The notes beneath the pieces were generated by a model that was given only the letters and a program-made list of their open reading frames with translations, made no database searches and was not told where the DNA came from. From positions 1 through 64,000 of IMG/VR virus record IMGVR_UViG_3300035034_000924: a DNA stretch of 64,000 nucleotides; one strand, given 5' to 3'. Positions within the stretch are counted from its first letter, which is position 1; every line of letters begins with the position of its first letter. Positions 1 to 64,000 of this stretch are shown here, piece after piece. Both the position numbers and the translations under genes were made by a program. The DNA is from a virus.

Positions 1-216
1 ATGGAAGATGGAATGAGTTCGTTAGGCGAAGAATACCCAAAAGAGCAGGCGAGAGTCCGAGAGGTGCTAGGCATTTACAAAGAGATTGGCCCCGCTGGTG
101 CTTTCGGCGCTCACCACATAGAGCAAACGCTAAAAGCCGCTGATGAGGCCGCGCTGTCTGGTGATCTGACTCAGATGATTGTCGCTTTTGAAGATATGAA
201 AAGCATTACAGGCTAA
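1..216 (+). CDS. Conserved phage hypothetical, 71 aa, possibly 5' truncated
   Basis: A short acidic, helix-rich protein. The pattern EYPKEQARVREVLGIYKEIG followed by an IEQTLKAADEAALSGD-type stretch resembles a small hypothetical family I recall from phages and prophages, of unknown function. An ATG lies at base 1, but the true start could lie upstream of the window. The next gene begins 27 bp downstream, behind an AGAGGGG-type ribosome-binding stretch. No membrane segment, metal site or catalytic motif is visible. Confidence 0.6.
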   Translation: MEDGMSSLGEEYPKEQARVREVLGIYKEIGPAGAFGAHHIEQTLKAADEAALSGDLTQMIVAFEDMKSITG

Positions 217-242
217 CCCACCCTATAGAGGGGACTATAACG

Positions 243-491
243 ATGAGACTCTTTAAATTATACCGGCGGCTACAGGGAGGATACTGGCTAAAAAGTGTTG
301 GGGTGTGGAGAAAAGTAAATAGCGAAACTTACTACCACTTCATGATGCGCGATCGTACTGATTTGGGAGGCTTCGAGCACTTCTGTCCTTTGGCTGATAC
401 AGAATTTGGCCAAAAAACTATTGGCGCAGGCACCGGTTGCTGCACAGAAACTCAACAAGAAATACTAATGAGGTTATCGAACTATGGATGA
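243..491 (+). CDS. Hypothetical protein, 82 aa
   Basis: Unrecognised. The protein has a basic N-terminus and a mid-region rich in Tyr, Phe, His and Asp. The ATG at 243 follows a GAGGGG stretch at good distance. The 3' end overlaps the next gene by 8 bp, so the two are probably translationally coupled. No domain can be assigned. Confidence 0.5.
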   Translation: MRLFKLYRRLQGGYWLKSVGVWRKVNSETYYHFMMRDRTDLGGFEHFCPLADTEFGQKTIGAGTGCCTETQQEILMRLSNYG

Positions 492-792
492 ATTAACTCT
501 TGAAGCCGATTTGTGGCTTTACCGTACCCGTGATGCTCTACGCAGTGCACTGCATGACTTTGGTTACTACACCTTCATGGATAAAGGCCCATCGGAAGTT
601 ATGCTTATTCACGATATTCAAACCAGCTTAAAAAAGCTGAGCCCACAAGATGCTGGTAACGCATTAACTGCCCTAGCGCGAACACCATGGGAGCAAGATG
701 CCACAAAGCACTTGGCTTACGAAATAAGTCTTGGCTTACAAGACTGGGACGAATTATTCGAACACCCAAACATTGATGAATTTTTTAGGTAA
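484..792 (+). CDS. Hypothetical protein, 102 aa
   Basis: Unrecognised acidic, helix-rich soluble protein with several Trp and Leu residues (LWLYRTRDALRSALHDFG near the start). It overlaps the preceding gene by 8 bp and looks like the second gene of a small pair. No signal peptide, membrane segment or catalytic motif is seen. Confidence 0.5.
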   Translation: MDELTLEADLWLYRTRDALRSALHDFGYYTFMDKGPSEVMLIHDIQTSLKKLSPQDAGNALTALARTPWEQDATKHLAYEISLGLQDWDELFEHPNIDEFFR

Positions 793-810
793 CAATTATG
801 GAAAAGCTAA

Positions 811-957
811 ATGAGAGAGATAAAGTTTCGAGCATGGGACGTAACTCAGCAACAGTACGTTAGCGAATACGATACAGGGGATTACTCGCCTGTTGAGTTT
901 GACTCAAAGGGAAACGCAACACCAGAGGCTACTCGCCGGAGGGTGGCGATTTTGTAA
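811..957 (+). pseudogene. YopX-like N-terminal fragment, probably frameshifted
   Basis: A 48-codon frame opens with MREIKFRAWD, the characteristic start of YopX-domain phage proteins, then stops early at 955-957. In the adjacent +1 frame an uninterrupted reading continues to about 1045 with a Cys/Trp-rich stretch (WRFCNCEWDGM, then EYCHCLKERD). This suggests a longer ancestral protein broken by a frameshift around 930-950. Normal YopX proteins are about 120-150 residues. It could instead be a genuinely short gene; the frameshift is an inference. Confidence 0.45.
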
Positions 958-1064
958 CTGCGAATGGGATGGCATGCTGATTCGAGAAGATTGGAAAGAA
1001 GCAGAGTACTGTCACTGCCTTAAAGAGCGGGACTCTACAGGTTAGACCACAGATCTGGTTAAGG

Positions 1065-1094
1065 TTGCATGTCTATAGCTAGTAGGCGGATAAT
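1065..1094 (+). promoter_or_regulatory. Candidate sigma70-type promoter
   Basis: TTGCAT (1065-1070), an 18-bp spacer and GATAAT (1089-1094). It lies about 35 bp upstream of the gene at 1128, in the only sizeable gap (958-1127) of the left end. It could start the operon of small genes to its right. Confidence 0.4.
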
Positions 1095-1127
1095 CCAAAA
1101 AACGAAACCGAACTGAAGAACACCATT

Positions 1128-1532
1128 ATGGAATTCAATCACCCAGCTATCAACGCAATGACACTGAGCGCACTGCTAATATCTATATGGGTAATGCTGG
1201 TTATCTTGTATAAGCCCATCAAACATCTGTACAGATACCACTTTCACAGAGAGAGTCGAGGCGTGGAGAGGCGGGTAACCGATAGGAGGACTTGCGACGG
1301 GGCAGAAGCGCACTTCTGCAGTGATTATGCAGACGTTTGCAAAAAACATAATATGCTGGTTGATTCCGGCAGAGATGGGATACCTTATGTGGCGAGAGTT
1401 GACCCAGAGCTACTGCGGCATTATCTTGGGGCTCTCGCAGATGACGTAGATACAGACGTAAAAAGGTTGGCGACCTATGGCACAGAAAAAAGAAACAAGA
1501 CAGAAAGAAGAAAAGCAGTCCGGCAAAACTAA
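1128..1532 (+). CDS. Small membrane-anchored hypothetical, 134 aa
   Basis: The N-terminus has one hydrophobic segment (about residues 12-28) followed by a basic, Arg-rich region, suggesting an N-out/C-in anchor with a soluble cytoplasmic tail. The tail holds scattered Cys and His residues but no recognisable domain. The start has only a weak ribosome-binding site. The 3' end overlaps the next gene by 56 bp. A diverged copy of the dispersed palindrome lies inside it at 1327-1342. Confidence 0.5.
   Translation: MEFNHPAINAMTLSALLISIWVMLVILYKPIKHLYRYHFHRESRGVERRVTDRRTCDGAEAHFCSDYADVCKKHNMLVDSGRDGIPYVARVDPELLRHYLGALADDVDTDVKRLATYGTEKRNKTERRKAVRQN
1327..1342. repeat. Dispersed palindrome site 1
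   Basis: ATGCAGACGTTTGCAA, two mismatches to TTGCAAACGTTTGCAA. It is inside a coding region, read as ADVCK. Confidence 0.6.
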
Positions 1533-2268
1533 GCGGCTGATCGACTGCGAACCCGTCAGGACAGTGCGGGTAATAAGGCAAGTAATATACAAGTGCTTCA
1601 ACTACGCACACTCCCACCTAGACCGCGAAAGTGCGTACAAGTGCATGTTGGTCCAAGTAAACCCTGAACAGTTTCGTAAAGCCGAAAAGAAGCAACTACC
1701 CCGAAAACTTAAGAAACTTACGATGTCTGAAGAAGAGGCTGAAGATAGCGGGGAGGTCAATTTCATCTGGCCAGATACCGGAGAACCGTCTGAGGCTGCA
1801 GAAGATACCCCGTACGAACAAACTCCTGCACCACCTAGACGCCCAAACTGGTCGCACCCTAGCCGAGTTACTTTCGTACGAGACGAAGCACCCCTGTACG
1901 GGGTCCGTATCGGCATGATGAATATTGCTATGCGGACTAGGGACAGGGTAGTAGACGTAGCGCATTACCTGAGACGCAGAGATATAGATATACCTGATCT
2001 AATCAGAGGATGGCAATACTTCTATTGTGCGGTTATCGTCAGGATACCGCACGAAACTGATCCACGGAGAGGTAGGCGTACCGTCGTTATAGGTTCTATA
2101 TGGGATTGGGAAGAAGACACCCCTTTCACGCTACCCGCGCTACGCCTAAGGGAAAACTTTTCGGGTTTCGATAACAGCCCGCAAATAGATCGACCTGAGA
2201 CCAATATTATGCGCATACCTGAAAACACTATCCGTGCAATATACGTACTCGATAGCGCTGCTGACTAG
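1477..2268 (+). CDS. Hypothetical protein, 263 aa
   Basis: Unrecognised. A strongly basic N-terminal 80 residues (Lys/Arg/Gln rich) are followed by an acidic Pro/Glu linker (about 85-120) and a C-terminal soluble domain of about 130 residues with alternating hydrophobic strands. The ATG at 1477 is preceded by AAAAAGG at suitable distance and overlaps the previous gene by 56 bp; a later start near codon 57 would remove the overlap. No catalytic motif is recognised. Confidence 0.5.
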   Translation: MAQKKETRQKEEKQSGKTKRLIDCEPVRTVRVIRQVIYKCFNYAHSHLDRESAYKCMLVQVNPEQFRKAEKKQLPRKLKKLTMSEEEAEDSGEVNFIWPDTGEPSEAAEDTPYEQTPAPPRRPNWSHPSRVTFVRDEAPLYGVRIGMMNIAMRTRDRVVDVAHYLRRRDIDIPDLIRGWQYFYCAVIVRIPHETDPRRGRRTVVIGSIWDWEEDTPFTLPALRLRENFSGFDNSPQIDRPETNIMRIPENTIRAIYVLDSAAD

Positions 2269-2276
2269 CACCCAAA

Positions 2277-2292
2277 CTGCAAACGTTTGCAA
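2277..2292. repeat. Dispersed palindrome site 2
   Basis: CTGCAAACGTTTGCAA, one mismatch; perfect 12-bp core. It is intergenic, 18 bp upstream of the start codon at 2310. Confidence 0.8.
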
Positions 2293-2309
2293 ACTAAGGA
2301 ACAGACCGA

Positions 2310-2564
2310 ATGGACCATAACGACAAGAAAGGCAATGACCAACTCAAAGCCATACACGCTATCTGGGTAGCTAGGGTAGGACTATCTGCAGCACCAGAGA
2401 CCCAGAAGCGGGAAATGAAAAAAGCATTCTACGCGGGGGCGCATACGATCTTATCGTTGTTGTTTAGCCCAAACGTAAACGAGGAAGATCTGGCGACTCT
2501 TCTAGAGAAGCTGAAAGAAGAGGCCAGCGAACATACGAAGGAATCTAAGGAGATACTGAATTGA
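2310..2564 (+). CDS. Hypothetical protein, 84 aa
   Basis: A helical protein with a central AFYAGAHTILSLLF stretch, a pattern seen in small uncharacterised phage proteins, and a charged Lys/Glu C-terminus. It follows an AAGGAA ribosome-binding site and lies just downstream of a copy of the dispersed palindrome. It ends in an overlap with the oxygenase-like gene, whose ribosome-binding site is inside this gene's last codons. Confidence 0.55.
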   Translation: MDHNDKKGNDQLKAIHAIWVARVGLSAAPETQKREMKKAFYAGAHTILSLLFSPNVNEEDLATLLEKLKEEASEHTKESKEILN

Positions 2565-3031
2565 TCGCAAAGAACGGGCAATATACCACCTACCCCGGAA
2601 ATGTGATAGAGCTAGTTGACCATGTCATCAACAATCGCAGACCTATGTACATTATCTGCCAGACACGCAATGAGCCGCCGCACCTTAGGTGGCTAGCGAA
2701 CTACTTCGATGACGTTGACTACTGGGTTCACCACGTATCATGGATGACCGAGAAAACCAGTAAAGCCAAAGACGGAGAGTGGATATCTGGCTTCCCGCAC
2801 GTTCACGACAGGGGAGCGGGGACGATAACTGCGATAACCTATCTGACCGAATGCGAAGGCGGGGAACTAGCCGTATGGAAAGAGGACGGCACTGAGATAG
2901 TTTACTCACCTAAACCGGGTCTGGTTGTGTTTACGGACGGGCAAGCCAAGCACGGCGTTAAGGCTGTTCGCGGGGGCGATCGGATGGCCATACACACAAC
3001 GGGGCATTTAGTGAAGAAAAGAAAGGTCTGA
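2561..3031 (+). CDS. 2-oxoglutarate/Fe(II)-dependent oxygenase-like protein, 156 aa
   Basis: The C-terminal half has the layout of prolyl-4-hydroxylase/PKHD-type dioxygenases. A metal-ligand segment PHVHDRGAGTIT (His80, His82, Asp83) is followed by AITYLTECEGGELAVW, then a PKPGLVVFTDGQAKHGV block with the distal His131, and Arg141, which would bind 2-oxoglutarate. These enzymes hydroxylate proteins, nucleotides or DNA bases; the substrate here is unknown. The start is TTG (2561), supported by AAGGAG 8 nt upstream and a 4-bp overlap with the preceding stop. Which His and Asp chelate iron is uncertain because the usual HxD spacing is not exact. Confidence 0.65.
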   Translation: MIAKNGQYTTYPGNVIELVDHVINNRRPMYIICQTRNEPPHLRWLANYFDDVDYWVHHVSWMTEKTSKAKDGEWISGFPHVHDRGAGTITAITYLTECEGGELAVWKEDGTEIVYSPKPGLVVFTDGQAKHGVKAVRGGDRMAIHTTGHLVKKRKV

Positions 3032-3035
3032 AAAA

Positions 3036-3701
3036 ATGAACTATATGGATGACTACGAAGATAAAATAAGCGAAATAAAAAATCGTAACATCGAGTACCA
3101 GATCCCAAGAAAACTTCAAGAAAGTTTCAGGGGCAAACCCTACTACGAAATGCTACTTATAATCTTCAAGTTACTAGACTCGTCTGGCATAGGAAGGGCG
3201 AGGTCGGTGGCTCTGCTTAAGGACTTGGGCAACAAACTGGATATAGTTATCCAAGAAAAAGTGGACGCAGCAATAGAACTTAGCACAGTCAAGATAAAGG
3301 GGCCTGCTGACGTCGAAGCCTACATATCTAGGCAAGTGACAAAAGCGATAGCAGCAAACGCAGACAGGCTGGAACGTAACATCGAAAAGCGACTGCGAGA
3401 AGAAATAGGCGAACAACTGCACAAAGAGTACAGGACACGCACTGCAGCTATAGAGGCCCGCTGCGAAGAAAGGTGTGAATACCTGCGTAAAATCAATACA
3501 TCCCTGACGGGTATCAACAAAAAGTTGCAAGGGGAGAATAACGTACTTCGGGATGCTTACGATCTTAAGAGAAAAAAAGGCGTGGGGATCATTAGAAAAC
3601 CCAAAGCTGCGCGGGTAGATTGGGTAAATACCTCGAAGCTAGATGATAGCTTCGACCAAAGTATCGTAGAAGAGTATTTTAAAGGGGTACACCATGAGTG
3701 A
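3036..3701 (+). CDS. Coiled-coil hypothetical protein, 221 aa
   Basis: A mostly helical protein with a long charged heptad-like region (about residues 85-175, rich in Arg, Glu and Lys), suggesting a coiled coil and oligomerisation. A short basic stretch (KRKKGVGIIRKPKAARVDW) follows and may bind nucleic acid. No enzymatic motif is visible. It overlaps the next gene by 8 bp. Confidence 0.6.
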   Translation: MNYMDDYEDKISEIKNRNIEYQIPRKLQESFRGKPYYEMLLIIFKLLDSSGIGRARSVALLKDLGNKLDIVIQEKVDAAIELSTVKIKGPADVEAYISRQVTKAIAANADRLERNIEKRLREEIGEQLHKEYRTRTAAIEARCEERCEYLRKINTSLTGINKKLQGENNVLRDAYDLKRKKGVGIIRKPKAARVDWVNTSKLDDSFDQSIVEEYFKGVHHE

Positions 3702-3933
3702 CTATATAGAGTTCGATTATGACAGTCTGGAGGCAGATACGTGCGAGGCGTTTCTGTTCATAACAGATTCAAACAAAGGGGATAAATTATGGGTCCCGAA
3801 AAGCGTAGTCGAACCTGTAGACAGGGAAGAGCTAGAGCACGAACTTCGTTTGGCGGAAGCTGATAACGGGATGACAGATGCGGGCTCTATTGAGATACTC
3901 GAATGGTTCGCAATTGATAAAGGGTTGGTTTGA
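3694..3933 (+). CDS. Small acidic hypothetical protein, 79 aa
   Basis: Unrecognised, strongly acidic (many Asp/Glu) with predicted strands around FLFITDSNKGDKLWVPKSVV. It follows an AAAGGGG ribosome-binding site within the end of the preceding gene. The stop lies two bases upstream of the next start, suggesting coupled translation. Small acidic early phage proteins sometimes act as protein decoys, but nothing in the sequence demonstrates that here. Confidence 0.5.
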   Translation: MSDYIEFDYDSLEADTCEAFLFITDSNKGDKLWVPKSVVEPVDREELEHELRLAEADNGMTDAGSIEILEWFAIDKGLV

Positions 3934-3935
3934 TT

Positions 3936-4400
3936 ATGGAAAGGTATTTAGTTTCGATATTGTTCGGGGCATTAGCGGCGTACGTGCTTCTTGTAATATC
4001 AGAAGTCGTAGGCGAGTACGCGTTTACCGCAATATGCGCGGGGCTTTTGTTCGGGGCATTTCTGGTAGTAATTAAAAACGTTTTTTCGGGGACACTGAGT
4101 GACCTCAGACAGGCGCACGAACAGGCTAAGCACAATGTCGAAGAAAGGCAGAAGGAAGTCGAGAGACTGCAGGGGGTTGTCCAAGGGTATCAGGCAGCAA
4201 TAGAAGCCAGCGCTAAGCTAGGAGGGTACGATGACGTCCTGTCCTATATGCGGGAAAACCCAGAAAGCCACGAATGGCTTATGATAATGGAAGAGAGTAT
4301 TTCTCGACTGTACGAGCTTGGTGCTTTAACCGACAAAGAAAGAAAGACGTTGGACATGACCCGTGTTATCGAAGAAGTGAAACGCGGCGGGCTGTTATGA
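3936..4400 (+). CDS. Membrane protein with two hydrophobic segments and coiled coil, 154 aa
   Basis: Two hydrophobic segments (about residues 5-22 and 27-45) form an N-terminal hairpin. An amphipathic coiled coil (about 55-95) and a helical C-terminal domain follow. I chose ATG 3936 rather than the upstream TTG. The 3' end overlaps the next gene as ATGA. It is probably an inner-membrane protein with a cytoplasmic tail; function is unknown. Confidence 0.55.
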   Translation: MERYLVSILFGALAAYVLLVISEVVGEYAFTAICAGLLFGAFLVVIKNVFSGTLSDLRQAHEQAKHNVEERQKEVERLQGVVQGYQAAIEASAKLGGYDDVLSYMRENPESHEWLMIMEESISRLYELGALTDKERKTLDMTRVIEEVKRGGLL

Positions 4401-4885
4401 ATATCGAAGAAGCAGTAACTAGGGGCGTGATTGAACTATGCGCCGAATGGAACGGAGGCAGACCTTTCACAGACGCATACGTGATGTCTGGCTTTGAAGG
4501 CACACTCGACCAAGCTATGGATGCACTTAGGCCATACATCGAGTTCTTAGAGGACAATGTGTCTAGGCTAGAGAACGGCATGGAAGCAATGACCGTCAAG
4601 CAGGCACTTACGGTAGTCCGCCACACTACGCCAGAAGCTCGTGAGGCGTCTTTCCGCTCTTCAAGCAACCATCATAGGGTAATACTCGAAACGCTCTCAG
4701 AAGGGCCTGTAAAGGGTATGACGGCGGAAGAGATCTCAGACAAATGCGGGCTTGACTACCACAAAGTCAATCGGCGTATGAGTGAACTGGAAAAGTCCCA
4801 GCAAATTAAACGTAGCTGCGTAGAAAGACAGCTTCGCTCCGGCAGGTATGGTGCCGTTTGGGTCTTGCAAACGTTTGCATCATGA
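4397..4885 (+). CDS. Winged-helix-like DNA-binding protein, 162 aa
   Basis: An N-terminal acidic helical region precedes a C-terminal domain that reads as a winged helix: a helix pair with MTAEEISDKCGLDYHKVNRR as helix-turn-helix, then a charged wing ending in GAVWVLQTFAS. The ATG at 4397 overlaps the preceding stop (ATGA). The last codons contain a copy of the dispersed palindrome (4865-4880), immediately before the next gene's start. It might be a phage regulator; binding of the palindrome by this protein is not demonstrated. Confidence 0.55.
   Translation: MNIEEAVTRGVIELCAEWNGGRPFTDAYVMSGFEGTLDQAMDALRPYIEFLEDNVSRLENGMEAMTVKQALTVVRHTTPEAREASFRSSSNHHRVILETLSEGPVKGMTAEEISDKCGLDYHKVNRRMSELEKSQQIKRSCVERQLRSGRYGAVWVLQTFAS
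4865..4880. repeat. Dispersed palindrome site 3
   Basis: TTGCAAACGTTTGCAT, one mismatch; perfect 12-bp core. It overlaps the last codons of the winged-helix gene (LQTFA) and sits directly before the next start at 4882. Confidence 0.85.
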
Positions 4886-5094
4886 AATCCCACGAAGGCA
4901 GATCAATAGTTGCGGAGACGCTGGGCGAGAGCTGCCAGTACGGCGGGCCAGACTTCGACTACACCTACGACGAGAACAACATACAGAACCCTGACAGTGA
5001 TGACCCGCTAGACGAGCTTGTATGGGTTAGCAGGAAAAGAGGTTGGATGGCCAGCGATACTGGGACGACACAAACAAACTCCGAGACACTATAG
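4882..5094 (+). CDS. Small acidic hypothetical protein, 70 aa
   Basis: Unrecognised acidic protein with a Tyr/Asp/Asn-rich centre. The start ATG at 4882 overlaps the upstream stop codon (ATGA). Its 3' end overlaps the next frame by about 50 bp. No domain can be assigned. Confidence 0.45.
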   Translation: MKSHEGRSIVAETLGESCQYGGPDFDYTYDENNIQNPDSDDPLDELVWVSRKRGWMASDTGTTQTNSETL

Positions 5095-5234
5095 ACGATC
5101 AGATAAAAGAACGCAGAAAGCTGGAAGTCAAAATTGACGAATTGGAAGAGTACACCAAGCAACTAAAAGCACTGGCGGGCATACCCGACAGAAAACGAGT
5201 AGTAAGGACTAGGAGAGTAAGTAATGGCGAATAA
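5043..5234 (+). CDS. Small coiled-coil protein, 63 aa, TTG start
   Basis: A single amphipathic helix of about 35 residues (KLRDTIDDQIKERRKLEVKI and onward) with leucine/isoleucine heptads, then a basic tail. The start is a TTG at 5043 behind AGGAAAAGAGG, which makes it credible despite the 52-bp overlap with the previous gene. It overlaps the next gene by 11 bp. It probably dimerises; function is unknown. Confidence 0.45.
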   Translation: MDGQRYWDDTNKLRDTIDDQIKERRKLEVKIDELEEYTKQLKALAGIPDRKRVVRTRRVSNGE

Positions 5235-5667
5235 AAACAACCCCACTGATAATGACTGCTACGACAAGGCAGAACTGGGCGAAGAGTATTTCGTGCTACT
5301 GGCCAGAGACGAGGCTGCCCCGCATGCGATACGAAAGTGGGTAGATACAAGGCTCATGCTAGGGCATAACGAACCGGACGATCAGCAAATCCAAGAGGCC
5401 CTCGATTGCGCTGTCAAAATGGACAACTGGCGTATAAAGAACGAAGTGCGCCTGAGCCTGAATGACGAAGAAGACAAAAAGAAAAGGCAGGCCCTGCGGG
5501 AGATTATATTGCGTAACGACCCATCAAAGGGAGCACCTTCATCTACCTTTTATGGGCTTCCGATTACCGAACTGTCTCGACAAGAACTGATGGCCATGAT
5601 CGAATGGCTTGGCGGGCAGAACCGGACTATGCGGGAACGGTATGACAACATGGCAAAAAAACTATGA
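5224..5667 (+). CDS. Conserved phage hypothetical, 147 aa
   Basis: The N-terminal part (EEYFVLLARDEAAPHAIRKW) matches a pattern recurring in small phage proteins of unknown role, with an aromatic pair followed by an Arg-Asp and an Ala-rich helix. The C-terminal half is charged and helical. It ends in an ATGA overlap with the following gene. No catalytic motif is visible. Confidence 0.55.
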   Translation: MANKNNPTDNDCYDKAELGEEYFVLLARDEAAPHAIRKWVDTRLMLGHNEPDDQQIQEALDCAVKMDNWRIKNEVRLSLNDEEDKKKRQALREIILRNDPSKGAPSSTFYGLPITELSRQELMAMIEWLGGQNRTMRERYDNMAKKL

Positions 5668-5966
5668 TCGTGGTGAAAGTAGAGATGTGGCCCGGAGGCA
5701 GCGAAAAAGGTAAGTACGAACTTTGCACCATGACCATGACCAACACGCCAAAACCGGGTGAGACAAGGTCAGCAGATCCAGCAGTTGGGGACTATGAAAT
5801 AAAGTTATTCAGAAGACCTAACGTGCATGGGCATTCGGCAGATATTAGAAAGTGGAAACCGATACGCTTCGGTACAGTTAAAAGGCACCGCCGCAGGGAT
5901 TACCATGTAATGGTGCTAGTCCGCAAAGCTCTGACATCCCTAGGCATGGACAAGTACATAGGGTAG
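5664..5966 (+). CDS. Hypothetical protein, 100 aa
   Basis: A compact basic protein with beta-type N-terminal strands (MIVVKVEMWPGGSEKGKYEL) and a C-terminal helix. Its opening resembles small conserved phage proteins that begin with a strand followed by WPGG; function is unknown. The start overlaps the preceding stop by 4 bp. The 34-bp gap to the next gene holds AGGTTGG as its ribosome-binding site. Confidence 0.5.
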   Translation: MIVVKVEMWPGGSEKGKYELCTMTMTNTPKPGETRSADPAVGDYEIKLFRRPNVHGHSADIRKWKPIRFGTVKRHRRRDYHVMVLVRKALTSLGMDKYIG

Positions 5967-6000
5967 TATCTCTTAAGGGTAAATACATTCAGGTTGGCGC

Positions 6001-7182
6001 ATGAAAAACTTCGATAGCTACGATTTCAGCTGGGAAACGTATCGCACTGCGATAAAGCACTACAGGCACGCAATAAAACGTAACCCTGATTTCTTTGATG
6101 AAGTAGAGACTTCCGTGAAAGACTTTCATGATATGGACCTGTTCCGGTTCCTGCTACTAGAAGCGATACTAGGTACGGACACGAACGGTGTAGTAGAAAG
6201 GCATCGTATACGGAACTTCAACCCTGTGGAACCGTTCAACACGCTAGAGATGGACTTCAATAGTTTTGGTCTGGTAGGGCGGAATGCACTAGAAGTAAAA
6301 GATAGGGCACACGCAGAAAACTACTACATCAAGCACACCGATAGGCATATCATATTCCCTGAATCGGCAGACCTAGTTCAAGAGCTGATAGAAGCTAACT
6401 ACGCACTGGATGGTTTTGTTCTTGACGAGACGATAAACAGCGGGCTGATTATGATGCCGAAAGGAGCTTTAGTAGATGGGCACCAAAGACACTCCGTAGG
6501 CTTCTGTATCGCTTCCTCTTACGAACTGACTCGGGCCTTCGTAGATGATATGTGCGAATCCATTACGCCTCGGCACAGGAAAGATTTCGGCACCATTAGT
6601 GATGCGCTTTACGACGCTATAACTAAAAAGGAAGAGCAGGACGCAAGACAATTCCATGAAAAATCTCTGACACTAATGTCAGCTAACATGGCGCATACCA
6701 TAGCTGTCAAAGACATCCCAAGCGTACTGAGTACTCCAACAGACCAACTAGATGCGCAATGGGCTGAGCACTACGGCAGAAGCATACACGAGCTGGTAGA
6801 AGAGATTAAGGTCGTAATATCCATCTTGGTCTACATACAGGCGCTAGGCGAAGACGTGCTAGTTGATGGCTTCCCTAAAGGGGAGACTGTAAACAAACAA
6901 CGTTTTCGGGCACCACAATCATTATCTGGCCCGCCCAAAGCAATATGCCTTAAAGGACCCAAGCGGACAGGCAAGAAAGTGAAGGGTCACTACCGAAGGT
7001 TCCACTTCCGTACGCTCACTGACGAACGCTATTACCAAAACGAGCACGCGAACAAACCAAGAGGCTCTAGGGTTGTGTTCGTGAGTCACTCGCTTGTGGC
7101 AGCTAAGAATGTGAGCCCACATGTTCTGACAGACGGTACTGAAAACGAAAGCAAAGTAGTAGAATTAGAAAATAACGAATAG
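6001..7182 (+). CDS. Hypothetical protein, 393 aa, with AcrVA2-like C-terminal pattern
   Basis: A large soluble protein. The N-terminal 300 residues are helical and unrecognised. The C-terminal about 90 residues are basic and contain GHYRRFHFRTLTDERYYQN followed by RGSRVVFVSHSLV, a G-H-x-R-R-x-H-x-R/RVVFV pattern like the C-terminus of AcrVA2-related anti-CRISPR proteins and many phage hypotheticals. AcrVA2 lowers Cas12a expression in its native setting, but similarity over one terminal motif does not establish that function. The gene starts behind AGGTTGG and stands alone between two short gaps. Confidence 0.5.
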   Translation: MKNFDSYDFSWETYRTAIKHYRHAIKRNPDFFDEVETSVKDFHDMDLFRFLLLEAILGTDTNGVVERHRIRNFNPVEPFNTLEMDFNSFGLVGRNALEVKDRAHAENYYIKHTDRHIIFPESADLVQELIEANYALDGFVLDETINSGLIMMPKGALVDGHQRHSVGFCIASSYELTRAFVDDMCESITPRHRKDFGTISDALYDAITKKEEQDARQFHEKSLTLMSANMAHTIAVKDIPSVLSTPTDQLDAQWAEHYGRSIHELVEEIKVVISILVYIQALGEDVLVDGFPKGETVNKQRFRAPQSLSGPPKAICLKGPKRTGKKVKGHYRRFHFRTLTDERYYQNEHANKPRGSRVVFVSHSLVAAKNVSPHVLTDGTENESKVVELENNE

Positions 7183-7193
7183 AGGTTGGCACT

Positions 7194-7442
7194 ATGAGAG
7201 TTAAGAGAAAGCACGTCCCGAGCACTTTTCAGCGCAAAGGTATAGGGGTAGGCGGGCGACCGCTTAAGCCACTGAAGGAGATGCTAAGGCAGTACTTGTC
7301 GCCTAGTTCACCTTTGTACCGAGACGCGGATCTATACAGTAACTGTATAGCTCTGGCGTACACGGAAGAGGAAATACGCTTCTGCCGTAACTTCGTAGAG
7401 AAGAAACTGGAAGAGCAGGCAACAAAGAAGTTTGCAGGGTAA
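7194..7442 (+). CDS. Small basic hypothetical protein, 82 aa
   Basis: Unrecognised. It has a Lys/Arg-rich N-terminus, a central Leu/Tyr region and a charged C-terminal helix. It follows the previous stop by 11 bp behind GAGGTTGG. A long RNA-type hairpin begins directly after its stop codon (7443-7510), so its message probably ends in, or is processed at, that structure. Confidence 0.5.
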   Translation: MRVKRKHVPSTFQRKGIGVGGRPLKPLKEMLRQYLSPSSPLYRDADLYSNCIALAYTEEEIRFCRNFVEKKLEEQATKKFAG

Positions 7443-7510
7443 GCCCTGATAGGACCGACCGAGAGAGTGGTTTCATTGCCCTACACTACTTTCGGTACGT
7501 CCTATCAGGC
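7443..7510 (+). other. Long imperfect hairpin in intergenic gap
   Basis: CCTGATAGGAC (7445-7455) is exactly complementary to GTCCTATCAGG (7499-7509). Inside it, ACCGA/TCGGT and further partial pairs extend the stem toward an apical loop near 7471-7480. No T-tract follows, so it is not an ordinary terminator. A regulatory RNA fold or RNase III processing site is possible. Confidence 0.6.
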
Positions 7511-7524
7511 AACTTGTGTATCAC

Positions 7525-7554
7525 TTTGCAATGAATGTATCTAAAGGCTAATAT
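7525..7554 (+). promoter_or_regulatory. Candidate promoter downstream of hairpin
   Basis: TTTGCA (7525-7530), 18-bp spacer, TAATAT (7549-7554). The segment AAAGGCTAATATAGTTT is nearly repeated at the promoter near 44853 (AAAGGTAATATAGTTTT). Transcription from here would favour the start at 7586. Confidence 0.45.
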
Positions 7555-7585
7555 AGTTTCAGGGCAATCAGAAAGGCACGTACCA

Positions 7586-8233
7586 ATGGACGAATATTAC
7601 AAATACGAAAACGGCGCACTAGTTGTTGTAGATGGGGTAGTCGTAGAAAAACCTAAGAAACGCCGTACGTTTGTGCGTAAGCGCAGAGATGATTCCGACC
7701 AGCACTTGGTTGACCTGCGGGCGCAGGAGATAGCCAAGGAGTATAAGGAACAATTCCAAACTGACCTAGACTTCTACCGTGAGCAGGTAAGTGAACTAGA
7801 AGTCGAACTCTACAACAAAGATATCAGGATCTCTAGCCTAAAAGAAGATATTACAACTATAGGCAAGCAGCTCACACGAGAGCGTGAAAATACGCACCGA
7901 AACATTAGCCACTTTAGTTCGGTAGACCCAGTAACTGAAATCATGAGCTTCATCAAAGACGCCTACCGAGATGGCGTGTACAACATGCTGGACAAAGTAG
8001 ATGAGCTTTACTTCCGCAACCAGCCCGCGACTGCCGGACCGTGGGGCAGCGACAATGAAGATGTCGAAGTGGTATCGGACACCGAAATCGAATTTATGAT
8101 AACAAACTACGTCTCCAGCGCTTTGCGGGACAAAGGCCTTAGCAGAGAAGTGAGACGGAAAGCTAAACGAATCGCGGAAAGTATTAAGGCGGATGAAGAA
8201 GAGACTAAAGATGAGGTAGGAGGTTCGTGGTGA
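7586..8233 (+). CDS. Coiled-coil hypothetical protein, 215 aa
   Basis: After a short N-terminus with a basic patch (KPKKRRTFVRKRR) comes a long charged heptad region (about residues 50-105, with paired Glu/Leu/Lys) and a helical acidic C-terminus. I chose ATG 7586 over the in-frame start at 7535 because the candidate promoter at 7525-7554 would start RNA near 7561 and an AAAGG lies upstream. It overlaps the next gene by 7 bp. It is probably a self-associating, possibly DNA-binding protein of unknown role. Confidence 0.5.
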   Translation: MDEYYKYENGALVVVDGVVVEKPKKRRTFVRKRRDDSDQHLVDLRAQEIAKEYKEQFQTDLDFYREQVSELEVELYNKDIRISSLKEDITTIGKQLTRERENTHRNISHFSSVDPVTEIMSFIKDAYRDGVYNMLDKVDELYFRNQPATAGPWGSDNEDVEVVSDTEIEFMITNYVSSALRDKGLSREVRRKAKRIAESIKADEEETKDEVGGSW

Positions 8234-8523
8234 TAGACGTATGGGAACTAACCCCAAAACAGGTAGCTCAGGAATTCGAGAAGATCACAGGCAAAACCCT
8301 GTACGATACGGAGTACTTGTTCTCTATCATGGCGCTAGATTACGTGTCTGTGAATTGGTTTTCGGACACAGGGGTATGGTACGCGGATATGGGCGGTTTC
8401 AGATTCTGGCATGTTAACCTTAGTACCGCCATTGGCATGGTATACATCTACAACAGACTACGGAATCAAAGCAGTGAGCGACCAAAAAGGAAAAGAAGAG
8501 CAAGGCGCAAAGCGTCAAGTTAG
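8227..8523 (+). CDS. Hypothetical protein, 98 aa, GTG start
   Basis: An N-terminal soluble domain rich in aromatic residues (Trp, Tyr, Phe) is followed by a strongly basic tail (KRKRRARRKASS) that may bind nucleic acid. It starts at GTG 8227 behind GGAGG, overlapping the previous stop. Its 3' end overlaps the next gene. Function is unknown. Confidence 0.45.
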   Translation: MVIDVWELTPKQVAQEFEKITGKTLYDTEYLFSIMALDYVSVNWFSDTGVWYADMGGFRFWHVNLSTAIGMVYIYNRLRNQSSERPKRKRRARRKASS

Positions 8524-8989
8524 GCGACCTAAGCGGGCAGAGGAAAAGATACCTGTAGGGACTTTGATAAAAGAGCTGACCCGCAGAGTCGAAGACATGG
8601 CCATAAAGATCGACCAGCAGTCGGATGAGATACGTGAACTACAAGCGGATAAAGAGGCACACACCCACTACATAAAAAGGTTGCTGAAACGTAACACCCT
8701 CCAAACCAGCTTATATTCATTAGCTAGGCAAAGGCTAGGCCAAGGCCAGAGTCTCAGACAGGTGGTGGATAGGTTCTTCAGTTCTTCAGAGAATGCCTCG
8801 GCGTTTGATGCGTTCACTCTAGATAGATTCTTGCAAACGTTTGCAATATCTGTTTCAGACGAAGACCCTTTAGATATAGACATAGAAAACGTAATAGAGA
8901 ACGGTGTCGAATTCGGGAGTGAAGACGAACACCCAGATCTCAGCAACCCGCTGCAAGATGTATTGGATTCAGAAGAGGACGATGGATAA
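8474..8989 (+). CDS. Coiled-coil hypothetical protein, about 171 aa
   Basis: The N-terminus is basic. Residues about 30-75 form a charged amphipathic helix (IKELTRRVEDMAIKIDQQSD and onward), then comes an acidic C-terminus. The start is ambiguous: an ATG at 8411 would overlap the previous gene by 113 bp, so I use the in-frame GTG at 8474. It contains an exact copy of the dispersed palindrome at 8831-8846, read as FLQTFAIS. It overlaps the next gene by one base. Confidence 0.45.
   Translation: MSDQKGKEEQGAKRQVRRPKRAEEKIPVGTLIKELTRRVEDMAIKIDQQSDEIRELQADKEAHTHYIKRLLKRNTLQTSLYSLARQRLGQGQSLRQVVDRFFSSSENASAFDAFTLDRFLQTFAISVSDEDPLDIDIENVIENGVEFGSEDEHPDLSNPLQDVLDSEEDDG
8831..8846. repeat. Dispersed palindrome site 4 (perfect)
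   Basis: TTGCAAACGTTTGCAA, exact match, within coding sequence (LQTFA frame). Confidence 0.9.
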
Positions 8990-10221
8990 TGACTGTACCC
9001 GGATATAGTTTGGTATCACAGAAGGGCCGCGTAATGCCGCACCTGAGCCCTTTCGGGCGAAACTTCATGCTTGCGGACTTTATGTACAACGATTCTGTTA
9101 TACGCAAAGGTGACGTAAACTTAATGCCACGCGACCCGTCTTCGGGTATGCGCCTTGACATGATAGCTCTTAGCAGCCTTATTAACGCTACCTATGACTA
9201 CCTAGGTAACGTCAGTATCAGCTACGGGTACATAAGCCCCGCGCAGTCAGAGAGACGCGTCAGATGGAAGGACCCTAAAAAGCCCTCCCTGCATCGCTGG
9301 GATAAAGGGGCAGCTGTAGACATATGCTTCCACGACAGCGAAGAGCTATCTAACACGCCTCCAGCCTACATAGCCATGGCACTGTACTCCAAGTTCTCTT
9401 CGGTAACTAGCAGGATGATAACCTACTCAGAGTCGCCTTATGTTTGCATCGCAACGGCGGGGGACCAAAAACTTGCTGAAAGGAACGCCGTGTACTTTAA
9501 CTCTTATGAGGGTGTACATGGAGCCAAACCGGGCCACATAAGACCGACTAAACGAGCGAGACATTCGTTAGCTTCTTGTCACATTAACGCGGATCAGCTT
9601 AGTGATTTGGTAGAAGGTAGCTTGGACATACTGGCAACACAGACTGACGATCTGTCCCTTGAAAAAGTTAAGACCGATATCAAAGAGCACGGCTGGAAAG
9701 GACAAGGCCACCCGTCGTACCACCTCAATGGGGCGAGACAAGTGCAGCACATCAGGCTGGGTCGTAACCTCATGCTCAAAGATATTTTGCCTTGGATACC
9801 TAACATAGTAGACGGTGGAGAAGGCAAGGTCACTAGGTCAAACAGACCGCCTGCTAACCCCACCGCCATATCTAAGATCAAGAAGCTGTCCACCGTCTTG
9901 GACAGGACGTTAACGAACTATTACGAAAGCAAAGAACCGAACCGACCTAGACTGCCTAGAGTATCTATACTCAGTGCGTACAAAGGGTACTGCGGTCCAT
10001 CTATCAGTAGACTGCTGCCGTCGGTCGCGTCTTACCATTCAGAGTATGGTTTCCTGCCTTGGACCCACACAGAAGGGCTGGCAGTACTCGCAGTCCATAA
10101 CACTGGTTACCCAAGTTTGCGCAGCGCGATAGACAGGACCCTCGGATGTACCACACTGGAAGCCAACGAGGAAATGGTTGATACAACTGGCAGGAAGTTC
10201 CTATTAGTGAGGTTTGGCTAA
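8989..10221 (+). CDS. Peptidase M15-like protein, 410 aa
   Basis: Residues about 60-115 read like an M15/VanY-type zinc peptidase fold: ISYGYISPAQSERR resembles the G(Y/F)RSP motif, and PSLHRWDKGAAVDICF resembles the SxHxxGxAxD zinc-binding motif, with His102 and Asp111 as candidate ligands and two extra residues between His and Gly. The remaining 300 residues, including a C-terminal domain with its own aromatic-rich core, are unrecognised. M15 enzymes cut peptidoglycan peptides, but this gene is far from the lysis cassette, so an endolysin role is uncertain. It starts by ATG one base into the previous stop. Confidence 0.45.
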   Translation: MTVPGYSLVSQKGRVMPHLSPFGRNFMLADFMYNDSVIRKGDVNLMPRDPSSGMRLDMIALSSLINATYDYLGNVSISYGYISPAQSERRVRWKDPKKPSLHRWDKGAAVDICFHDSEELSNTPPAYIAMALYSKFSSVTSRMITYSESPYVCIATAGDQKLAERNAVYFNSYEGVHGAKPGHIRPTKRARHSLASCHINADQLSDLVEGSLDILATQTDDLSLEKVKTDIKEHGWKGQGHPSYHLNGARQVQHIRLGRNLMLKDILPWIPNIVDGGEGKVTRSNRPPANPTAISKIKKLSTVLDRTLTNYYESKEPNRPRLPRVSILSAYKGYCGPSISRLLPSVASYHSEYGFLPWTHTEGLAVLAVHNTGYPSLRSAIDRTLGCTTLEANEEMVDTTGRKFLLVRFG

Positions 10222-10478
10222 TGCAGACTTACGTAGCACTTTGTATCATCGAGCGGGCTAACACACCAGAGGCGCTGGCCCAGATCCGAGTAGAAGCAGA
10301 ATCCATGGATGAGGCCCGACAAACAATCGTACAGCACGAGTGGGACGGGGTGCTAGGCATACAAGGCAAGTACACAATACGGATACCCCAGATAGGGCTG
10401 CTTGAAGATATGCGCACTTTGCGGGCAGAGCCTAAGCCACAGAGAAGGCGTCCAAGAAGGAGAACGAATGTTAATTGA
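10221..10478 (+). CDS. Hypothetical protein, 85 aa
   Basis: A small protein with alternating strand and helix segments (YVALCIIERA, then a helix containing SMDEARQTIVQHEW) and a strongly basic C-terminal tail (KPQRRRPRRRTNVN). It starts in a TAATG overlap with the upstream gene and overlaps the next gene by 11 bp. The fold may be a small ferredoxin-like alpha/beta domain with a nucleic-acid-binding tail; this is conjecture. Confidence 0.5.
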   Translation: MQTYVALCIIERANTPEALAQIRVEAESMDEARQTIVQHEWDGVLGIQGKYTIRIPQIGLLEDMRTLRAEPKPQRRRPRRRTNVN

Positions 10479-10848
10479 AAGTTTTCTAGCTGAAGTACCT
10501 AAAGCCAAACCACGTCGCAAACGTTTGCAAAAATACAAACTGAGAAAAGCCAAGACGCCTCAGGAAGGTTACCCGCTAGCTGGAGTAATGGCGTTGGTTG
10601 AGGACCTTGGCCCGCACCGTAAGCCAAAGGTAGGAAAGACCAATGTAAAGTTCGACGAGTCGCTGGTACTCAACGTGGCTTCGATTCTACCGATGGGTTT
10701 GTACAGGGAGAGCCCCGCGATGCTTGTGCTACTGACTCGCTACAACAAAGATTACTCAAGCATAATCGCCTGCTACACTGACCTGACTTTCCCTCATGTG
10801 CTTTGGCGGGAGCCGACAAAAAGGCCGGAGTGGTTATATGGCAGCTAA
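10468..10848 (+). CDS. Hypothetical protein, 126 aa
   Basis: A basic N-terminus (KAKPRRKRLQKYKLRKAK) precedes a soluble domain. ATG 10468 has an excellent AAGGAG upstream. The dispersed palindrome at 10515-10530 falls in the basic stretch and is read as RKRLQK, a different frame from the LQTFA copies. The stop overlaps the HNH gene's start region by 11 bp. Confidence 0.5.
   Translation: MLIESFLAEVPKAKPRRKRLQKYKLRKAKTPQEGYPLAGVMALVEDLGPHRKPKVGKTNVKFDESLVLNVASILPMGLYRESPAMLVLLTRYNKDYSSIIACYTDLTFPHVLWREPTKRPEWLYGS
10515..10530. repeat. Dispersed palindrome site 5
   Basis: TCGCAAACGTTTGCAA, one mismatch; perfect 12-bp core; coding (CGC AAA CGT TTG CAA). Confidence 0.85.
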
Positions 10849-11215
10849 CCGATATACTTTCTTCGACAAGAGCAAGCCTATACCTGCGTACGTGGAGAAT
10901 ATGTCTTCTGAGAATCACAGGAGGTATTACCAAACGGTATACGCAGCCCAGCCCGTATGGGCAAACAGGGCAGACATCCGCTCTATCTACAAAAGGGCCA
11001 CAGCGATGCGTGAGAGAGGCTCCAGCGCCGTAGTAGACCATATCGTACCCTTGAAGCATCCTATGGTTTGCGGGCTACATACAGCAGACAACATGCAGAT
11101 AGTCAGTGAGAGTTATAACATGATGAAGAGCAACAAATTCTGGCCGGACATGCCGTATGAACAGGGAGACATGTTTAGTGCGTTTCTAGAAGCGGAGACT
11201 TTCTGTCTTGGGTAG
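10838..11215 (+). CDS. HNH endonuclease-like protein, 125 aa
   Basis: The core VVDHIVPLKHPMVCGLHTA followed by DNMQIVSESYNMMKSNKF is the layout of small phage HNH proteins: Asp-His, a Cys-Gly-Leu-His turn, Asn, and a final MKSNKF. The DH and the downstream H/N residues are candidate metal and catalytic residues. Such proteins act as nicking homing endonucleases or as packaging/recombination nucleases. ATG 10838 follows GGAG at 8 nt and overlaps the previous gene. It lies with a zinc-ribbon gene, as often seen in phages. Confidence 0.7.
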   Translation: MAANRYTFFDKSKPIPAYVENMSSENHRRYYQTVYAAQPVWANRADIRSIYKRATAMRERGSSAVVDHIVPLKHPMVCGLHTADNMQIVSESYNMMKSNKFWPDMPYEQGDMFSAFLEAETFCLG

Positions 11216-11594
11216 CGGTGGTAGCAACGCCCCGAGAGAAAGGTGTATATGTAGATATTGTGTACGAAAATACGCTAAGGCGCGGAAACGAAAAGCTCTG
11301 GGAGAGATACAAGATTGGCAGATGCCTCCCAGTGGTAGGTTCACGTTACGCAGGCGGATCAGTAAATACAAAAGGCCGCCTAAGTGCCCGCATTGCGGGA
11401 GCACCAATATTAGGTCTGACGAAGGTAACAGGAGAAAGGAGAAACAGGCCCAAGATCTTTGCTACTGTAACCCAATACCTTTTCCTCACCAGAAAGGTAC
11501 TATACTGGGTTGCATACATCACCCAAAAGAAGAATGGACTGAAGACGATTTTATGCAATACGATAATATGATGCGAACGCCTAGGACAGAGTGA
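11208..11594 (+). CDS. Zinc-ribbon phage protein, 128 aa, TTG start
   Basis: Several paired cysteines occur in order: CICRYC near the N-terminus, CPHCGS mid-protein and CYCNPIPFPHQKG later, ending with GCIHH. This suggests two zinc-binding sites. The segment CYC..PFPH..G..C resembles a conserved phage protein often found beside HNH genes; its function is unknown. TTG 11208 is supported by GGAG 10 nt upstream and a short overlap with the HNH gene. It overlaps the next start. Confidence 0.55.
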   Translation: MGSGGSNAPRERCICRYCVRKYAKARKRKALGEIQDWQMPPSGRFTLRRRISKYKRPPKCPHCGSTNIRSDEGNRRKEKQAQDLCYCNPIPFPHQKGTILGCIHHPKEEWTEDDFMQYDNMMRTPRTE

Positions 11595-11848
11595 TGACCG
11601 TAACTGTGCGAACTAAGCCGACTAGCTTAGACCAGAAAAGGAAGTGGTTGATCGAGCAAGTCGAGGAGACTGACGAAATAAAACGCCAGCTTAAAGAGAA
11701 AAGAGACTTATTCAGTGACGCTAAAACGTGTGCGATGATAGCCAAAAGAATTGAAGCCTATACCGAGAAGCGTAAGGCCCTGACCAGACAACTACATCGG
11801 ATTAAAAAGATGATAGCATCCCGCAATAAAGAAAAATCGGGTAGATGA
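11594..11848 (+). CDS. Small basic coiled-coil protein, 84 aa
   Basis: Almost entirely helical and highly charged, with heptads through the middle (WLIEQVEETDEIKRQLKEKR and further) and a basic C-terminus. ATG 11594 overlaps the preceding stop codon. A single base separates its stop from the next gene. It could be a dimeric structural or DNA-binding protein; no family was recognised. Confidence 0.5.
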   Translation: MTVTVRTKPTSLDQKRKWLIEQVEETDEIKRQLKEKRDLFSDAKTCAMIAKRIEAYTEKRKALTRQLHRIKKMIASRNKEKSGR

Positions 11849-11849
11849 C

Positions 11850-12074
11850 ATGGCCAGAAAAAAGAGAACCAACCCGCTATCTGATGCAGTCGAGGTAGCG
11901 CAGAAGCACAACCTTAAGGCGGGTAAGTACCAAGGCGAGACATACGTTAAGGGCGCACTGATGGTCCTGCTATCGAATGAACACGACCAAGTATCGGACG
12001 CTTTACAGCTATGGAAAGACAAGTACGCAGATAAAGCGCCTATAAGAAAACGCCGGAGCCGAAAGCGAAAATAA
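11850..12074 (+). CDS. Small basic hypothetical protein, 74 aa
   Basis: A short protein with basic ends (ARKKRTNP at the start, KRRSRKRK at the end) around a helical core. It is the last gene before an 80-bp gap containing a palindrome copy and the start of the structural region. It could be the end of the early operon. A small-terminase role cannot be argued from the sequence. Confidence 0.5.
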   Translation: MARKKRTNPLSDAVEVAQKHNLKAGKYQGETYVKGALMVLLSNEHDQVSDALQLWKDKYADKAPIRKRRSRKRK

Positions 12075-12092
12075 ATCTGGCTTAAGGTTCCA

Positions 12093-12108
12093 TTGCAAAC
12101 GTCTGCAA
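12093..12108. repeat. Dispersed palindrome site 6
   Basis: TTGCAAACGTCTGCAA, one mismatch; intergenic, 47 bp upstream of the SNase-like gene that opens the structural region. Confidence 0.8.
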
Positions 12109-12154
12109 TTCTGGATAGACTGCCTGCCATTACTTAAGCAAGGGTAGTGCAGCT

Positions 12155-12532
12155 ATGTCGGAAATTTACCCGACCTACATCGTAGAGGTTAAGCAGGTAA
12201 TATCTGGTGATGACATCCTAGTCATGGCCGAACTCTCCCCTGATGACATATACAAGAAAGTCCGTTGCCGCCTAGAAGGGGTTGACACTCCTGACGGCTA
12301 TCGACAAGACAAAGACTCCCCTGCAGGTAAGGTAAGAGAGCTGGTAAGAAAACTGGTGAAGAACCAGAAATGTTCTGTTATCGTTAAAAACCAAAGTCGC
12401 AAAGATTGGATCGTGGAAATGTTTATCCATGACGGCGACAAAAAACTGAACCTCAACGCCTACCTTATTAGCGAAGGCTACGTTTACTCGCAGGATAACT
12501 CTGATGTCCAGAAAGCCAAGACAACGACCTAG
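12155..12532 (+). CDS. Staphylococcal-nuclease-like (TNase) fold protein, 125 aa
   Basis: The arrangement VISGDDILVMAEL, then VRCRLEGVDTPDGY, then a helix PAGKVRELVRKLV and a C-terminal LNAYLISEGYVY follows the OB-fold nuclease family. Counterparts of the catalytic set are Arg39, Asp44 and Asp47 (the latter replacing the usual Glu of the DxPE motif), while the second catalytic Arg is not clearly present. Activity is therefore doubtful. It overlaps the portal gene by 29 bp, an unusual place for a nuclease. Confidence 0.6.
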   Translation: MSEIYPTYIVEVKQVISGDDILVMAELSPDDIYKKVRCRLEGVDTPDGYRQDKDSPAGKVRELVRKLVKNQKCSVIVKNQSRKDWIVEMFIHDGDKKLNLNAYLISEGYVYSQDNSDVQKAKTTT

Positions 12533-14159
12533 CAGCGGATCAAGATCAGGTGGGGGTTCTGACTCTCGATGGTCTCAGTCCAAAGTCTCAGGCGCAGTGA
12601 TACGCAGGTCTTCGGAAAGTAAGATCAACAAGCTAAACCGTGCTGACGAATCTAGGCAGCAAAACTTAGATGACGGTAACGTCCAGCTGAACGGCAAAGA
12701 AGTCGAGATGAAGCACCCTATCGGGGTGGGTACGCTTGATCGGCTTTTTAAGATGTCCAATACTCTGGGCCAGTGCGTCAACGCCTACGTAGTCAACATA
12801 ACTGGTTTTGGGCACAGGATCGTTGCAGCAGATAAAGACTTCCCAGCAGATCCCGTGGAAAAGCAAACACTGAAGAGCTGGCTTAAGCACTTCAACACCG
12901 ATAGATCCTTTGCTGAAGAGAACAGGTCTCAGGTATTCGAATACGAGAAGTATGGCGGGCGGTATATGGAAATCGTTCGGGGCAAGAACAAAAAACCAAC
13001 ACTGGCAAGACATACCCCCTACCTGACCGTAAAGCAGCAATCCAAACAGAAGAAAGCCATCACGGTCGAGAGAACGATTGATCGTGGGGGTAATCGCGTC
13101 CTAGTCAAAGAGAAGAAGCGTTTCAGGCGTTACATCCAGAGGATAGGCGGGACTACCACTTACTTCAAAGAGTTCGGTGACCCGCGTGACATGGACTACA
13201 GAACCGGACGATACGCCACGAGAGATAAGAAAGTACCCGTTGGCTTTCATGCGACCGAACTGCTTTTCAAGAAGCAGGAGTCCGAAAGCATCTACGGAGA
13301 GCCTCGCTGGTATCCTATGGCTCCAGTTATTCTGGGCATCCGAGAATCGGAAGAAGTTAATCTGCGGTTCTTCGAAGACAACACTGTACCGAATGCGTTC
13401 ATCACAATTTCAGGCGGCAGGTTGACGGAAGAGTCTTTCCGTGACATTCGAGAGCTGGTAGAGAGCAGCAACAACAAGCACAACGCTATCACCTTGATCG
13501 AGGCCATATCTGAATCTGGTGGTCTGGACGACAAGAGCGGGACAGTACAGATCAACGTAGAGAAGATGACCAGTGAGCGACAGAGCGACGGCTTATTCGC
13601 TGAGTATGATGAAGCAGGCCAATCAAAGATTCAGTCAGTGTTCCGCTTACCGGGCGTAGTGCTGGGCAAATCTCAAGACGCTACCTTTGCCACTGCAAAC
13701 ATTGCTGCGTTCGTGGCAGAGATGCAGGTGTTCTCCCCTGAGCGGGCAAGCCACGACGATTGGTTGAACAACTCTTTTGTGAACCACGAGATGGGCCTTA
13801 ACCTGAAGACTGTCAAGATTGAATCTCGCGGGCCTTCGCTTACCGCACCACAGGACATCGTCAAGGCACTGACTGCAGGTAACGTAATGGGCGCAGTAAC
13901 GCCAAGGACAGCAGTTGAGTTATTGAATGAGCAGCTGATGGTCGGATTAGAGCCGTACCCAGAGGAAAATGAAGACGGCTACTTGCCATGGATGGACCAG
14001 CCACTTGCGCTATCTCTGAGGCTTGCAGGTATGACTGATGACAAGGATAACGATATCGACAGAACTTCTGTTGAGTCCGAAATCTCTGATTCAGAGTCTG
14101 ATGAAAGGGACACGGAAGAGGGTAATAACGTGACTTCATTGGATAACCGTCGCGGGTAA
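12504..14159 (+). CDS. Portal protein, PBSX/HK97-type, 551 aa
   Basis: This is the dodecameric ring at the capsid vertex through which DNA passes. The centre carries features of PBSX-family portals: FHATELLFKK, then YGEPRWYPMAPVILGIRESE followed by NLRFFEDNTVPNAFITISGG, and a C-terminal region including PGVVLGKSQDATFATANIAA. The length is normal for the family. A Ser/Gly/Arg-rich N-terminus and an acidic Ser/Asp-rich C-terminus lie outside the core. It is followed by the XkdF-like protease and scaffold, the expected order. Confidence 0.9.
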   Translation: MSRKPRQRPSSGSRSGGGSDSRWSQSKVSGAVIRRSSESKINKLNRADESRQQNLDDGNVQLNGKEVEMKHPIGVGTLDRLFKMSNTLGQCVNAYVVNITGFGHRIVAADKDFPADPVEKQTLKSWLKHFNTDRSFAEENRSQVFEYEKYGGRYMEIVRGKNKKPTLARHTPYLTVKQQSKQKKAITVERTIDRGGNRVLVKEKKRFRRYIQRIGGTTTYFKEFGDPRDMDYRTGRYATRDKKVPVGFHATELLFKKQESESIYGEPRWYPMAPVILGIRESEEVNLRFFEDNTVPNAFITISGGRLTEESFRDIRELVESSNNKHNAITLIEAISESGGLDDKSGTVQINVEKMTSERQSDGLFAEYDEAGQSKIQSVFRLPGVVLGKSQDATFATANIAAFVAEMQVFSPERASHDDWLNNSFVNHEMGLNLKTVKIESRGPSLTAPQDIVKALTAGNVMGAVTPRTAVELLNEQLMVGLEPYPEENEDGYLPWMDQPLALSLRLAGMTDDKDNDIDRTSVESEISDSESDERDTEEGNNVTSLDNRRG

Positions 14160-14173
14160 CTTCAGAAAAACTG

Positions 14174-14201
14174 TTGCTTACCCTGAGTGACCTGATATAA
14201 G
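14174..14201 (+). promoter_or_regulatory. Candidate extended -10 promoter before prohead protease
   Basis: TTGCTT (14174-14179), 16-bp spacer, and TGATATAAG whose -10 element is TATAAG (14196-14201). A perfect-core palindrome (14217-14232) lies where a transcription start and early transcript would be, an operator-like position. Confidence 0.45.
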
Positions 14202-14216
14202 ATTCGAAAATATTCG

Positions 14217-14232
14217 ATGCAAACGTTTGCAA
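14217..14232. repeat. Dispersed palindrome site 7
   Basis: ATGCAAACGTTTGCAA, one mismatch; perfect 12-bp core; intergenic, ending 1 bp before the start codon at 14234 and 15 bp downstream of a candidate -10. Confidence 0.85.
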
Positions 14233-14233
14233 G

Positions 14234-14833
14234 ATGATTAAATTTAGGCCAGAAAATGGAGAAGAAAGGCTGGCCTTTGGCGAGGTGTTGAGACCGGATG
14301 TGCCTAACGTGTACAACGACTTCCACACCAAAGAGAACATTCGCCAGTTTGCATACGGGTTTATGATTAACGGTTTCGGGATTGATCGAGACCACGACAA
14401 CATTGATATCAGCTCTGGGATAAGGATAGTAGAGAGCTTCATTGCTCAACCCAATGACCCTAGAGGATTTGTTGACGGTTCGTGGGTAGTAGGTATTTAC
14501 GTCATTGACGATACGGTCTGGCAGGACATAGTCAGTGGCGAGTTAACTGGGTTCTCTTACGAGGCCTTAGTTACGACCTTCGGTGTACTAGTAAACGTGG
14601 AAGACAATCGGCAGGTAGTAGGGCAAACGTTCCCTGACCCTGATGACGGACACGTACACGATTTTTGGGCGGTTACTGACGCGGAGGGGCGGGTAATTAC
14701 CGGAGGCACTACTAGCGTGAACCAGCATAGTCACAGTATATCGGCAACCACCTACACAGAGAGGGATAGTGCCGATTCTCACCGACATAGATACAGCCTT
14801 ATGAATTCTGGAGAAGCTAATGCGCAAGCGTAG
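14234..14833 (+). CDS. XkdF-type prohead protease, 199 aa
   Basis: The N-terminal 125 residues resemble the XkdF/phage serine-protease fold (AFGEVLRPDVPNVYNDFHT, then IDRDHDNIDI, then GSWVVGIYVIDDTVWQDIV and GELTGFSYEA), which processes scaffold and capsid proteins during head maturation. A second part has spaced His pairs (GHVHDFW, QHSHSI, SHRHRY) suggesting a metal-binding beta structure. It lies between portal and scaffold-like genes. The start is immediately downstream of a palindrome copy; it overlaps the next gene by 14 bp. Confidence 0.75.
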   Translation: MIKFRPENGEERLAFGEVLRPDVPNVYNDFHTKENIRQFAYGFMINGFGIDRDHDNIDISSGIRIVESFIAQPNDPRGFVDGSWVVGIYVIDDTVWQDIVSGELTGFSYEALVTTFGVLVNVEDNRQVVGQTFPDPDDGHVHDFWAVTDAEGRVITGGTTSVNQHSHSISATTYTERDSADSHRHRYSLMNSGEANAQA

Positions 14834-16403
14834 ACAACGAATCAAGAGAGATGCCGAACAGGTATCCAGAGAAGTCAACCTGATCGAGCTGGAGGAAGCG
14901 AACTTCCTTTCTATCGTTAAACGTCCTGCGAACAGAATCCCATTCCAGATCGTTCGTAATGAGGGCGGCAAGGTCCAACGAACTAGACGAGATAGCGCAC
15001 TGCTGTCTATTCGCCTACCGGACGAAACCAGTGACGAAGATGCTGCAGCCATCATGCGGGCATACGGTCTGACCGAAGAAGAGTACGAGGTTTCGCGGGA
15101 AGAAGACCAAGCATGGCTAAAGCGTAAGCAGCGTGATGCCGACTCAGAAGACCCCATGATTATTCAACTTGCCAACGGCATGGAAGCAGAGATTGATAAG
15201 GCTGCCGTGACCCGAAGTATCGTCCGCAGCGACGATCAGCCTTCGCTTTCAGTTATCAAAATCAATCTGGGCAAGGTGACCCGTAGCGAAGCAGAAACAT
15301 GGCTGAAGGAAAAGGATATTGCCTTCAACAAAGAAGACCTGTTTGCTGTTGCAGGGGAGCAGATGCTGGTACGTCATGATTCCCCAGAAGACATTGATAC
15401 CGTTACCGTAGATCTTGGTGAGGGCAAAACGGCTGTTGCCGCACACACTCAGCGTGATGATATCCCGCACAAGATCTATCGAATGGTTATCGAGCAAGCC
15501 TATGGCCGAAGCGGCTGGGGCCACATCGACTTCTTTCAGGCCATGCTAGACGAGCAGTTTACTGCCGACGCCCGTAGCGCAAACCATTGGCTTTGGGAAG
15601 TATTAGACAACATCCTATTCTACAGTGATCTTCCACTGTCAGATCGTCAGTCACTCATTGAGAATGCGCTTGGCGAGTACAACGCGTGGATTACTGCACT
15701 CATGCAGTCTCTTCCTCGTGAAATTATGTCCACAAATACTGTTGACCTAAACAGCCAAGGCGGGGATGATACGTCCGTGGCTGCTTCTGATTCTGGTAGT
15801 ACTACAGAAGATGATGGTCAGGAAGAAACAGTTCGAGAGGACGAAACTGAAACACCAACTGAAACTATGGAGACTGCTGAGATGAAACAGAAGCAAGAAT
15901 CCGGTGCCGTTAGCGAAGAAGCCAAGCGAGACGATGAAGTCGTTACGACTACTGAAGACGAGCAAAAGGCGGGTGCAGAATCTGAGCAGGAGCAGGCTCC
16001 TGTAAAGACTGAGCGCGAAGACGCAGCCACCGAAGAAACGAAAACCGATGATGAGAAAATTTCTCTGAGTCGATCCGAACTATCTGAAATCGTATCCAAT
16101 GCTGTAACAAATGCTTTGGGTTCGGTCGAAGAAAAACAGCGGCAGGAAGAAGAGCTATCTGATCCTACGTTGAAAGCACTTGGCAAGGTCGCAGACGCGG
16201 TCGAAGGTCTAGCCAAGCGAATGGACTCTATCGAAGCTGCTGGCTCCGAAACGGTTGTACGCTCTGATGCCGATGACGATGGTGAGGCAGAAGGCGAAGA
16301 AGAAGACGAAGACAATGCGCGAAACGAGGCTGACCCTTTCCGGGGTTCATTCCTACGTGCAGACGTACTGAAACGCTTCGAAGGTGTAGCAAAGGGCAAG
16401 TAA
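14820..16403 (+). CDS. Scaffold-like/XkdF C-terminal-like protein, 527 aa
   Basis: The start resembles the continuation of XkdF proteins (NFLSIVKRPANRIPFQIV). Residues about 95-300 form a folded middle domain. A long acidic, Thr/Glu-rich low-complexity region (about 305-410) follows, then a coiled-coil (LSRSELSEIVSNAVTNALGS and after) and an acidic C-terminus ending in FRGSFLRADVLKRFEGV. Position before the capsid gene, acidity and coiled coil suggest an internal scaffold. ATG 14820 follows GGAG. It could also be a virion-retained accessory protein. Confidence 0.6.
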   Translation: MRKRRQRIKRDAEQVSREVNLIELEEANFLSIVKRPANRIPFQIVRNEGGKVQRTRRDSALLSIRLPDETSDEDAAAIMRAYGLTEEEYEVSREEDQAWLKRKQRDADSEDPMIIQLANGMEAEIDKAAVTRSIVRSDDQPSLSVIKINLGKVTRSEAETWLKEKDIAFNKEDLFAVAGEQMLVRHDSPEDIDTVTVDLGEGKTAVAAHTQRDDIPHKIYRMVIEQAYGRSGWGHIDFFQAMLDEQFTADARSANHWLWEVLDNILFYSDLPLSDRQSLIENALGEYNAWITALMQSLPREIMSTNTVDLNSQGGDDTSVAASDSGSTTEDDGQEETVREDETETPTETMETAEMKQKQESGAVSEEAKRDDEVVTTTEDEQKAGAESEQEQAPVKTEREDAATEETKTDDEKISLSRSELSEIVSNAVTNALGSVEEKQRQEEELSDPTLKALGKVADAVEGLAKRMDSIEAAGSETVVRSDADDDGEAEGEEEDEDNARNEADPFRGSFLRADVLKRFEGVAKGK

Positions 16404-16410
16404 GCCCGTC

Positions 16411-16432
16411 CGACTGTAAGGTCGAAACTTTT
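16411..16432 (+). terminator. Weak hairpin before capsid gene
   Basis: CGAC (16411-16414) pairs with GTCG (16421-16424), followed by AAACTTTTT. The stem is only 4 bp, so termination is likely weak; it may set capsid messenger boundaries. Confidence 0.3.
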
Positions 16433-16461
16433 TACAATTCATAACCCAATAGGAGTTAGCA

Positions 16462-17409
16462 ATGTCTAACAAACGTGTAAAGGAAGTCCTAGCACGAGCC
16501 GATATTGGTGTTGGAGACCTTCTGTCCGATGGGGGGCTTCTCCAAGCTGAGCAGGCTGAGCGATTGATCGACGAGGTGGAAGAACAACCCACCATGATTA
16601 ACCGTGTGCGTACCGTTCGAATGAACTCGCATACGTTGAAGATCGACAAAGTCGGTTTTGATTCACGTATCATGAAGGCAGCCCCTCAAGGCACGTCTCC
16701 ATATGCTGATGATGACGGCACCAATGACCGCCACCTTGCTGCGGCAAGCCGTTCCAAAGTTACTACTCGTCAGATCGAGCTGGTAACCAAGGAAGTAATG
16801 GCGGAAATCCACATCCCTTACGACGTGCTTGAAGACAACCTCGAACGAGGCAACTTCGAGTCCCACGTATTGACTCTGATGGCTCGTCGAGCTGCTCAGG
16901 ATCTGGAAGAGTGGATTATCAGCGCAGACGACGCATCTTTGGATTCGTATCTGGCACTGACCAACGGCGTCATGAAATTAGCCACGTCTAACGTGGTTGA
17001 CAACCTGTCTGCTGGTTTGTCACCGGATACTTTCCGTGATGCCATGCTTGCAATGCCACAGCGTTACCTGCGTATGCAGGGTCAAATGGCTCACTTCACC
17101 ACAGTTCAGGATGAAATCCGTTACCGCAGCAATGTGGCACAGCGGGCTACTGGCTTCGGTGACTCTGCATTGACAGGCGCATCGCCTATCTTTGCTCATG
17201 GTGTGCCTGTAACGCCTACTCCATTCATGATTGCCGATCAGGCGCTTTTCACTATGCCTGAGAACATCGTGTTTGGTATCCAGCGTGATATCCTCGTCGA
17301 AACTGAAAAAGATATCCGGGCTCGTGCTCTGGTTATCGTCATGTCTACTCGCGTAGACGTGCAGGTCGAAGACGAAGAAGCACTGGTGAAGATCACCAAC
17401 ATCAACTAA
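16462..17409 (+). CDS. Major capsid protein, HK97-fold, 315 aa
   Basis: This is the shell subunit. Family-like features include an N-terminal helical arm, GGLLQAEQAERLIDEVEEQP, a mid-region AEIHIPYDVLEDNLERG where E-loop/P-domain strands would be, and a C-terminal FGIQRDILVETEKDIRARA, a pattern typical of XkdG/PBSX-like capsids. It lies between scaffold and connector genes and has a strong AGGAG-type ribosome-binding site. A UUCG-loop terminator directly follows, consistent with high expression as a separate message. Confidence 0.85.
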   Translation: MSNKRVKEVLARADIGVGDLLSDGGLLQAEQAERLIDEVEEQPTMINRVRTVRMNSHTLKIDKVGFDSRIMKAAPQGTSPYADDDGTNDRHLAAASRSKVTTRQIELVTKEVMAEIHIPYDVLEDNLERGNFESHVLTLMARRAAQDLEEWIISADDASLDSYLALTNGVMKLATSNVVDNLSAGLSPDTFRDAMLAMPQRYLRMQGQMAHFTTVQDEIRYRSNVAQRATGFGDSALTGASPIFAHGVPVTPTPFMIADQALFTMPENIVFGIQRDILVETEKDIRARALVIVMSTRVDVQVEDEEALVKITNIN

Positions 17410-17429
17410 GGTGTTGTGAAGTAACGGTA

Positions 17430-17455
17430 GGGGGCTTCGGCCCCCAACCTATTTT
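17430..17455 (+). terminator. Rho-independent terminator after capsid gene
   Basis: GGGGGC (17430-17435), loop TTCG, GCCCCC (17440-17445), then AACCTATTTT. The UUCG tetraloop makes a very stable hairpin, but the T-run is short, so read-through into connector genes is likely. Confidence 0.8.
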
Positions 17456-17481
17456 GGAATGGTGTAAACGAGGAAAGTAAT

Positions 17482-17952
17482 ATGAGCGAACTACCCGGAA
17501 AAAGAAAGATTGCGCAAGGCTGGATCGACGATGGCGAAGAGCTGGACATCGAACTGCCTACAGAAGATAGTTACTTGGTGTTGCAAGGCGCGAATACATA
17601 CGTGTCACGTTTCATCAACGGCGGAGAGCCTGTTAAGCGCGGGCAGACAATTTTCGTCACAGTAACTACAGCAGGGCTGCTTCTGACCACTGAAGTACGT
17701 AACCCTAAGAATAACCTACGCTCTACGATGTTTCGTATGGCGACCGACGAAGAGCGTGATGCCTACCTTGCTGAGCGGGATACAAGTAACCCGAGAACTG
17801 CAAGCAGGGAAGCAATGTCACGTAAAGCGCGGGAAGAGCAGATCGACGCTGGACATGCCAGTTACGATGCCGAGAAGGTGCATGCAGAGGAAGACGCACT
17901 TAAGTCTACCCGCTCACCACGACGTAGACGTTCAAAGAACCAAGGTGACTAA
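17482..17952 (+). CDS. Head-region hypothetical protein, 156 aa
   Basis: An N-terminal beta-rich half (about residues 10-85) precedes a charged, Arg/Ser-rich helical tail. Its position right after the capsid gene would suit a head decoration or head-stabilising protein, but no motif confirms that. AGGAAAG precedes its ATG. Confidence 0.55.
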   Translation: MSELPGKRKIAQGWIDDGEELDIELPTEDSYLVLQGANTYVSRFINGGEPVKRGQTIFVTVTTAGLLLTTEVRNPKNNLRSTMFRMATDEERDAYLAERDTSNPRTASREAMSRKAREEQIDAGHASYDAEKVHAEEDALKSTRSPRRRRSKNQGD

Positions 17953-17957
17953 GCAAA

Positions 17958-18623
17958 ATGTTGCTAGCTAGCAAAGACGAAGTACTGGCCCGAATGGGTT
18001 TGACGGAAAGGACGGGGACGGAGTCCTCTGTTCAATCCGCACTTTACGGTGCGACGTCTGCGCTAGAGAATGTGATTCGTACTCAACTCAACCGTCAGGA
18101 GCGTATTGATTACTTCGGTAACGTTCGCAACCAAAGATCGGCCAGAGGTGAGTACGAATTTTTGCTTTTATTGGAGAATGGATTTTTAGACCCAGAAGAA
18201 AGGGTCAGAGTCTATGTGTCCAATGACGGCAATCCAATACTGCGGGTAACAGACACCAACTCCACCCTAGCAGACCCTGATGGGATCGACATCGACTATG
18301 ATAGAGGTAAGGTAACCATTGGTAACGATGTGTCCCTTTACTCTCCTAGCAAGAGGCGCTGTATAGCCGTGAGGTACGTATCGGGCTATGAAGTCAGTGA
18401 CGCATCAGATCCTTTTGCCGTAGCTACAGGAGTACCTGATAAGATCAAGAATGCTGCTATTGCTTTAGCTATCGGAGTACTGCGCTCCAGCAACGCGCCG
18501 ATACCAAAGACCAACCAAGCCCAACAGATGCAAGCGCTCTCTTCTGAAGCACGACGCTACGCAGCCAACCTTATACGTACAAAGCCCCGAGGCGATTTTA
18601 CAGAAGCCACGGAGATACTCTAA
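17958..18623 (+). CDS. Head-tail connector (gp6/XkdH-like), 221 aa
   Basis: The helical opening LLASKDEVLARMGLTERTGT followed by SALYGATSALENVIRTQLNR, and a C-terminal helix with IALAIGVLRSS, resemble connector adaptors that sit below the portal. A beta-rich insertion lies in between. Gene order (capsid, this gene, tail completion, tail terminator) supports that role. Its stop overlaps the next start as TAATG. Confidence 0.65.
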   Translation: MLLASKDEVLARMGLTERTGTESSVQSALYGATSALENVIRTQLNRQERIDYFGNVRNQRSARGEYEFLLLLENGFLDPEERVRVYVSNDGNPILRVTDTNSTLADPDGIDIDYDRGKVTIGNDVSLYSPSKRRCIAVRYVSGYEVSDASDPFAVATGVPDKIKNAAIALAIGVLRSSNAPIPKTNQAQQMQALSSEARRYAANLIRTKPRGDFTEATEIL

Positions 18624-19117
18624 TGGTAGTCCGCGCCCGTGCGAGACTGACAGGCAGAAAAGCTCTCCTTAAGAAATACCGAAGGATCGCTTCACAACTG
18701 CCGGGGATCGTAGCAGATAAAGATGGTGTCATAGCTGACATAGTCGTTCGACACATTCAAGAACGGTTCGAGACTAAGCAGGGCCCTGACGGTACACCAT
18801 GGCCTGCCTTAGCCGAAGGTAACTTCCCCAGAGGCAACCCAGACAAAAAAGACATCCTGCGGGATAGTGGGAAACTCAGTAAGTCGATTGGGGTAGCCTC
18901 TTCCGGCTTCGTGTCTTCTATCCGAGGTAACACGGGTTTCGGTTTTCGTGTAGGGGTACTAGGTAACTTACCTTATGCTAGGACCATGCAAAGCGGGGGA
19001 GCGTCTCCACTGACAGGCGGGAAAGTACCTGCGAGACCTTTCATGGGGGTAAGCGACGAAATGGTGGAAGACGCAATCAGCCACGTACAAGAACGTGTAG
19101 CTAAGGTAATAAGATAA
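18623..19117 (+). CDS. Virion morphogenesis/tail completion protein, 164 aa
   Basis: It resembles the P2 gpS/Mu gpG family: RFETKQGPDGTPWPALAEGN, then ILRDSGKLSKSIG, an SGF/GFGFRVGV strand pair, a TMQSGG turn and KVPARPFMGVSDE near the C-terminus. Such proteins finish the head-tail joint. It is tied to both neighbours by TAATG overlaps, so the connector, completion and terminator genes are probably translated together. Confidence 0.8.
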   Translation: MVVRARARLTGRKALLKKYRRIASQLPGIVADKDGVIADIVVRHIQERFETKQGPDGTPWPALAEGNFPRGNPDKKDILRDSGKLSKSIGVASSGFVSSIRGNTGFGFRVGVLGNLPYARTMQSGGASPLTGGKVPARPFMGVSDEMVEDAISHVQERVAKVIR

Positions 19118-19596
19118 TGAAAACCAGTTTACTTGAGCAGGAACTAATAGACGTAGTCAGTGCCTTAGACGGTTTTGATGACCGCGTATTCTCTGTTTAC
19201 AATATGGACGAGCTGGAAGAGAAGGCCTCTATATCAGGCTTCCCTATCGTGGCTATTGGCTTCGAAAGAGCTGTTCCTTCGCCCGGTAATCAAGGGGTAA
19301 CTGCCGAGGGCAGGACAAAGACCGGATCTGATGATAGAATGCTTGTCAATAAAAGATTTACTATAGTGGTCGGTGTCGATTACAATTGGAACGGTGAAGG
19401 CGAATCTGGTAGTAGAGCAGTAGCGACTGATTTGTTAGATGACATACGCAGAGCACTGCTAGGGTATGTCGGTGTAAACAAAGGAAGACCATGGAGGTTC
19501 GTAGGGGAAGGCCCTACTGATACAGCTTTGGCTAGTGTGATTTTTTATGCACAAACGTGGGAGACCACAACACTTATCACAGGCGGTAACGCCTAA
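19117..19596 (+). CDS. Tail terminator-like protein, 159 aa
   Basis: An alpha/beta protein of about 160 residues with a central VNKRFTIVVGVDYNWNG strand block and a late helix DLLDDIRRALLGY, as in Mu gp37-like and other tail terminators that cap the tail tube. Position between completion protein and tail tube gene is expected. Assignment rests on fold-like pattern and order. Confidence 0.6.
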   Translation: MKTSLLEQELIDVVSALDGFDDRVFSVYNMDELEEKASISGFPIVAIGFERAVPSPGNQGVTAEGRTKTGSDDRMLVNKRFTIVVGVDYNWNGEGESGSRAVATDLLDDIRRALLGYVGVNKGRPWRFVGEGPTDTALASVIFYAQTWETTTLITGGNA

Positions 19597-19619
19597 AATC
19601 CGACAGGAGAAATAGACCC

Positions 19620-20381
19620 ATGAACTATTACTATTCTGGTCAGGGTTCGTTATATGTCGGGGAGCGAGACGCTAATGGTCAGCCCAAGGGTCTCCTTCCT
19701 GTAGGTAACGTACCTACGCTTGAAATCTCAATCGAGATTGAAAAGTTTGAACACAAGGAAGCCGAGACAGGCAACCGCTCCACTGACTTGACGATCATTC
19801 AGGAACTGAACGGTACTTTCAATGCTGTTCTCGAATCTATCACTTCAGCTAACTTGGCGCTGGGATTCTTCGGAACCTCTGCTACAGTTGCTGGTGCGGT
19901 AGTCGCTGCTGAAGATATCCTCATTGAAACCGAGGAAGTCATTTACCCACTGGCGAATATCAACATTGACGATAGTGTCGAGCCTACTTGTGAAGACAGC
20001 CTAGCTGCTTCGCTAACGCTCGATACTGACTTCGAAGTTGATTACGCTAATGGTACGGTCAAGCTCTTGGCTGCCTATGGCGGGTCACTGCCTGAGACGT
20101 TTACCTTCGGGTACACGTTCCTTAGCCAGCTGAAGATGAGCGCCTTTACGAAGACCACCATCGAACGGTATCTGCGTTTCCAAGGCCTTAACACGGCAAC
20201 GGAAGCAAGTGACCCGGTCGTTGTGGATATCTTCAAGGCGTCCATTGACCCAGCACAGAACTACGGCTTGATTAACGAGGAAGTGGCTTCTTTGACACTT
20301 ACTGGTAATATCTTGCAGGACAGCTTGAACGCTAGCAAAGGTTCTGAGTTCTTTATCGAGCGAAGGACTGGGTCGCTATAA
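19620..20381 (+). CDS. Major tail tube protein, 253 aa
   Basis: A beta-rich protein opening with YYYSGQGSLYVGERDANG, with the LTIIQELNGTFNAVLESI region typical of tube subunits and a long intermediate beta domain. It has a strong AGGAG site and is followed by a terminator and the frameshifted chaperone, which is the standard place for the tail tube gene in siphoviruses. Confidence 0.75.
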   Translation: MNYYYSGQGSLYVGERDANGQPKGLLPVGNVPTLEISIEIEKFEHKEAETGNRSTDLTIIQELNGTFNAVLESITSANLALGFFGTSATVAGAVVAAEDILIETEEVIYPLANINIDDSVEPTCEDSLAASLTLDTDFEVDYANGTVKLLAAYGGSLPETFTFGYTFLSQLKMSAFTKTTIERYLRFQGLNTATEASDPVVVDIFKASIDPAQNYGLINEEVASLTLTGNILQDSLNASKGSEFFIERRTGSL

Positions 20382-20407
20382 AGCGATTGCAGTTTTGGTG
20401 AAACTTT

Positions 20408-20437
20408 AGCGCTCTCTATATGGGGGCGCTTTTTATT
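20408..20437 (+). terminator. Rho-independent terminator after tail tube gene
   Basis: AGCGCTC (20408-20414) pairs with GGGCGCT (20424-20430) with one G-T pair, followed by TTTTATTT. Confidence 0.8.
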
Positions 20438-20451
20438 TAAAAGGTGAAAAC

Positions 20452-20973
20452 ATGAGTGAAGTAGAAGATCAAGGCGTAGATGGTTTCGACATGGATGAGT
20501 TCATGCAAATCATCGAAGGTGCTGCCCCATACACGGTATACCTCAGTGAACGATACCCATCGGTCGAGATTAAAACCGTCAGAGCAGCGCAGCTATTTAA
20601 TATTACAGACCTATTGCGGGGTGTGTTATCCGTAGTAGGTAGCGAGGTGCTGACCTCTGACAAAGCCTTGCAAACGTTTGCAAAGAAATTTATGGAGAAC
20701 CCAGATGTTATCTTTGATCTGGTGCAGGACAACGAAGAAAGGCTATTCCGCGTTCTGGCAGGCATGTCTAATCTGTCAGAAGAGCAAGTCATGGACCTTG
20801 AAGTCGATGAAGTCGCTATCCTTACTATGTGCGAGTGGAGGTTGAACGAACGTTTTTTTATGACGCGGGTGAAGACCCGCCTCTCCCAACTGATGCCGCA
20901 GCAAAGCACAGAGCAATTGTCGAAAGGTCCGAAGCCCAAAGGCGGGCAAGGTCGAAAGGCGAGCAAAAAGTAA
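20452..20973 (+). CDS. Tail assembly chaperone, short form (G-like), 173 aa
   Basis: The unshifted product of a two-frame gene. It has an acidic N-terminus and helical body and ends in a basic Lys/Gly/Gln tail. Position between tail tube and tape measure and the overlapping second frame identify it as the G-type tail chaperone, which coats tape measure during tail assembly and is absent from the virion. An exact dispersed palindrome lies in it at 20668-20683 (LQTFAKK). Confidence 0.8.
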   Translation: MSEVEDQGVDGFDMDEFMQIIEGAAPYTVYLSERYPSVEIKTVRAAQLFNITDLLRGVLSVVGSEVLTSDKALQTFAKKFMENPDVIFDLVQDNEERLFRVLAGMSNLSEEQVMDLEVDEVAILTMCEWRLNERFFMTRVKTRLSQLMPQQSTEQLSKGPKPKGGQGRKASKK

Positions 20974-21248
20974 TATCAAGACAGAAGCTAGCTAACCAGA
21001 TACTGGAGGGGGTAGTCAGTCTGGTTAGCTCAGGCTTCCAAGAACAGGAAGTGATTAACTGGCCGTACCCGAAGTTTCTTGCCTACTCTAGTGCCGTAGA
21101 GCGCAAACGGATGAAAGATAGGCTTGAATTTTCTTACGATGTGATGCAAGGTGTATCTGGCCTCTTTGGTGGAGGTAAGGGCAAGAATCCGTTACAGAAG
21201 CATATTGACGAGCTTCAACTTAAGATAGAAGAACTCCATGGCGGCTGA
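20452..21248 (+). CDS. Tail assembly chaperone, frameshift fusion (GT-like), 265 aa
   Basis: The first 136 codons (to 20859) are joined by a -1 slip at TTTTTTT to the second frame, which continues YDAGEDPPLP and ends at 21248 just inside the tape measure start. The second-frame segment has no convincing start of its own, contains helical, Gln/Glu/Lys-rich sequence and is coupled to the tape measure, as T domains are. The fusion is usually made in a few percent of translations; the ratio here is not knowable from sequence. Confidence 0.85.
20668..20683. repeat. Dispersed palindrome site 8 (perfect)
   Basis: TTGCAAACGTTTGCAA, exact; inside the tail chaperone gene (LQTFA frame). Confidence 0.9.
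20853..20880 (+). other. Programmed -1 ribosomal frameshift signal
   Basis: Slippery heptamer TTTTTTT (20853-20859) sits in the frame T-TTT-TTT. After a 5-nt spacer comes a perfect 6-bp hairpin GCGGGT-GAAG-ACCCGC (20865-20880). The zero frame and the -1 frame are both open across this point. Confidence 0.9.
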
Positions 21249-24200
21249 AGATAGTTTATTACTTAGGATTATCGGGCGGGACGAAGCTTCCCGCTCGGTT
21301 AACCGTGTTCAAAGTTCCATAATCCGGGTAGTGGGTGCAGTCGCTTCGCTTAACGCAGCGTTCCGTACCCTAGCCTTCCCTGTACAGCAAGCTATCGAGT
21401 TCGAATCTGCCCTTAGCGACATCCAGAAGACTACTGGGTTCACAGATACATCCATCAAGGCCCTAGGCCAATCCTTACGAGACCTATCTATTGAGATAGG
21501 TGTGAGCGCCACTGAGCTTGCCTCTATCGCCGCAGCAGCGGGCCAGTTAGGTCTAGGCAACCAAGGTAGGCAGGCTATCCTAGCGTTTACTGATACGGTC
21601 GCCCGTTTCGCTACCGTAGCTGACCTTTCTGTTGACGCAGCGGGTACGTCTATCGCCAAGATTAGTAACCTGTTCCAGATACCAATTAACCAAGCTGAGC
21701 GAGTCTCTTCTGCGTTTAACGAACTATCCAACACCACGGTCGCTACGGCTGACCAACTAGTAGACATCGTTCGCCGTATCGGTTCAGCGGGTGGTCTCCT
21801 TGAGTTCGCAGAAACTGCAGCAATCGCAGCGACGTCACTAGAACTTGGCCAGACAGTGGAAGTAGCAGGCACTGCTGTAACCAAAGCATTCGCCAACATG
21901 CGGGTAGCTGCTGCAGACTTCGCGGAGCTTCAAGAGCTGTCCACAGATCAGTGGGTAGAGAATCTACAAACTAGTGGCATACAGGCGCTTAAGGATGTCA
22001 TTTCGACTATTGGCGAACTGGAGGGCGTGGCGCAAGGCGCGGAGATTCGTAACTTGTTTGGCGGGGGTAGGCAGTTTGCTTTCATCTCTAGGCTGGTTGA
22101 GGACGCACAGAACGACTTCAAGATACTAGACGCTACTCTGGCAAACTCAAGAAACCAGTTCGATCTAGCTACCAGCTCTATCGAAGAGTTCGCTAATAAA
22201 CAACGAAGCACCCAGAGACAGATAGGCCTTACTACCGTGGCATTTACCGACCTGTCTATCGTAGCGGGCCAGAGGTTCCTTCCAGCATTCAGGGACGTAC
22301 TGGGTAGCCTGAGAGACTTCGCTACCTCGGAGGAGACTATAAATAGGGTCGAGGCATTCGCTGATAATTTGCTTGCAGCTGCTCAGGCTTCTTCCAGCTT
22401 CCTTGCGTCGTTTGGCCCGATACTGCCGAGCTTAGAAACATTCGTATCTATACTAACCATACTGAGTGGGCTAGTAGTACTCAGATCTATTATAGGTTTG
22501 TTCGCTGGGTTAGCTACCCCTATAGGCGTTGCGTCCAATCTGATAGGAGGGTTCGGTAAGTTAGTGACACTTGCCGTTACTCAGGTTGCTATATTAGTAC
22601 CTGCGTTGACGGGATTAGGTAATGCCTTCTTGTTGTTCTCTGGTAAGATCGCAGCAGCCGCGACCGCAGCCAGAGCTGTGCTGTTAGGTCCGGCAGGTAT
22701 TGTCATCGCCATAGCTGCAGGTATTGCACTACTTATACCACAGGTGCGCGAGGCGTTAGGTGACTTCGTTGATCTATTCCGTGACGGGACTGATGAACTA
22801 GCCGCGAGTAACCGGGCCACGCTGCGAGAGGTCGAGCGGGACATAGCCGCATTCCAAGAAGCACTGGAGTCCAATAACGGCAGAGGCATTGAAGCAGTTA
22901 ATCTCGACTCTAAAAATGTCGATGACCTGATTGCGAAAATATCCAAGCAGATAGGTATCGTTGGCCAACTGCAGGGAGCCATAAGAGGCGCTACTTCGGA
23001 GCAGCAAAGATTGCGGGAGGAAGGGGAGCGTACCCTAGGGGCCTACGATGACGTGACAGCGTCAATCTCCAACCTAGAGAGACAACAGCTATCGTTCCAA
23101 GAAAAGGCCTCCACGGCCTCTCAGGGAGCTGCAGCGTCGGCTCAGGAATCCTTAAGGCGGGTAACAGCCGAGCTTGACACACAAAGGCAGCGGGCTTCCC
23201 TGCTAGAAAGACAGATTGCAAACGTCCAGAGGCAATACTCGCAAGTAGGCGATGCTGGGGCAAGGTTCTCTGCTGAGTTCCAAACAGCGGTGGTTAGCCT
23301 AACTCAGGTACTAAGTAATAGTGAGTTCCGTGCGATACAGGCAAACCTCCAGCTCGATGAGCAGAGACGGTCACTTATTGCCCTGCGTAAAGAAATCAGA
23401 GAGCTAGGTTCTTTGGATGCGAGTGCGCTGGACGAAGAAGCAGTATCTTCAAACAACGCCAGACTGTTAGAGCTTGAACAGCAATCTACCAGTACGGAAA
23501 TAGCCGTAGCAGATCTTACGGAAGTAGTTGACGAGCTAGCCCCTGCATTGAAAGGCGCGATACCAGAATCAGTACTGGCTACGCTCAGGGGTTTCGACAA
23601 CGAAGTACAGGACGGGCTAGTCAAGTCGTTAGGTGATGTACGTAATAACTTGGAGACTGTAGTATTCAGCACGAGCGGTGCGGTAAGAGAACTGACTTCG
23701 CTGGTCGCTACCTTGATACAGGCGGAAGCCCAAGCCCCTGCGCTTAAACTTTTGTCAGACAGAGCTACAGAGACAGCCAAGTCTGTATCGGGTATCTTCG
23801 ACAACTTGCCCAGTGTCATAGCAGCAACACGCCAGCAGTTGGCCGATTTCGTATCTCGTATTGACGATATCCCTGCGCAACGAAGACTTACGATCAGGCT
23901 ATCCACGGAGCGGGAAGATATCACGGACCTGTTCGATAAAGAGCAAGCACGGATAACTAAACGATTTGAAGATGCTGTTGCCAGAATTCAGGACATAGAT
24001 TCGGGGGCAGGCCAAAGAAGACTCACTCAGTTAACCAGACAGCGTGATCGTTCGATAGAGATAGCGGAGAGCACCAGAGACACCTCACAGGCTCAGCTGG
24101 AGCTTCAAGGCGCTACAGAGAAGTTCAACAACCTTCTGGAGCGGTCTGCGCAGTTACGGTCTCAGGCAGGCATTCTGCAGAAGCAGATTAACGACCTTAG

Positions 24201-25431
24201 TGCGGATGGGCGAACCTTAGACGCAGAAGGCGTTAGGCAGCAGACCCAGCTTCTAGAAAGAATGAAGCTTGTTCAATCCCAGATCCGTTCTATCAACCCA
24301 GACATTCTGGCTAGTGCAGAGTCCTTTGGTTCCATCACTTCTGAAGTAGGTGAGATTGATCGGGCGCTCGGCAAAGAGCTAATACCGGACGCTCTGTTTG
24401 ACGAATTCGCCACCCAAGCCAAAGAGTCAATACAAGCTAACGTCACTGCACTAGGCTCTCTGGTCGAGGCAGGCGGGCAAGCCGCAATAGAACTTAAGGC
24501 AGCTGCCCAAGAAATCGGCGGGATCGACTCGGTAACCAAGTCAGCTAACGAAAGGATCGAACAGCTGCTTAAAGGCCTAGGCGCTACCCAAAGTTTGGTG
24601 AAAGGGATCAGAGAGAATCTGGAGCAAGGGTTTAACAGCGAAACTGGCCTTGTTGGTCTACTGGACAGGATCACCAAGTTTGGCCAGAGCGGCTTCGACA
24701 TCCCAGTGCGGTTTAATGACACCGAAGAGGTACGTCGGTTGTCGAGTGCTATCCAAGACGCCGCGTTATCTGTTCCTATAAGTTTCGAGACCCAGCAGGC
24801 CATTAACCAACTGCAAGAAGAAGGCGTTAACGACGTCGCTATTACCGTACCTGTTAAGGTCACTCCAGAAAAGTCAGTCACTGAGGTGATAGACGAAGGC
24901 CCGAGAGATGTGGCGGATGTAGACCTATCTGTTGATGATAGCAACCTTCGCAGGATCGTAGATAAGGAATACACGGCCAAGCTGAAACTTGAGGTAGACG
25001 TCGTAGGCGGTAACTTACAGGGCGAAGGTGTTTTACAGGACCTTATCCCCGCGTTTGCCAGCGGCGGTGGTGTTCGAGGACCGGGCACAGGCACGTCAGA
25101 TTCAATACTCGCTAGGCTTTCCAATGGCGAGTACGTAATGGATGCACTTACCACGAGCAGGTTCGGCTCTGGGTTCTTTGCCAGCTTGCAGAAGCTAGCT
25201 AGGAGGGGCGTATCCGTGCCTAAGTTCGCCAACGGTGGGCCAGTAGGTAGCGTAAACTCGCCTAGAGGCGTCCAAGGTATCGCATCTGCTGCAGGCGGTC
25301 TAGCATCCGATGTAGTCAGACTAGTACTGGACATGGGGGACGAATCGGTCGAGCTAACAGGCGATAGGGCTGACGTCGAGAGATTGCAGCGAAGGCTGAA
25401 GAACGTCACTAAGAGAGGCGGGATAAGATAA
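21238..25431 (+). CDS. Tape measure protein, 1,397 aa
   Basis: The largest gene. It has a TP901-type N-terminal block (FESALSDIQKTTGFTDTSIK and following ATELASIAAAAGQLG), hydrophobic segments around residues 395-510, very long helical/coiled-coil repeats, and a Gly-rich C-terminus with repeated KFANGG/FASGGG turns. Tape measure length sets tail length; at about 1.5 angstrom per residue this implies a tail on the order of 200 nm. Its start overlaps the GT frame and its stop overlaps the next start. Confidence 0.9.
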   Translation: MAAEDSLLLRIIGRDEASRSVNRVQSSIIRVVGAVASLNAAFRTLAFPVQQAIEFESALSDIQKTTGFTDTSIKALGQSLRDLSIEIGVSATELASIAAAAGQLGLGNQGRQAILAFTDTVARFATVADLSVDAAGTSIAKISNLFQIPINQAERVSSAFNELSNTTVATADQLVDIVRRIGSAGGLLEFAETAAIAATSLELGQTVEVAGTAVTKAFANMRVAAADFAELQELSTDQWVENLQTSGIQALKDVISTIGELEGVAQGAEIRNLFGGGRQFAFISRLVEDAQNDFKILDATLANSRNQFDLATSSIEEFANKQRSTQRQIGLTTVAFTDLSIVAGQRFLPAFRDVLGSLRDFATSEETINRVEAFADNLLAAAQASSSFLASFGPILPSLETFVSILTILSGLVVLRSIIGLFAGLATPIGVASNLIGGFGKLVTLAVTQVAILVPALTGLGNAFLLFSGKIAAAATAARAVLLGPAGIVIAIAAGIALLIPQVREALGDFVDLFRDGTDELAASNRATLREVERDIAAFQEALESNNGRGIEAVNLDSKNVDDLIAKISKQIGIVGQLQGAIRGATSEQQRLREEGERTLGAYDDVTASISNLERQQLSFQEKASTASQGAAASAQESLRRVTAELDTQRQRASLLERQIANVQRQYSQVGDAGARFSAEFQTAVVSLTQVLSNSEFRAIQANLQLDEQRRSLIALRKEIRELGSLDASALDEEAVSSNNARLLELEQQSTSTEIAVADLTEVVDELAPALKGAIPESVLATLRGFDNEVQDGLVKSLGDVRNNLETVVFSTSGAVRELTSLVATLIQAEAQAPALKLLSDRATETAKSVSGIFDNLPSVIAATRQQLADFVSRIDDIPAQRRLTIRLSTEREDITDLFDKEQARITKRFEDAVARIQDIDSGAGQRRLTQLTRQRDRSIEIAESTRDTSQAQLELQGATEKFNNLLERSAQLRSQAGILQKQINDLSADGRTLDAEGVRQQTQLLERMKLVQSQIRSINPDILASAESFGSITSEVGEIDRALGKELIPDALFDEFATQAKESIQANVTALGSLVEAGGQAAIELKAAAQEIGGIDSVTKSANERIEQLLKGLGATQSLVKGIRENLEQGFNSETGLVGLLDRITKFGQSGFDIPVRFNDTEEVRRLSSAIQDAALSVPISFETQQAINQLQEEGVNDVAITVPVKVTPEKSVTEVIDEGPRDVADVDLSVDDSNLRRIVDKEYTAKLKLEVDVVGGNLQGEGVLQDLIPAFASGGGVRGPGTGTSDSILARLSNGEYVMDALTTSRFGSGFFASLQKLARRGVSVPKFANGGPVGSVNSPRGVQGIASAAGGLASDVVRLVLDMGDESVELTGDRADVERLQRRLKNVTKRGGIR

Positions 25432-25829
25432 TGCCTGAAGTAGGAAGTATCTCATTAGGCGGGGTAGATCTTAACAACAGCCTGCAATGGAATAACCGAT
25501 ACCAATGGAGTCCGGCGCAGCAGAATGTAAGATCGACTCTGCTAGGTAACCAAGTGATATACCAGCAGGTAGTCACTGTAGGCAGGCCAATCGACTTGGA
25601 GGCCACCGACACCACAGGATGGCTGACCAAGGCCATGGTAGACAGTCTGCTTGCGTTAGCAGAAGAGCCTTCGGTAACTCGAACTCTGGTATTCCACGGA
25701 GAGAGCTACCAAGTGAAGTTCAAATACGAAGAGAATCAGTCCCCTGTAGCGTTTGTCCCTATACGAACGAAGCAGGTTCTATCCCCAGAAGATTGGATGG
25801 TCGGGACAATTAAATTGTTTACGGTGTAG
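25431..25829 (+). CDS. Small tail-tip protein, 132 aa
   Basis: A beta-rich protein (SISLGGVDLNNSLQWNNRYQ at the start) directly after the tape measure with a TAATG overlap. It fits the slot of small distal-tail components in siphoviruses, but no specific family was recognised. Confidence 0.6.
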   Translation: MPEVGSISLGGVDLNNSLQWNNRYQWSPAQQNVRSTLLGNQVIYQQVVTVGRPIDLEATDTTGWLTKAMVDSLLALAEEPSVTRTLVFHGESYQVKFKYEENQSPVAFVPIRTKQVLSPEDWMVGTIKLFTV

Positions 25830-25843
25830 GTTACACCTATAAT
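25815..25843 (+). promoter_or_regulatory. Candidate sigma70 promoter with operator-like site
   Basis: TTGTTT (25815-25820), 17-bp spacer, consensus TATAAT (25838-25843). The dispersed palindrome starts 9 bp after the -10 element, at the expected transcription start. Confidence 0.5.
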
Positions 25844-25852
25844 CTAATAAAC

Positions 25853-25868
25853 TTGCAAACGTTTGCAT
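25853..25868. repeat. Dispersed palindrome site 9
   Basis: TTGCAAACGTTTGCAT, one mismatch; perfect 12-bp core; intergenic, immediately downstream of a candidate promoter and 18 bp before the start codon at 25887. Confidence 0.9.
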
Positions 25869-25886
25869 TAACACGAGGATTTTGTA

Positions 25887-26882
25887 ATGACCATCTTAGC
25901 CGCCGAAGTTAAATTCTATAAGTCAGCCGAAGTGTCTGACGCAATCACCAATGGCGGGCTAATGTCTGCCATACAGTCAGTAAGTAACGTATCGGAAAAC
26001 GTCTTCCCTAGCGTACCTCTTGCTGAGCGGACTGCGGGATCGACCAAGTACCGAAAGCTGTTCGCTAAAATTGCAAGCGTCAGTAACGAGACGCTGCAGA
26101 ACTCCAAGATCTATCTTACGCAGCCTAGCCCCGGCGATGATGTTGTCACGATCTTTGCTGCAACCCAGACGGATGTACAGGATGACATTACGGGATCTGA
26201 AGACCACTTCGGTTCTGGCAGTCTCAATGCTTCTGTACTTGCTGGAGTAACCAGCATCGACGTTCTGGTAGAAGATGATTCACTGGATCGTATATTCCGT
26301 ATCGGGGAGACCATACGCATATCTGACCAAGCGACGGTCGGTGGTGCGGGCAACGAAGAGTACAGAGAACTCACAGGCGTAAGTTACGTCGGTGATGTTG
26401 CCAGTTTGTCTTTCGCATCCGGCCTAGCCAACCCATACGATAGCAGTGACTCATATGTCAGCTCAGGTGTAGACGCAGGCAATATCGTAGGTAGCTTCGA
26501 CGGTTTCGTTGTTACCTCGTCTGCAGGCGCTTACGATGACTCTGGTTCTCCTGTAGCGGTAGATTCCATCGCGGGCATCGAAGACACGATCACCCTGACG
26601 TTTACCTCCGCTACGGCATTCACTGCAGTCGGTGCGAACGCTGGCGCTCTGGGGTCGGGTACATTAGGTTCTGACTTCTCCCCTAACAACGCAGACTTTG
26701 GCGAACCATACTTTACGCTTCTGTCTGCAGGTTTCTCGGGTACATTTGCCGCGTCGGATACTATTGTATTCAACACCCACCCAGCTTCGTTCGGTATATG
26801 GTACAAGCGTACGGTTCCTTCAGGGGCTGCTGCGTTAAGCGGTAATACAGTCCGTACCATGGTATATGGCGAGAATGTCTAA
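25887..26882 (+). CDS. Tail protein, 331 aa
   Basis: A Ser/Ala/Gly/Asp-rich beta protein. Residues about 225-305 (TLTFTSATAFTAVGANAG to SDTIVFNTHPAS, including GEPYFTLLSAGF) match a segment of the protein encoded at 32525, so the two share a domain. Genes around it are tail-tip components. It may be the first gene of a transcript from the promoter at 25815-25843. Confidence 0.65.
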   Translation: MTILAAEVKFYKSAEVSDAITNGGLMSAIQSVSNVSENVFPSVPLAERTAGSTKYRKLFAKIASVSNETLQNSKIYLTQPSPGDDVVTIFAATQTDVQDDITGSEDHFGSGSLNASVLAGVTSIDVLVEDDSLDRIFRIGETIRISDQATVGGAGNEEYRELTGVSYVGDVASLSFASGLANPYDSSDSYVSSGVDAGNIVGSFDGFVVTSSAGAYDDSGSPVAVDSIAGIEDTITLTFTSATAFTAVGANAGALGSGTLGSDFSPNNADFGEPYFTLLSAGFSGTFAASDTIVFNTHPASFGIWYKRTVPSGAAALSGNTVRTMVYGENV

Positions 26883-26884
26883 AC

Positions 26885-27874
26885 GTGGTCACGAAGAGAG
26901 TAGACGCAAGCCAGAGAGTACCGTTCGACTCTGGGTCCCGTGAGCCGATAGCAGAAGACAAGCTTGCATTAGAGCTTGTCCCTAGCTTCGACGATCCGGG
27001 TGCGTCTAGGCCTCCTTGGCAGACCGTGCGGCTGTTCCCTGCATTGAACGGGGTGAATGTAGAAGCTTCCAGAGGTGATGTCGAATACACCGGAACTTCC
27101 GGTCAGCTAAGCCGATCAGAGTTCGTGGAGTTTAACGGCAGCCGGACTTCTTCTGTTCAGTACCCCATCGACGGCGGGAGCATACAGCCAGTAGTAAAGT
27201 TCGCCTACGATCTGGACGGTAACGAGATAGGTGCGAATTTCCTTAGCTTCGTCGCATACAACAACCAAAAAGAGATTGTCTGTAATAGGGAGTTTGTCGG
27301 GGCAGTACAGATAGACTACGTGTCGTCTTACAAGATCTACCGATACCAGCCAGAAGACGGCGTCATCTACAGCCCCACGGGCCAACTACTGTTCGCTAAC
27401 TACGGGACGATACTCGCCTTCAAGGATCAGCAATTTGCTACGCTGGAGATACAGCCACCTACCTTGAACTTCGATCAGTCGTCTTTCAAGAAAGAGCTGT
27501 ATCGCGTGGTCTCCGTGATTCAAGTCAACGAAAACGGGCCATGGGAAAAGATAGAAGATTTCGATACAGGATCTTCATGGCCTGACGGGAATGCTCCTGC
27601 AGATGGGGATAGCCTTTTTGAGTACGAGCGGGTGCATGAGATAGGCTACGTGTCCACTTTCCACAGGGGATTCGTAAACTACGAAACAAGGTCTATTGCT
27701 TTCGAGCAAGGGCCTGCTAGTGGCGACTACGTACCCGACACGCTGGAAGCACAATTCAAGTCACCTTCTGATTTCCAATCGGACTTCCTCGACGCTTACA
27801 ACCAGATCAGTATCGACAGTGCTATAGCGGGCATTAGAGATAGGTGGGGATCTGGCATAACCATAACGGAATAG
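26885..27874 (+). CDS. Tail protein, 329 aa, GTG start
   Basis: A soluble beta-rich protein with mixed strands (VKFAYDLDGNEIGANFLSFV and onward), starting at GTG two bases after the preceding stop. It lies between other tail genes and is of similar composition. No specific family was recognised; a tail-tip or minor tail role follows from position. Confidence 0.6.
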   Translation: MVTKRVDASQRVPFDSGSREPIAEDKLALELVPSFDDPGASRPPWQTVRLFPALNGVNVEASRGDVEYTGTSGQLSRSEFVEFNGSRTSSVQYPIDGGSIQPVVKFAYDLDGNEIGANFLSFVAYNNQKEIVCNREFVGAVQIDYVSSYKIYRYQPEDGVIYSPTGQLLFANYGTILAFKDQQFATLEIQPPTLNFDQSSFKKELYRVVSVIQVNENGPWEKIEDFDTGSSWPDGNAPADGDSLFEYERVHEIGYVSTFHRGFVNYETRSIAFEQGPASGDYVPDTLEAQFKSPSDFQSDFLDAYNQISIDSAIAGIRDRWGSGITITE

Positions 27875-27878
27875 TGTC

Positions 27879-29702
27879 ATGGCTATCGCCAAAAGCACAC
27901 CTAACCATCAGTTTGGTCGAGTACTTAAATTCATACTGGGTACAGTCACAGGGCTATTCAACTGCACGACAGAAGACTCAGGCGGGCCGTATAAGATCGT
28001 GTACGACGCAGCCGAAGATGAGTACCTAGTCACAGAGTCATCACCTCCTGATGCTTCTCTAGGGGAGTACGAGAACGCCACCCAGACTAACCCACCACCC
28101 TACAACGCTTACTGGCAGGGTGCGTATGTAGAAGGGCAGCCGACTAAGTATGTAGGTTACAACGGTCCGATCACTGGGCACTTCCACTCAAGGGAGTTAC
28201 CCAACAACGCCAAGCAGTCTGTGGTGCTAAACGGCAAAGCCTACGACGTAGGGGTCACTGTCAATGGCGCGGGTATCTGTACGGTAAGTGAAGAGACCGC
28301 ACCATCCTCCGGCGAGTTCGTTGATGTAGACTACCTGATCGTCGCTACGCACTCCGCAGGAGATGACGATATCGCCCTGCAGTTTTCTAAGAAAAAAGTA
28401 TCCGAGGTAAAAGCAGCCAGCTTCTCTGGGCTGACGAGCGGGGATGTATTCTACGAACACTACGCGCCTAACGTCACAACCTCGCAGAGCGCCATTAACT
28501 TCTACTGGAGAGCGGCAGAGAATATGCACCCCGTATCCATTAGCGGGGATGGGCTTAAAGCAGTGTACTACGACGGAAACGGGCAAGGGTCTAACTTCCA
28601 CACCTACCACGAGTATACTTTTGATGCGGACCTAGGTGGCGGGTCTGTAGTGACGACTACCTCTTCTCAGCCAGGCAAAACAACCACCGGAACAAACACC
28701 ACTAGCGGCGGTGGATCGAGCAAGACAAAATCCAACGTGGAAACAGAAGACGTTACGGTAAACGACGTGGTTATCGCTGCAGCGTACGTTAACGACACGA
28801 TTAAGTTCATGAAGTACAGCATCACAATGGAGTCTAGCTATTCCTCTGTCACAACAGTTACTGACGCCACTGCAAACGGCAGCGGGTCTTTCACTTACGA
28901 CCTAGAGTACCCTACCGAAACCGACAGTTTCTCTGGTTCGTACTCCTTTAACACTATGGATACGCCGACAAACCCGCCCACAGGTACTACCACCATAAAC
29001 AGCGACCACTTTGCGCTGGCAGGTAACAACCTAGGCAGGGTGCCGATAAACACATACATAGTGTTTATAGATTTCTATGCAGACGTCTACCTTCGCAACT
29101 ACCGGTTCTCGGAAGGGGGCACTGCAAGCCCCGGCGTAGTTGGCGGGTCCATGACTTTCTATCTGGAACCAAAATACTCCTTCAGCAGAAAGGACGGTAC
29201 GCCTGTCACTAACCAAGGGGTCCAGAGATTCGCTGGAGGTACTAGCCTATCCGAAGGCACAAACGTAACTGGACAAGATGGCTACTTAACCGACAATCTG
29301 CTACCCGCATTTTCGATTAAATGGGTATCCCCCAGTGGGATAAACGGAACCACGCCTTATAGCTTTACGCAAAGCTATGCGTCCGGCCCTAGATTTGCGA
29401 CCATGGAGGAGTTCTACGGTGCAAACGAAGAGGCTAACAGAAAGTACCTAATGAACCACAGAAACCCCGTAGACGGTGCTGTACTTTCTAGATGGAAGCC
29501 ACAGTTCTTAGCGGGGAACTACCGGACGCCCCGAGGTAGGTTTGTGCAAAGGAATACTTTCCCCGTGGGGGCGGTAGGTATGAGTCAGTACTTTGTATCT
29601 GACGGGTTATGGAACGACGTACTTACGCCTCCCCTGCTCAGCACTGTAGACGAAGAGACGGATATCATCGACAATAGCAATATATCATTAGTGGTGCCCT
29701 AA
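27879..29702 (+). CDS. Large tail-tip protein, 607 aa
   Basis: A Thr/Ser/Gly-rich beta protein with a low-complexity linker (about residues 255-285, TTTGTNTTSGGGSSKTKS) separating two larger beta domains, and an Arg/Asn-rich C-terminal part (RKYLMNHRNPVDGAVLSRWK). Composition and location suit a tail-tip or receptor-interacting structural protein. It is closely spaced to both neighbours. Confidence 0.6.
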   Translation: MAIAKSTPNHQFGRVLKFILGTVTGLFNCTTEDSGGPYKIVYDAAEDEYLVTESSPPDASLGEYENATQTNPPPYNAYWQGAYVEGQPTKYVGYNGPITGHFHSRELPNNAKQSVVLNGKAYDVGVTVNGAGICTVSEETAPSSGEFVDVDYLIVATHSAGDDDIALQFSKKKVSEVKAASFSGLTSGDVFYEHYAPNVTTSQSAINFYWRAAENMHPVSISGDGLKAVYYDGNGQGSNFHTYHEYTFDADLGGGSVVTTTSSQPGKTTTGTNTTSGGGSSKTKSNVETEDVTVNDVVIAAAYVNDTIKFMKYSITMESSYSSVTTVTDATANGSGSFTYDLEYPTETDSFSGSYSFNTMDTPTNPPTGTTTINSDHFALAGNNLGRVPINTYIVFIDFYADVYLRNYRFSEGGTASPGVVGGSMTFYLEPKYSFSRKDGTPVTNQGVQRFAGGTSLSEGTNVTGQDGYLTDNLLPAFSIKWVSPSGINGTTPYSFTQSYASGPRFATMEEFYGANEEANRKYLMNHRNPVDGAVLSRWKPQFLAGNYRTPRGRFVQRNTFPVGAVGMSQYFVSDGLWNDVLTPPLLSTVDEETDIIDNSNISLVVP

Positions 29703-29703
29703 G

Positions 29704-31440
29704 ATGGCGATAGTACAACAAGAACACATAGCCGTACTGCCGTACTCTGTTCATAGGGAGTTTATAGCGCCGTACGATATCAAGGCAGCCAAAGCGTTCT
29801 CTTTCGACATTGTGTATGCGTTCCTAGCTTATGACGTTGTACAGAAAGAGCACGTTGCCCTGTTCAAAAACGATTCATCTGAATTCAGCCACGACAGCGT
29901 TTGGTCACTGCAGGACAGCGTGTCTTTCGAGCATGTCATAGAATACAACCTGCTAGAAGCAGACCTTATCAAGACAGAGCACGTTGCAACATATCGAATG
30001 GATACTTCCGCGTTCGAGCACGTATCGACTTGGAGCATTTTGCAAACGCTTGCAAAAGAGCACGTTAGTGAATGGTCTCTAGAAAACTTTGAAAAAATCC
30101 GACAGGAGCACGAGGCTGTTTACGGGATGGCGGGCTCTGCGTTCGAACACGTATCGGCTTGGGATCTACTGGGTTCCTTATCTAAAGAGCATGTATCGGT
30201 TTACTCGCTAACGTCTCCGTTGGCAGTAGAGTTTGTTGCAGTGTACGAAATGAAGGATCACGATGTAATCAGCAGGGAGCATGGCGCGGTATACAACATC
30301 TATGATCCGATAGTGATCGACGTCACCGGACAGCCTGTGATTACTTTGGGGGACGGCACAATAGTCGATATCATAGATGCTGACGTGTCTAAGTCAGAAG
30401 ACCAGATACACTGGACTTGCACTATTACGCTAGGTGACGTATCAGACTACCAGCTGTTCGAGCAAGATACTCCGTTCGAGTTAGATCTGTTTGGCGAGAA
30501 GTACGATTTCATCGTTGACTCTAAAGAGCTGAACCGAGGCGAAGGTACAGTTAATCGCAACGCTCTAGTAAACGGGGTCTCACCTACTGCCTTAGCTGAC
30601 TCGCCCAGAGCCAGCCAGAGAGAGTACACGTTCGCTACCAGCAAGACTTTGATTACTATGATGCAGGAAATCCTGTCAGGGGTTGGTATTACCCTTAATC
30701 AGGTAGGTACGATCACTGATGGTCTTATTCCGTTCGAGAGGGCAGGGGTACGTGCTGCTAGTCCGTTGGAAGTTGTATTCAACATGGCAACCAAAGCGGG
30801 CCTAGTGATCTACGCACCCAAGCAAGACCCCGGTGTCCTTAATATCCGAAGGAAGTATCTGTACGATACGCACACGGGGTACACCGCAGGCAACACCTCA
30901 AGCTCAGTGACCGACATGGATAACATCATGCGTTTGGTCGAGCAATTCGTGCCTTCTCGCCTAGTTGATCGGGTCAGGATCTTCGATAGCCAAGGCACGT
31001 TCAAGGACAAGATAACATTCGAACTGGACACTGATAACGCAGGCAATAGATTAGCCAAGCAGGGCACTGCAAGGATCTACCCGTCCCCAGCAAGAGAGGC
31101 GCTAGACAACCCCGTACTGGACAACGTGAATAAACCAGAAATAAAGCTGGAGTTTTTGGGTCAAGAGACGGAGACTATCGAGGGCGAAGAGCTGACGTTT
31201 AACGCAGGCATAGCCTCGGTAGACTTCCCTATAAACAGTATGGTGTCCATAGATTGGCAAGGAGTCTCGCTGGTAGGGGTGACGTATGAGCCCGGTTCGT
31301 CTACAATCCGAGGAACGGACACAAGCACTAACGGCGGGTACGCGGTAGCCATAGTGAGCTACACAACCATTTCAAGAAAGTACAGGGTAATAGCGAACAC
31401 GGAAGAGGCCATAGACCTGCTTCTGAGCTATCAGGATTAG
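29704..31440 (+). CDS. Tail hub-like protein with N-terminal EHV repeats, 578 aa
   Basis: Residues about 5-205 consist of some 12-13 tandem units of about 14-17 residues with the pattern (F/K/Q/R)EHV(A/S)xYxL, for example FEHVSTWSILQTLA, KEHVSEWSL and FEHVSAWDLLGSLS. The C-terminal about 370 residues (from VIDVTGQPVITLGDG) form a beta domain that resembles hub-type tail proteins (LGDVSDYQLFEQDTPFEL; VDRVRIFDSQGTFKDKI). A diverged palindrome copy (30040-30055) lies inside one repeat. Confidence 0.6.
   Translation: MAIVQQEHIAVLPYSVHREFIAPYDIKAAKAFSFDIVYAFLAYDVVQKEHVALFKNDSSEFSHDSVWSLQDSVSFEHVIEYNLLEADLIKTEHVATYRMDTSAFEHVSTWSILQTLAKEHVSEWSLENFEKIRQEHEAVYGMAGSAFEHVSAWDLLGSLSKEHVSVYSLTSPLAVEFVAVYEMKDHDVISREHGAVYNIYDPIVIDVTGQPVITLGDGTIVDIIDADVSKSEDQIHWTCTITLGDVSDYQLFEQDTPFELDLFGEKYDFIVDSKELNRGEGTVNRNALVNGVSPTALADSPRASQREYTFATSKTLITMMQEILSGVGITLNQVGTITDGLIPFERAGVRAASPLEVVFNMATKAGLVIYAPKQDPGVLNIRRKYLYDTHTGYTAGNTSSSVTDMDNIMRLVEQFVPSRLVDRVRIFDSQGTFKDKITFELDTDNAGNRLAKQGTARIYPSPAREALDNPVLDNVNKPEIKLEFLGQETETIEGEELTFNAGIASVDFPINSMVSIDWQGVSLVGVTYEPGSSTIRGTDTSTNGGYAVAIVSYTTISRKYRVIANTEEAIDLLLSYQD
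30040..30055. repeat. Dispersed palindrome site 10
   Basis: TTGCAAACGCTTGCAA, one mismatch; coding (LQTLA), inside the EHV-repeat region. Confidence 0.75.
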
Positions 31441-31460
31441 CGAAATTCGGGAGAATAAAT

Positions 31461-31991
31461 ATGGCTAGGCAAGTCACAGCAACGCTGAGTATTGGTTTTG
31501 GTAACGTAACCTCTGAGTCGGACGGCGCAGATACGTTAATCGCAGAAATAGATACCAGAGTGGACGGCCTGAATAAAGGCAAGCGGAGCTTCCTGCCGGG
31601 GGACGATGTATTCATTCTGGTATACAGAGGATCTAACGTAACAATTGATGATGCGATCATTAGTCTAGGTTCGATCAACTACAGGCCCGGCAACTCCCCA
31701 CAGATCGTGGAACTAGAAGAGGATATAGTTTTTGCTAATGAATCCGACGCTAGCCTGACTCGTCCGATACTCAGCATCCAATCCGATCAATGGCTGGGTA
31801 CGGACCTAGGTAATGTAGTCAAGACAGGGGAGTTGCAGGTCAGCCTATCGAACCCTCCGGTGAATAACTATGCGGGCGTAAACAGGGTAGGGTACACGGC
31901 CAATGCGGATGTGTATCAGCTATCAGGTACGCTTCTCAACGGCACCAGTGAATACGAGATTGTGGTTGTCTTTATCGGTACAGCGGTATAA
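31461..31991 (+). CDS. Tail protein, 176 aa
   Basis: A beta-rich soluble protein with strands throughout (VTATLSIGFGNVTSESDGAD; VFILVYRGSNVTIDD). It has a GGGAGAA ribosome-binding site. No family was recognised. It belongs by position to the tail-tip block. Confidence 0.55.
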   Translation: MARQVTATLSIGFGNVTSESDGADTLIAEIDTRVDGLNKGKRSFLPGDDVFILVYRGSNVTIDDAIISLGSINYRPGNSPQIVELEEDIVFANESDASLTRPILSIQSDQWLGTDLGNVVKTGELQVSLSNPPVNNYAGVNRVGYTANADVYQLSGTLLNGTSEYEIVVVFIGTAV

Positions 31992-31993
31992 AC

Positions 31994-32320
31994 ATGGAAG
32001 CAGTAGATATCACTGTAGTCAGGGGGGTAGGTAGCAAGGAAGGCGAAGATATCTTCGAACCTATCTTAGCCACCGAAGGACTTGCACTGCAGAGAGGCAA
32101 AGCTGAGATAAACGAACGATCCCAGCCCATGTCCGAGAAAGAGATTACGCTGCCGTTCACGTCAGGTATAGAGGCGGGCCAGCTAATGCTCGTCACAGAC
32201 TCCCTACAAGGCGCTGTGTACGTCGGTAAGGTAACAGCTACCAGACATAGCGTAAGGATCAATCCGCCTGAGAGCGCCACTGTGGTGACTCTGGAGGTGC
32301 CTTTACTAGGCAGGTACTAG
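31994..32320 (+). CDS. Tail protein, 108 aa
   Basis: A small beta protein; LPFTSGIEAGQLMLVTDSLQ suggests a compact beta-barrel-like domain as in tail-tip or OB-type structural components. Two bases separate it from its upstream neighbour and it abuts the next gene. No specific family was recognised. Confidence 0.5.
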   Translation: MEAVDITVVRGVGSKEGEDIFEPILATEGLALQRGKAEINERSQPMSEKEITLPFTSGIEAGQLMLVTDSLQGAVYVGKVTATRHSVRINPPESATVVTLEVPLLGRY

Positions 32321-32515
32321 ATGAACTTTGAAACAGGTGTAGTAACAGAGGTAAGCGACAGCCGTTATACGGTCAGGGTACGCTCAGAGACGCGGACGGT
32401 GGACAGGTCTGCATTCCCTGTAGACTTACCCGAAGGAACCAGTATCCTTATGCAAGGTGGCGCTATCGTAGGCCAGATCAGACAACAGCCTGCGGGCAAA
32501 AAATTCCAAGTATAG
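32321..32515 (+). CDS. Small tail-region protein, 64 aa
   Basis: A compact SH3/OB-like pattern: GVVTEVSDSRYTVRVRSETR, followed by EGTSILMQGGAIVGQI. Starts directly after the previous stop. It is probably a small structural or assembly factor; function is not established. Confidence 0.5.
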   Translation: MNFETGVVTEVSDSRYTVRVRSETRTVDRSAFPVDLPEGTSILMQGGAIVGQIRQQPAGKKFQV

Positions 32516-32524
32516 GTAAAGACG

Positions 32525-33211
32525 ATGCCCATTTCTGATTTCTACAGAGGAAACACCAGAGACTTCACATTCAGTTTTTTGCAGCCGAACCCTTTGTACA
32601 CGGGCGAACCTCCTGCAGTAACTGTAACAGCTGTTAGCGAAGCCGTCTTCGATGACGTCACCTATCCGGTAGACATATCATCGTCCGGTGTAATAACAGA
32701 AAACTGGACACTAACTTTTGACAGTGCCACCGAATACGAAATCGTAGGCGATACAGCAGGCTTGGTAGGCCGGGGCAACATCAGCGTCGATGCGCACCCA
32801 GTAAACCCTGCCAAGGGGACTCCGTATTTCACACTACCCAAAGGCGGCTGGGACACGAAGAAGAAATTCGCTTCAGGAGACGCACTGGTATTCAGCACCA
32901 TAGTGCGGAATGTACCGGAAGACATAACAGATCTGGTCGTCACTTTGACTTTTATTGATGAAGACGATGGAACCGTAACTTTGCAAACGTCTGCAACGGC
33001 AGGGGACAGCGCGGGCGATAGCCCAGCGAACGGGATTATGAACCTACGTCTCAACTCAGGCGAATCAGCTCTGTTGGTTAAAGAGTCTTACAAATATGGA
33101 TTCGAGCGAAGAACTCCTGACGGTGCGGATGAAGCCCTCGATATTGTCAGGACTATCGAAGAGGGGAAGGTCAAGATACTGACTCCTGCGAAAGCTGTAA
33201 CAGCCAGCTAA
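32525..33211 (+). CDS. Tail protein sharing a domain with the 25887 gene, 228 aa
   Basis: The segment from WTLTFDSATEYEIVGDTAG to GDALVFSTIVRNVP, including GTPYFTLPKGGW, aligns by eye with residues about 225-305 of the protein at 25887. The remaining C-terminal part has strands and LTFIDEDDGTVTLQTSATAG. The palindrome copy at 32981-32996 is read as LQTSA. It precedes the fibre-associated genes. Confidence 0.6.
   Translation: MPISDFYRGNTRDFTFSFLQPNPLYTGEPPAVTVTAVSEAVFDDVTYPVDISSSGVITENWTLTFDSATEYEIVGDTAGLVGRGNISVDAHPVNPAKGTPYFTLPKGGWDTKKKFASGDALVFSTIVRNVPEDITDLVVTLTFIDEDDGTVTLQTSATAGDSAGDSPANGIMNLRLNSGESALLVKESYKYGFERRTPDGADEALDIVRTIEEGKVKILTPAKAVTAS
32981..32996. repeat. Dispersed palindrome site 11
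   Basis: TTGCAAACGTCTGCAA, one mismatch; coding (LQTSA). Confidence 0.8.
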
Positions 33212-33220
33212 GGCGACAAA

Positions 33221-33862
33221 GTGCCACAAGACTACATACAGGTTATAACGGACGAAGACTCAACGGGCGCTTACCTGCTGAACAGAGAGCAGCCCGTCGT
33301 ATCTATTGCTGAAGAGAGCTTCGCAGCATTGCTATCGGAAGAACGCAATGAAGTCCTGTCCTCGCTAGGCGACAGTAACCAAGTGTCTTCCGTCTCTGAG
33401 ACTATCCTTGTCACGCCGTTGGAAGTAGTAGATAATGCCGAAATATTGACAGGAGTTGAATATCTGTCAGTAGAGTTTGTAGAAGAGATTTACGAAGTCC
33501 ACCTAGCGGATGCTTTTGTAGGAACGGGTGGCGGGGAAGCGGGAGAAGCCGAGCTTCCAAAAATCTCGGAACTTATACCTGATGGCCAGAACGCTGTAGT
33601 AGACAGTATTCCGGTCGAGCAGTTGAACGGAGTCAAGTGGCTAGTTACCTTGACAACCGCAGTCAACGACAAAAGGGTATTCGAAGTAAGCGCCTCATGG
33701 AAGGGCACTGAAGCAAACTACACGGTGTACGGTATCAATGGAGATGCCATCGGATATAGCGTATCAGTGGATATTGCTATCGCCAGCAATAATATTGAGC
33801 TTGCCATATCGAACACTAACGGAAGTGCACTAACGGCAGACGTGGTTCGTATCTCGATGTAG
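33221..33862 (+). CDS. Tail-region protein, 213 aa, GTG start
   Basis: An acidic protein with a Gly-rich hinge (FVGTGGGEAGEAELP, about residue 100) between an N-terminal acidic region and a C-terminal beta domain (VKWLVTLTTAVNDKRVFEVS). The start is GTG. It lies just before two fibre-linked genes and may be a fibre or tip attachment component. Unrecognised. Confidence 0.5.
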   Translation: MPQDYIQVITDEDSTGAYLLNREQPVVSIAEESFAALLSEERNEVLSSLGDSNQVSSVSETILVTPLEVVDNAEILTGVEYLSVEFVEEIYEVHLADAFVGTGGGEAGEAELPKISELIPDGQNAVVDSIPVEQLNGVKWLVTLTTAVNDKRVFEVSASWKGTEANYTVYGINGDAIGYSVSVDIAIASNNIELAISNTNGSALTADVVRISM

Positions 33863-33884
33863 CAGGCCGTACACAGGAAGGGTA

Positions 33885-34235
33885 ATGGCCAAGCAATTGT
33901 TCTCTGCCGAAGGCGGGTTCCGAATAGATGAAAATGGTGTCGCGTATATTACGGGCACAGGCGAACCCGACAACGCATACTCCAACCTAGCACCTAAAGG
34001 CAGTGTCTATACCGCAGACGATACTGGGCATGTCTATCGCAAGCACACAGTAGGCACAGGTACGGATAAGTGGCGCAGACTGTTAGACACGGAAGACATC
34101 GCAGATCTGTCAGGCGCTCTACTGTTTTACTTCCGAAATGGCGATCTTAGCAAAATAGCTTTAACCAGAAATTCAGGCCTGCCGTTTACTTTCCGAGACG
34201 GCAGCTCCGACCCCATTGACCTAGTAAGCGTGTAG
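33885..34235 (+). CDS. Fibre-associated tail protein, 116 aa
   Basis: A beta protein with FRIDENGVAYITGTGEPDNA and SVYTADDTGHVYRKHTVGTG patterns typical of phage fibre/spike collar modules. It lies 7 bp upstream of the long fibre. It may be a fibre connector. No catalytic features. Confidence 0.5.
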   Translation: MAKQLFSAEGGFRIDENGVAYITGTGEPDNAYSNLAPKGSVYTADDTGHVYRKHTVGTGTDKWRRLLDTEDIADLSGALLFYFRNGDLSKIALTRNSGLPFTFRDGSSDPIDLVSV

Positions 34236-34242
34236 GTGATCC

Positions 34243-37200
34243 ATGGCTGATAAGTACCCAATAAAAGCAGTAAGTGCTAGCGGAGACGCTACAGGCCTAT
34301 CTGAGTTTGAAGAAGGGGATGCGGTCCCTATTGATGCTGGAGGTACAGGCGCGGTAACTGCCGAAAGCGGGCTAGCTAACCTAGGGGGCGCTACCGAGAG
34401 CTTTGTTGATGCCGCCGTAGCCGCTGCAGTCGCTATGCTAGTGGGTTCTGCCCCGGCTGACCTAAACACTATCGAAGAGATTGCTAGTGCCTTGGGTAAT
34501 GACCCGGACATACTGACGAATTTTTTAAGCACAGCGAATGTCGTAAACAACCTGACGTCAAGCGACACCGAGGCACCGCTTAGTGCAGCGATGGGTAAGG
34601 CGTTAAAGGACCAGCTCGACACATTCAACCCGCTGCCTAACTTCACCACGAATGGCTCCTTCTCTACGTTGAATCCGACGCTGCTATTTCACGAGACAGA
34701 CGCTACGACGGACAACGGCAAGTGGCGTATTGCGATAGACAACGAGCAATTCAACCTAGATGTAGTCAGTGATGATGGATTCACTTCCGAGTACTTTTTG
34801 CGGGCCGAAAGATCTTCTGCGAACGTAACGGACGTCACGACTAACGGAGAATGGTACTTCAACGAAGACATCACGGCCTTGTCCAACATCTCTGCTTCGT
34901 CTCTGGAAATTACCAACCTTGCGCTATTCAAGAGCACTGTCCAACTGGACGAGAACGCCTACGGTACTATGGTGGGTAGTAGCACTGCAGGTTTTGTTAT
35001 CGAGGGCGCGGGTAGTGTCACCGACTTCGTTCTACGAAACTCCCTTAGCCAAGACGTGTTATGGGTGCCGGAAGGCGGGCTGCAGATAAACGTTAAGTCA
35101 GATATCTTCTCAGAAGGTTCCGTGATATTCGGTGACGTGTTCAACACCTATGCGACCTTCGAAGGGGACGGCATAGAAGGCGTTCTGCTACAAGGTTTCG
35201 GTGACACCAATGACTTCATGGTCAGGAACCGATCCGGGGTAGACACTCTTTGGCTGGATTCAGACACTACAGAGTTCACCTTTGCTGGGGACCTATCATT
35301 TTCCGCCATGAACCTTAAAGTAGGCGGGGTCAGTGTTTTATCTTCCTCTAGTTCCGAGGCGTCATTCTTCTCTGGTGTTCTAGAGGTTACGCCCACGAGC
35401 GTACAGATAAATGAAGGCGTTGGCCTAGACTTCTACAATGGTAACGGCGTGATTGAGTGGTCTGATGCCTTTGATACCTATGGCAGTATCTCTGGCGGCA
35501 GCGCCGGCATGGTTATTCAAGGCTTTGGTTTCTTGGGTGACATTATCCTTAGGAACTCTGCAGCAACCGACGTAATGTTAGTACCTACCGGAACTACTGA
35601 CGTTGAGTTCAAAGGCGATGTATATCTGGAAAGTGCGTTATACCATGATAGCGCTGAGGCCATCGTCTACGGTAATGGCAACGAGGTATATCGAGTAAAC
35701 AACTCGGGTCTGGTAATTACCAGCCAGATCCAATTAAACGATAGCAGGTTTATAAGGTTTGAGAACCAAGATGGATTCACTATAAGCGGCTACATTGGTC
35801 TGATTAACGCGTCTAATGAGCTAGCCATACAGCACGACACGGAACTGTCAGTGACTATAGGAGCAGCCGAGACTTTTACAGTAAACGGCAGTCTGGTGAC
35901 TTCGCAAGTAGATGTTTCTATTGATACAGGGGATTTGTACCTCAATAGCCCTGACGGGCACATATGGTTTACTGAAACCGACGCAGCGGCAGATAACGGA
36001 AAATGGGACTTCAGATACTATGGCGGGAAATTCGAATTTAGGACAGTAAACGATGCTGTTACTGGTGCTAGCACCATTATGGATGTTAGCCGCACGGGTA
36101 TCGGCGTAGACCTGATAAGCTTTTTTGCTGAAACTACTTTCTCTGACCATATTACGCTTGGTAATAATAAAGCCATCTTCATTAAAAATTCAGAATCTCA
36201 AAGCTACCCAGTTATCCAAAGGTTTGGCGACGAGGTCTACATAGACTCCTACGGCAACTCTGCCGGTAATGGTGCGATTATACTTAGGACAAGAAATGGG
36301 TCAGGCGCTGTGGCAACTGCCTTGCAGCTAAATGCAGAGAGTCAACAAGCCTTTTTTGGTGGAATTATATCTTCCTCAATCAACAACGCTGGAGCGGTAA
36401 CCTTAGGTGCAGCATCCGACATCCAGCCGGGTATGAGAATATTCAATGCAGCTACGAACTTTTACATGGGGCTAAACACTAGCGCAGGTACTGCGTTTTC
36501 GGGCTCTACTGCCAATTACGCTTATGTTGGGACTAGTTCTAACGGTTTAGAGTTTGCCACAGCAAATGTGGTCCGTGCAAAGTTCGACACTTTAGCTAGG
36601 CTGCACCTCTTTACTGAACTTAGTTTAGACTCGAATAAAGTTATTGCCCTTGAGGGGCAAGGCTCGGACACGTACTTCTATGGTGCAGGCACAAACAACA
36701 TCTATTTTGTTACGGGTGGTGCAAACGTACTTCGTCTTGATAATAACCAAGACATCGCAGCGTATGGCCGGATTACTATACCCCATACTGACGGATACTA
36801 TTTCGGTAACGGGTATATTGGCGAGCCAGACGTTAACTGGGGTTGGTTACTTAAACCAGATACCGCATCAGGGGGCGCAGCCAACGGAGGTATCCTAAAT
36901 ACAGCTGGTGTAGCCATAATGCTATTTTATGACGCTAATAAAAGCGTCACTCTCAGTACCAGCAGCACATTACACTCCGGCTTTAGGGTTGATAATGGCA
37001 CAAATCTGCTCTGCGAGATCTTAGGCTTTTCAGGTGCAAACGACAGCGGGGGTGTCAGGCTGTATTCTGGCGGGGTTCCTCGAACCGATTTGTACTCTGA
37101 CCAACCTTCTTACTTCTACCACGGTATTAGAATCCCTGTCACATCTAAGGTGTTTCTGGATAGTGACGCTGGGATGGATTCCTATATTTACGCTTCTGGT

Positions 37201-38319
37201 AATGACCAAATAGACATAGTGGCTGGCGGCATTGTTAAGTCAAGGTGGTCCTCGGGAATCAGCACTATTTATGGCTACACCCAATTCAACAGATCGGCTG
37301 GCGTCAACGACGCTCAGATAGAGCTATTCGGCGGGGATGCCGATAGCGGCGCGGCGCTGACGTTTCACAGAACGAGTGTTAAGATCTGGTATCTAGGTAT
37401 GCGAGGGGACTCCGCAGCGTTTACCCTCAGAAACGATAGTGCAGGTGGCAGTTTAGTTTTTGGTGTAAACAGTGCAGGTTCTTTTGATTTCCATACTGGC
37501 GTTAAACTTAGTGACGGGGTGCCAACAACTTCCGGTGACCTTGCCATGGGTAACTCCTATGTTTCCTCCTCTATACGTATCGGTTCGTTCGGCTCTTACA
37601 TAGGCCGGGACGCGGGCACTGGTGCTATCCGCTACCGCTCAGCACAGAACTCCCACCACTTCACTGGTACAAATGTAATATTGGACGAACATTTAATAGT
37701 ACAGGGCGGGAAGTTCATTTACTTGGACGGAGGAAGCGATACATACATAAGCCAGCTTAGTGGCAATGAAACCAGCGTAGTTTCTGGCGGGACAGAGGGG
37801 CTTAGGGTGGGAAACAACTTCACCTATACAAGAAACTTCCGGCCTTTCGTTAATAATCTGTATGCCATGGGTGATGCTTCCTTCGCGTGGACGGTAGTTT
37901 ACGCAACTAACGGAGCCATACAGCCTTCCGACCTGCGCCTAAAGAACGTAACTAAAAGGTTAACGCCAGAGGAAGCACTTTCCTTTGTCAGAGACACAGA
38001 GTCGATAGAGTACTACTGGAAGGACGATGCAAGTAAGGTGTATAGGCACGGTTTCGGTGCGCAGGAAATCTACGTCTTGCTTAAAAAGCACGGTATGAAC
38101 CCCGACAAAAACGGCCTAGTAAGCCACGATGTATCGTCAGACAAGTGGTCCATGGGCTACTCGGAAATGGTGTCTATAAATTCTGCAGCTATCCGAGGAG
38201 TGGCTTCTATGGTTGACAAAGTGGTGGTGTCTATCGGTTCGCATAACAAAAAAATAAAAGCTCTGGAAGAAAAAGTCGATACGTTAGAAGAAGAAGTTCG
38301 TATACTTAAGGCGGCGTAA
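34243..38319 (+). CDS. Tail fibre/spike with S74 intramolecular chaperone, 1,358 aa
   Basis: A long beta-repeat protein. Repeated modules include NAYGTMVGSSTAGFVIEGAG, NTYATFEGDGIEGVLLQGFG and DTYGSISGGSAGMVIQGFG with RN...DV/DT endings, and HETDATTDNGKWRI versus TETDAAADNGKWDF. The last 130 residues are a Peptidase_S74 chaperone: SDLRLK carries the Ser1229/Lys1234 dyad expected for self-cleavage, followed by HGFGAQEI and a C-terminal coiled coil. It probably trimerises and binds the host surface; the tail domain is released after folding. Confidence 0.85.
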   Translation: MADKYPIKAVSASGDATGLSEFEEGDAVPIDAGGTGAVTAESGLANLGGATESFVDAAVAAAVAMLVGSAPADLNTIEEIASALGNDPDILTNFLSTANVVNNLTSSDTEAPLSAAMGKALKDQLDTFNPLPNFTTNGSFSTLNPTLLFHETDATTDNGKWRIAIDNEQFNLDVVSDDGFTSEYFLRAERSSANVTDVTTNGEWYFNEDITALSNISASSLEITNLALFKSTVQLDENAYGTMVGSSTAGFVIEGAGSVTDFVLRNSLSQDVLWVPEGGLQINVKSDIFSEGSVIFGDVFNTYATFEGDGIEGVLLQGFGDTNDFMVRNRSGVDTLWLDSDTTEFTFAGDLSFSAMNLKVGGVSVLSSSSSEASFFSGVLEVTPTSVQINEGVGLDFYNGNGVIEWSDAFDTYGSISGGSAGMVIQGFGFLGDIILRNSAATDVMLVPTGTTDVEFKGDVYLESALYHDSAEAIVYGNGNEVYRVNNSGLVITSQIQLNDSRFIRFENQDGFTISGYIGLINASNELAIQHDTELSVTIGAAETFTVNGSLVTSQVDVSIDTGDLYLNSPDGHIWFTETDAAADNGKWDFRYYGGKFEFRTVNDAVTGASTIMDVSRTGIGVDLISFFAETTFSDHITLGNNKAIFIKNSESQSYPVIQRFGDEVYIDSYGNSAGNGAIILRTRNGSGAVATALQLNAESQQAFFGGIISSSINNAGAVTLGAASDIQPGMRIFNAATNFYMGLNTSAGTAFSGSTANYAYVGTSSNGLEFATANVVRAKFDTLARLHLFTELSLDSNKVIALEGQGSDTYFYGAGTNNIYFVTGGANVLRLDNNQDIAAYGRITIPHTDGYYFGNGYIGEPDVNWGWLLKPDTASGGAANGGILNTAGVAIMLFYDANKSVTLSTSSTLHSGFRVDNGTNLLCEILGFSGANDSGGVRLYSGGVPRTDLYSDQPSYFYHGIRIPVTSKVFLDSDAGMDSYIYASGNDQIDIVAGGIVKSRWSSGISTIYGYTQFNRSAGVNDAQIELFGGDADSGAALTFHRTSVKIWYLGMRGDSAAFTLRNDSAGGSLVFGVNSAGSFDFHTGVKLSDGVPTTSGDLAMGNSYVSSSIRIGSFGSYIGRDAGTGAIRYRSAQNSHHFTGTNVILDEHLIVQGGKFIYLDGGSDTYISQLSGNETSVVSGGTEGLRVGNNFTYTRNFRPFVNNLYAMGDASFAWTVVYATNGAIQPSDLRLKNVTKRLTPEEALSFVRDTESIEYYWKDDASKVYRHGFGAQEIYVLLKKHGMNPDKNGLVSHDVSSDKWSMGYSEMVSINSAAIRGVASMVDKVVVSIGSHNKKIKALEEKVDTLEEEVRILKAA

Positions 38320-38888
38320 TGGAGATTAACTTAGGCACCCTCTTTAAACAGATTGGACCCGTCGCTGCGGTACTACTGGGCATGCTGTTCATGTACTTTA
38401 ACCCGACGCAAGAAAGCCAGTTCAATGAAAATCTGATAAGCAGGCTGAGCAACGCAGAGAATAAAGCGGATCAATGCTTGAACGAAAGCATAGTAATAAA
38501 AAACCAGCTGAAGGATATGCAGTTCCGGTTCACTATCATGCGCGGGTCACAGGAATCACTACCATGGCCTAGCTGGATGAAAGACGGCAGCGGTAAGGTC
38601 CTGTTTGCTAACAGCGCCTACGAAAAAACTTACTTAAAACCTTTGGGGTACGAGTTAAGTGACTACGTAGGATTCAGGGACGAAGCTGTGTTTTCCGATA
38701 TTACTGCACAGTCGTTCAGGGCCAACGACCTGCTAGTGTTCGAGTCAGGGATTATCATTGAGGTCACTGAAATGGTGGACTCTCCGGGGGGAGAAGCCCA
38801 GCCAGTACAGGTCTACAAGTACCCCATTAAGGTAAGAGACGTGGTTGTAGCAGTAGGCGGGATGACCATACCAGCGAAGGTTCTATAG
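38319..38888 (+). CDS. Membrane-anchored PAS-like domain protein, 189 aa
   Basis: One N-terminal transmembrane segment (about residues 12-28, IGPVAAVLLGMLFMYFN) is followed by a short coiled linker (about 35-75) and a C-terminal domain of PAS type: PSWMKDGSGKVLFANSAYEK, then YVGFRDEAVF, then a late VYKYPIKVRDVVVAVGGMT strand pair. PAS domains sense ligands or redox and mediate dimerisation. No kinase, cyclase or HTH follows. It starts one base into the fibre stop and leads the group of small membrane and lysis genes. Confidence 0.65.
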   Translation: MEINLGTLFKQIGPVAAVLLGMLFMYFNPTQESQFNENLISRLSNAENKADQCLNESIVIKNQLKDMQFRFTIMRGSQESLPWPSWMKDGSGKVLFANSAYEKTYLKPLGYELSDYVGFRDEAVFSDITAQSFRANDLLVFESGIIIEVTEMVDSPGGEAQPVQVYKYPIKVRDVVVAVGGMTIPAKVL

Positions 38889-38890
38889 TT

Positions 38891-39208
38891 ATGATGGGAA
38901 TGTGGCCAGTTGAGCAAGCGATTTGGGTAATTGCAAACGTTTGCATAGGTGTATCGTACACTTTGGTGTTGGCCCACTACAGCATCCACACTGTACCTAT
39001 CTTACTAAACCAAGGTTTCGTATATTTTTGCGGGATGGGACACTTCGGTATGGTCATATGGATGGCGCTACTACCACATAACTACCTCGTGTTTCTGACG
39101 GTTTGTATCTTGGACAGTATGACTGCATTAGTCAGTGTAGCTTCTGCGTGGTACGCTTGGCGAAGACGAGAACGAAAAGGGGAAGCCAATGCTGTGCATA
39201 GAAATTAA
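38891..39208 (+). CDS. Integral membrane protein, about 3 TM, 105 aa
   Basis: Hydrophobic segments at about residues 7-28, 36-58 and 62-90, with a basic C-terminal tail (RRRERKGEAN). A palindrome copy (38931-38946) is read here as IANVCI, a third frame of the repeat. It is positioned between the PAS protein and lysis genes; a holin-like role is possible but not shown. Confidence 0.5.
   Translation: MMGMWPVEQAIWVIANVCIGVSYTLVLAHYSIHTVPILLNQGFVYFCGMGHFGMVIWMALLPHNYLVFLTVCILDSMTALVSVASAWYAWRRRERKGEANAVHRN
38931..38946. repeat. Dispersed palindrome site 12
   Basis: TTGCAAACGTTTGCAT, one mismatch; perfect 12-bp core; coding (ANVC frame). Confidence 0.85.
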
Positions 39209-39590
39209 ATCGAAACGTAAGATCTTTGGTAACAACGGTATTGCATGGCTTTGGCCTTTCATATTCGTCTGGGGGAGTCACCCGCAATACATTCGGGTAA
39301 GAGAGAACGAGACGGGCCACAACCTTCAAGCACCAGAGACGTGGGTAATAGGGTTCCCGTTCGCGGCATACGCAACCTATGTGCTGGATTACCCCATATG
39401 GTGGATGTTTTTGTTGACCTACTGCTCGTTTGCTATAATCTACGGGATCATGTCTTTAGTGGCTAAACTGCAGGGCGGGGACAGCTACATAGATAACGTA
39501 ATGGAACAGGATTCTAGGCAGTGGGACGATGGCAACCTAGGCAGACGTCCTAGGTTCTACTGGCTCAAACTTTTATTTAGAGGAAAATAG
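39189..39590 (+). CDS. Membrane protein, 133 aa
   Basis: Two hydrophobic regions (about residues 17-30 and 52-92, the second long enough for two helices) and a basic, polar C-terminus. It overlaps the previous gene by 20 bp and its start is preceded by GGGGAAG. No family is evident. Confidence 0.5.
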   Translation: MLCIEIKSKRKIFGNNGIAWLWPFIFVWGSHPQYIRVRENETGHNLQAPETWVIGFPFAAYATYVLDYPIWWMFLLTYCSFAIIYGIMSLVAKLQGGDSYIDNVMEQDSRQWDDGNLGRRPRFYWLKLLFRGK

Positions 39591-39591
39591 C

Positions 39592-39930
39592 ATGGACAAC
39601 TATCCTAAACTCAAGCAAGCGGGTAACGCGACACTGAGTAAAGTACCGGAAAGTAAGCGCCTCCGTAGCGGGGAAGTACGTGACCCTGAGACAAAAGAGA
39701 TACTACAAAAAGCGGAGTACGATATTATACCTGCCCGAGTGGTACTCTCAGTCCCTGCTATCGCAGACGACGGCTCTGTCACTACCAAAGAGCATCCTGT
39801 TGACGAAGGTAGGCTTCGTGCTGAACTAACAAGGATTGCTTCCCAGATCGAAGCTTTAAACGCCCAGAAGGCATCCCACGAACTAATGCTGGCCGACATC
39901 GCTGCCTTAGAAGAAGAACAACCAGAGTAA
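39592..39930 (+). CDS. Hypothetical protein, 112 aa
   Basis: Unrecognised. A Pro/Val-rich N-terminal half with PETKEILQKAEYDIIPARVV is followed by a charged helical C-terminus (RIASQIEALNAQKASHELM). The latter suggests dimerisation. It follows the previous stop by 1 bp. Confidence 0.5.
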   Translation: MDNYPKLKQAGNATLSKVPESKRLRSGEVRDPETKEILQKAEYDIIPARVVLSVPAIADDGSVTTKEHPVDEGRLRAELTRIASQIEALNAQKASHELMLADIAALEEEQPE

Positions 39931-39958
39931 TACAACCACGGTGTACTAGGAGAAATAC

Positions 39959-40342
39959 ATGAAACGAGTGATGTTAAAGAAGTTCCCTTCAGGGAGAGAG
40001 AACGATGACTACAAAGCCCTGATGATAAGCATACTGCAATTCCCTAAAAACGGGGAAAAGACAGACGTTGCTGAGATGCGGAAGGTCATACCTATTATCG
40101 ACAAGTTCGAGGCTATTAAATCAGTACCTATCCAAGGTACGAAGATCGACCTTGAAGATGCCGAGTGGGAAGAACTCAAAGAGCGGGTAAAACCGGACTG
40201 CAAGTTCCCTTTCCCTAACAACAACAGGGAGCTGCTGAAGTTCATCGAGGCAATCGAAGACGCTGAAGAACTCGAAGTCAAGAAGACCGAAGTGAAAGGC
40301 GCAGCCAGAAGCAAGCGACCAAAGCCCGAACCCAAGAAGTAG
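39959..40342 (+). CDS. Hypothetical protein, 127 aa
   Basis: A charged protein whose N-terminal 100 residues appear folded (LMISILQFPKNGEKTDVAEM; FPFPNNNRELLKFIEAIED) with a Lys/Glu/Pro tail (RSKRPKPEPKK). AGGAGAAA precedes the ATG. It is followed by a 150-bp structured gap. Function unknown. Confidence 0.5.
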   Translation: MKRVMLKKFPSGRENDDYKALMISILQFPKNGEKTDVAEMRKVIPIIDKFEAIKSVPIQGTKIDLEDAEWEELKERVKPDCKFPFPNNNRELLKFIEAIEDAEELEVKKTEVKGAARSKRPKPEPKK

Positions 40343-40352
40343 CCTGTTCGAA

Positions 40353-40473
40353 CTTACCTTGCCCTTCCCTCTGCGGTTAGGTAAGATGGGAGCTGTTCAG
40401 TTGGTAGCTGGACTCTTTCATGCGAAGCGAACCCAAGTCCTGTCCTTTACGCCAACCAAGGGGCGGGGCTTGG
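40353..40473 (+). other. Structured non-coding segment with tRNA-like remnant
   Basis: CTTACC (40353-40358) can pair with GGTAAG (40380-40385), and CCAAG (40456-40460) with CTTGG (40469-40473). Between them, 40381-40454 is 74 nt long and has tRNA-like traces: TTCAGTTGGTAG (D-loop-like), CAAGTCCTGTC (3' T-arm-like), GTAAG opposite CTTTAC, and an encoded CCA end. No complete cloverleaf with good stems can be drawn, so it is at most a decayed tRNA or tRNA-like fold. Confidence 0.3.
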
Positions 40474-40493
40474 CAAGCTACTAGGAGGCGACA

Positions 40494-40955
40494 GTGGATA
40501 TCACGTACTCGATGTATCGTTACAACTCAGGCGATGATTCGACCCTAGGTTTTCTTACTCTCTACAGACAGCTGCTTTGCTATACTTGTGAAGACGAGTA
40601 TCGAGAGCACAAGGTCATGCACGAAACCCGCATCCCTGCGGGCAGATACGAAATCAAGCTAAGGCCTGCCGGAGGTATACACCCCCGATACGCCAAAAAA
40701 TTCCCAGATATTCATAAAGGCATGTTGTGGCTACAAGACGTGCCAAACTTCACATGGGTTTATATCCATGTAGGTAACACGGACGATCATTCGTCTGGTT
40801 GCATTCTACTAGGTGCCAGCCCTGTTCCCGACAAAAAGGATGGCGGCGGGTCAGTAGCCAACTCAGTAGATGCGTACGAAAAGGTGTACCCCATGATGGC
40901 CGATGCGATAGAGAATGGTGATCGCGTATACATCGAGATAGTGGATGTTGCATGA
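40494..40955 (+). CDS. DUF5675-family protein, 153 aa
   Basis: The order RYNSGDDSTLGFL, CYTCEDEYREHKVMHETRIPAG (start of the domain), RYEIKLRPAGG, then HKGMLWLQDVPNF and WVYIHVGNTDDHSSGCILLG is the DUF5675 pattern, found in phage genomes often near lysis genes. The conserved His, Asn, Thr/Ser and Cys in IHVGN...GC recall cysteine transpeptidase-like sites, but enzymatic activity is unproven. The start is GTG behind AGGAGG. Confidence 0.75.
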   Translation: MDITYSMYRYNSGDDSTLGFLTLYRQLLCYTCEDEYREHKVMHETRIPAGRYEIKLRPAGGIHPRYAKKFPDIHKGMLWLQDVPNFTWVYIHVGNTDDHSSGCILLGASPVPDKKDGGGSVANSVDAYEKVYPMMADAIENGDRVYIEIVDVA

Positions 40956-40965
40956 TGGAGTACGT

Positions 40966-41247
40966 ATGGCTGACGATGGGTATAACGACGGGGTCATTGA
41001 CCTAAAAGACGTGGAAAGAATAGGGACTAAAGTATCTAACTTCATGGTAGAGCACAGGGTACTCCCTAGGCTCTTTGTCTGCGTATTCGGGGCCATATTC
41101 ATAGACATGAATTTTTGGCTGCAAGAGATGGTGGAAACAAGCAAGCTAGAAGGCGGTTACTTTGTCGAGGTTTACGTAGGAGCCATGGTAGGTGGTTTTG
41201 TAGCCATGGTAACCGGATACGCCAATAGCGGCGAGAGGAAGGAATAG
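40966..41247 (+). CDS. Holin candidate, two membrane segments, 93 aa
   Basis: Two hydrophobic stretches (about residues 35-53 and 64-85, FVCVFGAIFIDMNFWL and VYVGAMVGGFVAMVTGYA) separated by a short acidic loop, polar N-terminus, basic end (NSGERKE). I chose ATG 40966 with GGAG upstream. It sits directly before the spanins, where a class II holin would be expected. The assignment rests on topology and position. Confidence 0.5.
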   Translation: MADDGYNDGVIDLKDVERIGTKVSNFMVEHRVLPRLFVCVFGAIFIDMNFWLQEMVETSKLEGGYFVEVYVGAMVGGFVAMVTGYANSGERKE

Positions 41248-41248
41248 C

Positions 41249-41695
41249 ATGGTACGCATTTTAGCAGGAATTTCTGTCACTCTACTTTTGTGTTCACTGG
41301 CTCTAGCCACGGTACTCAATCGCAGCATAGAACGGGCCGCAGATGTAGAAGGTAAGCTCGAAGTCGCGGAGGCTATTAGTAAAGAAAATAAGCGTACTAT
41401 GAACATGATGCAAAGTGCCCGGATCGACGCAATCCAGTTACTAAAAGAGACCGAGCATAGGAACGAGAACATTCGCCAGATATCGGAAACGAGATTGCTG
41501 GAGATACAAAAGCTAAGGGAGACCGAAGACCGTGAAGCACGTAAACTACCTTTTGCGCGTGGCAACGCTAGCCATGATCGTATTGTTGAGTACCTCATGC
41601 GCTTCGAGGGAAGTGCAGATGGATATCCACTTCATACCAGTGATGCCGGAGCCAGTAATACTGGAACGCCCAACCCCACCCAAGGTGGCGAGTAG
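41249..41695 (+). CDS. i-spanin (Rz-like), 148 aa
   Basis: An N-terminal membrane anchor (about residues 3-22, ILAGISVTLLLCSLALATVL) is followed by a long periplasmic coiled-coil rich in Glu, Lys and Arg, the layout of inner-membrane spanin subunits that fuse the inner and outer membranes in Gram-negative hosts. An embedded second gene in another frame encodes a lipoprotein, as in Rz/Rz1 pairs. Confidence 0.75.
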   Translation: MVRILAGISVTLLLCSLALATVLNRSIERAADVEGKLEVAEAISKENKRTMNMMQSARIDAIQLLKETEHRNENIRQISETRLLEIQKLRETEDREARKLPFARGNASHDRIVEYLMRFEGSADGYPLHTSDAGASNTGTPNPTQGGE

Positions 41696-42047
41696 CTACC
41701 CCGCCCCGATAGGCATCACCAGCACAGAGGTCCGATACTACCTCGACGTCTGTGATCGCTACAACGACCCGCAGGAAGATCCTGAGTCCATACTAGAAGA
41801 AACCCAGCTGGCGTATTACGATGCATGCGATTGGCTTATATACGGCCATCCGGTACAGCAGAGGCTGACTATCGAAACCATACTCAGCAAGATGGCTGAC
41901 TACAGCGAACGTATGCGGGCTCACGTAGACCACCTAGAAAAGGTTATACGCATCCAATACGAGAACAGCCTAGAGACACGCAAAGCTGTTGAAGGAGCGG
42001 AAATGTCTAAAACTGAAGAAAATAGAAAGTTCTTAGGTTTGTTCTAG
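41532..42047 (+). CDS. o-spanin-like lipoprotein (Rz1-like), 171 aa
   Basis: The GTG start at 41532 lies within the i-spanin gene in another frame. A signal peptide is followed by a permissive lipobox STSC (Cys23) and a Pro-rich start (IPVMPEPVILERPTPPKV). It is longer than typical Rz1 proteins (171 residues), with an extra helical C-terminal part. The 164-bp overlap with the Rz-like gene supports a two-component spanin. Confidence 0.7.
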   Translation: MKHVNYLLRVATLAMIVLLSTSCASREVQMDIHFIPVMPEPVILERPTPPKVASSYPAPIGITSTEVRYYLDVCDRYNDPQEDPESILEETQLAYYDACDWLIYGHPVQQRLTIETILSKMADYSERMRAHVDHLEKVIRIQYENSLETRKAVEGAEMSKTEENRKFLGLF

Positions 42048-42084
42048 TCGCATAAATTCAGTTATTTGTGTAGAAATTCTGTAG

Positions 42085-42112
42085 CGAGTATGGTTAACCC
42101 CATGCTCGTTTT
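42085..42112 (+). terminator. Terminator at end of late region
   Basis: CGAGTATGG (42085-42093) pairs with CCATGCTCG (42100-42108), one T-G pair, loop TTAACC, then TTTT. It ends the late block after the spanins. Confidence 0.75.
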
Positions 42113-42123
42113 GCGTTATGGAC

Positions 42124-42139
42124 TTGCAAAAGTTTGCAA
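42124..42139. repeat. Dispersed palindrome site 13
   Basis: TTGCAAAAGTTTGCAA, one mismatch at the centre; intergenic, after the late terminator. Confidence 0.8.
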
Positions 42140-42169
42140 AACTAGGGGGTGGCATGGGCGTCACCCTAT

Positions 42170-42192
42170 AGTAGGTCACTAAACAACCCACT
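42170..42192 (+). repeat. 23-bp direct repeat, left copy
   Basis: A 23-bp sequence, AGTAGGTCACTAAAC followed by AACCCACT, recurs exactly at 53380-53402 in the same orientation. Its GGTCAC(T/C)AAAC core resembles the iterons at 46593-46650. Confidence 0.85.
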
Positions 42193-42260
42193 AACGGAGG
42201 TCTAGCTCTGTCAAGCTTATTTTATTAGAAAGCTGAAAAGGGTAACGTCTCTGGTAAAGG

Positions 42261-42289
42261 TTGCAATGAAAGTTTTACAAGCATATAGT
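42261..42289 (+). promoter_or_regulatory. Candidate promoter for replication module
   Basis: TTGCAA (42261-42266), 17-bp spacer, TATAGT (42284-42289), about 40 bp upstream of the AAA+ gene start at 42331. Confidence 0.55.
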
Positions 42290-42330
42290 TGCCTTCCCAT
42301 GTCGGGAAATGCTTAAGGAGAAATAAACGC

Positions 42331-44100
42331 ATGCTAAAGAATTTAATAACAGACGCCGATTCGGAGCGCAGCTTTCGCACACGGTTGCTCAACACTCTGG
42401 CCTCAGGGGCGGGGCTTATACACGTACGTAGCTCGGAGGTAATGAGAACGTTGGCCAGTATCCGCCGTAACATTATCTTAGAGGGGCACGAATACAACGA
42501 GTGGGATATCTGCAACGGCACTTGCCCTTACAGCACGGAAGACCTTCACACTCTTAATAAGGATGGAGACAAGAATCCGCAGATACCAGTTCTGCTCGAC
42601 ACCATTTGGGCTAAACACATTTGGTGGATCAAAGAAGCCAGTGACAGCCAGCGCGACTCGTACTATGTATACGTAATCACGCAAGCCGCCAGCATGGTCA
42701 ACAACAACCCTTATGCTACGCAGCGTTTTCTGGAGCTAAACAACGGGCTGCCAGAATCTACGGTCAGGGTAATAATGTTGACGGAAGACATCCCGTTGCC
42801 TGAGAGTTGCGCCAGTAACTTCATTACACTCGACTTCGACAGACCCGGCCATGGAGAGCTTCTGCATCGGTTAGAAACCAACCTGCATGATTACGCTACG
42901 CCGGAATCGTTAGATGTAGAAGAAGAAGACTACGAGCGAATCGCAGTAGCTGCCTCTGGTATGACGATTGGCGAATTCGACTTCGCGGTATCCAGCGCCA
43001 TCGTTAACAAGTTGTACGAAGAGTCTGAAGGCGATGAAAGCCCAGTGGTTACTACTAAGGATCTTATTGAAGGCGTTCATATGGGTAAGACCGAGGCCAT
43101 CAAAAAGAACGACATCCTAGAGCTGCTACACGTCGGGGAGATGAACGAGGTCGGCGGTATGCACAACGCGAAGAAATGGGTGGAGATGCGTTCGTACACC
43201 TACACTCCTGAGTTCTTGAAGTTCGGCGGGCAACCACCAAAAGGTATGGTATCGGTCGGTGTCCCCGGCACAGGTAAATCTTTGCTGGCTAAAGCCGTCG
43301 CAAGCGAGTTCGGTATCCCCTGCGTACGTATGGACTTCGGCTCAATCTTCAATGCCTTGATCGGTTCATCCGAAGAGCGGATACGCAAAGCTTTGAAGTT
43401 AACGGAAGCAATGTCTCCCTGCGTTTTGTTCGTAGACGAAATTGACAAGGCCTTGGGTGGCCTAGGCGGGTCAGGAGACTCCGGTACATCTATGCGGGTA
43501 TTCGGGACCTTCTTGACATGGTTACAGGAACACAAGTCTCCGGTGTTCACTATCGTTACTGCCAACAATGTAACGGGCCTTCCCCCTGAGCTATTACGGC
43601 GCGGTCGCTTCGATGCGATCTTTGCCACCGTTTTACCAAACCAGTACGAGCGCGAAGATGTGCTAGCCATCCACCTGCAAAAGCGGGGTCATAGCATCGA
43701 AGACTTCAGCGATTATGAAATTGCCGTGTTCCTTAAGCAGACCGATAAGTTCGTCCCTGCGGAAATCGAAGCGATTGTTCAGGATGGTCTCGTACTGGCC
43801 TTTAACCGAGCGGTAGCCGATGAGCAGGAACCCGAGCTGCTTATGGATGACCTACTCGAAGCCATCGCTGCAGTAGTACCGCTGTCCAAGTCACATAAGA
43901 GCGCTATTCAAGCCATGGTCACATGGGCAGAGGATAATGCTATGCCCGCTTCCCTTAGTGAGAAACAGTACGAAGAGCTGAGGGGCGCTCCTAAGGGCAC
44001 TAAACCTAGGGGACAGGCAAAGGCCCGCCCCCGTCGCAAAACCACCCGTACGAGCAATATAACGAGCATCAAGCGGACACGTAAAAAGGAAGAGGAGTAG
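42331..44100 (+). CDS. AAA+ ATPase (Ycf46/FtsH-type AAA core), 589 aa
   Basis: The AAA core has Walker A GVPGTGKS (residues 310-317), Walker B CVLFVDEID (Asp369, Glu370), a sensor TANNVTGLPPELLRRGRFDA and arginine-finger region. An N-terminal domain of about 300 residues is like that of Ycf46 proteins. A Lys/Arg-rich C-terminal tail follows. I chose ATG 42331 behind AAGGAG over the upstream in-frame ATG. DUF1257 and DUF2997 genes follow, the known association of this ATPase; the biochemical role is unknown. Confidence 0.85.
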   Translation: MLKNLITDADSERSFRTRLLNTLASGAGLIHVRSSEVMRTLASIRRNIILEGHEYNEWDICNGTCPYSTEDLHTLNKDGDKNPQIPVLLDTIWAKHIWWIKEASDSQRDSYYVYVITQAASMVNNNPYATQRFLELNNGLPESTVRVIMLTEDIPLPESCASNFITLDFDRPGHGELLHRLETNLHDYATPESLDVEEEDYERIAVAASGMTIGEFDFAVSSAIVNKLYEESEGDESPVVTTKDLIEGVHMGKTEAIKKNDILELLHVGEMNEVGGMHNAKKWVEMRSYTYTPEFLKFGGQPPKGMVSVGVPGTGKSLLAKAVASEFGIPCVRMDFGSIFNALIGSSEERIRKALKLTEAMSPCVLFVDEIDKALGGLGGSGDSGTSMRVFGTFLTWLQEHKSPVFTIVTANNVTGLPPELLRRGRFDAIFATVLPNQYEREDVLAIHLQKRGHSIEDFSDYEIAVFLKQTDKFVPAEIEAIVQDGLVLAFNRAVADEQEPELLMDDLLEAIAAVVPLSKSHKSAIQAMVTWAEDNAMPASLSEKQYEELRGAPKGTKPRGQAKARPRRKTTRTSNITSIKRTRKKEEE

Positions 44101-44104
44101 GACC

Positions 44105-44818
44105 TTGTCTAGCGCACCAGTATCACTAATGTACGGCTCTCAGGCGTTCCCTACGTCGTCGGCCCGAGCGGTCTGCAATATGATAGACGTAGCCGCAAGT
44201 TCGGCTAAGCAGAGGATGGTAGCTCGAAGTGCCGTCAAAGCGCTTAACAGGGAGGTGGAGATTACTTCTCTGCCTTCCACGTACAGGGTAGGCGGGCAGG
44301 ACAAAGCCATGATAGGGCGCTCTGATAAAATACTAGCGGAAGCCAACGGCACGACGGATAAGTTCGGTTTCTGGAACTATGAGGTCGGCGGGCTACCGAA
44401 CGGGACAATACTATCTTTCACGGTGTACTCGAATAACACTGTAACTAACACCGCTCTGTTAGTAGCAGAAGGTGCGCCCGAGATCAGACTATTGACAGAC
44501 TTCCCCTACGAACCCATGCAAGTATCGTCATGCCTGCAGTTGTTCGCGGGTAACGCATGGCCATTGTCGTTGTCGGATATAGGGGAGTATGTGCCTTTTC
44601 TCAGCGCCAATTATGTGATGGACTACAGCGATCTATTTGTGTGGCACTCGACAGGCGAGTTCCCAGAATCAGCTATCCTCTACCTAGAATTCGAAGACGG
44701 TGCAGACCTTGTACCGGATGTCGATATTGCGGTAGTGTCGGAAGAAGCTGCTCCGGTAGTTGTGCCGAGGGGCAGACGTAACAAGCGCCAAATACGGGTG
44801 CCAAGAAAAGGTAGATAG
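44105..44818 (+). CDS. Hypothetical protein, 237 aa, TTG start
   Basis: Unrecognised. An N-terminal helical region, then a beta-rich body (GFWNYEVGGLPNGTILSFTV) and a basic C-terminal tail (RGRRNKRQIRVPRKGR). TTG 44105 has AGGAGTAGG upstream. It separates the AAA ATPase from its DUF1257 partner and may be an accessory of the module. Confidence 0.5.
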   Translation: MSSAPVSLMYGSQAFPTSSARAVCNMIDVAASSAKQRMVARSAVKALNREVEITSLPSTYRVGGQDKAMIGRSDKILAEANGTTDKFGFWNYEVGGLPNGTILSFTVYSNNTVTNTALLVAEGAPEIRLLTDFPYEPMQVSSCLQLFAGNAWPLSLSDIGEYVPFLSANYVMDYSDLFVWHSTGEFPESAILYLEFEDGADLVPDVDIAVVSEEAAPVVVPRGRRNKRQIRVPRKGR

Positions 44819-44839
44819 TCTGGCAAGAGTTGCGCCAGA
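44819..44839 (+). other. Small hairpin overlapping a promoter
   Basis: TCTGGC (44819-44824) pairs with GCCAGA (44834-44839). It overlaps the -35 element of the next promoter and has no T-tract, so it may be an operator or attenuator rather than a terminator. Confidence 0.35.
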
Positions 44840-44858
44840 AAGTCTATAAAGGTAATAT
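44830..44858 (+). promoter_or_regulatory. Candidate promoter before DUF1257 gene
   Basis: TTGCGC (44830-44835), 17-bp spacer, TAATAT (44853-44858). The AAAGGTAATATAGTTTT context nearly repeats that near 7549. Confidence 0.5.
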
Positions 44859-44905
44859 AGTTTTGTCCTTAGGGATTGTCATAAACGTTAACAGGAGAAG
44901 TACCT

Positions 44906-45388
44906 ATGAGCCACACTAGCTCTATTTCAGCAATCAAGATTGTTGATATCAATGCCCTTAAGCAGGCTGTCCAAGACCTTAATGGTATGGGCATCACGGT
45001 AACTCTGGTAGAAAACAAAAAGCCAGTAGCTTACTCGCACGACCAGCCCGGTATGTCGGAAGTTGCGCCGTATTGTCTGGAAATCAAAGAGGCCACGTAC
45101 GACGTCGGCATCTACGACATTGGCGCAGGTCAGTTTGAAGCCCGCACCGATTTCTATAACGGCTCGGTTGCTGCAGCGCTGGGCGCGGATCGAAACGCTA
45201 TGAACGCTATCGACCGCAGCACGGCGGAAGGCAAGGCTGAGATGGAATACGCGCAGCTGGGTAAGCTTTACCAGCGGTACTCTATCAACGCTACCAAGAA
45301 TCAGGCCGCACGACAGGGTGGGAACATCCAAGAAATTGTCCAAGCGGATGGTTCGGTTCAGTTGGTAATCACGGGGATGGCTGCGTAA
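44906..45388 (+). CDS. DUF1257 (Ycf35-like) protein, 160 aa
   Basis: MSHTSSISAIKIVDINALKQ opens as DUF1257 proteins do, continuing with a helix, a beta strand and a Lys/Gln-rich middle; a NAIDRSTAEGKAEMEYAQLG then LYQRYSINATKNQA stretch is the typical C-terminal region. Ycf35-family proteins accompany Ycf46-type AAA ATPases in cyanobacteria, plastids and phages. The reaction is unknown. Strong AGGAG before the ATG. Confidence 0.8.
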   Translation: MSHTSSISAIKIVDINALKQAVQDLNGMGITVTLVENKKPVAYSHDQPGMSEVAPYCLEIKEATYDVGIYDIGAGQFEARTDFYNGSVAAALGADRNAMNAIDRSTAEGKAEMEYAQLGKLYQRYSINATKNQAARQGGNIQEIVQADGSVQLVITGMAA

Positions 45389-45404
45389 GCGTCCCCTAAA
45401 TTCA

Positions 45405-45420
45405 TTGCAAACGTTTGCAG
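45405..45420. repeat. Dispersed palindrome site 14
   Basis: TTGCAAACGTTTGCAG, one mismatch; perfect 12-bp core; intergenic and overlapping the AGGAGAAA ribosome-binding site of the gene at 45430. Confidence 0.9.
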
Positions 45421-45429
45421 GAGAAAGTA

Positions 45430-45648
45430 ATGGAAAACAGAATGACAGATGACCAATCAGTGGTTGTCGTTTGTCACCCAACGGGTAGGGTATCGGTCGA
45501 GGCCAATGGCTTCCAAGGCGTAGGTTGCACAGAAGCAACTGAGCAGATTGAGATTGTTCTGGGTAGCAAAACAAAGCGGGAGCCAAAGCCTGAGTACTAT
45601 CAGTCGCCAGCGGCCAATATCGCAAACTCGGTAAAACAGGACTTCTAA
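45430..45648 (+). CDS. DUF2997-like protein, 72 aa
   Basis: VVVVCHPTGRVSVEANGFQG followed by VGCTEATEQIEIVLGSKT matches the DUF2997 pattern (I/V strand, DG turn, G-x-x-G-x-x-C, helix ending in LG). The protein is one of the small partners of the Ycf46/DUF1257 module. ATG 45430 follows AGGAGAAA, which overlaps the palindrome copy, so a protein bound there could affect expression of this gene. Confidence 0.7.
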   Translation: MENRMTDDQSVVVVCHPTGRVSVEANGFQGVGCTEATEQIEIVLGSKTKREPKPEYYQSPAANIANSVKQDF

Positions 45649-45688
45649 CGAGGTCCTTTACCACCAATCGCATAAGGAGTTCACTGCC

Positions 45689-46045
45689 ATGAACCAGCCA
45701 AAGCAAAAAGAGATAGTAGTCAGTTTCGAGCCTACAGGGCACGTACACGGACTGCACCACGATTCCTTCGACCTAGGCTTCCTAGGTAACAAAAAGATTG
45801 CACGGGCTTCAACAATCGAGTTTGACGAAGAGCAGCAATCTTTCTACGTACTGGTAGACGGCGAGGACTCACCGCCTGCCGTAGCGACAGGGTTTAGCGG
45901 GTACGACGTAGCCCGTGACTTTGAGGTCCGTTGGCTACAGGAATGTATGCTTGCGCGGGTACATCCTCATTCGACAAAGGGTCTGGAACTTGCCAAGAAT
46001 ACTCGGTCAGAGCATTTCTCGGATGAACCGGATCTAACGTTTTAA
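45689..46045 (+). CDS. Hypothetical protein, 118 aa, module-linked
   Basis: A protein with an N-terminal strand pair like that of the previous gene (EIVVSFEPTGHVHGLHHDSF), suggesting a diverged DUF2997-type duplication, followed by an acidic and helical remainder. It lies between the AAA/DUF module and the replication initiator. AAGGAG precedes the ATG. Confidence 0.5.
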   Translation: MNQPKQKEIVVSFEPTGHVHGLHHDSFDLGFLGNKKIARASTIEFDEEQQSFYVLVDGEDSPPAVATGFSGYDVARDFEVRWLQECMLARVHPHSTKGLELAKNTRSEHFSDEPDLTF

Positions 46046-46052
46046 GGCGTTC

Positions 46053-46559
46053 ATGGCAGAGGTGCGGGCGGGGGTAGCTCCCCGTCCAATCCTATTACCA
46101 CCATCCAATAACTACACTAAGGAACGGTGCATAGCCATGGCGGCAGAGAACCAATCAATAGCCCGCCTATACTTTCCCGTACTCAGGACAATAGTAAGGC
46201 ACTGGGTAGGACGGGTTACACCAACAGAACACCAGATACTGCTTTTCATTAACGAGAGGACACTGCGCTATGGCAAGGCAGCAGAGTACATTCGCCTATC
46301 CCATATGACCGAAGGCATTGTCGGATCGAACGATCAAGTAATCGTGTCAAAGCTGGGTTTCAAACGATCAGCTATTAAGAAAGCGGTAGTAGATCTAGAC
46401 AGGAACAACCTAATCAACACCTACTACGAAGGCAGGGGGCACTGGCAAGGTGTCAAAATGTCGTTGAATGTAGAGCTGCTTCTGAGCGTAGCGAACGACG
46501 TAGATGTCCATGTAGGCGCGAGAAGAAGGGTACGTACTAGGACAAAAAGCGAGGATTAG
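46053..46559 (+). CDS. O-like replication initiator, winged-helix, 168 aa
   Basis: The central region resembles the lambda O N-terminal winged helix: TEHQILLFINERTLRYGK, then LSHMTEG, and KLGFKRSAIKKAVVDLDRNNLI as the recognition helix-wing, with a basic C-terminus (GARRRVRTRTKSED). Such domains bind origin iterons. Three iterons lie directly after its stop, in the next gene's 5' end. It probably acts with the helicase loader and DnaB-type helicase encoded downstream. Confidence 0.7.
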   Translation: MAEVRAGVAPRPILLPPSNNYTKERCIAMAAENQSIARLYFPVLRTIVRHWVGRVTPTEHQILLFINERTLRYGKAAEYIRLSHMTEGIVGSNDQVIVSKLGFKRSAIKKAVVDLDRNNLINTYYEGRGHWQGVKMSLNVELLLSVANDVDVHVGARRRVRTRTKSED

Positions 46560-47417
46560 ATGGCCAAATTACCTGTACCAAAGTCCCGTAAAGTGGGTCA
46601 CCAGACGGCAGAAGTGGGTCACGAGACGACCGGGGGTGGGTCACCAAACGACCCCATAAAACATACTCATAATAACAAGCGGATAGTAACAAGCAGAAGG
46701 TTGCGTCCCGAAGAGGAACGCGACTCTGTGAAACTTGAGAATATCGAGGCTACACTTACTAGACGTTCGGAAGAACGGATCAGCAAAAAGCTGAAGTCTG
46801 CGAAAGGCAAAAAGTTCCCCTCCTACGATGAAGCACTTACGATGTGGCTAGTGGCTTACCGGGATGCTACTGATTGCATACCTACCACAGGCGTGACTAC
46901 CAAAGAGTGGGGTATGTTCCGCCAAGTTTCTATTAAACGACCTGACTTTGACGTCCGAGAATTCTTTGCAGACATTTGCAATAACTGGGACTACATCGGC
47001 ACCTCTACGCTGAAGTTTGTGGATGACTACCCAGAGCTGCCCTCGCTGTCTTTGGTATTCCGTATGTCGAATTACTTTGCAGAGGCAGTCGCAAGCTTAC
47101 GCGGGTTCAGCGGCAAGCAGGAGACGTTCAAGAAGCGCATGATTGAAGCCAGTACTAAGCAGCGGGTTAAGGAAAACGCCCCCACAGCCACCTCTGAGCG
47201 TCACAGAGGACTCTTTCTTGACACGGAGCTGTCTAATCTACAAGATACGAACTTCGCTCTAGGTGATTACTTACTAGCAGCGAAGAAGGACCACGCCGAC
47301 ATATACATCTGGGCCGGAATACAAACAGGATGGATTCGCACCATGGAAACTGTCCCCGCTTCCGAACTGGATAAAGACAGGCAACAGATTATAGATTTCA
47401 TTGAGGCAATAAAGTGA
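46560..47417 (+). CDS. Replication-module protein with iterons in its 5' end, 285 aa
   Basis: The N-terminus (VGHQTAEVGHETTGGGSPND) is low-complexity and encodes the iterons, like the linker of O-type proteins. The remainder is a helical soluble domain (LTMWLVAYRDATDCIPTTGV; KEWGMFRQVSIKRPDFD) with no visible ATPase motif. It may be a separated C-terminal domain of an initiator that recruits the loader. A diverged palindrome copy lies at 46966-46981. Confidence 0.5.
   Translation: MAKLPVPKSRKVGHQTAEVGHETTGGGSPNDPIKHTHNNKRIVTSRRLRPEEERDSVKLENIEATLTRRSEERISKKLKSAKGKKFPSYDEALTMWLVAYRDATDCIPTTGVTTKEWGMFRQVSIKRPDFDVREFFADICNNWDYIGTSTLKFVDDYPELPSLSLVFRMSNYFAEAVASLRGFSGKQETFKKRMIEASTKQRVKENAPTATSERHRGLFLDTELSNLQDTNFALGDYLLAAKKDHADIYIWAGIQTGWIRTMETVPASELDKDRQQIIDFIEAIK
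46593..46680 (+). other. Candidate iteron origin of replication
   Basis: Three repeats: GTGGGTCACCAGACG (46593), GTGGGTCACGAGACG (46614) and GTGGGTCACCAAACG (46636), spaced 21 and 22 bp. A 25-bp AT-rich stretch (46656-46680, 20 of 25 A/T) follows, suited to strand opening. The third iteron is in a different reading frame from the first two, showing DNA-level conservation. The lambda origin has the same layout. Confidence 0.65.
46966..46981. repeat. Dispersed palindrome site 15
   Basis: TTGCAGACATTTGCAA, two mismatches; coding. Confidence 0.6.
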
Positions 47418-48010
47418 GCGACGAAGACAAAATTATCACATCAATCGCAGAAGGCGCAGAGCGGGTCAACAGTGACCGCATCGCCAAGATGATGGATGAG
47501 TCTCATGTCGCTATCCACGCACAGAAAATGTCTTTGCCTGAAATAGGCATGGATGATCTTCGGGCTTACATCACTGCCAAAGGGTTCCATGAAAAAGATG
47601 TGATGCTGGCCACTAACTTTGGGTCTAAAGCAAAAGCAAGAGAACTGCGGTTGGCAATCCACGTTCTCGCAAAAGAATTGCTGCTTGCCAAACAGGCAGT
47701 TTACGTTACTAATTTGTCCGCCTTGATTGCTGCAGTAGGCAGAGCGAGTCAGTGGGACGAGGGAGTATGGCTTGACGAGTATTCACACATACTTGTTTGT
47801 AACTTTTTCAGCAAAGGTGCCGAGTCACCTATGAGCGCTTCGCAACGGCAACAAGTCACCGACTATCTTCTTGAAAGATATGACTCTGGGCTCCACACAC
47901 ATGTGCAAATTCTTGACTGCACAGAGACAGAGGTTCAGAAGATCCAAGATTGGTACGGCTCTGCGTTCTGGAAAATGTACAAAGGACACCAATCCATATT
48001 CTCCTACTAA
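47414..48010 (+). CDS. Helicase loader-like protein lacking Walker A, 198 aa
   Basis: GTG start overlapping the preceding stop (4 bp). The C-terminal half (VYVTNLSALIAAVGRASQWD to HILVCNFFSKGAESPMSASQ and a QQVTDYLLERYDSGLHTHV helix) resembles the DnaC/IstB AAA+ region around Walker B, but no GxxxxGK(S/T) is present. It sits between the initiator genes and the DnaB-type helicase, the usual loader position. The loader role is inferred. Confidence 0.45.
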   Translation: MSDEDKIITSIAEGAERVNSDRIAKMMDESHVAIHAQKMSLPEIGMDDLRAYITAKGFHEKDVMLATNFGSKAKARELRLAIHVLAKELLLAKQAVYVTNLSALIAAVGRASQWDEGVWLDEYSHILVCNFFSKGAESPMSASQRQQVTDYLLERYDSGLHTHVQILDCTETEVQKIQDWYGSAFWKMYKGHQSIFSY

Positions 48011-48022
48011 TCAGGAGATACA

Positions 48023-49297
48023 GTGAGCAAAGGCTTAGATTTTTTATCTGCTATTTGCATTAACGGCAATGCAAGTGAACTCAGAAGATTTGGTGAAGAG
48101 TATTACGTTGACGAAGACGAACTCACCGCATGGAGATACTGCCTAAGGCACGTTCAGCGATTCGGCGTCTTACCTACGCTGGAGACTTTGGAGGAAGAGA
48201 CAGGGGTAGCGTTCGCTTACTGCGAGGATTCCGTTGAGTACTACAGCCAAGAGGTACTGGACCGTAAATTCTACAACGATGCCCGCACTAACTATAACGA
48301 ACTCCGTGTAGCACTCAGCCACCAAGACGTAGACGCCAGTAGAACAGCAATCCAATCATTGGCTGCCGTATCCAGACAGACAGACCAAACCCGAGACCTA
48401 GTGTCGATCAGAGAAGCGGGCGCAATGGCGCTGGAACGCTACGACGTCAACCATAGAATCGACGGACTGATCGGGATACCGACAGGCTGGCACAGCCTAG
48501 ACCAAGACAGCTCAGGGTATCAGCCGGGCGACTTGAATCTCTGGGCGGCGAGACCGGGTGAAGGTAAAACATGGCTGTTAGTCAAACAGGCGCGGGCAGC
48601 GTACAGCGCAGGAGCAAACCTTGTGATGGCGACTATGGAGATGCCGATCAACGCCATGGCAGCTAGGTACTTCTCTCTGGCAGCAGGAGTTAACCCCACC
48701 CAACTCAGACGAGGCACTCTGTCCACTTACGATGAGCAGAGGCTGCGGGAGACCATACGAGAGTATGACCGTGACGAAAGGTTCTTTATGTATCAGGGCA
48801 ATATGGGTCAGGGGGTGGAAGGGCTAGAAGCTATCATCGCAGAGCGGAGACCCGACATAGTTTTTATTGACGGTGTCTACCTCATGCGATCCGGCAGGAC
48901 CAGAAACAACGCACAGAAAAACGATATAGTATCTGACGTCCTTGACGATCTTAAGCAGACTGCTTTGCACAGAAACACCTCGATTGTATGCACCAGCCAG
49001 TTCAACCGCGAGGCTGGGGCGAAAGGCAGGAGAGGCGGGCTAGAGACACTAGGCTTCACGGACGCATTCTCTCAGCACTGTTCTTTGATATACGCGATCA
49101 AGAACCCCACAGGCCGAATGGTGGACAGGCAAACTAAAATAATCGAAACCATAAAAGGTCGAGAGGGCGAAAGTGTTAGATGCGCCATTAACTACAAATT
49201 CAACCCCCTGCGTTTCGATGAGATACCACTGCACCTAATAGATACAGAAGACGCACAATCAGACGAACCCCTGAACCTCGATTGGATGAGAGACTAA
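48023..49297 (+). CDS. DnaB-type replicative helicase, 424 aa
   Basis: An N-terminal helical domain and a RecA-like motor: IPTGWHSLDQDSSGYQPGDL is the typical domain entry; Walker A ARPGEGKT (176-183), Walker B VFIDG (Asp283), TSQFNREAGAKG near motif H4. It would unwind DNA at the fork as a ring. The GTG start is 12 bp after the upstream gene's stop. It is followed directly by the polymerase. Confidence 0.85.
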   Translation: MSKGLDFLSAICINGNASELRRFGEEYYVDEDELTAWRYCLRHVQRFGVLPTLETLEEETGVAFAYCEDSVEYYSQEVLDRKFYNDARTNYNELRVALSHQDVDASRTAIQSLAAVSRQTDQTRDLVSIREAGAMALERYDVNHRIDGLIGIPTGWHSLDQDSSGYQPGDLNLWAARPGEGKTWLLVKQARAAYSAGANLVMATMEMPINAMAARYFSLAAGVNPTQLRRGTLSTYDEQRLRETIREYDRDERFFMYQGNMGQGVEGLEAIIAERRPDIVFIDGVYLMRSGRTRNNAQKNDIVSDVLDDLKQTALHRNTSIVCTSQFNREAGAKGRRGGLETLGFTDAFSQHCSLIYAIKNPTGRMVDRQTKIIETIKGREGESVRCAINYKFNPLRFDEIPLHLIDTEDAQSDEPLNLDWMRD

Positions 49298-52200
49298 ATG
49301 GCCAAGCTGCCTAAATTTAGAGAAGAGTTCCCTTGTCTGGCATGTCCGCTAGGTGAGCAAGGCTGCGCCAAGATCAAGGCCAGCGGTTCCCGAAGAGCCA
49401 AGATCCTAGTCGTTACTCACGGGCCTCACGACGGAAACGCTGCCCACTACAAAGAGCATATGACCAGAGACGCTCTAGCGGTGTTCAAGAGAGCCATGCA
49501 CGAGAACGGTTTTACCGATTCAGACTTCGTGTTCGTATCTTCGGTACGGTGCTACTACGACAGAGACCTCAGGCCTACGAAAGAAAAGACGCACATAGCT
49601 GAGCAGTGCCGAGAATACTTGCTACGCACCATTGACCAGATGAAGCCAGACATAATTGTACCGTTAGGTGTCGAGGCGGCTAGGTCGGTTTACGGCAAAG
49701 CAAAAAAGATAACCAAGATACGCGGGGCAGTGGAATGGGATGCCGACTACAACGCGCACATATTCCCTATGATTGACCCGCAGATGGTATCCAACTATCC
49801 ACAGAACTGGGGGACATTCAAAGCAGACGCCAGAAGCTTGCGTAGGCTGATGGACAACGGTTTCAACGAAGCAGATGTTGCTAGGCAGGGTCTGGGCGAA
49901 TACGAAATAGTCGATGACCTACAATTCCTGATTGATAAAAACCCAGAAGTATTGGTGCTCGATACGGAGACCGAGGGCAAACGTTGGTCAGAGCGAGATA
50001 AACGGTTATTGACCATTCAGCTAACTGACGAGGCGGGCAAGGGGTATATGGTCGTGTGGGACCACCCAGAAGCACCCGCCAATAGGCAGACAAAGCGTAG
50101 GCTGAGAAGACAATTCAAAGAGCTACTCGAAAGGGAAGAACTCACCGTAGTCGGGCAGAACCTGAAGTACGACGCGCTTTGGATGTATACCAGAGTCGGG
50201 GTCCGGTTCCGAATAGGTGATGACACGCTCATGCTGGCAGCAATCCTAGATGAGAATAACCTGAACAAAGACCTATCCTCACTGACAAAAATGTTTGTGC
50301 CGGAGATGGCGGGCTACGATGATCTGTTCAACAGGACGTACGACAAGTCTAGGATGCAAGACGTACCGATAGCCGAGATACTGAACTATGGTTGCGGGGA
50401 CTCGGATGCTTGCAAACGTTTGCACGAATATTTCTGGGGACAGATAGAGACAGACCCGCAACTGGTTACGCACTATGACGAAGTATCTTTGCCGGGACTG
50501 AACGCGTTCGTCTCTACTGAGATGCGGGGGCTCAAGGTTAACTTAGCGGGGCTGGATGATCTTAGGACTACCTTGGCAGAGTATGTCGATGAGCTGGAAG
50601 AGAGCCTGCTCACACAAATACCTAGAAGAATAAAGCGTGACCACCTAGAAGCGGGCAAAGAGATAAAACTATCAAGGCCTGACCTACTAAGAGACATACT
50701 GTTCCATCATCCAGCAGGGTTTAACCTAAGACCCAGAGTGTTCACCAAGACCACGGCTAAGCTAGCGCCAGAACTGCAAGTACCTTCCACCAGTAGTAAA
50801 GACCACCTACCGTTTTTCTTTGACGATTGCCCGTTCACAGAAGAGCTGGCCGAGTACCAAAAACTTAGCAGGTTGCTGGGTACAAACATTGAGAAGTTTC
50901 AAGAGAACTACATGATCGGGGATATGGTTTACCCGTCCTATCAACTGCACGTCACGGTAACGGGGCGAACATCGTGCCTCAGAGAAGATCAGTTGGTGGA
51001 TACACGCCACGGTAAGAAGCGTGCAGACAACATTGAAGTAGGGGACGAAGTATTCACACACATGGGTAGGTTCCGCCCCGTTACAAAGCTGTTCCGAAAA
51101 CCAGTTACGCCTATGGTGGATGTAAGGTTTAGTAACGGGGAAGTCTTGCATGTCACACTAGATCATATTGTCTTGCTTAACTCTGGTGAGTTTGTTACCG
51201 TTAGGTCAATCATCCAGCAAGGGATAGACTATGCCCAGTGTCAGCAAGAAGCATATGCAGGACGAAGAGCTAGTTTTGCAGGTAGCAGAAACATACCGCA
51301 CATCTATGATGACTGTGCAGGAAGTAGCGGACAGGTATCATGTGAACCACGTAACAGCGCGAGCCATGATTCGGAAGCACATATCAGACGAGGACTTCAA
51401 GAAGTTCGCGCACTACAGATATCACGACAGCAAGCTGGGGAAAAAGAACCATCAGTTTGGCAATCAGCGGGCATCAGATTGCGAGGATGGCAGGGGCTAC
51501 CTTACGAGACTAGTAGAGGGCAAGAGATACTTTGTGCATCGGATAGTATTCGCGGGGGGTATGGGCATGAAGCCTCACGAATTGCCAGAGTCGATGATTG
51601 TACATCACATAGACGGGAACCCGAAGAACAACAGTCTCGACAACCTTGCACTGACAACGCGGAGGGGGTATTCGGGTATACACGACCGATACCTGTTTCC
51701 TTCCGAAGAGTTTCAATTGAGAGCATTGACTATTCGGGAAGCTATCGAGTTTATGACTTCGAGGTAGAGGAAGATCACTCGTATCTGGCGGGTGGCGTAT
51801 TCTCCCATAACTCACAAGACCCTAATGGCCAGAACTTCCCCAAACGTGGCAGGTTCGCTAAAGCGTACCGAAAGCTCTTTGTACCGAACGAAGGTTACTT
51901 CATGCTGGAGGCTGACTTGTCTCAGGCAGAGCTGCGTATATCCGCAGACATGTCGAACGACCAAGAGATGATACGCATCTACAATAGTCCGGGCGGGGAC
52001 ATCCACAAAACAACTGCCCTGATCGTAACAGGGCTATCGGCAGAGCAGTTTGCGCAACTTGATAGGACAGAACAATCACTGGCTAGGTTTAAAGCCAAGG
52101 CCGTGAACTTCGGGTTCATCTACGGTATGGGCTGGAGAAAGTTCATCACGTACGCGAAGACCCAATACGGCGTAGAGTTTACTGACAGAGAAGCGCAGCG

Positions 52201-52810
52201 GATACGGGACCAGTTCTTCCAGAGATACCCTGCACTAGTACGATGGCACAAAGCTATGCGTGAGTATGCAAGGACGCATGGTTATGTGCGGTCTTACAGC
52301 GGGCGAGTACGCCACCTACCTATGATCTACTCGCGGGAAGAGTACATCCGAAACGAAGCTGAGAGACAGGCAATCAATAGCCCCGTTCAGGAGTTCGCCT
52401 CGTCTATCGGGGTCATGGCGCTGAGTAACATTGACCAAGATGTAAACCCTGATTACCTAGCAATTACTGGTTTCGTGCACGATGCTATCTACGCCCTTGT
52501 CCCGTACCAATACGCGGAGTGGGGAGCGAAGACGCTCAAGCATTATATGGAGACTGTAGATATCGAAGGTATATTTAACCGCAGACTCAAAGTACCTATT
52601 CTGGCGGACGTATCTATCGGTTTGAATGGTGGTGAGCAATTCGAGATGGCGGGCCTAGATCTAGATACAGAATACAACTGGGAGTCTCAGCTTGAATATG
52701 AACCGGAAGATGGCTTCCCGTTCGAGATGACAGAGCAGCTGACCCCACCAGACGATGGCTTGATAGAGCTGCCTAGGCACTTAGTAAGACCATCGCTACT
52801 AGCCCCGTGA
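49298..52810 (+). CDS. DNA polymerase, family A, with UDG-like N-terminus and intein, 1,170 aa precursor
   Basis: Domains in order: a uracil-DNA-glycosylase-like region (about 10-155, ACPLGEQGC; SSVRCYYD; IIVPLGVEAA), a DnaQ-like 3'-5' exonuclease (DTETEG, Asp222/Glu224), the polA palm and fingers split by an intein. Motif A is EADLSQAELR (Asp873), motif B KAVNFGFIYG, motif C HDA (His1061-Asp1062-Ala1063; HDE is usual). The intein (residues 560-838) sits between the two Ser of TGRTS/SQDPNGQN. After splicing the polymerase would be 891 aa. The 837-bp insert also carries a separate HNH gene in another frame. Confidence 0.85.
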   Translation: MAKLPKFREEFPCLACPLGEQGCAKIKASGSRRAKILVVTHGPHDGNAAHYKEHMTRDALAVFKRAMHENGFTDSDFVFVSSVRCYYDRDLRPTKEKTHIAEQCREYLLRTIDQMKPDIIVPLGVEAARSVYGKAKKITKIRGAVEWDADYNAHIFPMIDPQMVSNYPQNWGTFKADARSLRRLMDNGFNEADVARQGLGEYEIVDDLQFLIDKNPEVLVLDTETEGKRWSERDKRLLTIQLTDEAGKGYMVVWDHPEAPANRQTKRRLRRQFKELLEREELTVVGQNLKYDALWMYTRVGVRFRIGDDTLMLAAILDENNLNKDLSSLTKMFVPEMAGYDDLFNRTYDKSRMQDVPIAEILNYGCGDSDACKRLHEYFWGQIETDPQLVTHYDEVSLPGLNAFVSTEMRGLKVNLAGLDDLRTTLAEYVDELEESLLTQIPRRIKRDHLEAGKEIKLSRPDLLRDILFHHPAGFNLRPRVFTKTTAKLAPELQVPSTSSKDHLPFFFDDCPFTEELAEYQKLSRLLGTNIEKFQENYMIGDMVYPSYQLHVTVTGRTSCLREDQLVDTRHGKKRADNIEVGDEVFTHMGRFRPVTKLFRKPVTPMVDVRFSNGEVLHVTLDHIVLLNSGEFVTVRSIIQQGIDYAQCQQEAYAGRRASFAGSRNIPHIYDDCAGSSGQVSCEPRNSASHDSEAHIRRGLQEVRALQISRQQAGEKEPSVWQSAGIRLRGWQGLPYETSRGQEILCASDSIRGGYGHEASRIARVDDCTSHRREPEEQQSRQPCTDNAEGVFGYTRPIPVSFRRVSIESIDYSGSYRVYDFEVEEDHSYLAGGVFSHNSQDPNGQNFPKRGRFAKAYRKLFVPNEGYFMLEADLSQAELRISADMSNDQEMIRIYNSPGGDIHKTTALIVTGLSAEQFAQLDRTEQSLARFKAKAVNFGFIYGMGWRKFITYAKTQYGVEFTDREAQRIRDQFFQRYPALVRWHKAMREYARTHGYVRSYSGRVRHLPMIYSREEYIRNEAERQAINSPVQEFASSIGVMALSNIDQDVNPDYLAITGFVHDAIYALVPYQYAEWGAKTLKHYMETVDIEGIFNRRLKVPILADVSIGLNGGEQFEMAGLDLDTEYNWESQLEYEPEDGFPFEMTEQLTPPDDGLIELPRHLVRPSLLAP
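50410..50425. repeat. Dispersed palindrome site 16
   Basis: TTGCAAACGTTTGCAC, one mismatch; perfect 12-bp core; coding (CKRLH), inside the polymerase's exonuclease-domain region. Confidence 0.85.
50975..51811 (+). mobile_element. Intein in DNA polymerase with nested HNH gene
   Basis: It begins with Cys560 (block A, CLREDQLVDTRHGKKR and NIEVGDEVF), contains the TxxH block B (TLDH, residues 620-623), and ends with block F/G (YRVYDFEVEEDHSYLAGG, then HN838) before extein Ser839. All splicing blocks are intact. The stretch between blocks B and F reads as low-quality sequence in the polymerase frame but as an HNH endonuclease in the +1 frame. Confidence 0.85.
51231..51767 (+). CDS. HNH homing endonuclease nested out of frame in intein, 178 aa
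   Basis: The +1 frame inside the intein has its own ATG 51231 behind AAGGG. An N-terminal HTH (TVQEVADRYHVNHVTARAMI, residues 28-47) precedes an HNH nuclease domain: RIVFAGGMGMKPHELPESMI, VHHIDGNPKNN (His125/126, Asn133/134), DNLALTTRRGYSGIH with His151. It would cut intein-less alleles. Its stop (51765-51767) lies within the codons of intein block F, so both proteins are encoded by the same bases there. Confidence 0.85.
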   Translation: MPSVSKKHMQDEELVLQVAETYRTSMMTVQEVADRYHVNHVTARAMIRKHISDEDFKKFAHYRYHDSKLGKKNHQFGNQRASDCEDGRGYLTRLVEGKRYFVHRIVFAGGMGMKPHELPESMIVHHIDGNPKNNSLDNLALTTRRGYSGIHDRYLFPSEEFQLRALTIREAIEFMTSR

Positions 52811-52827
52811 GTATTTTTTAATAAGAG

Positions 52828-52856
52828 TAGACAATAAAAGCGTATAATAGTATTAT
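52828..52856 (+). promoter_or_regulatory. Candidate promoter after polymerase
   Basis: TAGACA (52828-52833), 17-bp spacer, TATTAT (52851-52856); a second -10-like TATAAT lies at 52843. The gene at 52890 follows. Confidence 0.45.
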
Positions 52857-52889
52857 AGCTGCACCAATAAACAATCGCAGGAAAGAAAC

Positions 52890-53384
52890 ATGGCTGAGAC
52901 AAGAAAACGACAGGTTGGCAGACGGGCAAGCAGATCTAGTGATCGAGAGGCCGTTACACCAAAAGGCAGTAAGCCTAGCTCTAGTTCCGCCAAGCGGGTA
53001 AAAGAACAACGGCTGGAAGAACTCGCCCGAGGCATCGACACTAGACTAGTGGAGATTGAGCTTCGTAACAAAGAGATGGCTGGCATGCACACCGAAGCCG
53101 CCGAACTGATGGCCGAACTTAAGCTTGAGAAGTTTGATGTGCCTAGGGTAGGCGAACACCTCTTCGTTAAGAAAAAAGCTTCAGACAAATCTACCATAGA
53201 TCCACGGGCTTACTACGGGAAGGTAGGTAAGGACGATTTCTATGCGTCCGTTTCGGTCACTAAGAAAAATGCCAAAGAGCACCTACCTGAAAAAGTCATC
53301 GACCAGATCAGCACCAAGGTAGTCGGTGAATGGACAGGACCCCATTATTCCTTCAAGGCGGCAGGCTCTAAAAAAGGTAAGTAG
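52890..53384 (+). CDS. Hypothetical protein, 164 aa
   Basis: A basic Ser/Arg/Lys-rich N-terminus (about 1-40), a charged coiled-coil (EELARGIDTRLVEIELRNKE, about 43-75) and a beta/helix C-terminus (RAYYGKVGKDDFYASVSVTK). Probably nucleic-acid- or replisome-associated by position after polymerase. No enzymatic motif. It ends just upstream of a 23-bp repeat and a terminator. Confidence 0.5.
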   Translation: MAETRKRQVGRRASRSSDREAVTPKGSKPSSSSAKRVKEQRLEELARGIDTRLVEIELRNKEMAGMHTEAAELMAELKLEKFDVPRVGEHLFVKKKASDKSTIDPRAYYGKVGKDDFYASVSVTKKNAKEHLPEKVIDQISTKVVGEWTGPHYSFKAAGSKKGK

Positions 53385-53402
53385 GTCACTAAACAACCCA
53401 CT
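53380..53402 (+). repeat. 23-bp direct repeat, right copy
   Basis: Identical to 42170-42192 and in the same orientation; overlaps the last codon (stop) of the gene ending at 53384. It precedes a terminator. Confidence 0.85.
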
Positions 53403-53410
53403 GTTAACAG

Positions 53411-53441
53411 CGCCTCTGGTTCGATGGACTAGGGGCGTTTT
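53411..53441 (+). terminator. Rho-independent terminator before primase
   Basis: CGCCTCTGGTTC (53411-53422) pairs with GGACTAGGGGCG (53426-53437) with three-base loop GAT and several G-T pairs, then TTTT. It closes the replication module. Confidence 0.75.
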
Positions 53442-53460
53442 AGTCTTCGGAGTCAGATAG

Positions 53461-54438
53461 TTGGATGCCAAAGGAATAGAAGAGCTGCTAAAAGAAGCAG
53501 ACGCACAGGACATAAAAAAAGAAGGCCAATGGGTCATGTCTCGCTGCCCGTTCTCTCCGTATGAGAGGGCGCACAGGTTCCGCATGGAACGCAACAGATC
53601 CTTTGGTGTTTCGGTGCACGATAACGATGGCAAGTTCTCCGTGTACAACTGCTTCACTTGCAAGGCGCAGGGGACACTCAAGAACCTGTTCGAGAGATTG
53701 GCTTCATTGCAAGGCGAGGACTATGACGAAATCATAGAAGGCCTAGACGTTAGTGAGGAACTAGGCGGACCACTGGGTAAGTTCAAGGAAGCGGGTAAAA
53801 GGGTAGAGGAACAGGCACCAGAACCGATCAGCAAAATGCACGAGGACCTGTACGACCCTTGCCCAGAAGACCACCCGTACCTAGAGACACGCGGGATCAC
53901 TGCAGAGACATGCAAACGTTTGCAACTTAAGATTGACGAGTCAGACAAGGATGGCGACGAAAGAATACTGTTCCCTGTATGGGATGACCTCGGTAACTTT
54001 TTTGGGTACAGCGGCAGAGCAGTGCATGAAGACCACGTAGGGCCTAAAGTGCGGGACTACTTCGGGTTAGCAAAGAGAGCATGCTTACTGGGGTCACATC
54101 TACACGAGGGGGAGGGAGTTGTGTTATTGACCGAAGGCCTTCTCGACTACGCTAGGGGACAGGAACTAGGCTACTTTACGGTAGCCACGATGCACTCAGG
54201 CTTGACTGACTACCAAGCCAAGATACTGATAAGGATGAGCCTGCCCGTCTACGGTTTCCTAGACAACGATGCAGCGGGCAGGGAGGGTAATCTGATGGCG
54301 GCTAAAAAGATATCACCGCACCTACCCTTCATGGCGGTACGCTGGCCGAAAGGCATAGAAGATCTAGGAGACACAGCAATAACTGAACGCATGATCGACC
54401 GAATGGTGGACAAAGCACAAATTTACCGAATCCAATAG
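53461..54438 (+). CDS. DNA primase (zinc ribbon plus TOPRIM), 325 aa, TTG start
   Basis: A zinc-binding N-terminus (Cys29, His38, Cys64, Cys67; RCPFSPYERAHR and YNCFTCKAQG), and a TOPRIM core with LLTEGLLDYARG (Glu225) and FLDNDAAGREG (Asp268/Asp270). It would synthesise RNA primers for the fork. TTG 53461 has CGGAG upstream. Contains a palindrome copy at 53910-53925, read as CKRLQ. Confidence 0.8.
   Translation: MDAKGIEELLKEADAQDIKKEGQWVMSRCPFSPYERAHRFRMERNRSFGVSVHDNDGKFSVYNCFTCKAQGTLKNLFERLASLQGEDYDEIIEGLDVSEELGGPLGKFKEAGKRVEEQAPEPISKMHEDLYDPCPEDHPYLETRGITAETCKRLQLKIDESDKDGDERILFPVWDDLGNFFGYSGRAVHEDHVGPKVRDYFGLAKRACLLGSHLHEGEGVVLLTEGLLDYARGQELGYFTVATMHSGLTDYQAKILIRMSLPVYGFLDNDAAGREGNLMAAKKISPHLPFMAVRWPKGIEDLGDTAITERMIDRMVDKAQIYRIQ
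53910..53925. repeat. Dispersed palindrome site 17
   Basis: ATGCAAACGTTTGCAA, one mismatch; perfect 12-bp core; coding (CKRLQ). Confidence 0.85.
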
Positions 54439-54449
54439 TAGGTGCTATA

Positions 54450-54791
54450 ATGAACGAGTTGATTACTCAACAAAAAGAAAGATCAAAATCACTGGCTCCG
54501 GCCATTGTTGATCTAATTGAAAAGGGAAAACCTGCCGCATTGGCACTCACAGCAGTACATGTGAAGAAAAGCAGATACCCGAAGCCAGTTATGTTTATAG
54601 TGCCCATGGACCACTTCGGTGGTTCTAGGAAAGAAGCTCTATTCGCCCTTCAAGGCGGGTTCAGCGAGGTACTAGATATGCACAACCCTGACCCGGTCAG
54701 GTTATGGAAAGTGGGACTGACAACCAACGCGGCCAAGGCCTTAATTAAAATGATCCGCGAAGTCGTGGATAGTAAAACGGAGATAGTTTAA
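54450..54791 (+). CDS. Hypothetical protein, 113 aa
   Basis: A small helical/beta protein (AIVDLIEKGKPAALALTAVH; KPVMFIVPMDHFG) of unknown role, between primase and the ssDNA-binding protein. It shares one base with the next gene's start (TAATG). Possibly an accessory of the replisome; no family was recognised. Confidence 0.5.
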   Translation: MNELITQQKERSKSLAPAIVDLIEKGKPAALALTAVHVKKSRYPKPVMFIVPMDHFGGSRKEALFALQGGFSEVLDMHNPDPVRLWKVGLTTNAAKALIKMIREVVDSKTEIV

Positions 54792-56026
54792 TGAGTAGAA
54801 GAGCAGGACGTTCATCTGGTTCAAGCAGCAGAGGTTCAAGCAGCAGAGGTCGCGGTGCATCCAGAGTAGGCGGGGGCGGTAGCAGAGGCCCAGCTGAAAG
54901 TTCAAGAGGGAGTGGTGCTTCGCAATCCAGAGGTCAGGGCCGCCCGCAGAATCGAGCGGTATATACTGGCGAGGAAGGACGCCGTCAGGCGGAGCGGGAA
55001 AAGGAATCTATCAGTAAGCGCAGAGAGGAATCAAAGAACAGAACATTCGAGCCTTTCCGTTTCTACATGCTGCCTGAGACTGAACGCGAAATTGTCGTGC
55101 TCGATGATGACTTCGGTTTCTTCCGGTACGAACACGCCGTTATGAATCCAGACACTGGGCGGGCAGACAGGTACTTTCCTTGCCTCGATCACAAAAATGG
55201 CTGTCAGATTTGTAAGCAGCTGGATAAGAACTACCCCTACTACGCGATGTACGCCAGCGTCATTGATCTTGAAGGCTACGAAAGCAAGAGCCAAGGCTGG
55301 GTCGAGTGGTCACGTAAGATGTTCTTGGTTAAGTCGGGTATGCAACAGCGCTGGTTCAGAGAGGTTGATCGACTCAAGCGGGACAGCCCTGACGCGCCAT
55401 TGCGGGGTGCAGTATTCCGTCTATTCAGGGATGGAACTTCTGACCCTAAGACAGGCAGCGATATCGAGTTCATCGAATACATGGACGAAGACGAACTGAA
55501 GACCTACGAAAGGGAGTACGAGGACAGGGACCGTAAAGTTCAGGTAGAAGATTGTTCAGTGCCGTTTGACTACATGGCAATCTACCCAGAGCTTACCGAG
55601 CAAGACATTGGTTCTGCCTTAAACCTCCGACCGTCCGAGCCAGTGGCAGGCTCCCGCCGTTCGCAGTCACAGGAACCGGACTATGACGATGGTGCCGAAG
55701 CGTACGAGGACGAAGATCCTGAGTACGAAGAAGACGGTGATCTTGACGAACAGTGGAACGAAGACGAAGCTTACGAGGGTGAGGAAGAGGCCGAGGGTGA
55801 GGAAGAAGAGCCCCCTTTCGACGTAGACGATCCTGTTGACGATGAGCCTAAAGGCAGATCACGCAGGACTGCGGGCAAGCCTCGTACGCGTTCCACAGCA
55901 GCTGAAGAGAATGATGAGTCAGGCCGAAGGGCTACCTCGGGTTCTAGACGATCTGCAGGCGGAGCCGCTCGACCTAGGGCGAAAGCAGCACCTCGCGGGA
56001 ATGCCCGGAATACGCGGCGCAGATAG
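54791..56026 (+). CDS. Single-stranded DNA-binding protein (gp32-like), 411 aa
   Basis: A Gly/Ser/Arg-rich N-terminus (about 1-60) is followed by a zinc-containing OB-type core: FRFYMLPETEREIVVLDD, then FPCLDHKNGCQICKQL (Cys131, Cys138, Cys141, His134), GWVEWSRKMFLVKSG and GAVFRLFRDGTSDPKTG. The C-terminus is acidic (about 305-365) then basic and Ala/Arg-rich. An acidic tail is normal for SSBs; the basic Arg-rich end is extra. Starts in a TAATG overlap. Confidence 0.7.
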   Translation: MSRRAGRSSGSSSRGSSSRGRGASRVGGGGSRGPAESSRGSGASQSRGQGRPQNRAVYTGEEGRRQAEREKESISKRREESKNRTFEPFRFYMLPETEREIVVLDDDFGFFRYEHAVMNPDTGRADRYFPCLDHKNGCQICKQLDKNYPYYAMYASVIDLEGYESKSQGWVEWSRKMFLVKSGMQQRWFREVDRLKRDSPDAPLRGAVFRLFRDGTSDPKTGSDIEFIEYMDEDELKTYEREYEDRDRKVQVEDCSVPFDYMAIYPELTEQDIGSALNLRPSEPVAGSRRSQSQEPDYDDGAEAYEDEDPEYEEDGDLDEQWNEDEAYEGEEEAEGEEEEPPFDVDDPVDDEPKGRSRRTAGKPRTRSTAAEENDESGRRATSGSRRSAGGAARPRAKAAPRGNARNTRRR

Positions 56027-56027
56027 T

Positions 56028-57695
56028 ATGAGTGAGTTACCCAAACAAGGGTTGCGTGGGATGGCGGCTGTCGAGGGCAGCCGTCGTTCCTTAAGCGCAA
56101 TAGCCGAGCAGCTACACTGGATAGACTACGATCCTGTGGAAGATGTAAGCGAAGAGAAAGACGAATGCGTTGCAGATGGAGACACTCTGTACGTGCCTAG
56201 GGGTTTTGCCAGATCTAGCTTGGGCGCGTACAAAGTTTCTTGTCTTTATGATCTAGAGTATGGCTGGGAGATACAGACACCTTTCTTCCCAGAGCTGCGG
56301 GAGTACCAAGAAGATCCAGTAGAGGCAGCAACACAAGCCCTGCTCTCATACCACGATGTAATCCTAAAAGCATACACGGGTTCCGGTAAGACAGTTATGG
56401 CCACAAGTGTAGCCGCTCAGTTAGGCGTTACTACTCTGATAATCGTGGACCAGAACAAGTTGGCTAGGCAATGGGAAGAGACCCTGATAAACCACTTCGG
56501 TTACAAGAAGGAAAGGATCGGCAGGATACAGGGGCCGCAAGATAAGTGGGACTACGAAGACAAAGACTTCACCATAGCGATGGTCCAATCTATCTACGAC
56601 AAGGAACTGGATGATGATCTGCTAGAGTACTTTGGTATGCTTATCGTTGACGAGTACCATTCGGTAGGGGCAGAGCAATACAGCAACGTGTTCCAGATGT
56701 TCCCTACGGCCTACCGATTATCTGTGTCGGCTACGGACAGAAACGATAGTCGTAAGAAGGTGGTCCGTTGGCACCTATGCGCCCAAGAAGTTGCACTTGA
56801 TAAGCAGCACCAAAAGTCTACGGTGCGGGTTATCGAATACAAAGGGCCACCACCAAGCTACTACAGCCAGCTATCCAAGAAAGACGGCAGGTACATCTCT
56901 GAGCTTGTCGAGGACGGCGATAGAAACCTTTTCATAGCAGAGCACATAGTTAAGCTTTACGAGGCGGGCAGGACACTGCTAGTGATAGGGGCTAGAATCC
57001 ATCACCTAGAATGCCTACATGCTTTGTGCCGCATGTTAGGTATTCCTTACGAAGACATGCTGATGTACACAGGCAGCACCAATTCTTGGAGGTACGTTAA
57101 GGACAAAAACCCGGCACGTACTCCGAGCGGGTGGGAAGACGGCACAGAGTTCACGCCAATTAAGAAAGAGCTTAAACTGAAGAAAACCAAGCTCCATGAG
57201 CTGGACGCCTTCTTAAACATAACACCTATAATTTTCTCGACCTACTCAGCATTCTCTAAGGGCGTAGACGTACCAGAGCTGGACACGGGGATAGACGTCA
57301 CACCCAAGGCTACGTTCGTGCAGATCCACGGTAGAATCCTACGTTTGTATAGTGGCAAGAAAAAGCCTATATGGGTTACAATAAGAGACTATAACTCCTT
57401 CCGCGCCGAGTACCAGCTGAGCGGAAGGCTAAAAGAATTCAGTAAATCAAACGTGGAGGTCGTAAAATGGCATCGGCACAAAGGTCTCGCAGACCAAAAA
57501 ATAGACGAACTGCGGCAAGCAACCCTGCGGCGGAGCGAGAGGATAAAAGACGCAAGGATCATAACCGGAGAAGACGGGAGAAATTTGCTTCTAGCCCCGC
57601 CTACAGGGAGCACATCAACAGCGAACAGAAGCGCAGGTACTGGGAGAGTAAGGAAGAAGCAGAAGCAACCGAACTCACAGAGGGACTTATTCTAG
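56028..57695 (+). CDS. SF2 DNA helicase, UvsW-like, 555 aa
   Basis: Q-motif-like start, Walker A TGSGKT (117-122), DEYH box (208-211) in place of DEAH, SATDRND (motif III), and a C-terminal helicase domain with STYSAFSKGVDVPELDTGID and QIHGRILR (motif VI). It would unwind D-loops or branched DNA. I chose ATG 56028. The last 229 bp are shared with the next gene in a different frame. Confidence 0.8.
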   Translation: MSELPKQGLRGMAAVEGSRRSLSAIAEQLHWIDYDPVEDVSEEKDECVADGDTLYVPRGFARSSLGAYKVSCLYDLEYGWEIQTPFFPELREYQEDPVEAATQALLSYHDVILKAYTGSGKTVMATSVAAQLGVTTLIIVDQNKLARQWEETLINHFGYKKERIGRIQGPQDKWDYEDKDFTIAMVQSIYDKELDDDLLEYFGMLIVDEYHSVGAEQYSNVFQMFPTAYRLSVSATDRNDSRKKVVRWHLCAQEVALDKQHQKSTVRVIEYKGPPPSYYSQLSKKDGRYISELVEDGDRNLFIAEHIVKLYEAGRTLLVIGARIHHLECLHALCRMLGIPYEDMLMYTGSTNSWRYVKDKNPARTPSGWEDGTEFTPIKKELKLKKTKLHELDAFLNITPIIFSTYSAFSKGVDVPELDTGIDVTPKATFVQIHGRILRLYSGKKKPIWVTIRDYNSFRAEYQLSGRLKEFSKSNVEVVKWHRHKGLADQKIDELRQATLRRSERIKDARIITGEDGRNLLLAPPTGSTSTANRSAGTGRVRKKQKQPNSQRDLF

Positions 57696-58021
57696 ATGGC
57701 GAACTGAAAGAAGTAGTTTGCCCAGAGGACCCAGACATAGAACCTACAACGGTGAACGCTTACACGTTACGGGAAGCAGCTGATGCACTGGGCAAGTCTT
57801 ATCTTACCGTAAGGGCGTGGGCCAAGAACGGGCTGTTCCCTAAGTCAATACTGACAGACACCACATACAACTACGATCAGTACAGCCAAGGTGAGCTTGA
57901 AGCCATTGTCGGGATACTCGATGAGCATTTCAGAAAGCATAGCCAGCTGCAAAAGAACCACACTGAAGTTTGCGAACGTTTGCAAACCGCGATGGATGAG
58001 TACCGCGAAGAGTACATCTAA
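57467..58021 (+). CDS. MerR-like HTH protein overlapping the helicase, 184 aa
   Basis: The N-terminal 75 residues are strongly basic (RRPKNRR, KRRKDHNRRRREK) and are encoded over the helicase end in another frame. The C-terminal part has a MerR-type HTH: YTLREAADALGKSYLTVRAW, then KNGLFPKSIL. GGAGG lies 8 nt upstream of ATG 57467, supporting a real start. A palindrome copy (57970-57985) lies near the 3' end. It could be a DNA-binding regulator; which site it binds is unknown. Confidence 0.65.
   Translation: MASAQRSRRPKNRRTAASNPAAEREDKRRKDHNRRRREKFASSPAYREHINSEQKRRYWESKEEAEATELTEGLILDGELKEVVCPEDPDIEPTTVNAYTLREAADALGKSYLTVRAWAKNGLFPKSILTDTTYNYDQYSQGELEAIVGILDEHFRKHSQLQKNHTEVCERLQTAMDEYREEYI
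57970..57985. repeat. Dispersed palindrome site 18
   Basis: TTGCGAACGTTTGCAA, one mismatch; coding (CERLQ). Confidence 0.8.
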
Positions 58022-58049
58022 CTTTTATAACTGAGTGAAGGGAATAAGA

Positions 58050-58406
58050 ATGGCCGCAAAGCGAAGAAGTAGAACTAAACAAGAAGCAGAAGCAACCGAA
58101 GAAAGTGTGCAAGGCAAGATCACTAAAGACGTTGTATTGGTTTCCTCCAGCAGGATAGTGGATGGCCACAAGGAAGAGTACGATCTGGAGGTACAGAAGT
58201 TTGTTACCGACCCGGCTTTCGTACGCGTATCTGCAGGCCAGACACGGCAGATCGTGGAGTTTGAATCAGTGCGGGTAGACATCGCCGTCACGATCCCCTG
58301 CTACAAAGAGGAGGTTGAAGACGTCATTGCCGAGGCCACAGAGATGGTTGCTGACAGGCTTGAAAAAGAACTCGACTTCTACCTAGGTGCCGAAGAAGAT
58401 GAGTAG
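58050..58406 (+). CDS. Hypothetical protein, 118 aa
   Basis: A basic N-terminus (AAKRRSRTKQE) precedes a soluble alpha/beta domain (VSSSRIVDGHKEEYDLEVQK; ITKDVVLV) and an acidic C-terminus. ATG 58050 lies behind AAGGGAA. It overlaps the RecA-like gene's start by 8 bp and may be a recombination accessory. No family was recognised. Confidence 0.5.
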   Translation: MAAKRRSRTKQEAEATEESVQGKITKDVVLVSSSRIVDGHKEEYDLEVQKFVTDPAFVRVSAGQTRQIVEFESVRVDIAVTIPCYKEEVEDVIAEATEMVADRLEKELDFYLGAEEDE

Positions 58407-59604
58407 ACGTTCTCGCCCCCGTGACACGTCAGACATACCGGAACCCGAAGAAGTCTTTGACGAAGCTGACATAGACGAAGAAGAGCTGGATGACGAGCTA
58501 CCAGAAGAGGACGCTTACGATTTCATGGAAGACCCTGAGTCCGAACTTCGCAACACTGTTGAGGCTATCCAGAAGCAGTACGGGGCGGTAGTCGCTGCAG
58601 GTAACAGTGTCAAACAGCCGCTTCGTATATCCACCGGAGTCTTCTTACTGGACCTTGCTCTTATGGGGGGTATCCCAGAGGGGCGGGTAACTCACCTAGT
58701 CGGTGAAGGTAGCGCAGGTAAATCAATGCTCATGGCAAAGATCATGGCTTGTGCTCAGATGGAGTACCCTGACCAGCAGGTTGCATTGATTGACGTGGAG
58801 AACACGTTCGATCCAGTATGGGCTGAGAAGCTGGGAGTAAACCTAGACCAGCTAGTTATCTTTACGGTAGAGACAGGGGAGATGGCTGTTGACGTAGCGG
58901 ACGCAGTCCTAAGCTCTAGAGAAACCTCTCTGATGGCGATAGATTCTCTGGCGGAGATGATCCCGTACAAAGAAGCCAAAGCCAGTGCGGAGGACCAGCA
59001 CATGGGCCTACAAGCAAGGATGTTCAATGAGCTGGCTCGAAAGATAACCAACACCACGAATCACGAAAAGGTCAGGGGCCACTACCCTACTTGCCTATTG
59101 CTGAACCAGTACCGCACAGACATCGGTAAGATGTTTGGTGACAATAGAACTATCCCCGGAGGTCGTGCAATCCGCCATATATCTTCTCTGATGTTGGATA
59201 TCAAAAACAAAGAGACGATAGGTAAGGATTCCAACGACGTTGAGGTTGTGATTGAAAACGAGCACACCTTTAACATTACCAAGTGGAAGGTAAACAACGG
59301 GCCTAGGACAGGATCGTTTCAGCTTATGCGTACTGACGATTCTTCAGTAGGACTAGAGGAAGGTGATGTAGATAACGCAGCGACCATGGTTACCTACGCT
59401 AAGAAGTTCGGATTTTGGTCAGGTGCGGGCAAGAACCAGAAGCTGGAGTTTGACGACTACAGCATCAAGTTCAACACCCAAGCAGAAGGGAAGCTGGCTA
59501 TAAACGAAGACGTCGATCTTTACTATAGTCTGTACAATGCGTTGCTGCGCGAACAAGCTATCGCTAGACGTATGCCCGCAGACTTTATTGCTAGGTTCGT
59601 GTAA
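58399..59604 (+). CDS. RecA/UvsX-like recombinase, 401 aa
   Basis: An acidic N-terminal extension (EEELDDELPEEDAYDF) precedes a RecA core: IPEGRVTHLVGEGSAGKS (Walker A, 102-109), LIDVENTFDPVWAEKLG as in RecA, VADAVLSSRETSLMAIDSLAE (Walker B), LLLNQYRTDIG as L1/L2 region. It promotes strand exchange. It abuts the resolvase/nuclease genes, forming a recombination cluster. A GTG at 58387 is an alternative start. Confidence 0.8.
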   Translation: MSRRSRPRDTSDIPEPEEVFDEADIDEEELDDELPEEDAYDFMEDPESELRNTVEAIQKQYGAVVAAGNSVKQPLRISTGVFLLDLALMGGIPEGRVTHLVGEGSAGKSMLMAKIMACAQMEYPDQQVALIDVENTFDPVWAEKLGVNLDQLVIFTVETGEMAVDVADAVLSSRETSLMAIDSLAEMIPYKEAKASAEDQHMGLQARMFNELARKITNTTNHEKVRGHYPTCLLLNQYRTDIGKMFGDNRTIPGGRAIRHISSLMLDIKNKETIGKDSNDVEVVIENEHTFNITKWKVNNGPRTGSFQLMRTDDSSVGLEEGDVDNAATMVTYAKKFGFWSGAGKNQKLEFDDYSIKFNTQAEGKLAINEDVDLYYSLYNALLREQAIARRMPADFIARFV

Positions 59605-59999
59605 TGAGTAGGCAGCACTTTTTGGATAGGATGGAGCAGCGGGACAAGAAAAATAAAACAAAGCAATCCCCTGCTCACCAGCGGTCTATAAAACAAGAGG
59701 CCGAGCTGGCCCAGAGAGGTGCGGGCAAACTTACCGTAGGCAGCGGGAACAAAAGAGAGAAAGGCGATATCAAGAAGTACCATGGGGTTTTCCGAGTGGA
59801 AGCTAAAACCACGACTAAGAAGTCGTTCTCCATAACCCAAGCTATGCTGGATAAGATAGAGGATGCCAGCATACCGCACGGTGAAGCCCCCGCCTTTATA
59901 ATTGAATTCATAAACGAAGACCAGACACCTCTTCGAGAAGTGGCCGTTATCCCCAGCTACTTACTCGAAGTACTGGCAGACAGGTTGCGGGATGAGTAG
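59604..59999 (+). CDS. PD-(D/E)XK nuclease / resolvase-like protein, 131 aa
   Basis: The pattern VGSGNKREKGDIKKYHGVFR then VEAKTTTKKSFSIT is typical of a small phage Holliday-junction-resolvase-like family: Asp55 and Glu66-x-Lys68 are candidate catalytic residues. It has a basic N-terminus. Located between recombinase and Cas4-like nuclease. The start shares one base with the previous stop. Confidence 0.65.
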   Translation: MSRQHFLDRMEQRDKKNKTKQSPAHQRSIKQEAELAQRGAGKLTVGSGNKREKGDIKKYHGVFRVEAKTTTKKSFSITQAMLDKIEDASIPHGEAPAFIIEFINEDQTPLREVAVIPSYLLEVLADRLRDE

Positions 60000-60939
60000 A
60001 GAGGTAATATCCACAAGACGGGTTAAGAAGTCCGGTATAGATCTGCCTAGGAAAACGAAGAAGCGTATCCGCGATGTCCCCAGTACGCCACGCGCACAGG
60101 CAGTTAGTAGTTCGGTGAACAACCAGCACACCCCACTAAACCGAGACAACCCAATCGCGTCTACTCTTTGGCGGGGTCCTCAGCTAAGAGCTGCGCGTAA
60201 CGGTACTCGACTGCATGTATCGGATCTAATCGGTAAGTGCATGCGCATGAAGGCGCTATCCCATCTAAGAAAAGTACCTTTGCCTGCCCAGCAGCTCTGG
60301 GATGCGCAGAGGATTACTTTCGATATCGGTGAGACAATCGGCAACTTTGTGGTTAACAAGGCCATGGAGAATGACGGTAGGATCTTCGGGTCTTGGGGTT
60401 GCCACTGCGCGGAGCAGAAGACTACCGCTAACTGCACGAGAGCGGAGGCACTAGACAGCCCTGCTTGCCCAGACTGCGGGCACAAGTACGACAGATACTT
60501 AGAGGTAGATCTGTATCACGAAGAGCTTATGCTAGCAGGACACGCCGACCTAGGCATGATGTGGGACGAATATGTATACCTGACAGAAGTAAAGTCGGCT
60601 AACGCCAACACAATGCAGGACTACGAAAACCGACCCAACAGAGAGCACGTCCTGCAGCTAATCTTCTACTACTGGCTAGCGCTTCAACAAGGTATACGAG
60701 TGCATACGACGGGGTCAGTACTGTACGTTAGAAAAGAATGGATGATAGGCTCTCCGTATGTAGAGCACCAGATAAACCTAGAAGAAGAAGTACATCTATT
60801 GGAGCCGTATCTGGAAGAAGCGCGGCAATACACGGAAGCAATGAAGGGCGGGGCGTTACCTACTAGAACAGTATGTGACACCCCTTACGAAACCAGAGCA
60901 ACCAAGTGCATGCTTTGCATGGAATGTTTTAAGGACTAA
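59992..60939 (+). CDS. Cas4-like PD-(D/E)XK exonuclease with zinc-ribbon insertion, 315 aa
   Basis: AddB/Cas4-type features: HVSDLIGKCMRMK (Cys83), ELMLAGHADLGMM (Asp186), LTEVKSAN (Glu199, Lys201), HVLQLIFYYWLALQQG, and a C-terminal Cys cluster CDTPYETRATKCMLCMEC (Cys295, 306, 309, 312), the set for an Fe-S cluster. A zinc-ribbon-like insertion (Cys137/139 and Cys159/162) is unusual. It would process DNA ends for recombination. ATG 59992 overlaps the previous stop. Confidence 0.7.
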   Translation: MSREVISTRRVKKSGIDLPRKTKKRIRDVPSTPRAQAVSSSVNNQHTPLNRDNPIASTLWRGPQLRAARNGTRLHVSDLIGKCMRMKALSHLRKVPLPAQQLWDAQRITFDIGETIGNFVVNKAMENDGRIFGSWGCHCAEQKTTANCTRAEALDSPACPDCGHKYDRYLEVDLYHEELMLAGHADLGMMWDEYVYLTEVKSANANTMQDYENRPNREHVLQLIFYYWLALQQGIRVHTTGSVLYVRKEWMIGSPYVEHQINLEEEVHLLEPYLEEARQYTEAMKGGALPTRTVCDTPYETRATKCMLCMECFKD

Positions 60940-60941
60940 AA

Positions 60942-61517
60942 ATGCCACGAGCGAGAAGACAAAGAACAGAACCAGAGATGGAAGTTTCCGTGCTAGGAGT
61001 AGACCCGTCATCCAACGGTACAGGTATTGCTTTCCCCTCCGGTGTTACCGCTAGCTTGCCGCTTAACACGAACACGAAAAACGTGGCTAAAGGAAGTAAC
61101 CGGATTGTTAAAATAATGAACTGGTTAGACGGCTACGACTACTCCGACATTACACACGTCTGTATAGAAGGGTACGCGTTCGGCATGAAAGCACAGGCGG
61201 GTAACTACGATAGAGCGGAGCTGGTAGGTACGATGAAATTGTTCTTCCTGAAGAAAGGCAAGCCACTTATTATCTGCCCCCCCAGCACCCTGAAGAAGTT
61301 CGTCACAGGCAAAGGCAACGCAGATAAAGAAGAGATGGTTGACGCGGTATTCCAGAGGTGGGGTTACGATATACCCTGCCACGATGAGGCTGACGCCTTT
61401 GGACTTTCTATGTTTGGTGAGGCATGCTTAGGTTCCAAGGGTAGTAGCGAGCTTTTCGATAAAGCAGAGTACGTAGCTATAACAAGGCCCTTGCAAACAT
61501 TTGCATTTTTTGACTGA
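60942..61517 (+). CDS. RuvC-like Holliday junction resolvase, 191 aa
   Basis: RNase H-fold catalytic residues in order: SVLGVDPSSNGTGIAF (Asp21), VCIEGYAFG (Glu76), and PCHDEADAFGLS (Asp148, Glu149, Asp151). The length fits the family. It would cleave four-way junctions before packaging. Follows the Cas4-like gene by 2 bp. A diverged palindrome copy covers the last codons (LQTFA). Confidence 0.75.
   Translation: MPRARRQRTEPEMEVSVLGVDPSSNGTGIAFPSGVTASLPLNTNTKNVAKGSNRIVKIMNWLDGYDYSDITHVCIEGYAFGMKAQAGNYDRAELVGTMKLFFLKKGKPLIICPPSTLKKFVTGKGNADKEEMVDAVFQRWGYDIPCHDEADAFGLSMFGEACLGSKGSSELFDKAEYVAITRPLQTFAFFD
61491..61506. repeat. Dispersed palindrome site 19
   Basis: TTGCAAACATTTGCAT, two mismatches; overlaps the end of the RuvC-like gene. 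Confidence 0.65.
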
Positions 61518-61523
61518 GTAACG

Positions 61524-61552
61524 TTGACAGTTATGTTTATAAGGGCAATAAT
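61524..61552 (+). promoter_or_regulatory. Strong candidate sigma70 promoter
   Basis: Consensus TTGACA (61524-61529), 17-bp spacer, AATAAT (61547-61552). The -10 element is inside a near-palindrome GGCAAT-A-ATTGCC, and a 12-bp palindrome TCCAATATTGGA lies at 61583-61594, so regulation near this start is likely. Confidence 0.7.
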
Positions 61553-61618
61553 TGCCATCCCCAAATCGGGAATCGAAAAAAATCCAATATTGGAATCGGT
61601 GCACAAAGGAGCATACGT

Positions 61619-62842
61619 ATGAAAGCAGGTGATAGAGTAAAGTTCTTGAAGTTCCAATCGGCAGACGACCTGCCCGAAAACTCGGAGCTTCTGGTTGAAG
61701 GCGAAAAGTACACGGTCAGCAGCATTACTAAAGGTAAAGGCGAAGACCTAGACCTCTACCATGTGATTGCCGAAGATGAGAACGGCGACACCTACGAAGT
61801 CGAAGTTTTCGAAGACGAAGTAGAAGCGGTAGCCAAAGGCAAGGCTGCAGCGAAATCGAAGGCCGCGCCAAAAGCAAAAGCAAAAGCCGCACCCAAGGCA
61901 AAGGCCGCCCCTAAGTCTAAGGCCAAAGCGAAAGCCAAAGCCGAGACGGAAGAAGAAGAAACCGAAGAAGAAGAAACCGAAGACGAAGAAACCCAAACCG
62001 AGCATGTCGAGCCGGAACTGAAAGGCATCACTGTACTTAGTGATGAACAGCAGGACGCAGACATCGCCAGTGCCGTAGCCGACACCGATGACCTTGTCGG
62101 GCTTACCATTGAATACGCCGAAGATGCAGCACAGTCTCAGTGGGCGTTGGGCGGGTTGCTTTACTACTGCCAAGCAGAGAAAGTTCACCGAGCGTACGAT
62201 GAAGGCCAGTACGATAAAGTCGGTGGATGGCGCGAGTTCTGCGAAGAAGTCCTTTCGGTTAACTACCGCACCGCGATGGACCTTGTTAACGTCTACTCTC
62301 GTTACTGTGCAGTTGGCTGGGGTATTGAAGAATACAAGCGCACCAGTGCGACGGCAGCAGTAGAGCTTCAAAGAATGCTTCCAGATCTGGATAGCGATGC
62401 TGCAGATGATCTGCTTCATGCAGCAGAAGAACAGAGCTTTGCCGAGTTCAAGGAAACTCTTAAAGCCACGAAGGCGACAGGCGACGGTGGAACCAAACCG
62501 ATCACTGCAGTCAACATGATGCGGTTCGCTTTCAAGGCGAAAGAATCCGAAGGCAAGAAGATCGCCAACATCATCGAGCTGGCCAAAGAGCACACTGGAA
62601 TCAGTAACACCGATGAGCTGTTTGCTACCATCTTCCTTGAGTGGGCGAACAACGAGCTGGACCGCGATGCTCTGAGCAAGATGACCCGCAGTAAGGCTAA
62701 GGCGTCCAACACCAAAGCCGCCGCGAAAGCTAAGGCAGCACCGAAGGCCAAAGCTAAAGCAGCACCGAAAGCTAAAGCGAACGCTGCACCGAAGGCGAAA
62801 GCTAAGGCCACTCCAAAGGCCAAAGCCAAAGCTAAGAAGTAG
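61619..62842 (+). CDS. Histone-H1-like Lys/Ala/Pro-rich protein, 407 aa
   Basis: Three parts. An N-terminal SH3/KOW-like domain (about 1-70). A Lys/Ala/Pro repeat region (about 72-110, KAAPKAKAK type) and an acidic stretch. A middle helical domain (about 160-340, ALGGLLYYCQAEKVHRAYDE; GWREFCEEVLSVNYRTAMDL) resembling DUF3102-type proteins. The C-terminal 45 residues repeat KAAPKAKAK. Such tails bind DNA non-specifically, as in histone H1 and AlgP. Strong promoter upstream and terminator downstream suggest it is expressed alone and strongly. Confidence 0.65.
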   Translation: MKAGDRVKFLKFQSADDLPENSELLVEGEKYTVSSITKGKGEDLDLYHVIAEDENGDTYEVEVFEDEVEAVAKGKAAAKSKAAPKAKAKAAPKAKAAPKSKAKAKAKAETEEEETEEEETEDEETQTEHVEPELKGITVLSDEQQDADIASAVADTDDLVGLTIEYAEDAAQSQWALGGLLYYCQAEKVHRAYDEGQYDKVGGWREFCEEVLSVNYRTAMDLVNVYSRYCAVGWGIEEYKRTSATAAVELQRMLPDLDSDAADDLLHAAEEQSFAEFKETLKATKATGDGGTKPITAVNMMRFAFKAKESEGKKIANIIELAKEHTGISNTDELFATIFLEWANNELDRDALSKMTRSKAKASNTKAAAKAKAAPKAKAKAAPKAKANAAPKAKAKATPKAKAKAKK

Positions 62843-62864
62843 AAATACTTCTGGTCTCGACAAG

Positions 62865-62894
62865 AGCCTCTCTGGTAAAACAGGGGGGCTTTTT
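62865..62894 (+). terminator. Rho-independent terminator after histone-like gene
   Basis: AGCCTCTCTG (62865-62874) pairs fully, with G-T pairs, with CAGGGGGGCT (62881-62890); loop GTAAAA; then TTTT. Confidence 0.85.
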
Positions 62895-62951
62895 ATTATC
62901 TGCAGTTAGAGGGTACAATGAGCCTCCGGTGTAAAAGATAAGAGACGAAAC

Positions 62952-63650
62952 ATGGCAGCACGTAGACGCAGACGGCAGACGGCAGAACCAGCAACACAGG
63001 CACCCACAGAGCCGCTGCTACCGACTATCGACGTACGGATAGATGACATAGTCCCGTACGAATTCAACCCCAGAGACAATGCTAAGGCCGTACAGGGCGT
63101 AGCCAATTCACTAGCCGAGTTCGGATGGATGGTTCCTTGTGTTATCGACGGGGACAACGTCTTAGTTACTGGCCACACACGGATAGAGGCAGCCAAGGTT
63201 CTAGGGCTGGAGTACGCTCCCTGCTACCGAGTAGAGCATCTCACTCCTGAACAAATCAAAGCCTATAGATTGGTGGACAATAAGCTAAACGAATTAGCGG
63301 ATTGGAATCAGACATTGCTGTCCGAAGAGATGGCCTCGCTGGGCAGCCTCATGGACTTCACCGATTTTGGCTGGACACAAGAAGCCATTGACTGTTTGCA
63401 GGAAGAAGTAGCGGACGATTGTTTGTCAGGCGGAATAGTGGATGATATGACGCGGGGCGAAGCAGCATCCAGAACGAACAACGGCCAAGGACCACAAAGG
63501 AGCAGAGTGGTTATCGGTGAGTTCGTGTTCTTCGTACCTATCGAGGTATACACCCTATGGTCGAGAGACCTTAAGGAAGGTAATGACTTCGTGGATCGAG
63601 AGATTATAAACGACCTGAAAGCACGTCTCGGTATAACGGAGTACGAGTAA
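62952..63650 (+). CDS. ParB N-terminal-domain protein, 232 aa
   Basis: PYEFNPRDNAKAVQGVANSL followed by VPCVIDGDNVLVTGHTRIEA and YRLVDNKLNELADWNQTLLS is the ParB/Srx-type domain (NPR, GHTR motifs). The C-terminal part is a separate alpha/beta domain (VVIGEFVFFVPIEVYTLWSR). No ParB central HTH is present, so it is not a classical partition protein; phage relatives act in nuclease or modification systems. It overlaps the next gene as TAATG. Confidence 0.75.
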   Translation: MAARRRRRQTAEPATQAPTEPLLPTIDVRIDDIVPYEFNPRDNAKAVQGVANSLAEFGWMVPCVIDGDNVLVTGHTRIEAAKVLGLEYAPCYRVEHLTPEQIKAYRLVDNKLNELADWNQTLLSEEMASLGSLMDFTDFGWTQEAIDCLQEEVADDCLSGGIVDDMTRGEAASRTNNGQGPQRSRVVIGEFVFFVPIEVYTLWSRDLKEGNDFVDREIINDLKARLGITEYE

Positions 63651-64000
63651 TGATAGAGGAAGTTGCAGCGGATCAGATCTACCCTGACGAGACCAACCCT
63701 CGAAAGAGTGACCCTACACGGATGCACCTACTGCAGCTTTCCATATCCAAGCTGGGGTTTATCCAACCGATATACTGTGCAAAGAACGGCATGATTCTTT
63801 CGGGCCACCAACGGTACAAAACCGGGAAGGCCCTAGGCTATGAAGCATTCCCTGTTGAGTATGTTGACCTGACCGAGAAAGATATCAAAGGCATAAACGT
63901 GATGTTCAACAGGGCGACCAACGACTTCACTGCTTTTGAGACCGGAGCAAGCTCTGCAGAAAAACTCGACATAGCTTCCCTCATGTCTATGGCAGACGAG
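63650..64000 (+). CDS. Second ParB-domain protein, 3' truncated by window end
   Basis: The ATG at 63650 overlaps the previous stop. DQIYPDETNPRKSDPTRMHL, then AKNGMILSGHQRYKTGKALG, then a helix pair is a ParB-type domain (NPR, SGHQR). The frame stays open for 117 codons to the window end. It continues beyond the window; its remaining domains are unknown. The pair resembles tandem ParB-like genes in other phages. Confidence 0.7.
   Translation, partial: MIEEVAADQIYPDETNPRKSDPTRMHLLQLSISKLGFIQPIYCAKNGMILSGHQRYKTGKALGYEAFPVEYVDLTEKDIKGINVMFNRATNDFTAFETGASSAEKLDIASLMSMADE

Follow-up and report, generated by a model that had tools for sequence, protein, structure and literature searches.

The closest described counterpart of the locus considered here is the replication origin of phage lambda. 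This origin lies in the middle of the initiator gene O and contains four iterons spaced 20, 24, and 23 bp apart. Each lambda iteron is a 19-bp imperfect inverted repeat, and the iterons adjoin an A/T-rich region. Lambda makes its initiator in one piece, whereas profile matches indicate that the initiator at the present locus is encoded as two open reading frames (ORFs). The locus lies in a stretch of 64,000 nucleotides, here called the window, which is part of an 85,398-bp virus record (IMGVR_UViG_3300035034_000924). We consider it probable (at roughly 0.8) that the repeats and A/T-rich tract described below form a lambda-type theta origin whose initiator is made as two cooperating halves.

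The array consists of three exact 15-bp repeats on the plus strand: iteron 1 (GTGGGTCACCAGACG, 46593..46607), iteron 2 (GTGGGTCACGAGACG, 46614..46628), and iteron 3 (GTGGGTCACCAAACG, 46636..46650). The spacing of 21 and 22 bp, or about two helical turns, is as reported in the first-pass annotation. The window holds no further perfect copy, and 13 sites match the iteron with three or fewer mismatches, where 3.7 +/- 2.1 would be expected. When the whole record is scanned for three copies at 18-26 bp spacing, only this array and a protein-coding repeat at 62.7 kb are returned; 30 first-order Markov shuffles of the record yielded no three-copy array. The repeat at 62.7 kb (62723-62800) is an in-frame 18/24-bp tandem repeat (around GCxAAAGCTAAAG) and probably encodes a lysine/alanine-rich protein repeat. 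Within the ORF that carries them, the three iterons have codon offsets of 0, 0, and 1, so the frame shift of the third copy noted earlier is real. Their dyad symmetry is imperfect, with GGTC-N7-GACC present in copies 2 and 3 only; in the sister locus (L037) the iteron dyad is clear (CTATCC-N7-GGATAG).

A candidate unwinding element, an A/T-rich tract with 22 A/T in 30 positions (46656..46685), begins 5 bp past the third repeat. The first-pass annotation had described a 25-bp tract with 20 A/T after the iterons; a tract is present, and the best one checked (46656-46680) has 19. Because about 25 places in the record hold a 25-mer with at least 20 A/T, the tract is weak by itself, and as only a modest feature it counts against the origin reading. 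It gains weight because an A/T peak occupies the same place, beside the iterons, across 25 relatives. The GC skew of the record rises steadily, with no switch at the array, which likewise counts against that reading.

The iterons fall between the two ORFs' main domains. ORF1 (46053..46559, plus strand) encodes the N-terminal half of an O-type initiator, with a predicted winged-helix DNA-binding domain, and ends in TAG. ORF2 (46560..47417, plus strand) encodes the linker and the C-terminal half of the same initiator, predicted to be helical. A profile built from 42 single-ORF relatives, for which bits are used in place of E-values from a very small set, scores 68 bits with ORF1 (N-terminal half), 66 bits with ORF2 (C-terminal half), and 143 bits with the two joined. 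The iterons had been assigned to the gene that follows the initiator gene instead of to that gene itself; by profile and frame, this second ORF supplies the C-terminal half of the initiator. This puts the origin in the linker of the initiator, as in lambda, between domains recognized by homology in a gene that here comprises two ORFs.

The AF2 model was computed on the read-through of ORF1-ORF2, with the stop read as Gln and 33 aligned rows. It contains a confident winged-helix domain (most blocks of residues 31-150 at pLDDT 83-97), a low-confidence linker at about residues 155-217, which is the iteron-encoding part, and a helical C-terminal part; the single sequence of ORF1 gave a useless model (pLDDT 34). 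The predicted winged helix, of the type found N-terminally in O, DnaD, and RepA initiators, matches the initiator chains 4pt7, 4pql, and 5kbj and DnaD 2v79 at Z 7.4-8.3. Many transcription factors also match, so that plasmid initiators and DnaD are only some among the DNA-binding proteins found, and a Foldseek search with the two-domain model gave no PDB match at E <= 0.001. In Pfam, ORF1 scores 12.8 bits against Phage_rep_O (PF04492), under the gathering cut-off of 28.7; the homologue in Aeromonas phage HJ05 scores 24.0 bits, and five of the 33 aligned proteins match at E <= 0.01. No PHROGs profile matches ORF1 or the joined protein itself, and ten of the 33 aligned relatives match the O-like phrog_678; ORF1 of Agrobacterium phage JP1 matches at 5e-8. 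Relatives of ORF1-ORF2 match O-like and DnaD-like initiation families, and with the predicted fold these matches agree with the earlier description of an O-like winged-helix initiator.

The surrounding genes form a replication module. Upstream is an AAA ATPase close to phrog_8638 (42289-44100, plus strand), followed by small genes (44906-45648). Genes at the same positions in Rhizobium phage RHph_I4 are annotated DUF1257 and DUF2997, and the ATPase and small genes therefore appear to form a conserved cassette of unknown role. Downstream, a 198-aa protein (47414..48010, plus strand) is by synteny the positional counterpart of a gene of about 170-220 aa upstream of dnaB in relatives; it has no family match above cut-off, and its position alone marks it as a possible helicase loader. 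It is followed by a DnaB-like replicative helicase (48023..49297, plus strand; DnaB_C 2.8e-27, phrog_19 1.4e-44), a DNA polymerase A ORF (49298-52810) that contains an intein and whose N-terminal domain is uracil-DNA-glycosylase-like, a DnaG-like primase (53461), and a protein whose JP1 relative is annotated as an ssDNA-binding protein (54791). A separate frame within the polymerase ORF (51231-51767) apparently encodes an HNH-type homing endonuclease. Elsewhere in the record, a 946-aa ORF (L005:2716-5556) has a PhoH-like match in its N-terminal part and terminase large subunit matches in its C-terminal part, and is possibly intein-bearing or a fusion.

Relatives were reached via DnaB, the SSB-like gene, and PolA, because tblastn in phages and in IMG/VR found no close relatives of ORF1 or ORF2. 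An alignment of seven DnaB proteins was too divergent to serve as a search query. The PolA alignment brought in 79 IMG/VR loci, and the comparison set comprises 50 distinct loci with enough DNA upstream of DnaB. The same gene order recurs in phages of Pseudomonas, Aeromonas, Rhizobium, Rhodobacter, and Agrobacterium, and more loosely in a Vibrio phage. The annotated record stretches of these phages (about 75-110 kb) have no origin marked.

Arrays were sought in the 50 loci as two 16-mers spaced 19-26 bp apart and agreeing at 14 or more positions, comparing the 6 kb upstream of DnaB with the sequence from DnaB onwards. Half of the loci (25/50, window included) have an array 1.1-1.9 kb upstream of the DnaB-like helicase gene, with differing sequences and a spacing of 21-25 bp. 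Array density reaches 0.72 per kb in the 1000-1500 bin and 0.28 per kb in the 1500-2000 bin, whereas the remaining upstream bins have 0.00-0.08 per kb and the DNA downstream has 0.03; no array appeared in shuffled sequence. Many of the arrays are dyads, and most have copies out of frame. In these loci, selected for arrays and not for A/T, A/T content is 59% and then 68% in the two 20-bp bins nearest the array on its 3' side, compared with 46% over the loci. The other 25 loci have no array at 1.1-1.9 kb at the threshold used, although some have weaker ones. In HJ05 the array lies 2.4 kb upstream of DnaB because an extra gene follows its initiator. The array-less loci and the score of ORF1 under the Phage_rep_O cut-off count against the origin reading. 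Nevertheless, comparison with relatives supports that reading well: synteny, co-located repeats, and the 3' A/T peak all favor a lambda-like origin beside an O-like winged-helix initiator, as first proposed.

The division of the initiator is not peculiar to the window. A single ORF, mostly of 400-500 aa, stands in place of ORF1 and ORF2 in 42 of the 50 loci; HJ05 also has one ORF, with its extra gene behind it. The initiator is split, with both halves matching the profile, in the window, L037, JP1 (L011), L047, and L048, and is probably split in L049 and L060, where the N-terminal half is weak. Split initiators thus occur in about seven of the 50 loci, with five changes of state on a quick DnaB+PolA tree that places the window and L037 as sisters. 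The split position varies among loci. The iterons lie within the start of the C-terminal ORF in the window and within the N-terminal ORF in L047, whereas in JP1 and L037 they lie between the ORFs and are wholly non-coding, the frame being closed by several stops.

These arrangements bear on the alternative that best survives, namely that the origin is as described and read-through of the TAG yields a full-length initiator, leaving ORF2 without a separate role. The TAG directly abuts the ATG of ORF2 in the same frame, so that a stop alone separates the halves, and the two joined align with relatives over their full length. ORF2 nevertheless has its own start signals: a Shine-Dalgarno-like GAGG, the TAG, and the ATG lie together at 46551..46562 (plus strand), with a duplex energy of -7.8 kcal/mol. 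Moreover, TAG terminates 19 of the 53 long plus-strand ORFs and is therefore an ordinary stop in this record; stop-codon reassignment was rejected, and a scan of 84 kb found no tRNA gene. Since the halves in L037 and JP1 are separated by non-coding DNA with several stops, read-through is an unlikely account of the window, and production of two separate halves is preferred.

A further argument for separate halves comes from the unsplit relatives. The ORF2 ATG aligns to a short motif, approximately M-x-L-x-x-P-K, that follows the winged helix of single-ORF initiators, and Met occupies this position in 26 of 32 aligned unsplit relatives, a count that allowed five alignment columns and so slightly favors the finding. 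Anti-Shine-Dalgarno pairing before the aligned Met averages -5.8 kcal/mol, compared with -2.1 before other internal Mets and -4.3 at the first starts of the DnaB ORFs, and peaks at the ATG itself; the Mann-Whitney p value for aligned versus other internal Mets (5e-8) is optimistic because the loci share ancestry. With random synonymous codons at these sites the mean is only -4.2, and not one of 300 draws is as strong as the observed value. Only 17 of the 26 single sites exceed their median synonymous draw, so part of the Shine-Dalgarno signal comes from the residues themselves. Among relatives outside the alignment, the mean is -5.0 at nine sites (the best Met being taken where several stood near) versus -2.6 for other Mets; good sites occur in PA_L9, HJ05, RHph_I4, and L059, and none in L056. 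In the series L013-L071, most single-ORF initiators, lying upstream of a gene of about 190 aa and dnaB, have a Met at a fixed position past the winged helix, mostly preceded by a Shine-Dalgarno-like sequence.

The prevalence of this Met, mostly with a Shine-Dalgarno-like sequence, suggests a conserved internal translation start in single-ORF initiators. A separate C-terminal half is likely made in many of these phages, and the split genes would then keep the C-terminal half and lose the full-length form. More broadly, a wide phage group may make its O-type initiator as two products, one full-length or N-terminal and the other the C-terminal half; on present evidence this generalization is as apt to fail as to hold. 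It places the conserved internal start between the DNA-binding domain and the origin. The window would then be a case in which just the two halves are left, with an initiator that acts as a complex of two parts brought together at the origin. The open-access literature searched yielded no paper on an internal start in lambda O and none on split O initiators.

Iteron-like sequences also occur elsewhere in the record. Three 23-bp near-palindromes, AGTAGGTCAC(T/C)AAAC(A/G)ACCCACT, lie at 42170, 53380, and 70737 (L005:6737). The first (AGTAGGTCACTAAACAACCCACT, 42170..42192, plus strand) is upstream of the AAA ATPase gene, the second exact copy (53380..53402, plus strand) is at the end of the ORF preceding the primase gene, and the third is upstream of a 211-aa gene. 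When its flanks are included, iteron 3 agrees with the dyad at 20 of 23 positions. No consistent sigma-70 promoter match accompanies the dyads. A search of the record for a single-subunit RNA polymerase as a promoter source for the motif gave no match, and since the control search was likewise without a match, this result is no evidence of absence.

The dyads leave room for a regulatory role, and in the strongest form of this idea the repeats would be operators for a phage transcription regulator whose other sites are 42170, 53380, and 70737, with no origin present. The dyads do share the iteron core, two of them agree at all 23 bp, and each stands ahead of a plus-strand gene. Yet the array lies inside a gene, its direct repeats are helically spaced, and an A/T tract comes after them; the co-located arrays of L037, JP1, and HJ05, searched whole, come without such dyads, extra copies of their own iterons being at chance level beyond the arrays. 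In iteron plasmids the initiator also has operators, and one Rep protein may use inverted-repeat sites as well as direct-repeat iterons. If the initiator had a dual role, array and dyads alike would be explained; the dyads may be operators for the initiator or extra binding sites, and a purely regulatory array is distinctly improbable. Least probable is that the linker merely carries a coding repeat or an RNA element here, without any DNA-binding role: iterons 1 and 2 share a frame, and the peptides they encode are similar (VGHQT and VGHET), but the third copy is out of frame, the L037 and JP1 arrays are non-coding, and the region's RNA folds no better than shuffles (z = 0.94).

For an origin with a divided initiator, a scheme can be proposed from the sequence and the lambda parallel. 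The winged-helix protein encoded by ORF1 would bind the iterons, probably as dimers, and stress the DNA so that the A/T tract 3' of the iterons opens. Ribosomes would terminate and re-initiate at TAG|ATG, where ORF2 has its own ribosome-binding site, and so produce the ORF2 product as a polypeptide of its own. This C-terminal half would join the complex without a covalent link to its partner and help to bring the phage DnaB-like helicase, for which the 198-aa protein would perhaps act as loader.

With this locus, a group of phages of about 75-110 kb gains a likely origin, together with a reusable pattern for finding others, in which spacing and position are kept while the iterons are free to vary in sequence. 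Should the internal start prove real, a C-terminal half on its own would take part in O-type initiation in these phages, a feature not expected from work on lambda. Naturally split initiators also provide ready-separated domains for asking which half opens the DNA and which brings the helicase.

Compared with known systems, the origin is of a known kind and the initiator gene is unusual. As in the lambda ori/O region (and that of Stx phages), tandem iterons at 20-24 bp spacing lie in the linker-coding part of the initiator and are followed by an A/T-rich tract; the dyad symmetry of the lambda iterons is only imperfectly present in the window. The predicted initiator resembles lambda O in its winged-helix-type N-terminal half, its separate C-terminal half, and its place just upstream of helicase-loading functions. 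In contrast to lambda, a TAG|ATG junction divides the initiator into two ORFs, the iterons are unrelated in sequence and number three rather than four, and the phage encodes its own DnaB-like helicase; lambda O, for its part, has no comparable internal start before its iterons. Samunavirus (PA_L9, SM1, and PaMx31), HJ05, and related phages share the gene order, the place of the array, and a related initiator, which in these phages is a single ORF; their origins are predicted here. The JP1 initiator is split, and its array is non-coding. Two products of one plasmid initiator gene, Rep and Rep', are described for pIGRK (PMC6854812); relative to that plasmid, the window differs in having an O-type initiator, non-overlapping products, and an origin just after the second start. 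What is new among these systems is the splitting of the initiator, the wholly non-coding iterons of two loci, and the conserved signal that suggests an internal start.

Follow-up and report, generated by a model that had tools for sequence, protein, structure and literature searches.

A phage DNA polymerase intein with a candidate homing endonuclease gene overlapping it in another frame

Can an intein and its homing endonuclease be encoded by the same DNA in two different reading frames? The question is raised by a family A DNA polymerase gene in the window analyzed here (64 kb out of an 85,398-base IMG/VR virus record), in which the original prediction placed a complete HNH protein of 178 residues in the +1 frame between the splicing blocks of an intein. 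The coordinates, residues, and lengths given there for the polymerase ORF, the intein blocks, and the HNH protein all proved correct on rechecking (Table 1). We read the locus as a mobile intein overlapped, in another frame, by a separate gene for its homing endonuclease, and assign this reading a probability of about 0.86.

Table 1. Coordinates of the polymerase gene, its intein, and the overlapping HNH gene in the window
Feature	Position	Strand	Basis or remark
Family A DNA polymerase ORF with intein	49298–52810	+	UDG-like, 3'-5' exonuclease, and polymerase domains
Intein, 279 aa	50975–51811	+	Flanked by TVTGRTS and SQDPNGQNFPKRG; alignment, AlphaFold Hint fold, Foldseek to mini-inteins
Cys1 codon of intein, start of block A	50975–50977	+	Polymerase residue Cys560
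Block B TxxH (Thr-Leu-Asp-His, polymerase residues 620–623)	51155–51166	+	Sequence
AAGGG, Shine-Dalgarno-like, 7 nt 5' of HNH ATG	51219–51223	+	Background P 0.26 alone
TAG shutting the +1 frame, two codons 5' of HNH ATG	51225–51227	+	Sequence
HNH endonuclease gene, 178 aa plus stop, +1 relative to polymerase frame	51231–51767	+	ORF, Pfam, AlphaFold pLDDT 81
Intein residues 96–242 across the HNH gene, open, predicted disordered	51260–51700	+	AlphaFold pLDDT about 31–45
Helix-turn-helix part, HNH residues 26–50	51306–51380	+	Sub-threshold HTH_17 match; helices in model
HNH_3 nuclease motif, HNH residues 100–145	51528–51665	+	Pfam, E 6.7e-11
C-terminal splicing part, blocks F and G, intein residues 243–279	51701–51811	+	Profile, alignment, AlphaFold
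HNH stop codon TAG within block F Val-Glu codons (GTA GAG)	51765–51767	+	Sequence
Intein His-Asn and C-extein Ser+1	51806–51814	+	Polymerase His837-Asn838/Ser839

Intein and HNH gene in the same DNA

The polymerase ORF encodes 1170 amino acids and contains no internal stop along its entire length. The elements of a class 1 intein are present, including the nucleophile Cys at position 1, the block B motif T620-L-D-H623, and the terminal His837-Asn838 followed by Ser839; the Cys and the block B His are invariant across 11 aligned relatives. The ORF scored above the cut-off of the intein C-terminus profile TIGR01443, and matched PF14890 (Intein_splicing) with an E value of 3e-5, under the gathering score of that family. 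Without the intein, the computed length of the polymerase is 891 aa. AlphaFold prediction for the intein (11 relatives) gave a pLDDT of ~90 for residues 1–80 and 251–270, and of about 31–45 for residues 101–240, and the best PDB matches of the model in Foldseek were the mini-inteins gp41-1 and MchDnaB. In the model, the residues overlapped by the HNH gene thus form a disordered insert inside a good Hint fold. The host gene is one continuous ORF, as opposed to the two host ORFs of a split intein or fractured gene, and no nuclease match was obtained in the intein frame from block B to block F. A close-DNA search for the window intein among named phages returned no match. The N-terminal end of the polymerase carries a uracil-DNA-glycosylase-superfamily domain (PF03167, E 3e-13; window 49298–49850), and a domain of this type was weakly detected in the polymerase of Rhodobacter phage RcKickapoo too.

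The 178-aa protein of the +1 frame matched PF13392 (HNH_3) with 42.1 bits versus a cut-off of 24.8, and its residues H125, H126, N134, N138, and H151 are invariant across 11 sequences. AlphaFold modeled it with a mean pLDDT of 81; Foldseek comparison of this model with I-HmuI gave a weak match (E 0.23), and a search of the HNH sequence against the PDB found nothing useful. Its stop codon overlaps the intein codons for Val264-Glu265, so that the end of the nuclease gene lies inside block F, as had been claimed. The gene also has the ATG and the AAGGG site ascribed to it, the latter being, in the window alone, a Shine-Dalgarno match at background level. Shine-Dalgarno sites tend to be good in other relatives, such as L097 and L112, and some relatives (L101) have no match.

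The missing clear Shine-Dalgarno site in some relatives is also what might be seen if ribosomes entered the HNH frame by programmed +1 frameshifting, so that the HNH was fused to the N-terminal half of the intein instead of being a free protein. The +1 frame is indeed open for 12–27 codons 5' of the likely start in L082, L097, and L118. In the window, however, the TAG two codons before the ATG would confine a frameshift to those two codons, the intron-encoded and free-standing homologues begin at the same part of the HTH domain, and no conserved slippery site was seen by inspection, with no search tool used. We therefore regard frameshifting as improbable, and favor a separate gene with an internal start.

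Conservation and stop avoidance in the two frames

The closest comparison is with L009, an IMG/VR contig whose polymerase is 48% identical and carries, at the same site, an 837-nt intein with a +1 HNH. The layout of the 837 nt is identical in the two, with the HNH beginning at codon index 85 and stopping at 263 in both. The same phase at nearly the same place was found in L009 plus more than 15 independent contigs, and the +1 frame is thus not a product of a sequencing frameshift. Conservation of this frame among relatives, which the original prediction required, was also evident. Between the window and L009, amino acid identity was 58% in the HNH frame and 32% in the intein frame; across 55 pairs, mean identity was 42% in the HNH frame, 23% in the intein frame, and 24% in the third frame, and the HNH frame was better conserved than the intein frame in all 55. 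Differences at HNH codon positions 1, 2, and 3 amounted to 0.48, 0.40, and 0.61, the third position varying most. The sequence sets compared are mostly less than 60% identical.

When the intein-frame proteins of the window and L009 were held fixed, the predicted HNH identity was 36% (maximum 44%), as compared with the 58% observed. Identity in the intein frame was 32%, against 35% expected from HNH conservation alone, and extra conservation of the overlapped intein residues beyond the level forced by the HNH was accordingly rejected. Selection on the hydropathy of the intein loop left no signal in the polA cases, and a signal was seen only in L076, an intein in another host protein described below.

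These values bear on whether the +1 ORF might be a relic, with a dead nuclease and a frame kept open through recent descent. Decay does appear to be a normal stage, as the HNH is shortened or broken in L010 and L098 while the intein frame stays open. The window copy, by contrast, is full length with the conserved HNH residues, and the identity of its HNH frame to that of L009 lies far above the null, which makes a relic slightly less probable still than frameshifting, and leaves the overlapping functional gene as the preferred reading.

The absence of stops was assessed for 12 nested HNHs, the synonymous codons of each being redrawn according to the codon usage of the polymerase around it; for the window and L009, the expectation was additionally obtained by permuting their own codons. 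All 12 contain zero stops in the intein frame, where 2.5–19.5 were expected. Synonymous redraws of the window HNH gave ~10 intein-frame stops on average, and zero stops in none of 40,000 trials. Individual P values ranged from below 5e-5 up to 0.07 (for the most GC-rich copy), and the combined Fisher P of ~1e-30, which ignores the relatedness of the 12 sequences, is indicative only. As a control, eight HNH genes outside inteins carry 9–37 stops in the +1-type frame, in line with their own expectation. Since the HNH frame is conserved, the intein frame is not, and stops are absent, the intein frame over the HNH gene is therefore constrained mainly to stay open. The DNA is under strong selection to encode the HNH protein, whereas selection on the intein frame is mainly against stops.

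The genetic code may make such an arrangement easy to reach. In the +1 layout, a host-frame stop can arise only where an HNH codon ends in T. NNT can always be exchanged for its synonym NNC, so that silent changes suffice to clear the host frame of stops over any protein. In the +2 layout, the one case without a silent solution is a Met whose next codon starts with A. The ease of silent stop removal may be the reason that the arrangement evolves easily.

Relatives at the polA site, spread, and a proposed mechanism

Relatives were found by scanning for HN-S-x-x-P-N-x-Q-N, the intein end at the polA site, and by an HNH-alignment scan. A protein-pattern scan of IMG/VR with the polymerase found none, whereas the alignment-based scan did; likewise, a first HNH scan of genome contigs gave none and the scan with the 11-sequence alignment succeeded. 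The case counts are lower bounds from pattern scans with unknown sampling bias. Beyond L009, an intein with a +1 HNH occupies the same or an equivalent polA site in at least 18 phage polymerases (L082, L095, L097, L099 [partial], L101, L107, L108, L112, L116, L118, L124, L125, L126, L129, L131, L133, and L204, with L128 and L130 looking equivalent in a differently worded polymerase motif). The phase is +1 in every nested polA HNH found. The same site also holds mini-inteins without HNH (L080, L096, L111), in-frame HNH inteins (L005, L091, L094, L110), and a longer intein in L103, called LAGLIDADG-type by eye only, and it is empty in Pseudomonas phage PA_L9, Rhodobacter phage RcMenchie, and ~30 of the related contigs compared. 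RcMenchie and RcKickapoo (L005) have near-identical polymerases save for the intein of the latter at the window's site, which carries an ordinary in-frame HNH.

The RcKickapoo intein shows what an in-frame endonuclease at this site looks like, and a pair of sequencing or assembly frameshifts in the window could in principle mask one. Against this stand more than 18 independent contigs that agree in phase and layout, the zero intein-frame stops where about 10 are expected, and the splicing domain of RcKickapoo, which is of a different lineage from those of the nested inteins. A frameshift error is already refuted by the relatives with the same arrangement, and we give it almost no weight beside a true overlap.

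In a tree, the 11 complete nested HNHs lie on one side of a branch (100/99) versus six HNHs of polA introns, with the free HNH of L062 among them, and the splicing domains of nested and of in-frame HNH inteins form separate groups (100/100). Average identity was 42–44% for the HNH and the splicing domain versus 27% for the exteins; for the MAG contig L204, the values were 57% (HNH), 41% (splicing domain), and 23% (extein). As the HNH and splicing domain are more alike than the polymerases that carry them, the sequences point to horizontal movement of the intein together with its HNH across polymerases. Part of the spread was vertical, since HNH distances correlate with extein distances (Mantel r 0.54).

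Homologous HNHs are found in polA group I introns, 12–18 nt from the intein site in the clearest cases. One of these related enzymes, I-PfoP3I, was shown to be a homing enzyme that makes a nick 4 nt upstream of the site where its own intron is inserted in polA (PMC3428280). The proximity of such introns would fit a group I intron with an HNH gene misread as an intein. The polymerase frame, however, runs through the insert without a stop and includes the blocks and predicted Hint fold of an intein. A search of the insert with Rfam gave no intron match, a weak test in that it likewise missed the annotated introns of L002 and L003. A misread intron is thus highly improbable, and an intein with an overlapping gene remains the reading followed below. 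Two other junctions were seen in the course of these comparisons. In L062 (1800–2785), a polymerase fragment breaks off precisely at the intein site, directly next to a same-family HNH on the opposite strand; the junction lies in a decayed prophage-like region. In Aeromonas phage HJ05 (L006:2540–3284), a likely intron with another nuclease ORF splits polA after KAVNFG, at a different site.

We propose that one polymerase mRNA would be translated in two ways, giving a self-splicing precursor as well as a free HNH. Translation in the polymerase frame would produce the 1170-aa precursor, from which the Hint domain (intein residues 1–95 and 243–279) would excise itself to leave the 891-aa polymerase; the ~150 residues across the nuclease gene would be a disordered loop at the position where an endonuclease domain is usually accommodated in inteins. 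Initiation within the polymerase gene, at 51231, would give the free 178-aa HTH-HNH nuclease through the +1 frame. We infer that the HNH is made and cuts DNA: it would cut or nick intein-less polA near the TGRxS/SxxPN codons, repair of the cut polA would copy in the intein along with the hidden gene, and splicing would hide the insertion.

The two jobs of a mobile intein would thereby be separated. The spliced chain need only stay open and fold into a Hint domain, and the free nuclease can degenerate or diverge while the host gene stays intact. With many sequences and both possible phases available, such inteins are well suited to studying the evolution of overlapping genes and to testing how selfish elements maintain two functional frames.

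Known systems and hidden nucleases in other host genes

In split inteins (fractured genes), a free-standing endonuclease stands between the halves. The nuclease of the window would likewise be a separate protein, but the host gene of a split intein is broken in two, whereas here there is one continuous ORF. Conventional inteins, such as the dCTP deaminase intein of cyanophage CL131 with its in-frame HNH (PMC6293099), also bring a Hint domain and an HNH together, in RcKickapoo even at the same site; their nuclease is part of the intein polypeptide, in contrast to the separate overlapping gene and other splicing-domain lineage of the window. The polA group I introns (I-PfoP3I of Pf-WMP3, PMC3428280; PS3; PhAPEC7) share homologous HTH-HNH enzymes and nearly the same polA sequence, but are removed at the RNA level, and their nuclease gene overlaps no frame that must stay open.

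The closest parallel is the ShiLan domain, a hidden out-of-frame HNH in mycobacteriophage methylases (PMC11855218), described also from Applejack (PMC12613952). As in the window, the HNH is encoded out of frame within a phage gene that itself remains open, and its distribution is disjunct and mobile. Unlike the window polymerase, ShiLan has a methylase host, a zinc-finger HNH, and a GTG start without a Shine-Dalgarno site, and with neither intein nor intron its insert is thought to remain in the methylase. In the window, intein blocks and an intein fold surround the HNH, and the intein should remove the insert, which extends the hidden-HNH idea to an element with an evident route of self-removal. 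The literature searched for an out-of-frame endonuclease in a true intein gave only the ShiLan papers; a preprint on actinobacteriophage inteins of 'non-canonical architecture', cited in PMC11855218, may bear on this. Out-of-frame HNHs in phage genes are thus already known, and we found no report, in the literature searched, of their combination with a working-looking intein, which appears to be new. The original prediction called the arrangement unusual, which agrees with the literature found; in sequence data it does not, as the arrangement is recurrent, including in the other phase and in other host proteins.

HNH scans identified at least 30 inteins with a +2 HNH, most of which terminate in a terminase-like ...N|CDAxRY; for about ten of them, the intein blocks were identified by eye. 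Identity in this set was 35% in the HNH frame and 19% in the host frame, with the HNH higher in 435 of 435 pairs. Three named phages, Tetrasphaera phage TJE1 (L278:1083–3269), Acinetobacter phage Highwayman (L279:999–3281), and Rhodobacteraceae phage LS06 (L281:1026–3074), hide an unannotated +2 zinc-finger HNH in an intein of the annotated terminase large subunit. In L076 (IMGVR_UViG_3300031576_000447, 485–1666), the intein lies in a MuF-like protein and hides a +1 ORF (747–1595) for 282 aa containing a zinc finger and a PD-(D/E)XK-like nuclease; L076 is an independent case with another nuclease family.

Taken together with the polA cases, we think it quite probable that inteins with an overlapping out-of-frame endonuclease are a third general architecture of mobile inteins, next to in-frame fusions and split inteins, with at least three origins (the polA +1 HNH, the terminase-like +2 zinc-finger HNH, and the MuF-like +1 zinc-finger/PD-(D/E)XK-like nuclease), and are common in phages. 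On this account, they were overlooked because annotation keeps only the long host ORF; standard annotation missed homing endonucleases in terminases and polymerases, including those of the named phages TJE1 and Highwayman.

Several neighboring arrangements were also encountered. In Acinetobacter phage BP10 (L282), a related HNH is encoded by a free gene ahead of terS, and in L156 (2914–3507), a +1 double-HNH ORF lies near the N-terminal end of an intein, outside blocks B–F, in a DnaE-like protein. L160 (2899–3321) and L172 have a +2 HNH in adenine-methylase-like ORFs without an intein motif, and look like ShiLan-type elements of other phages.
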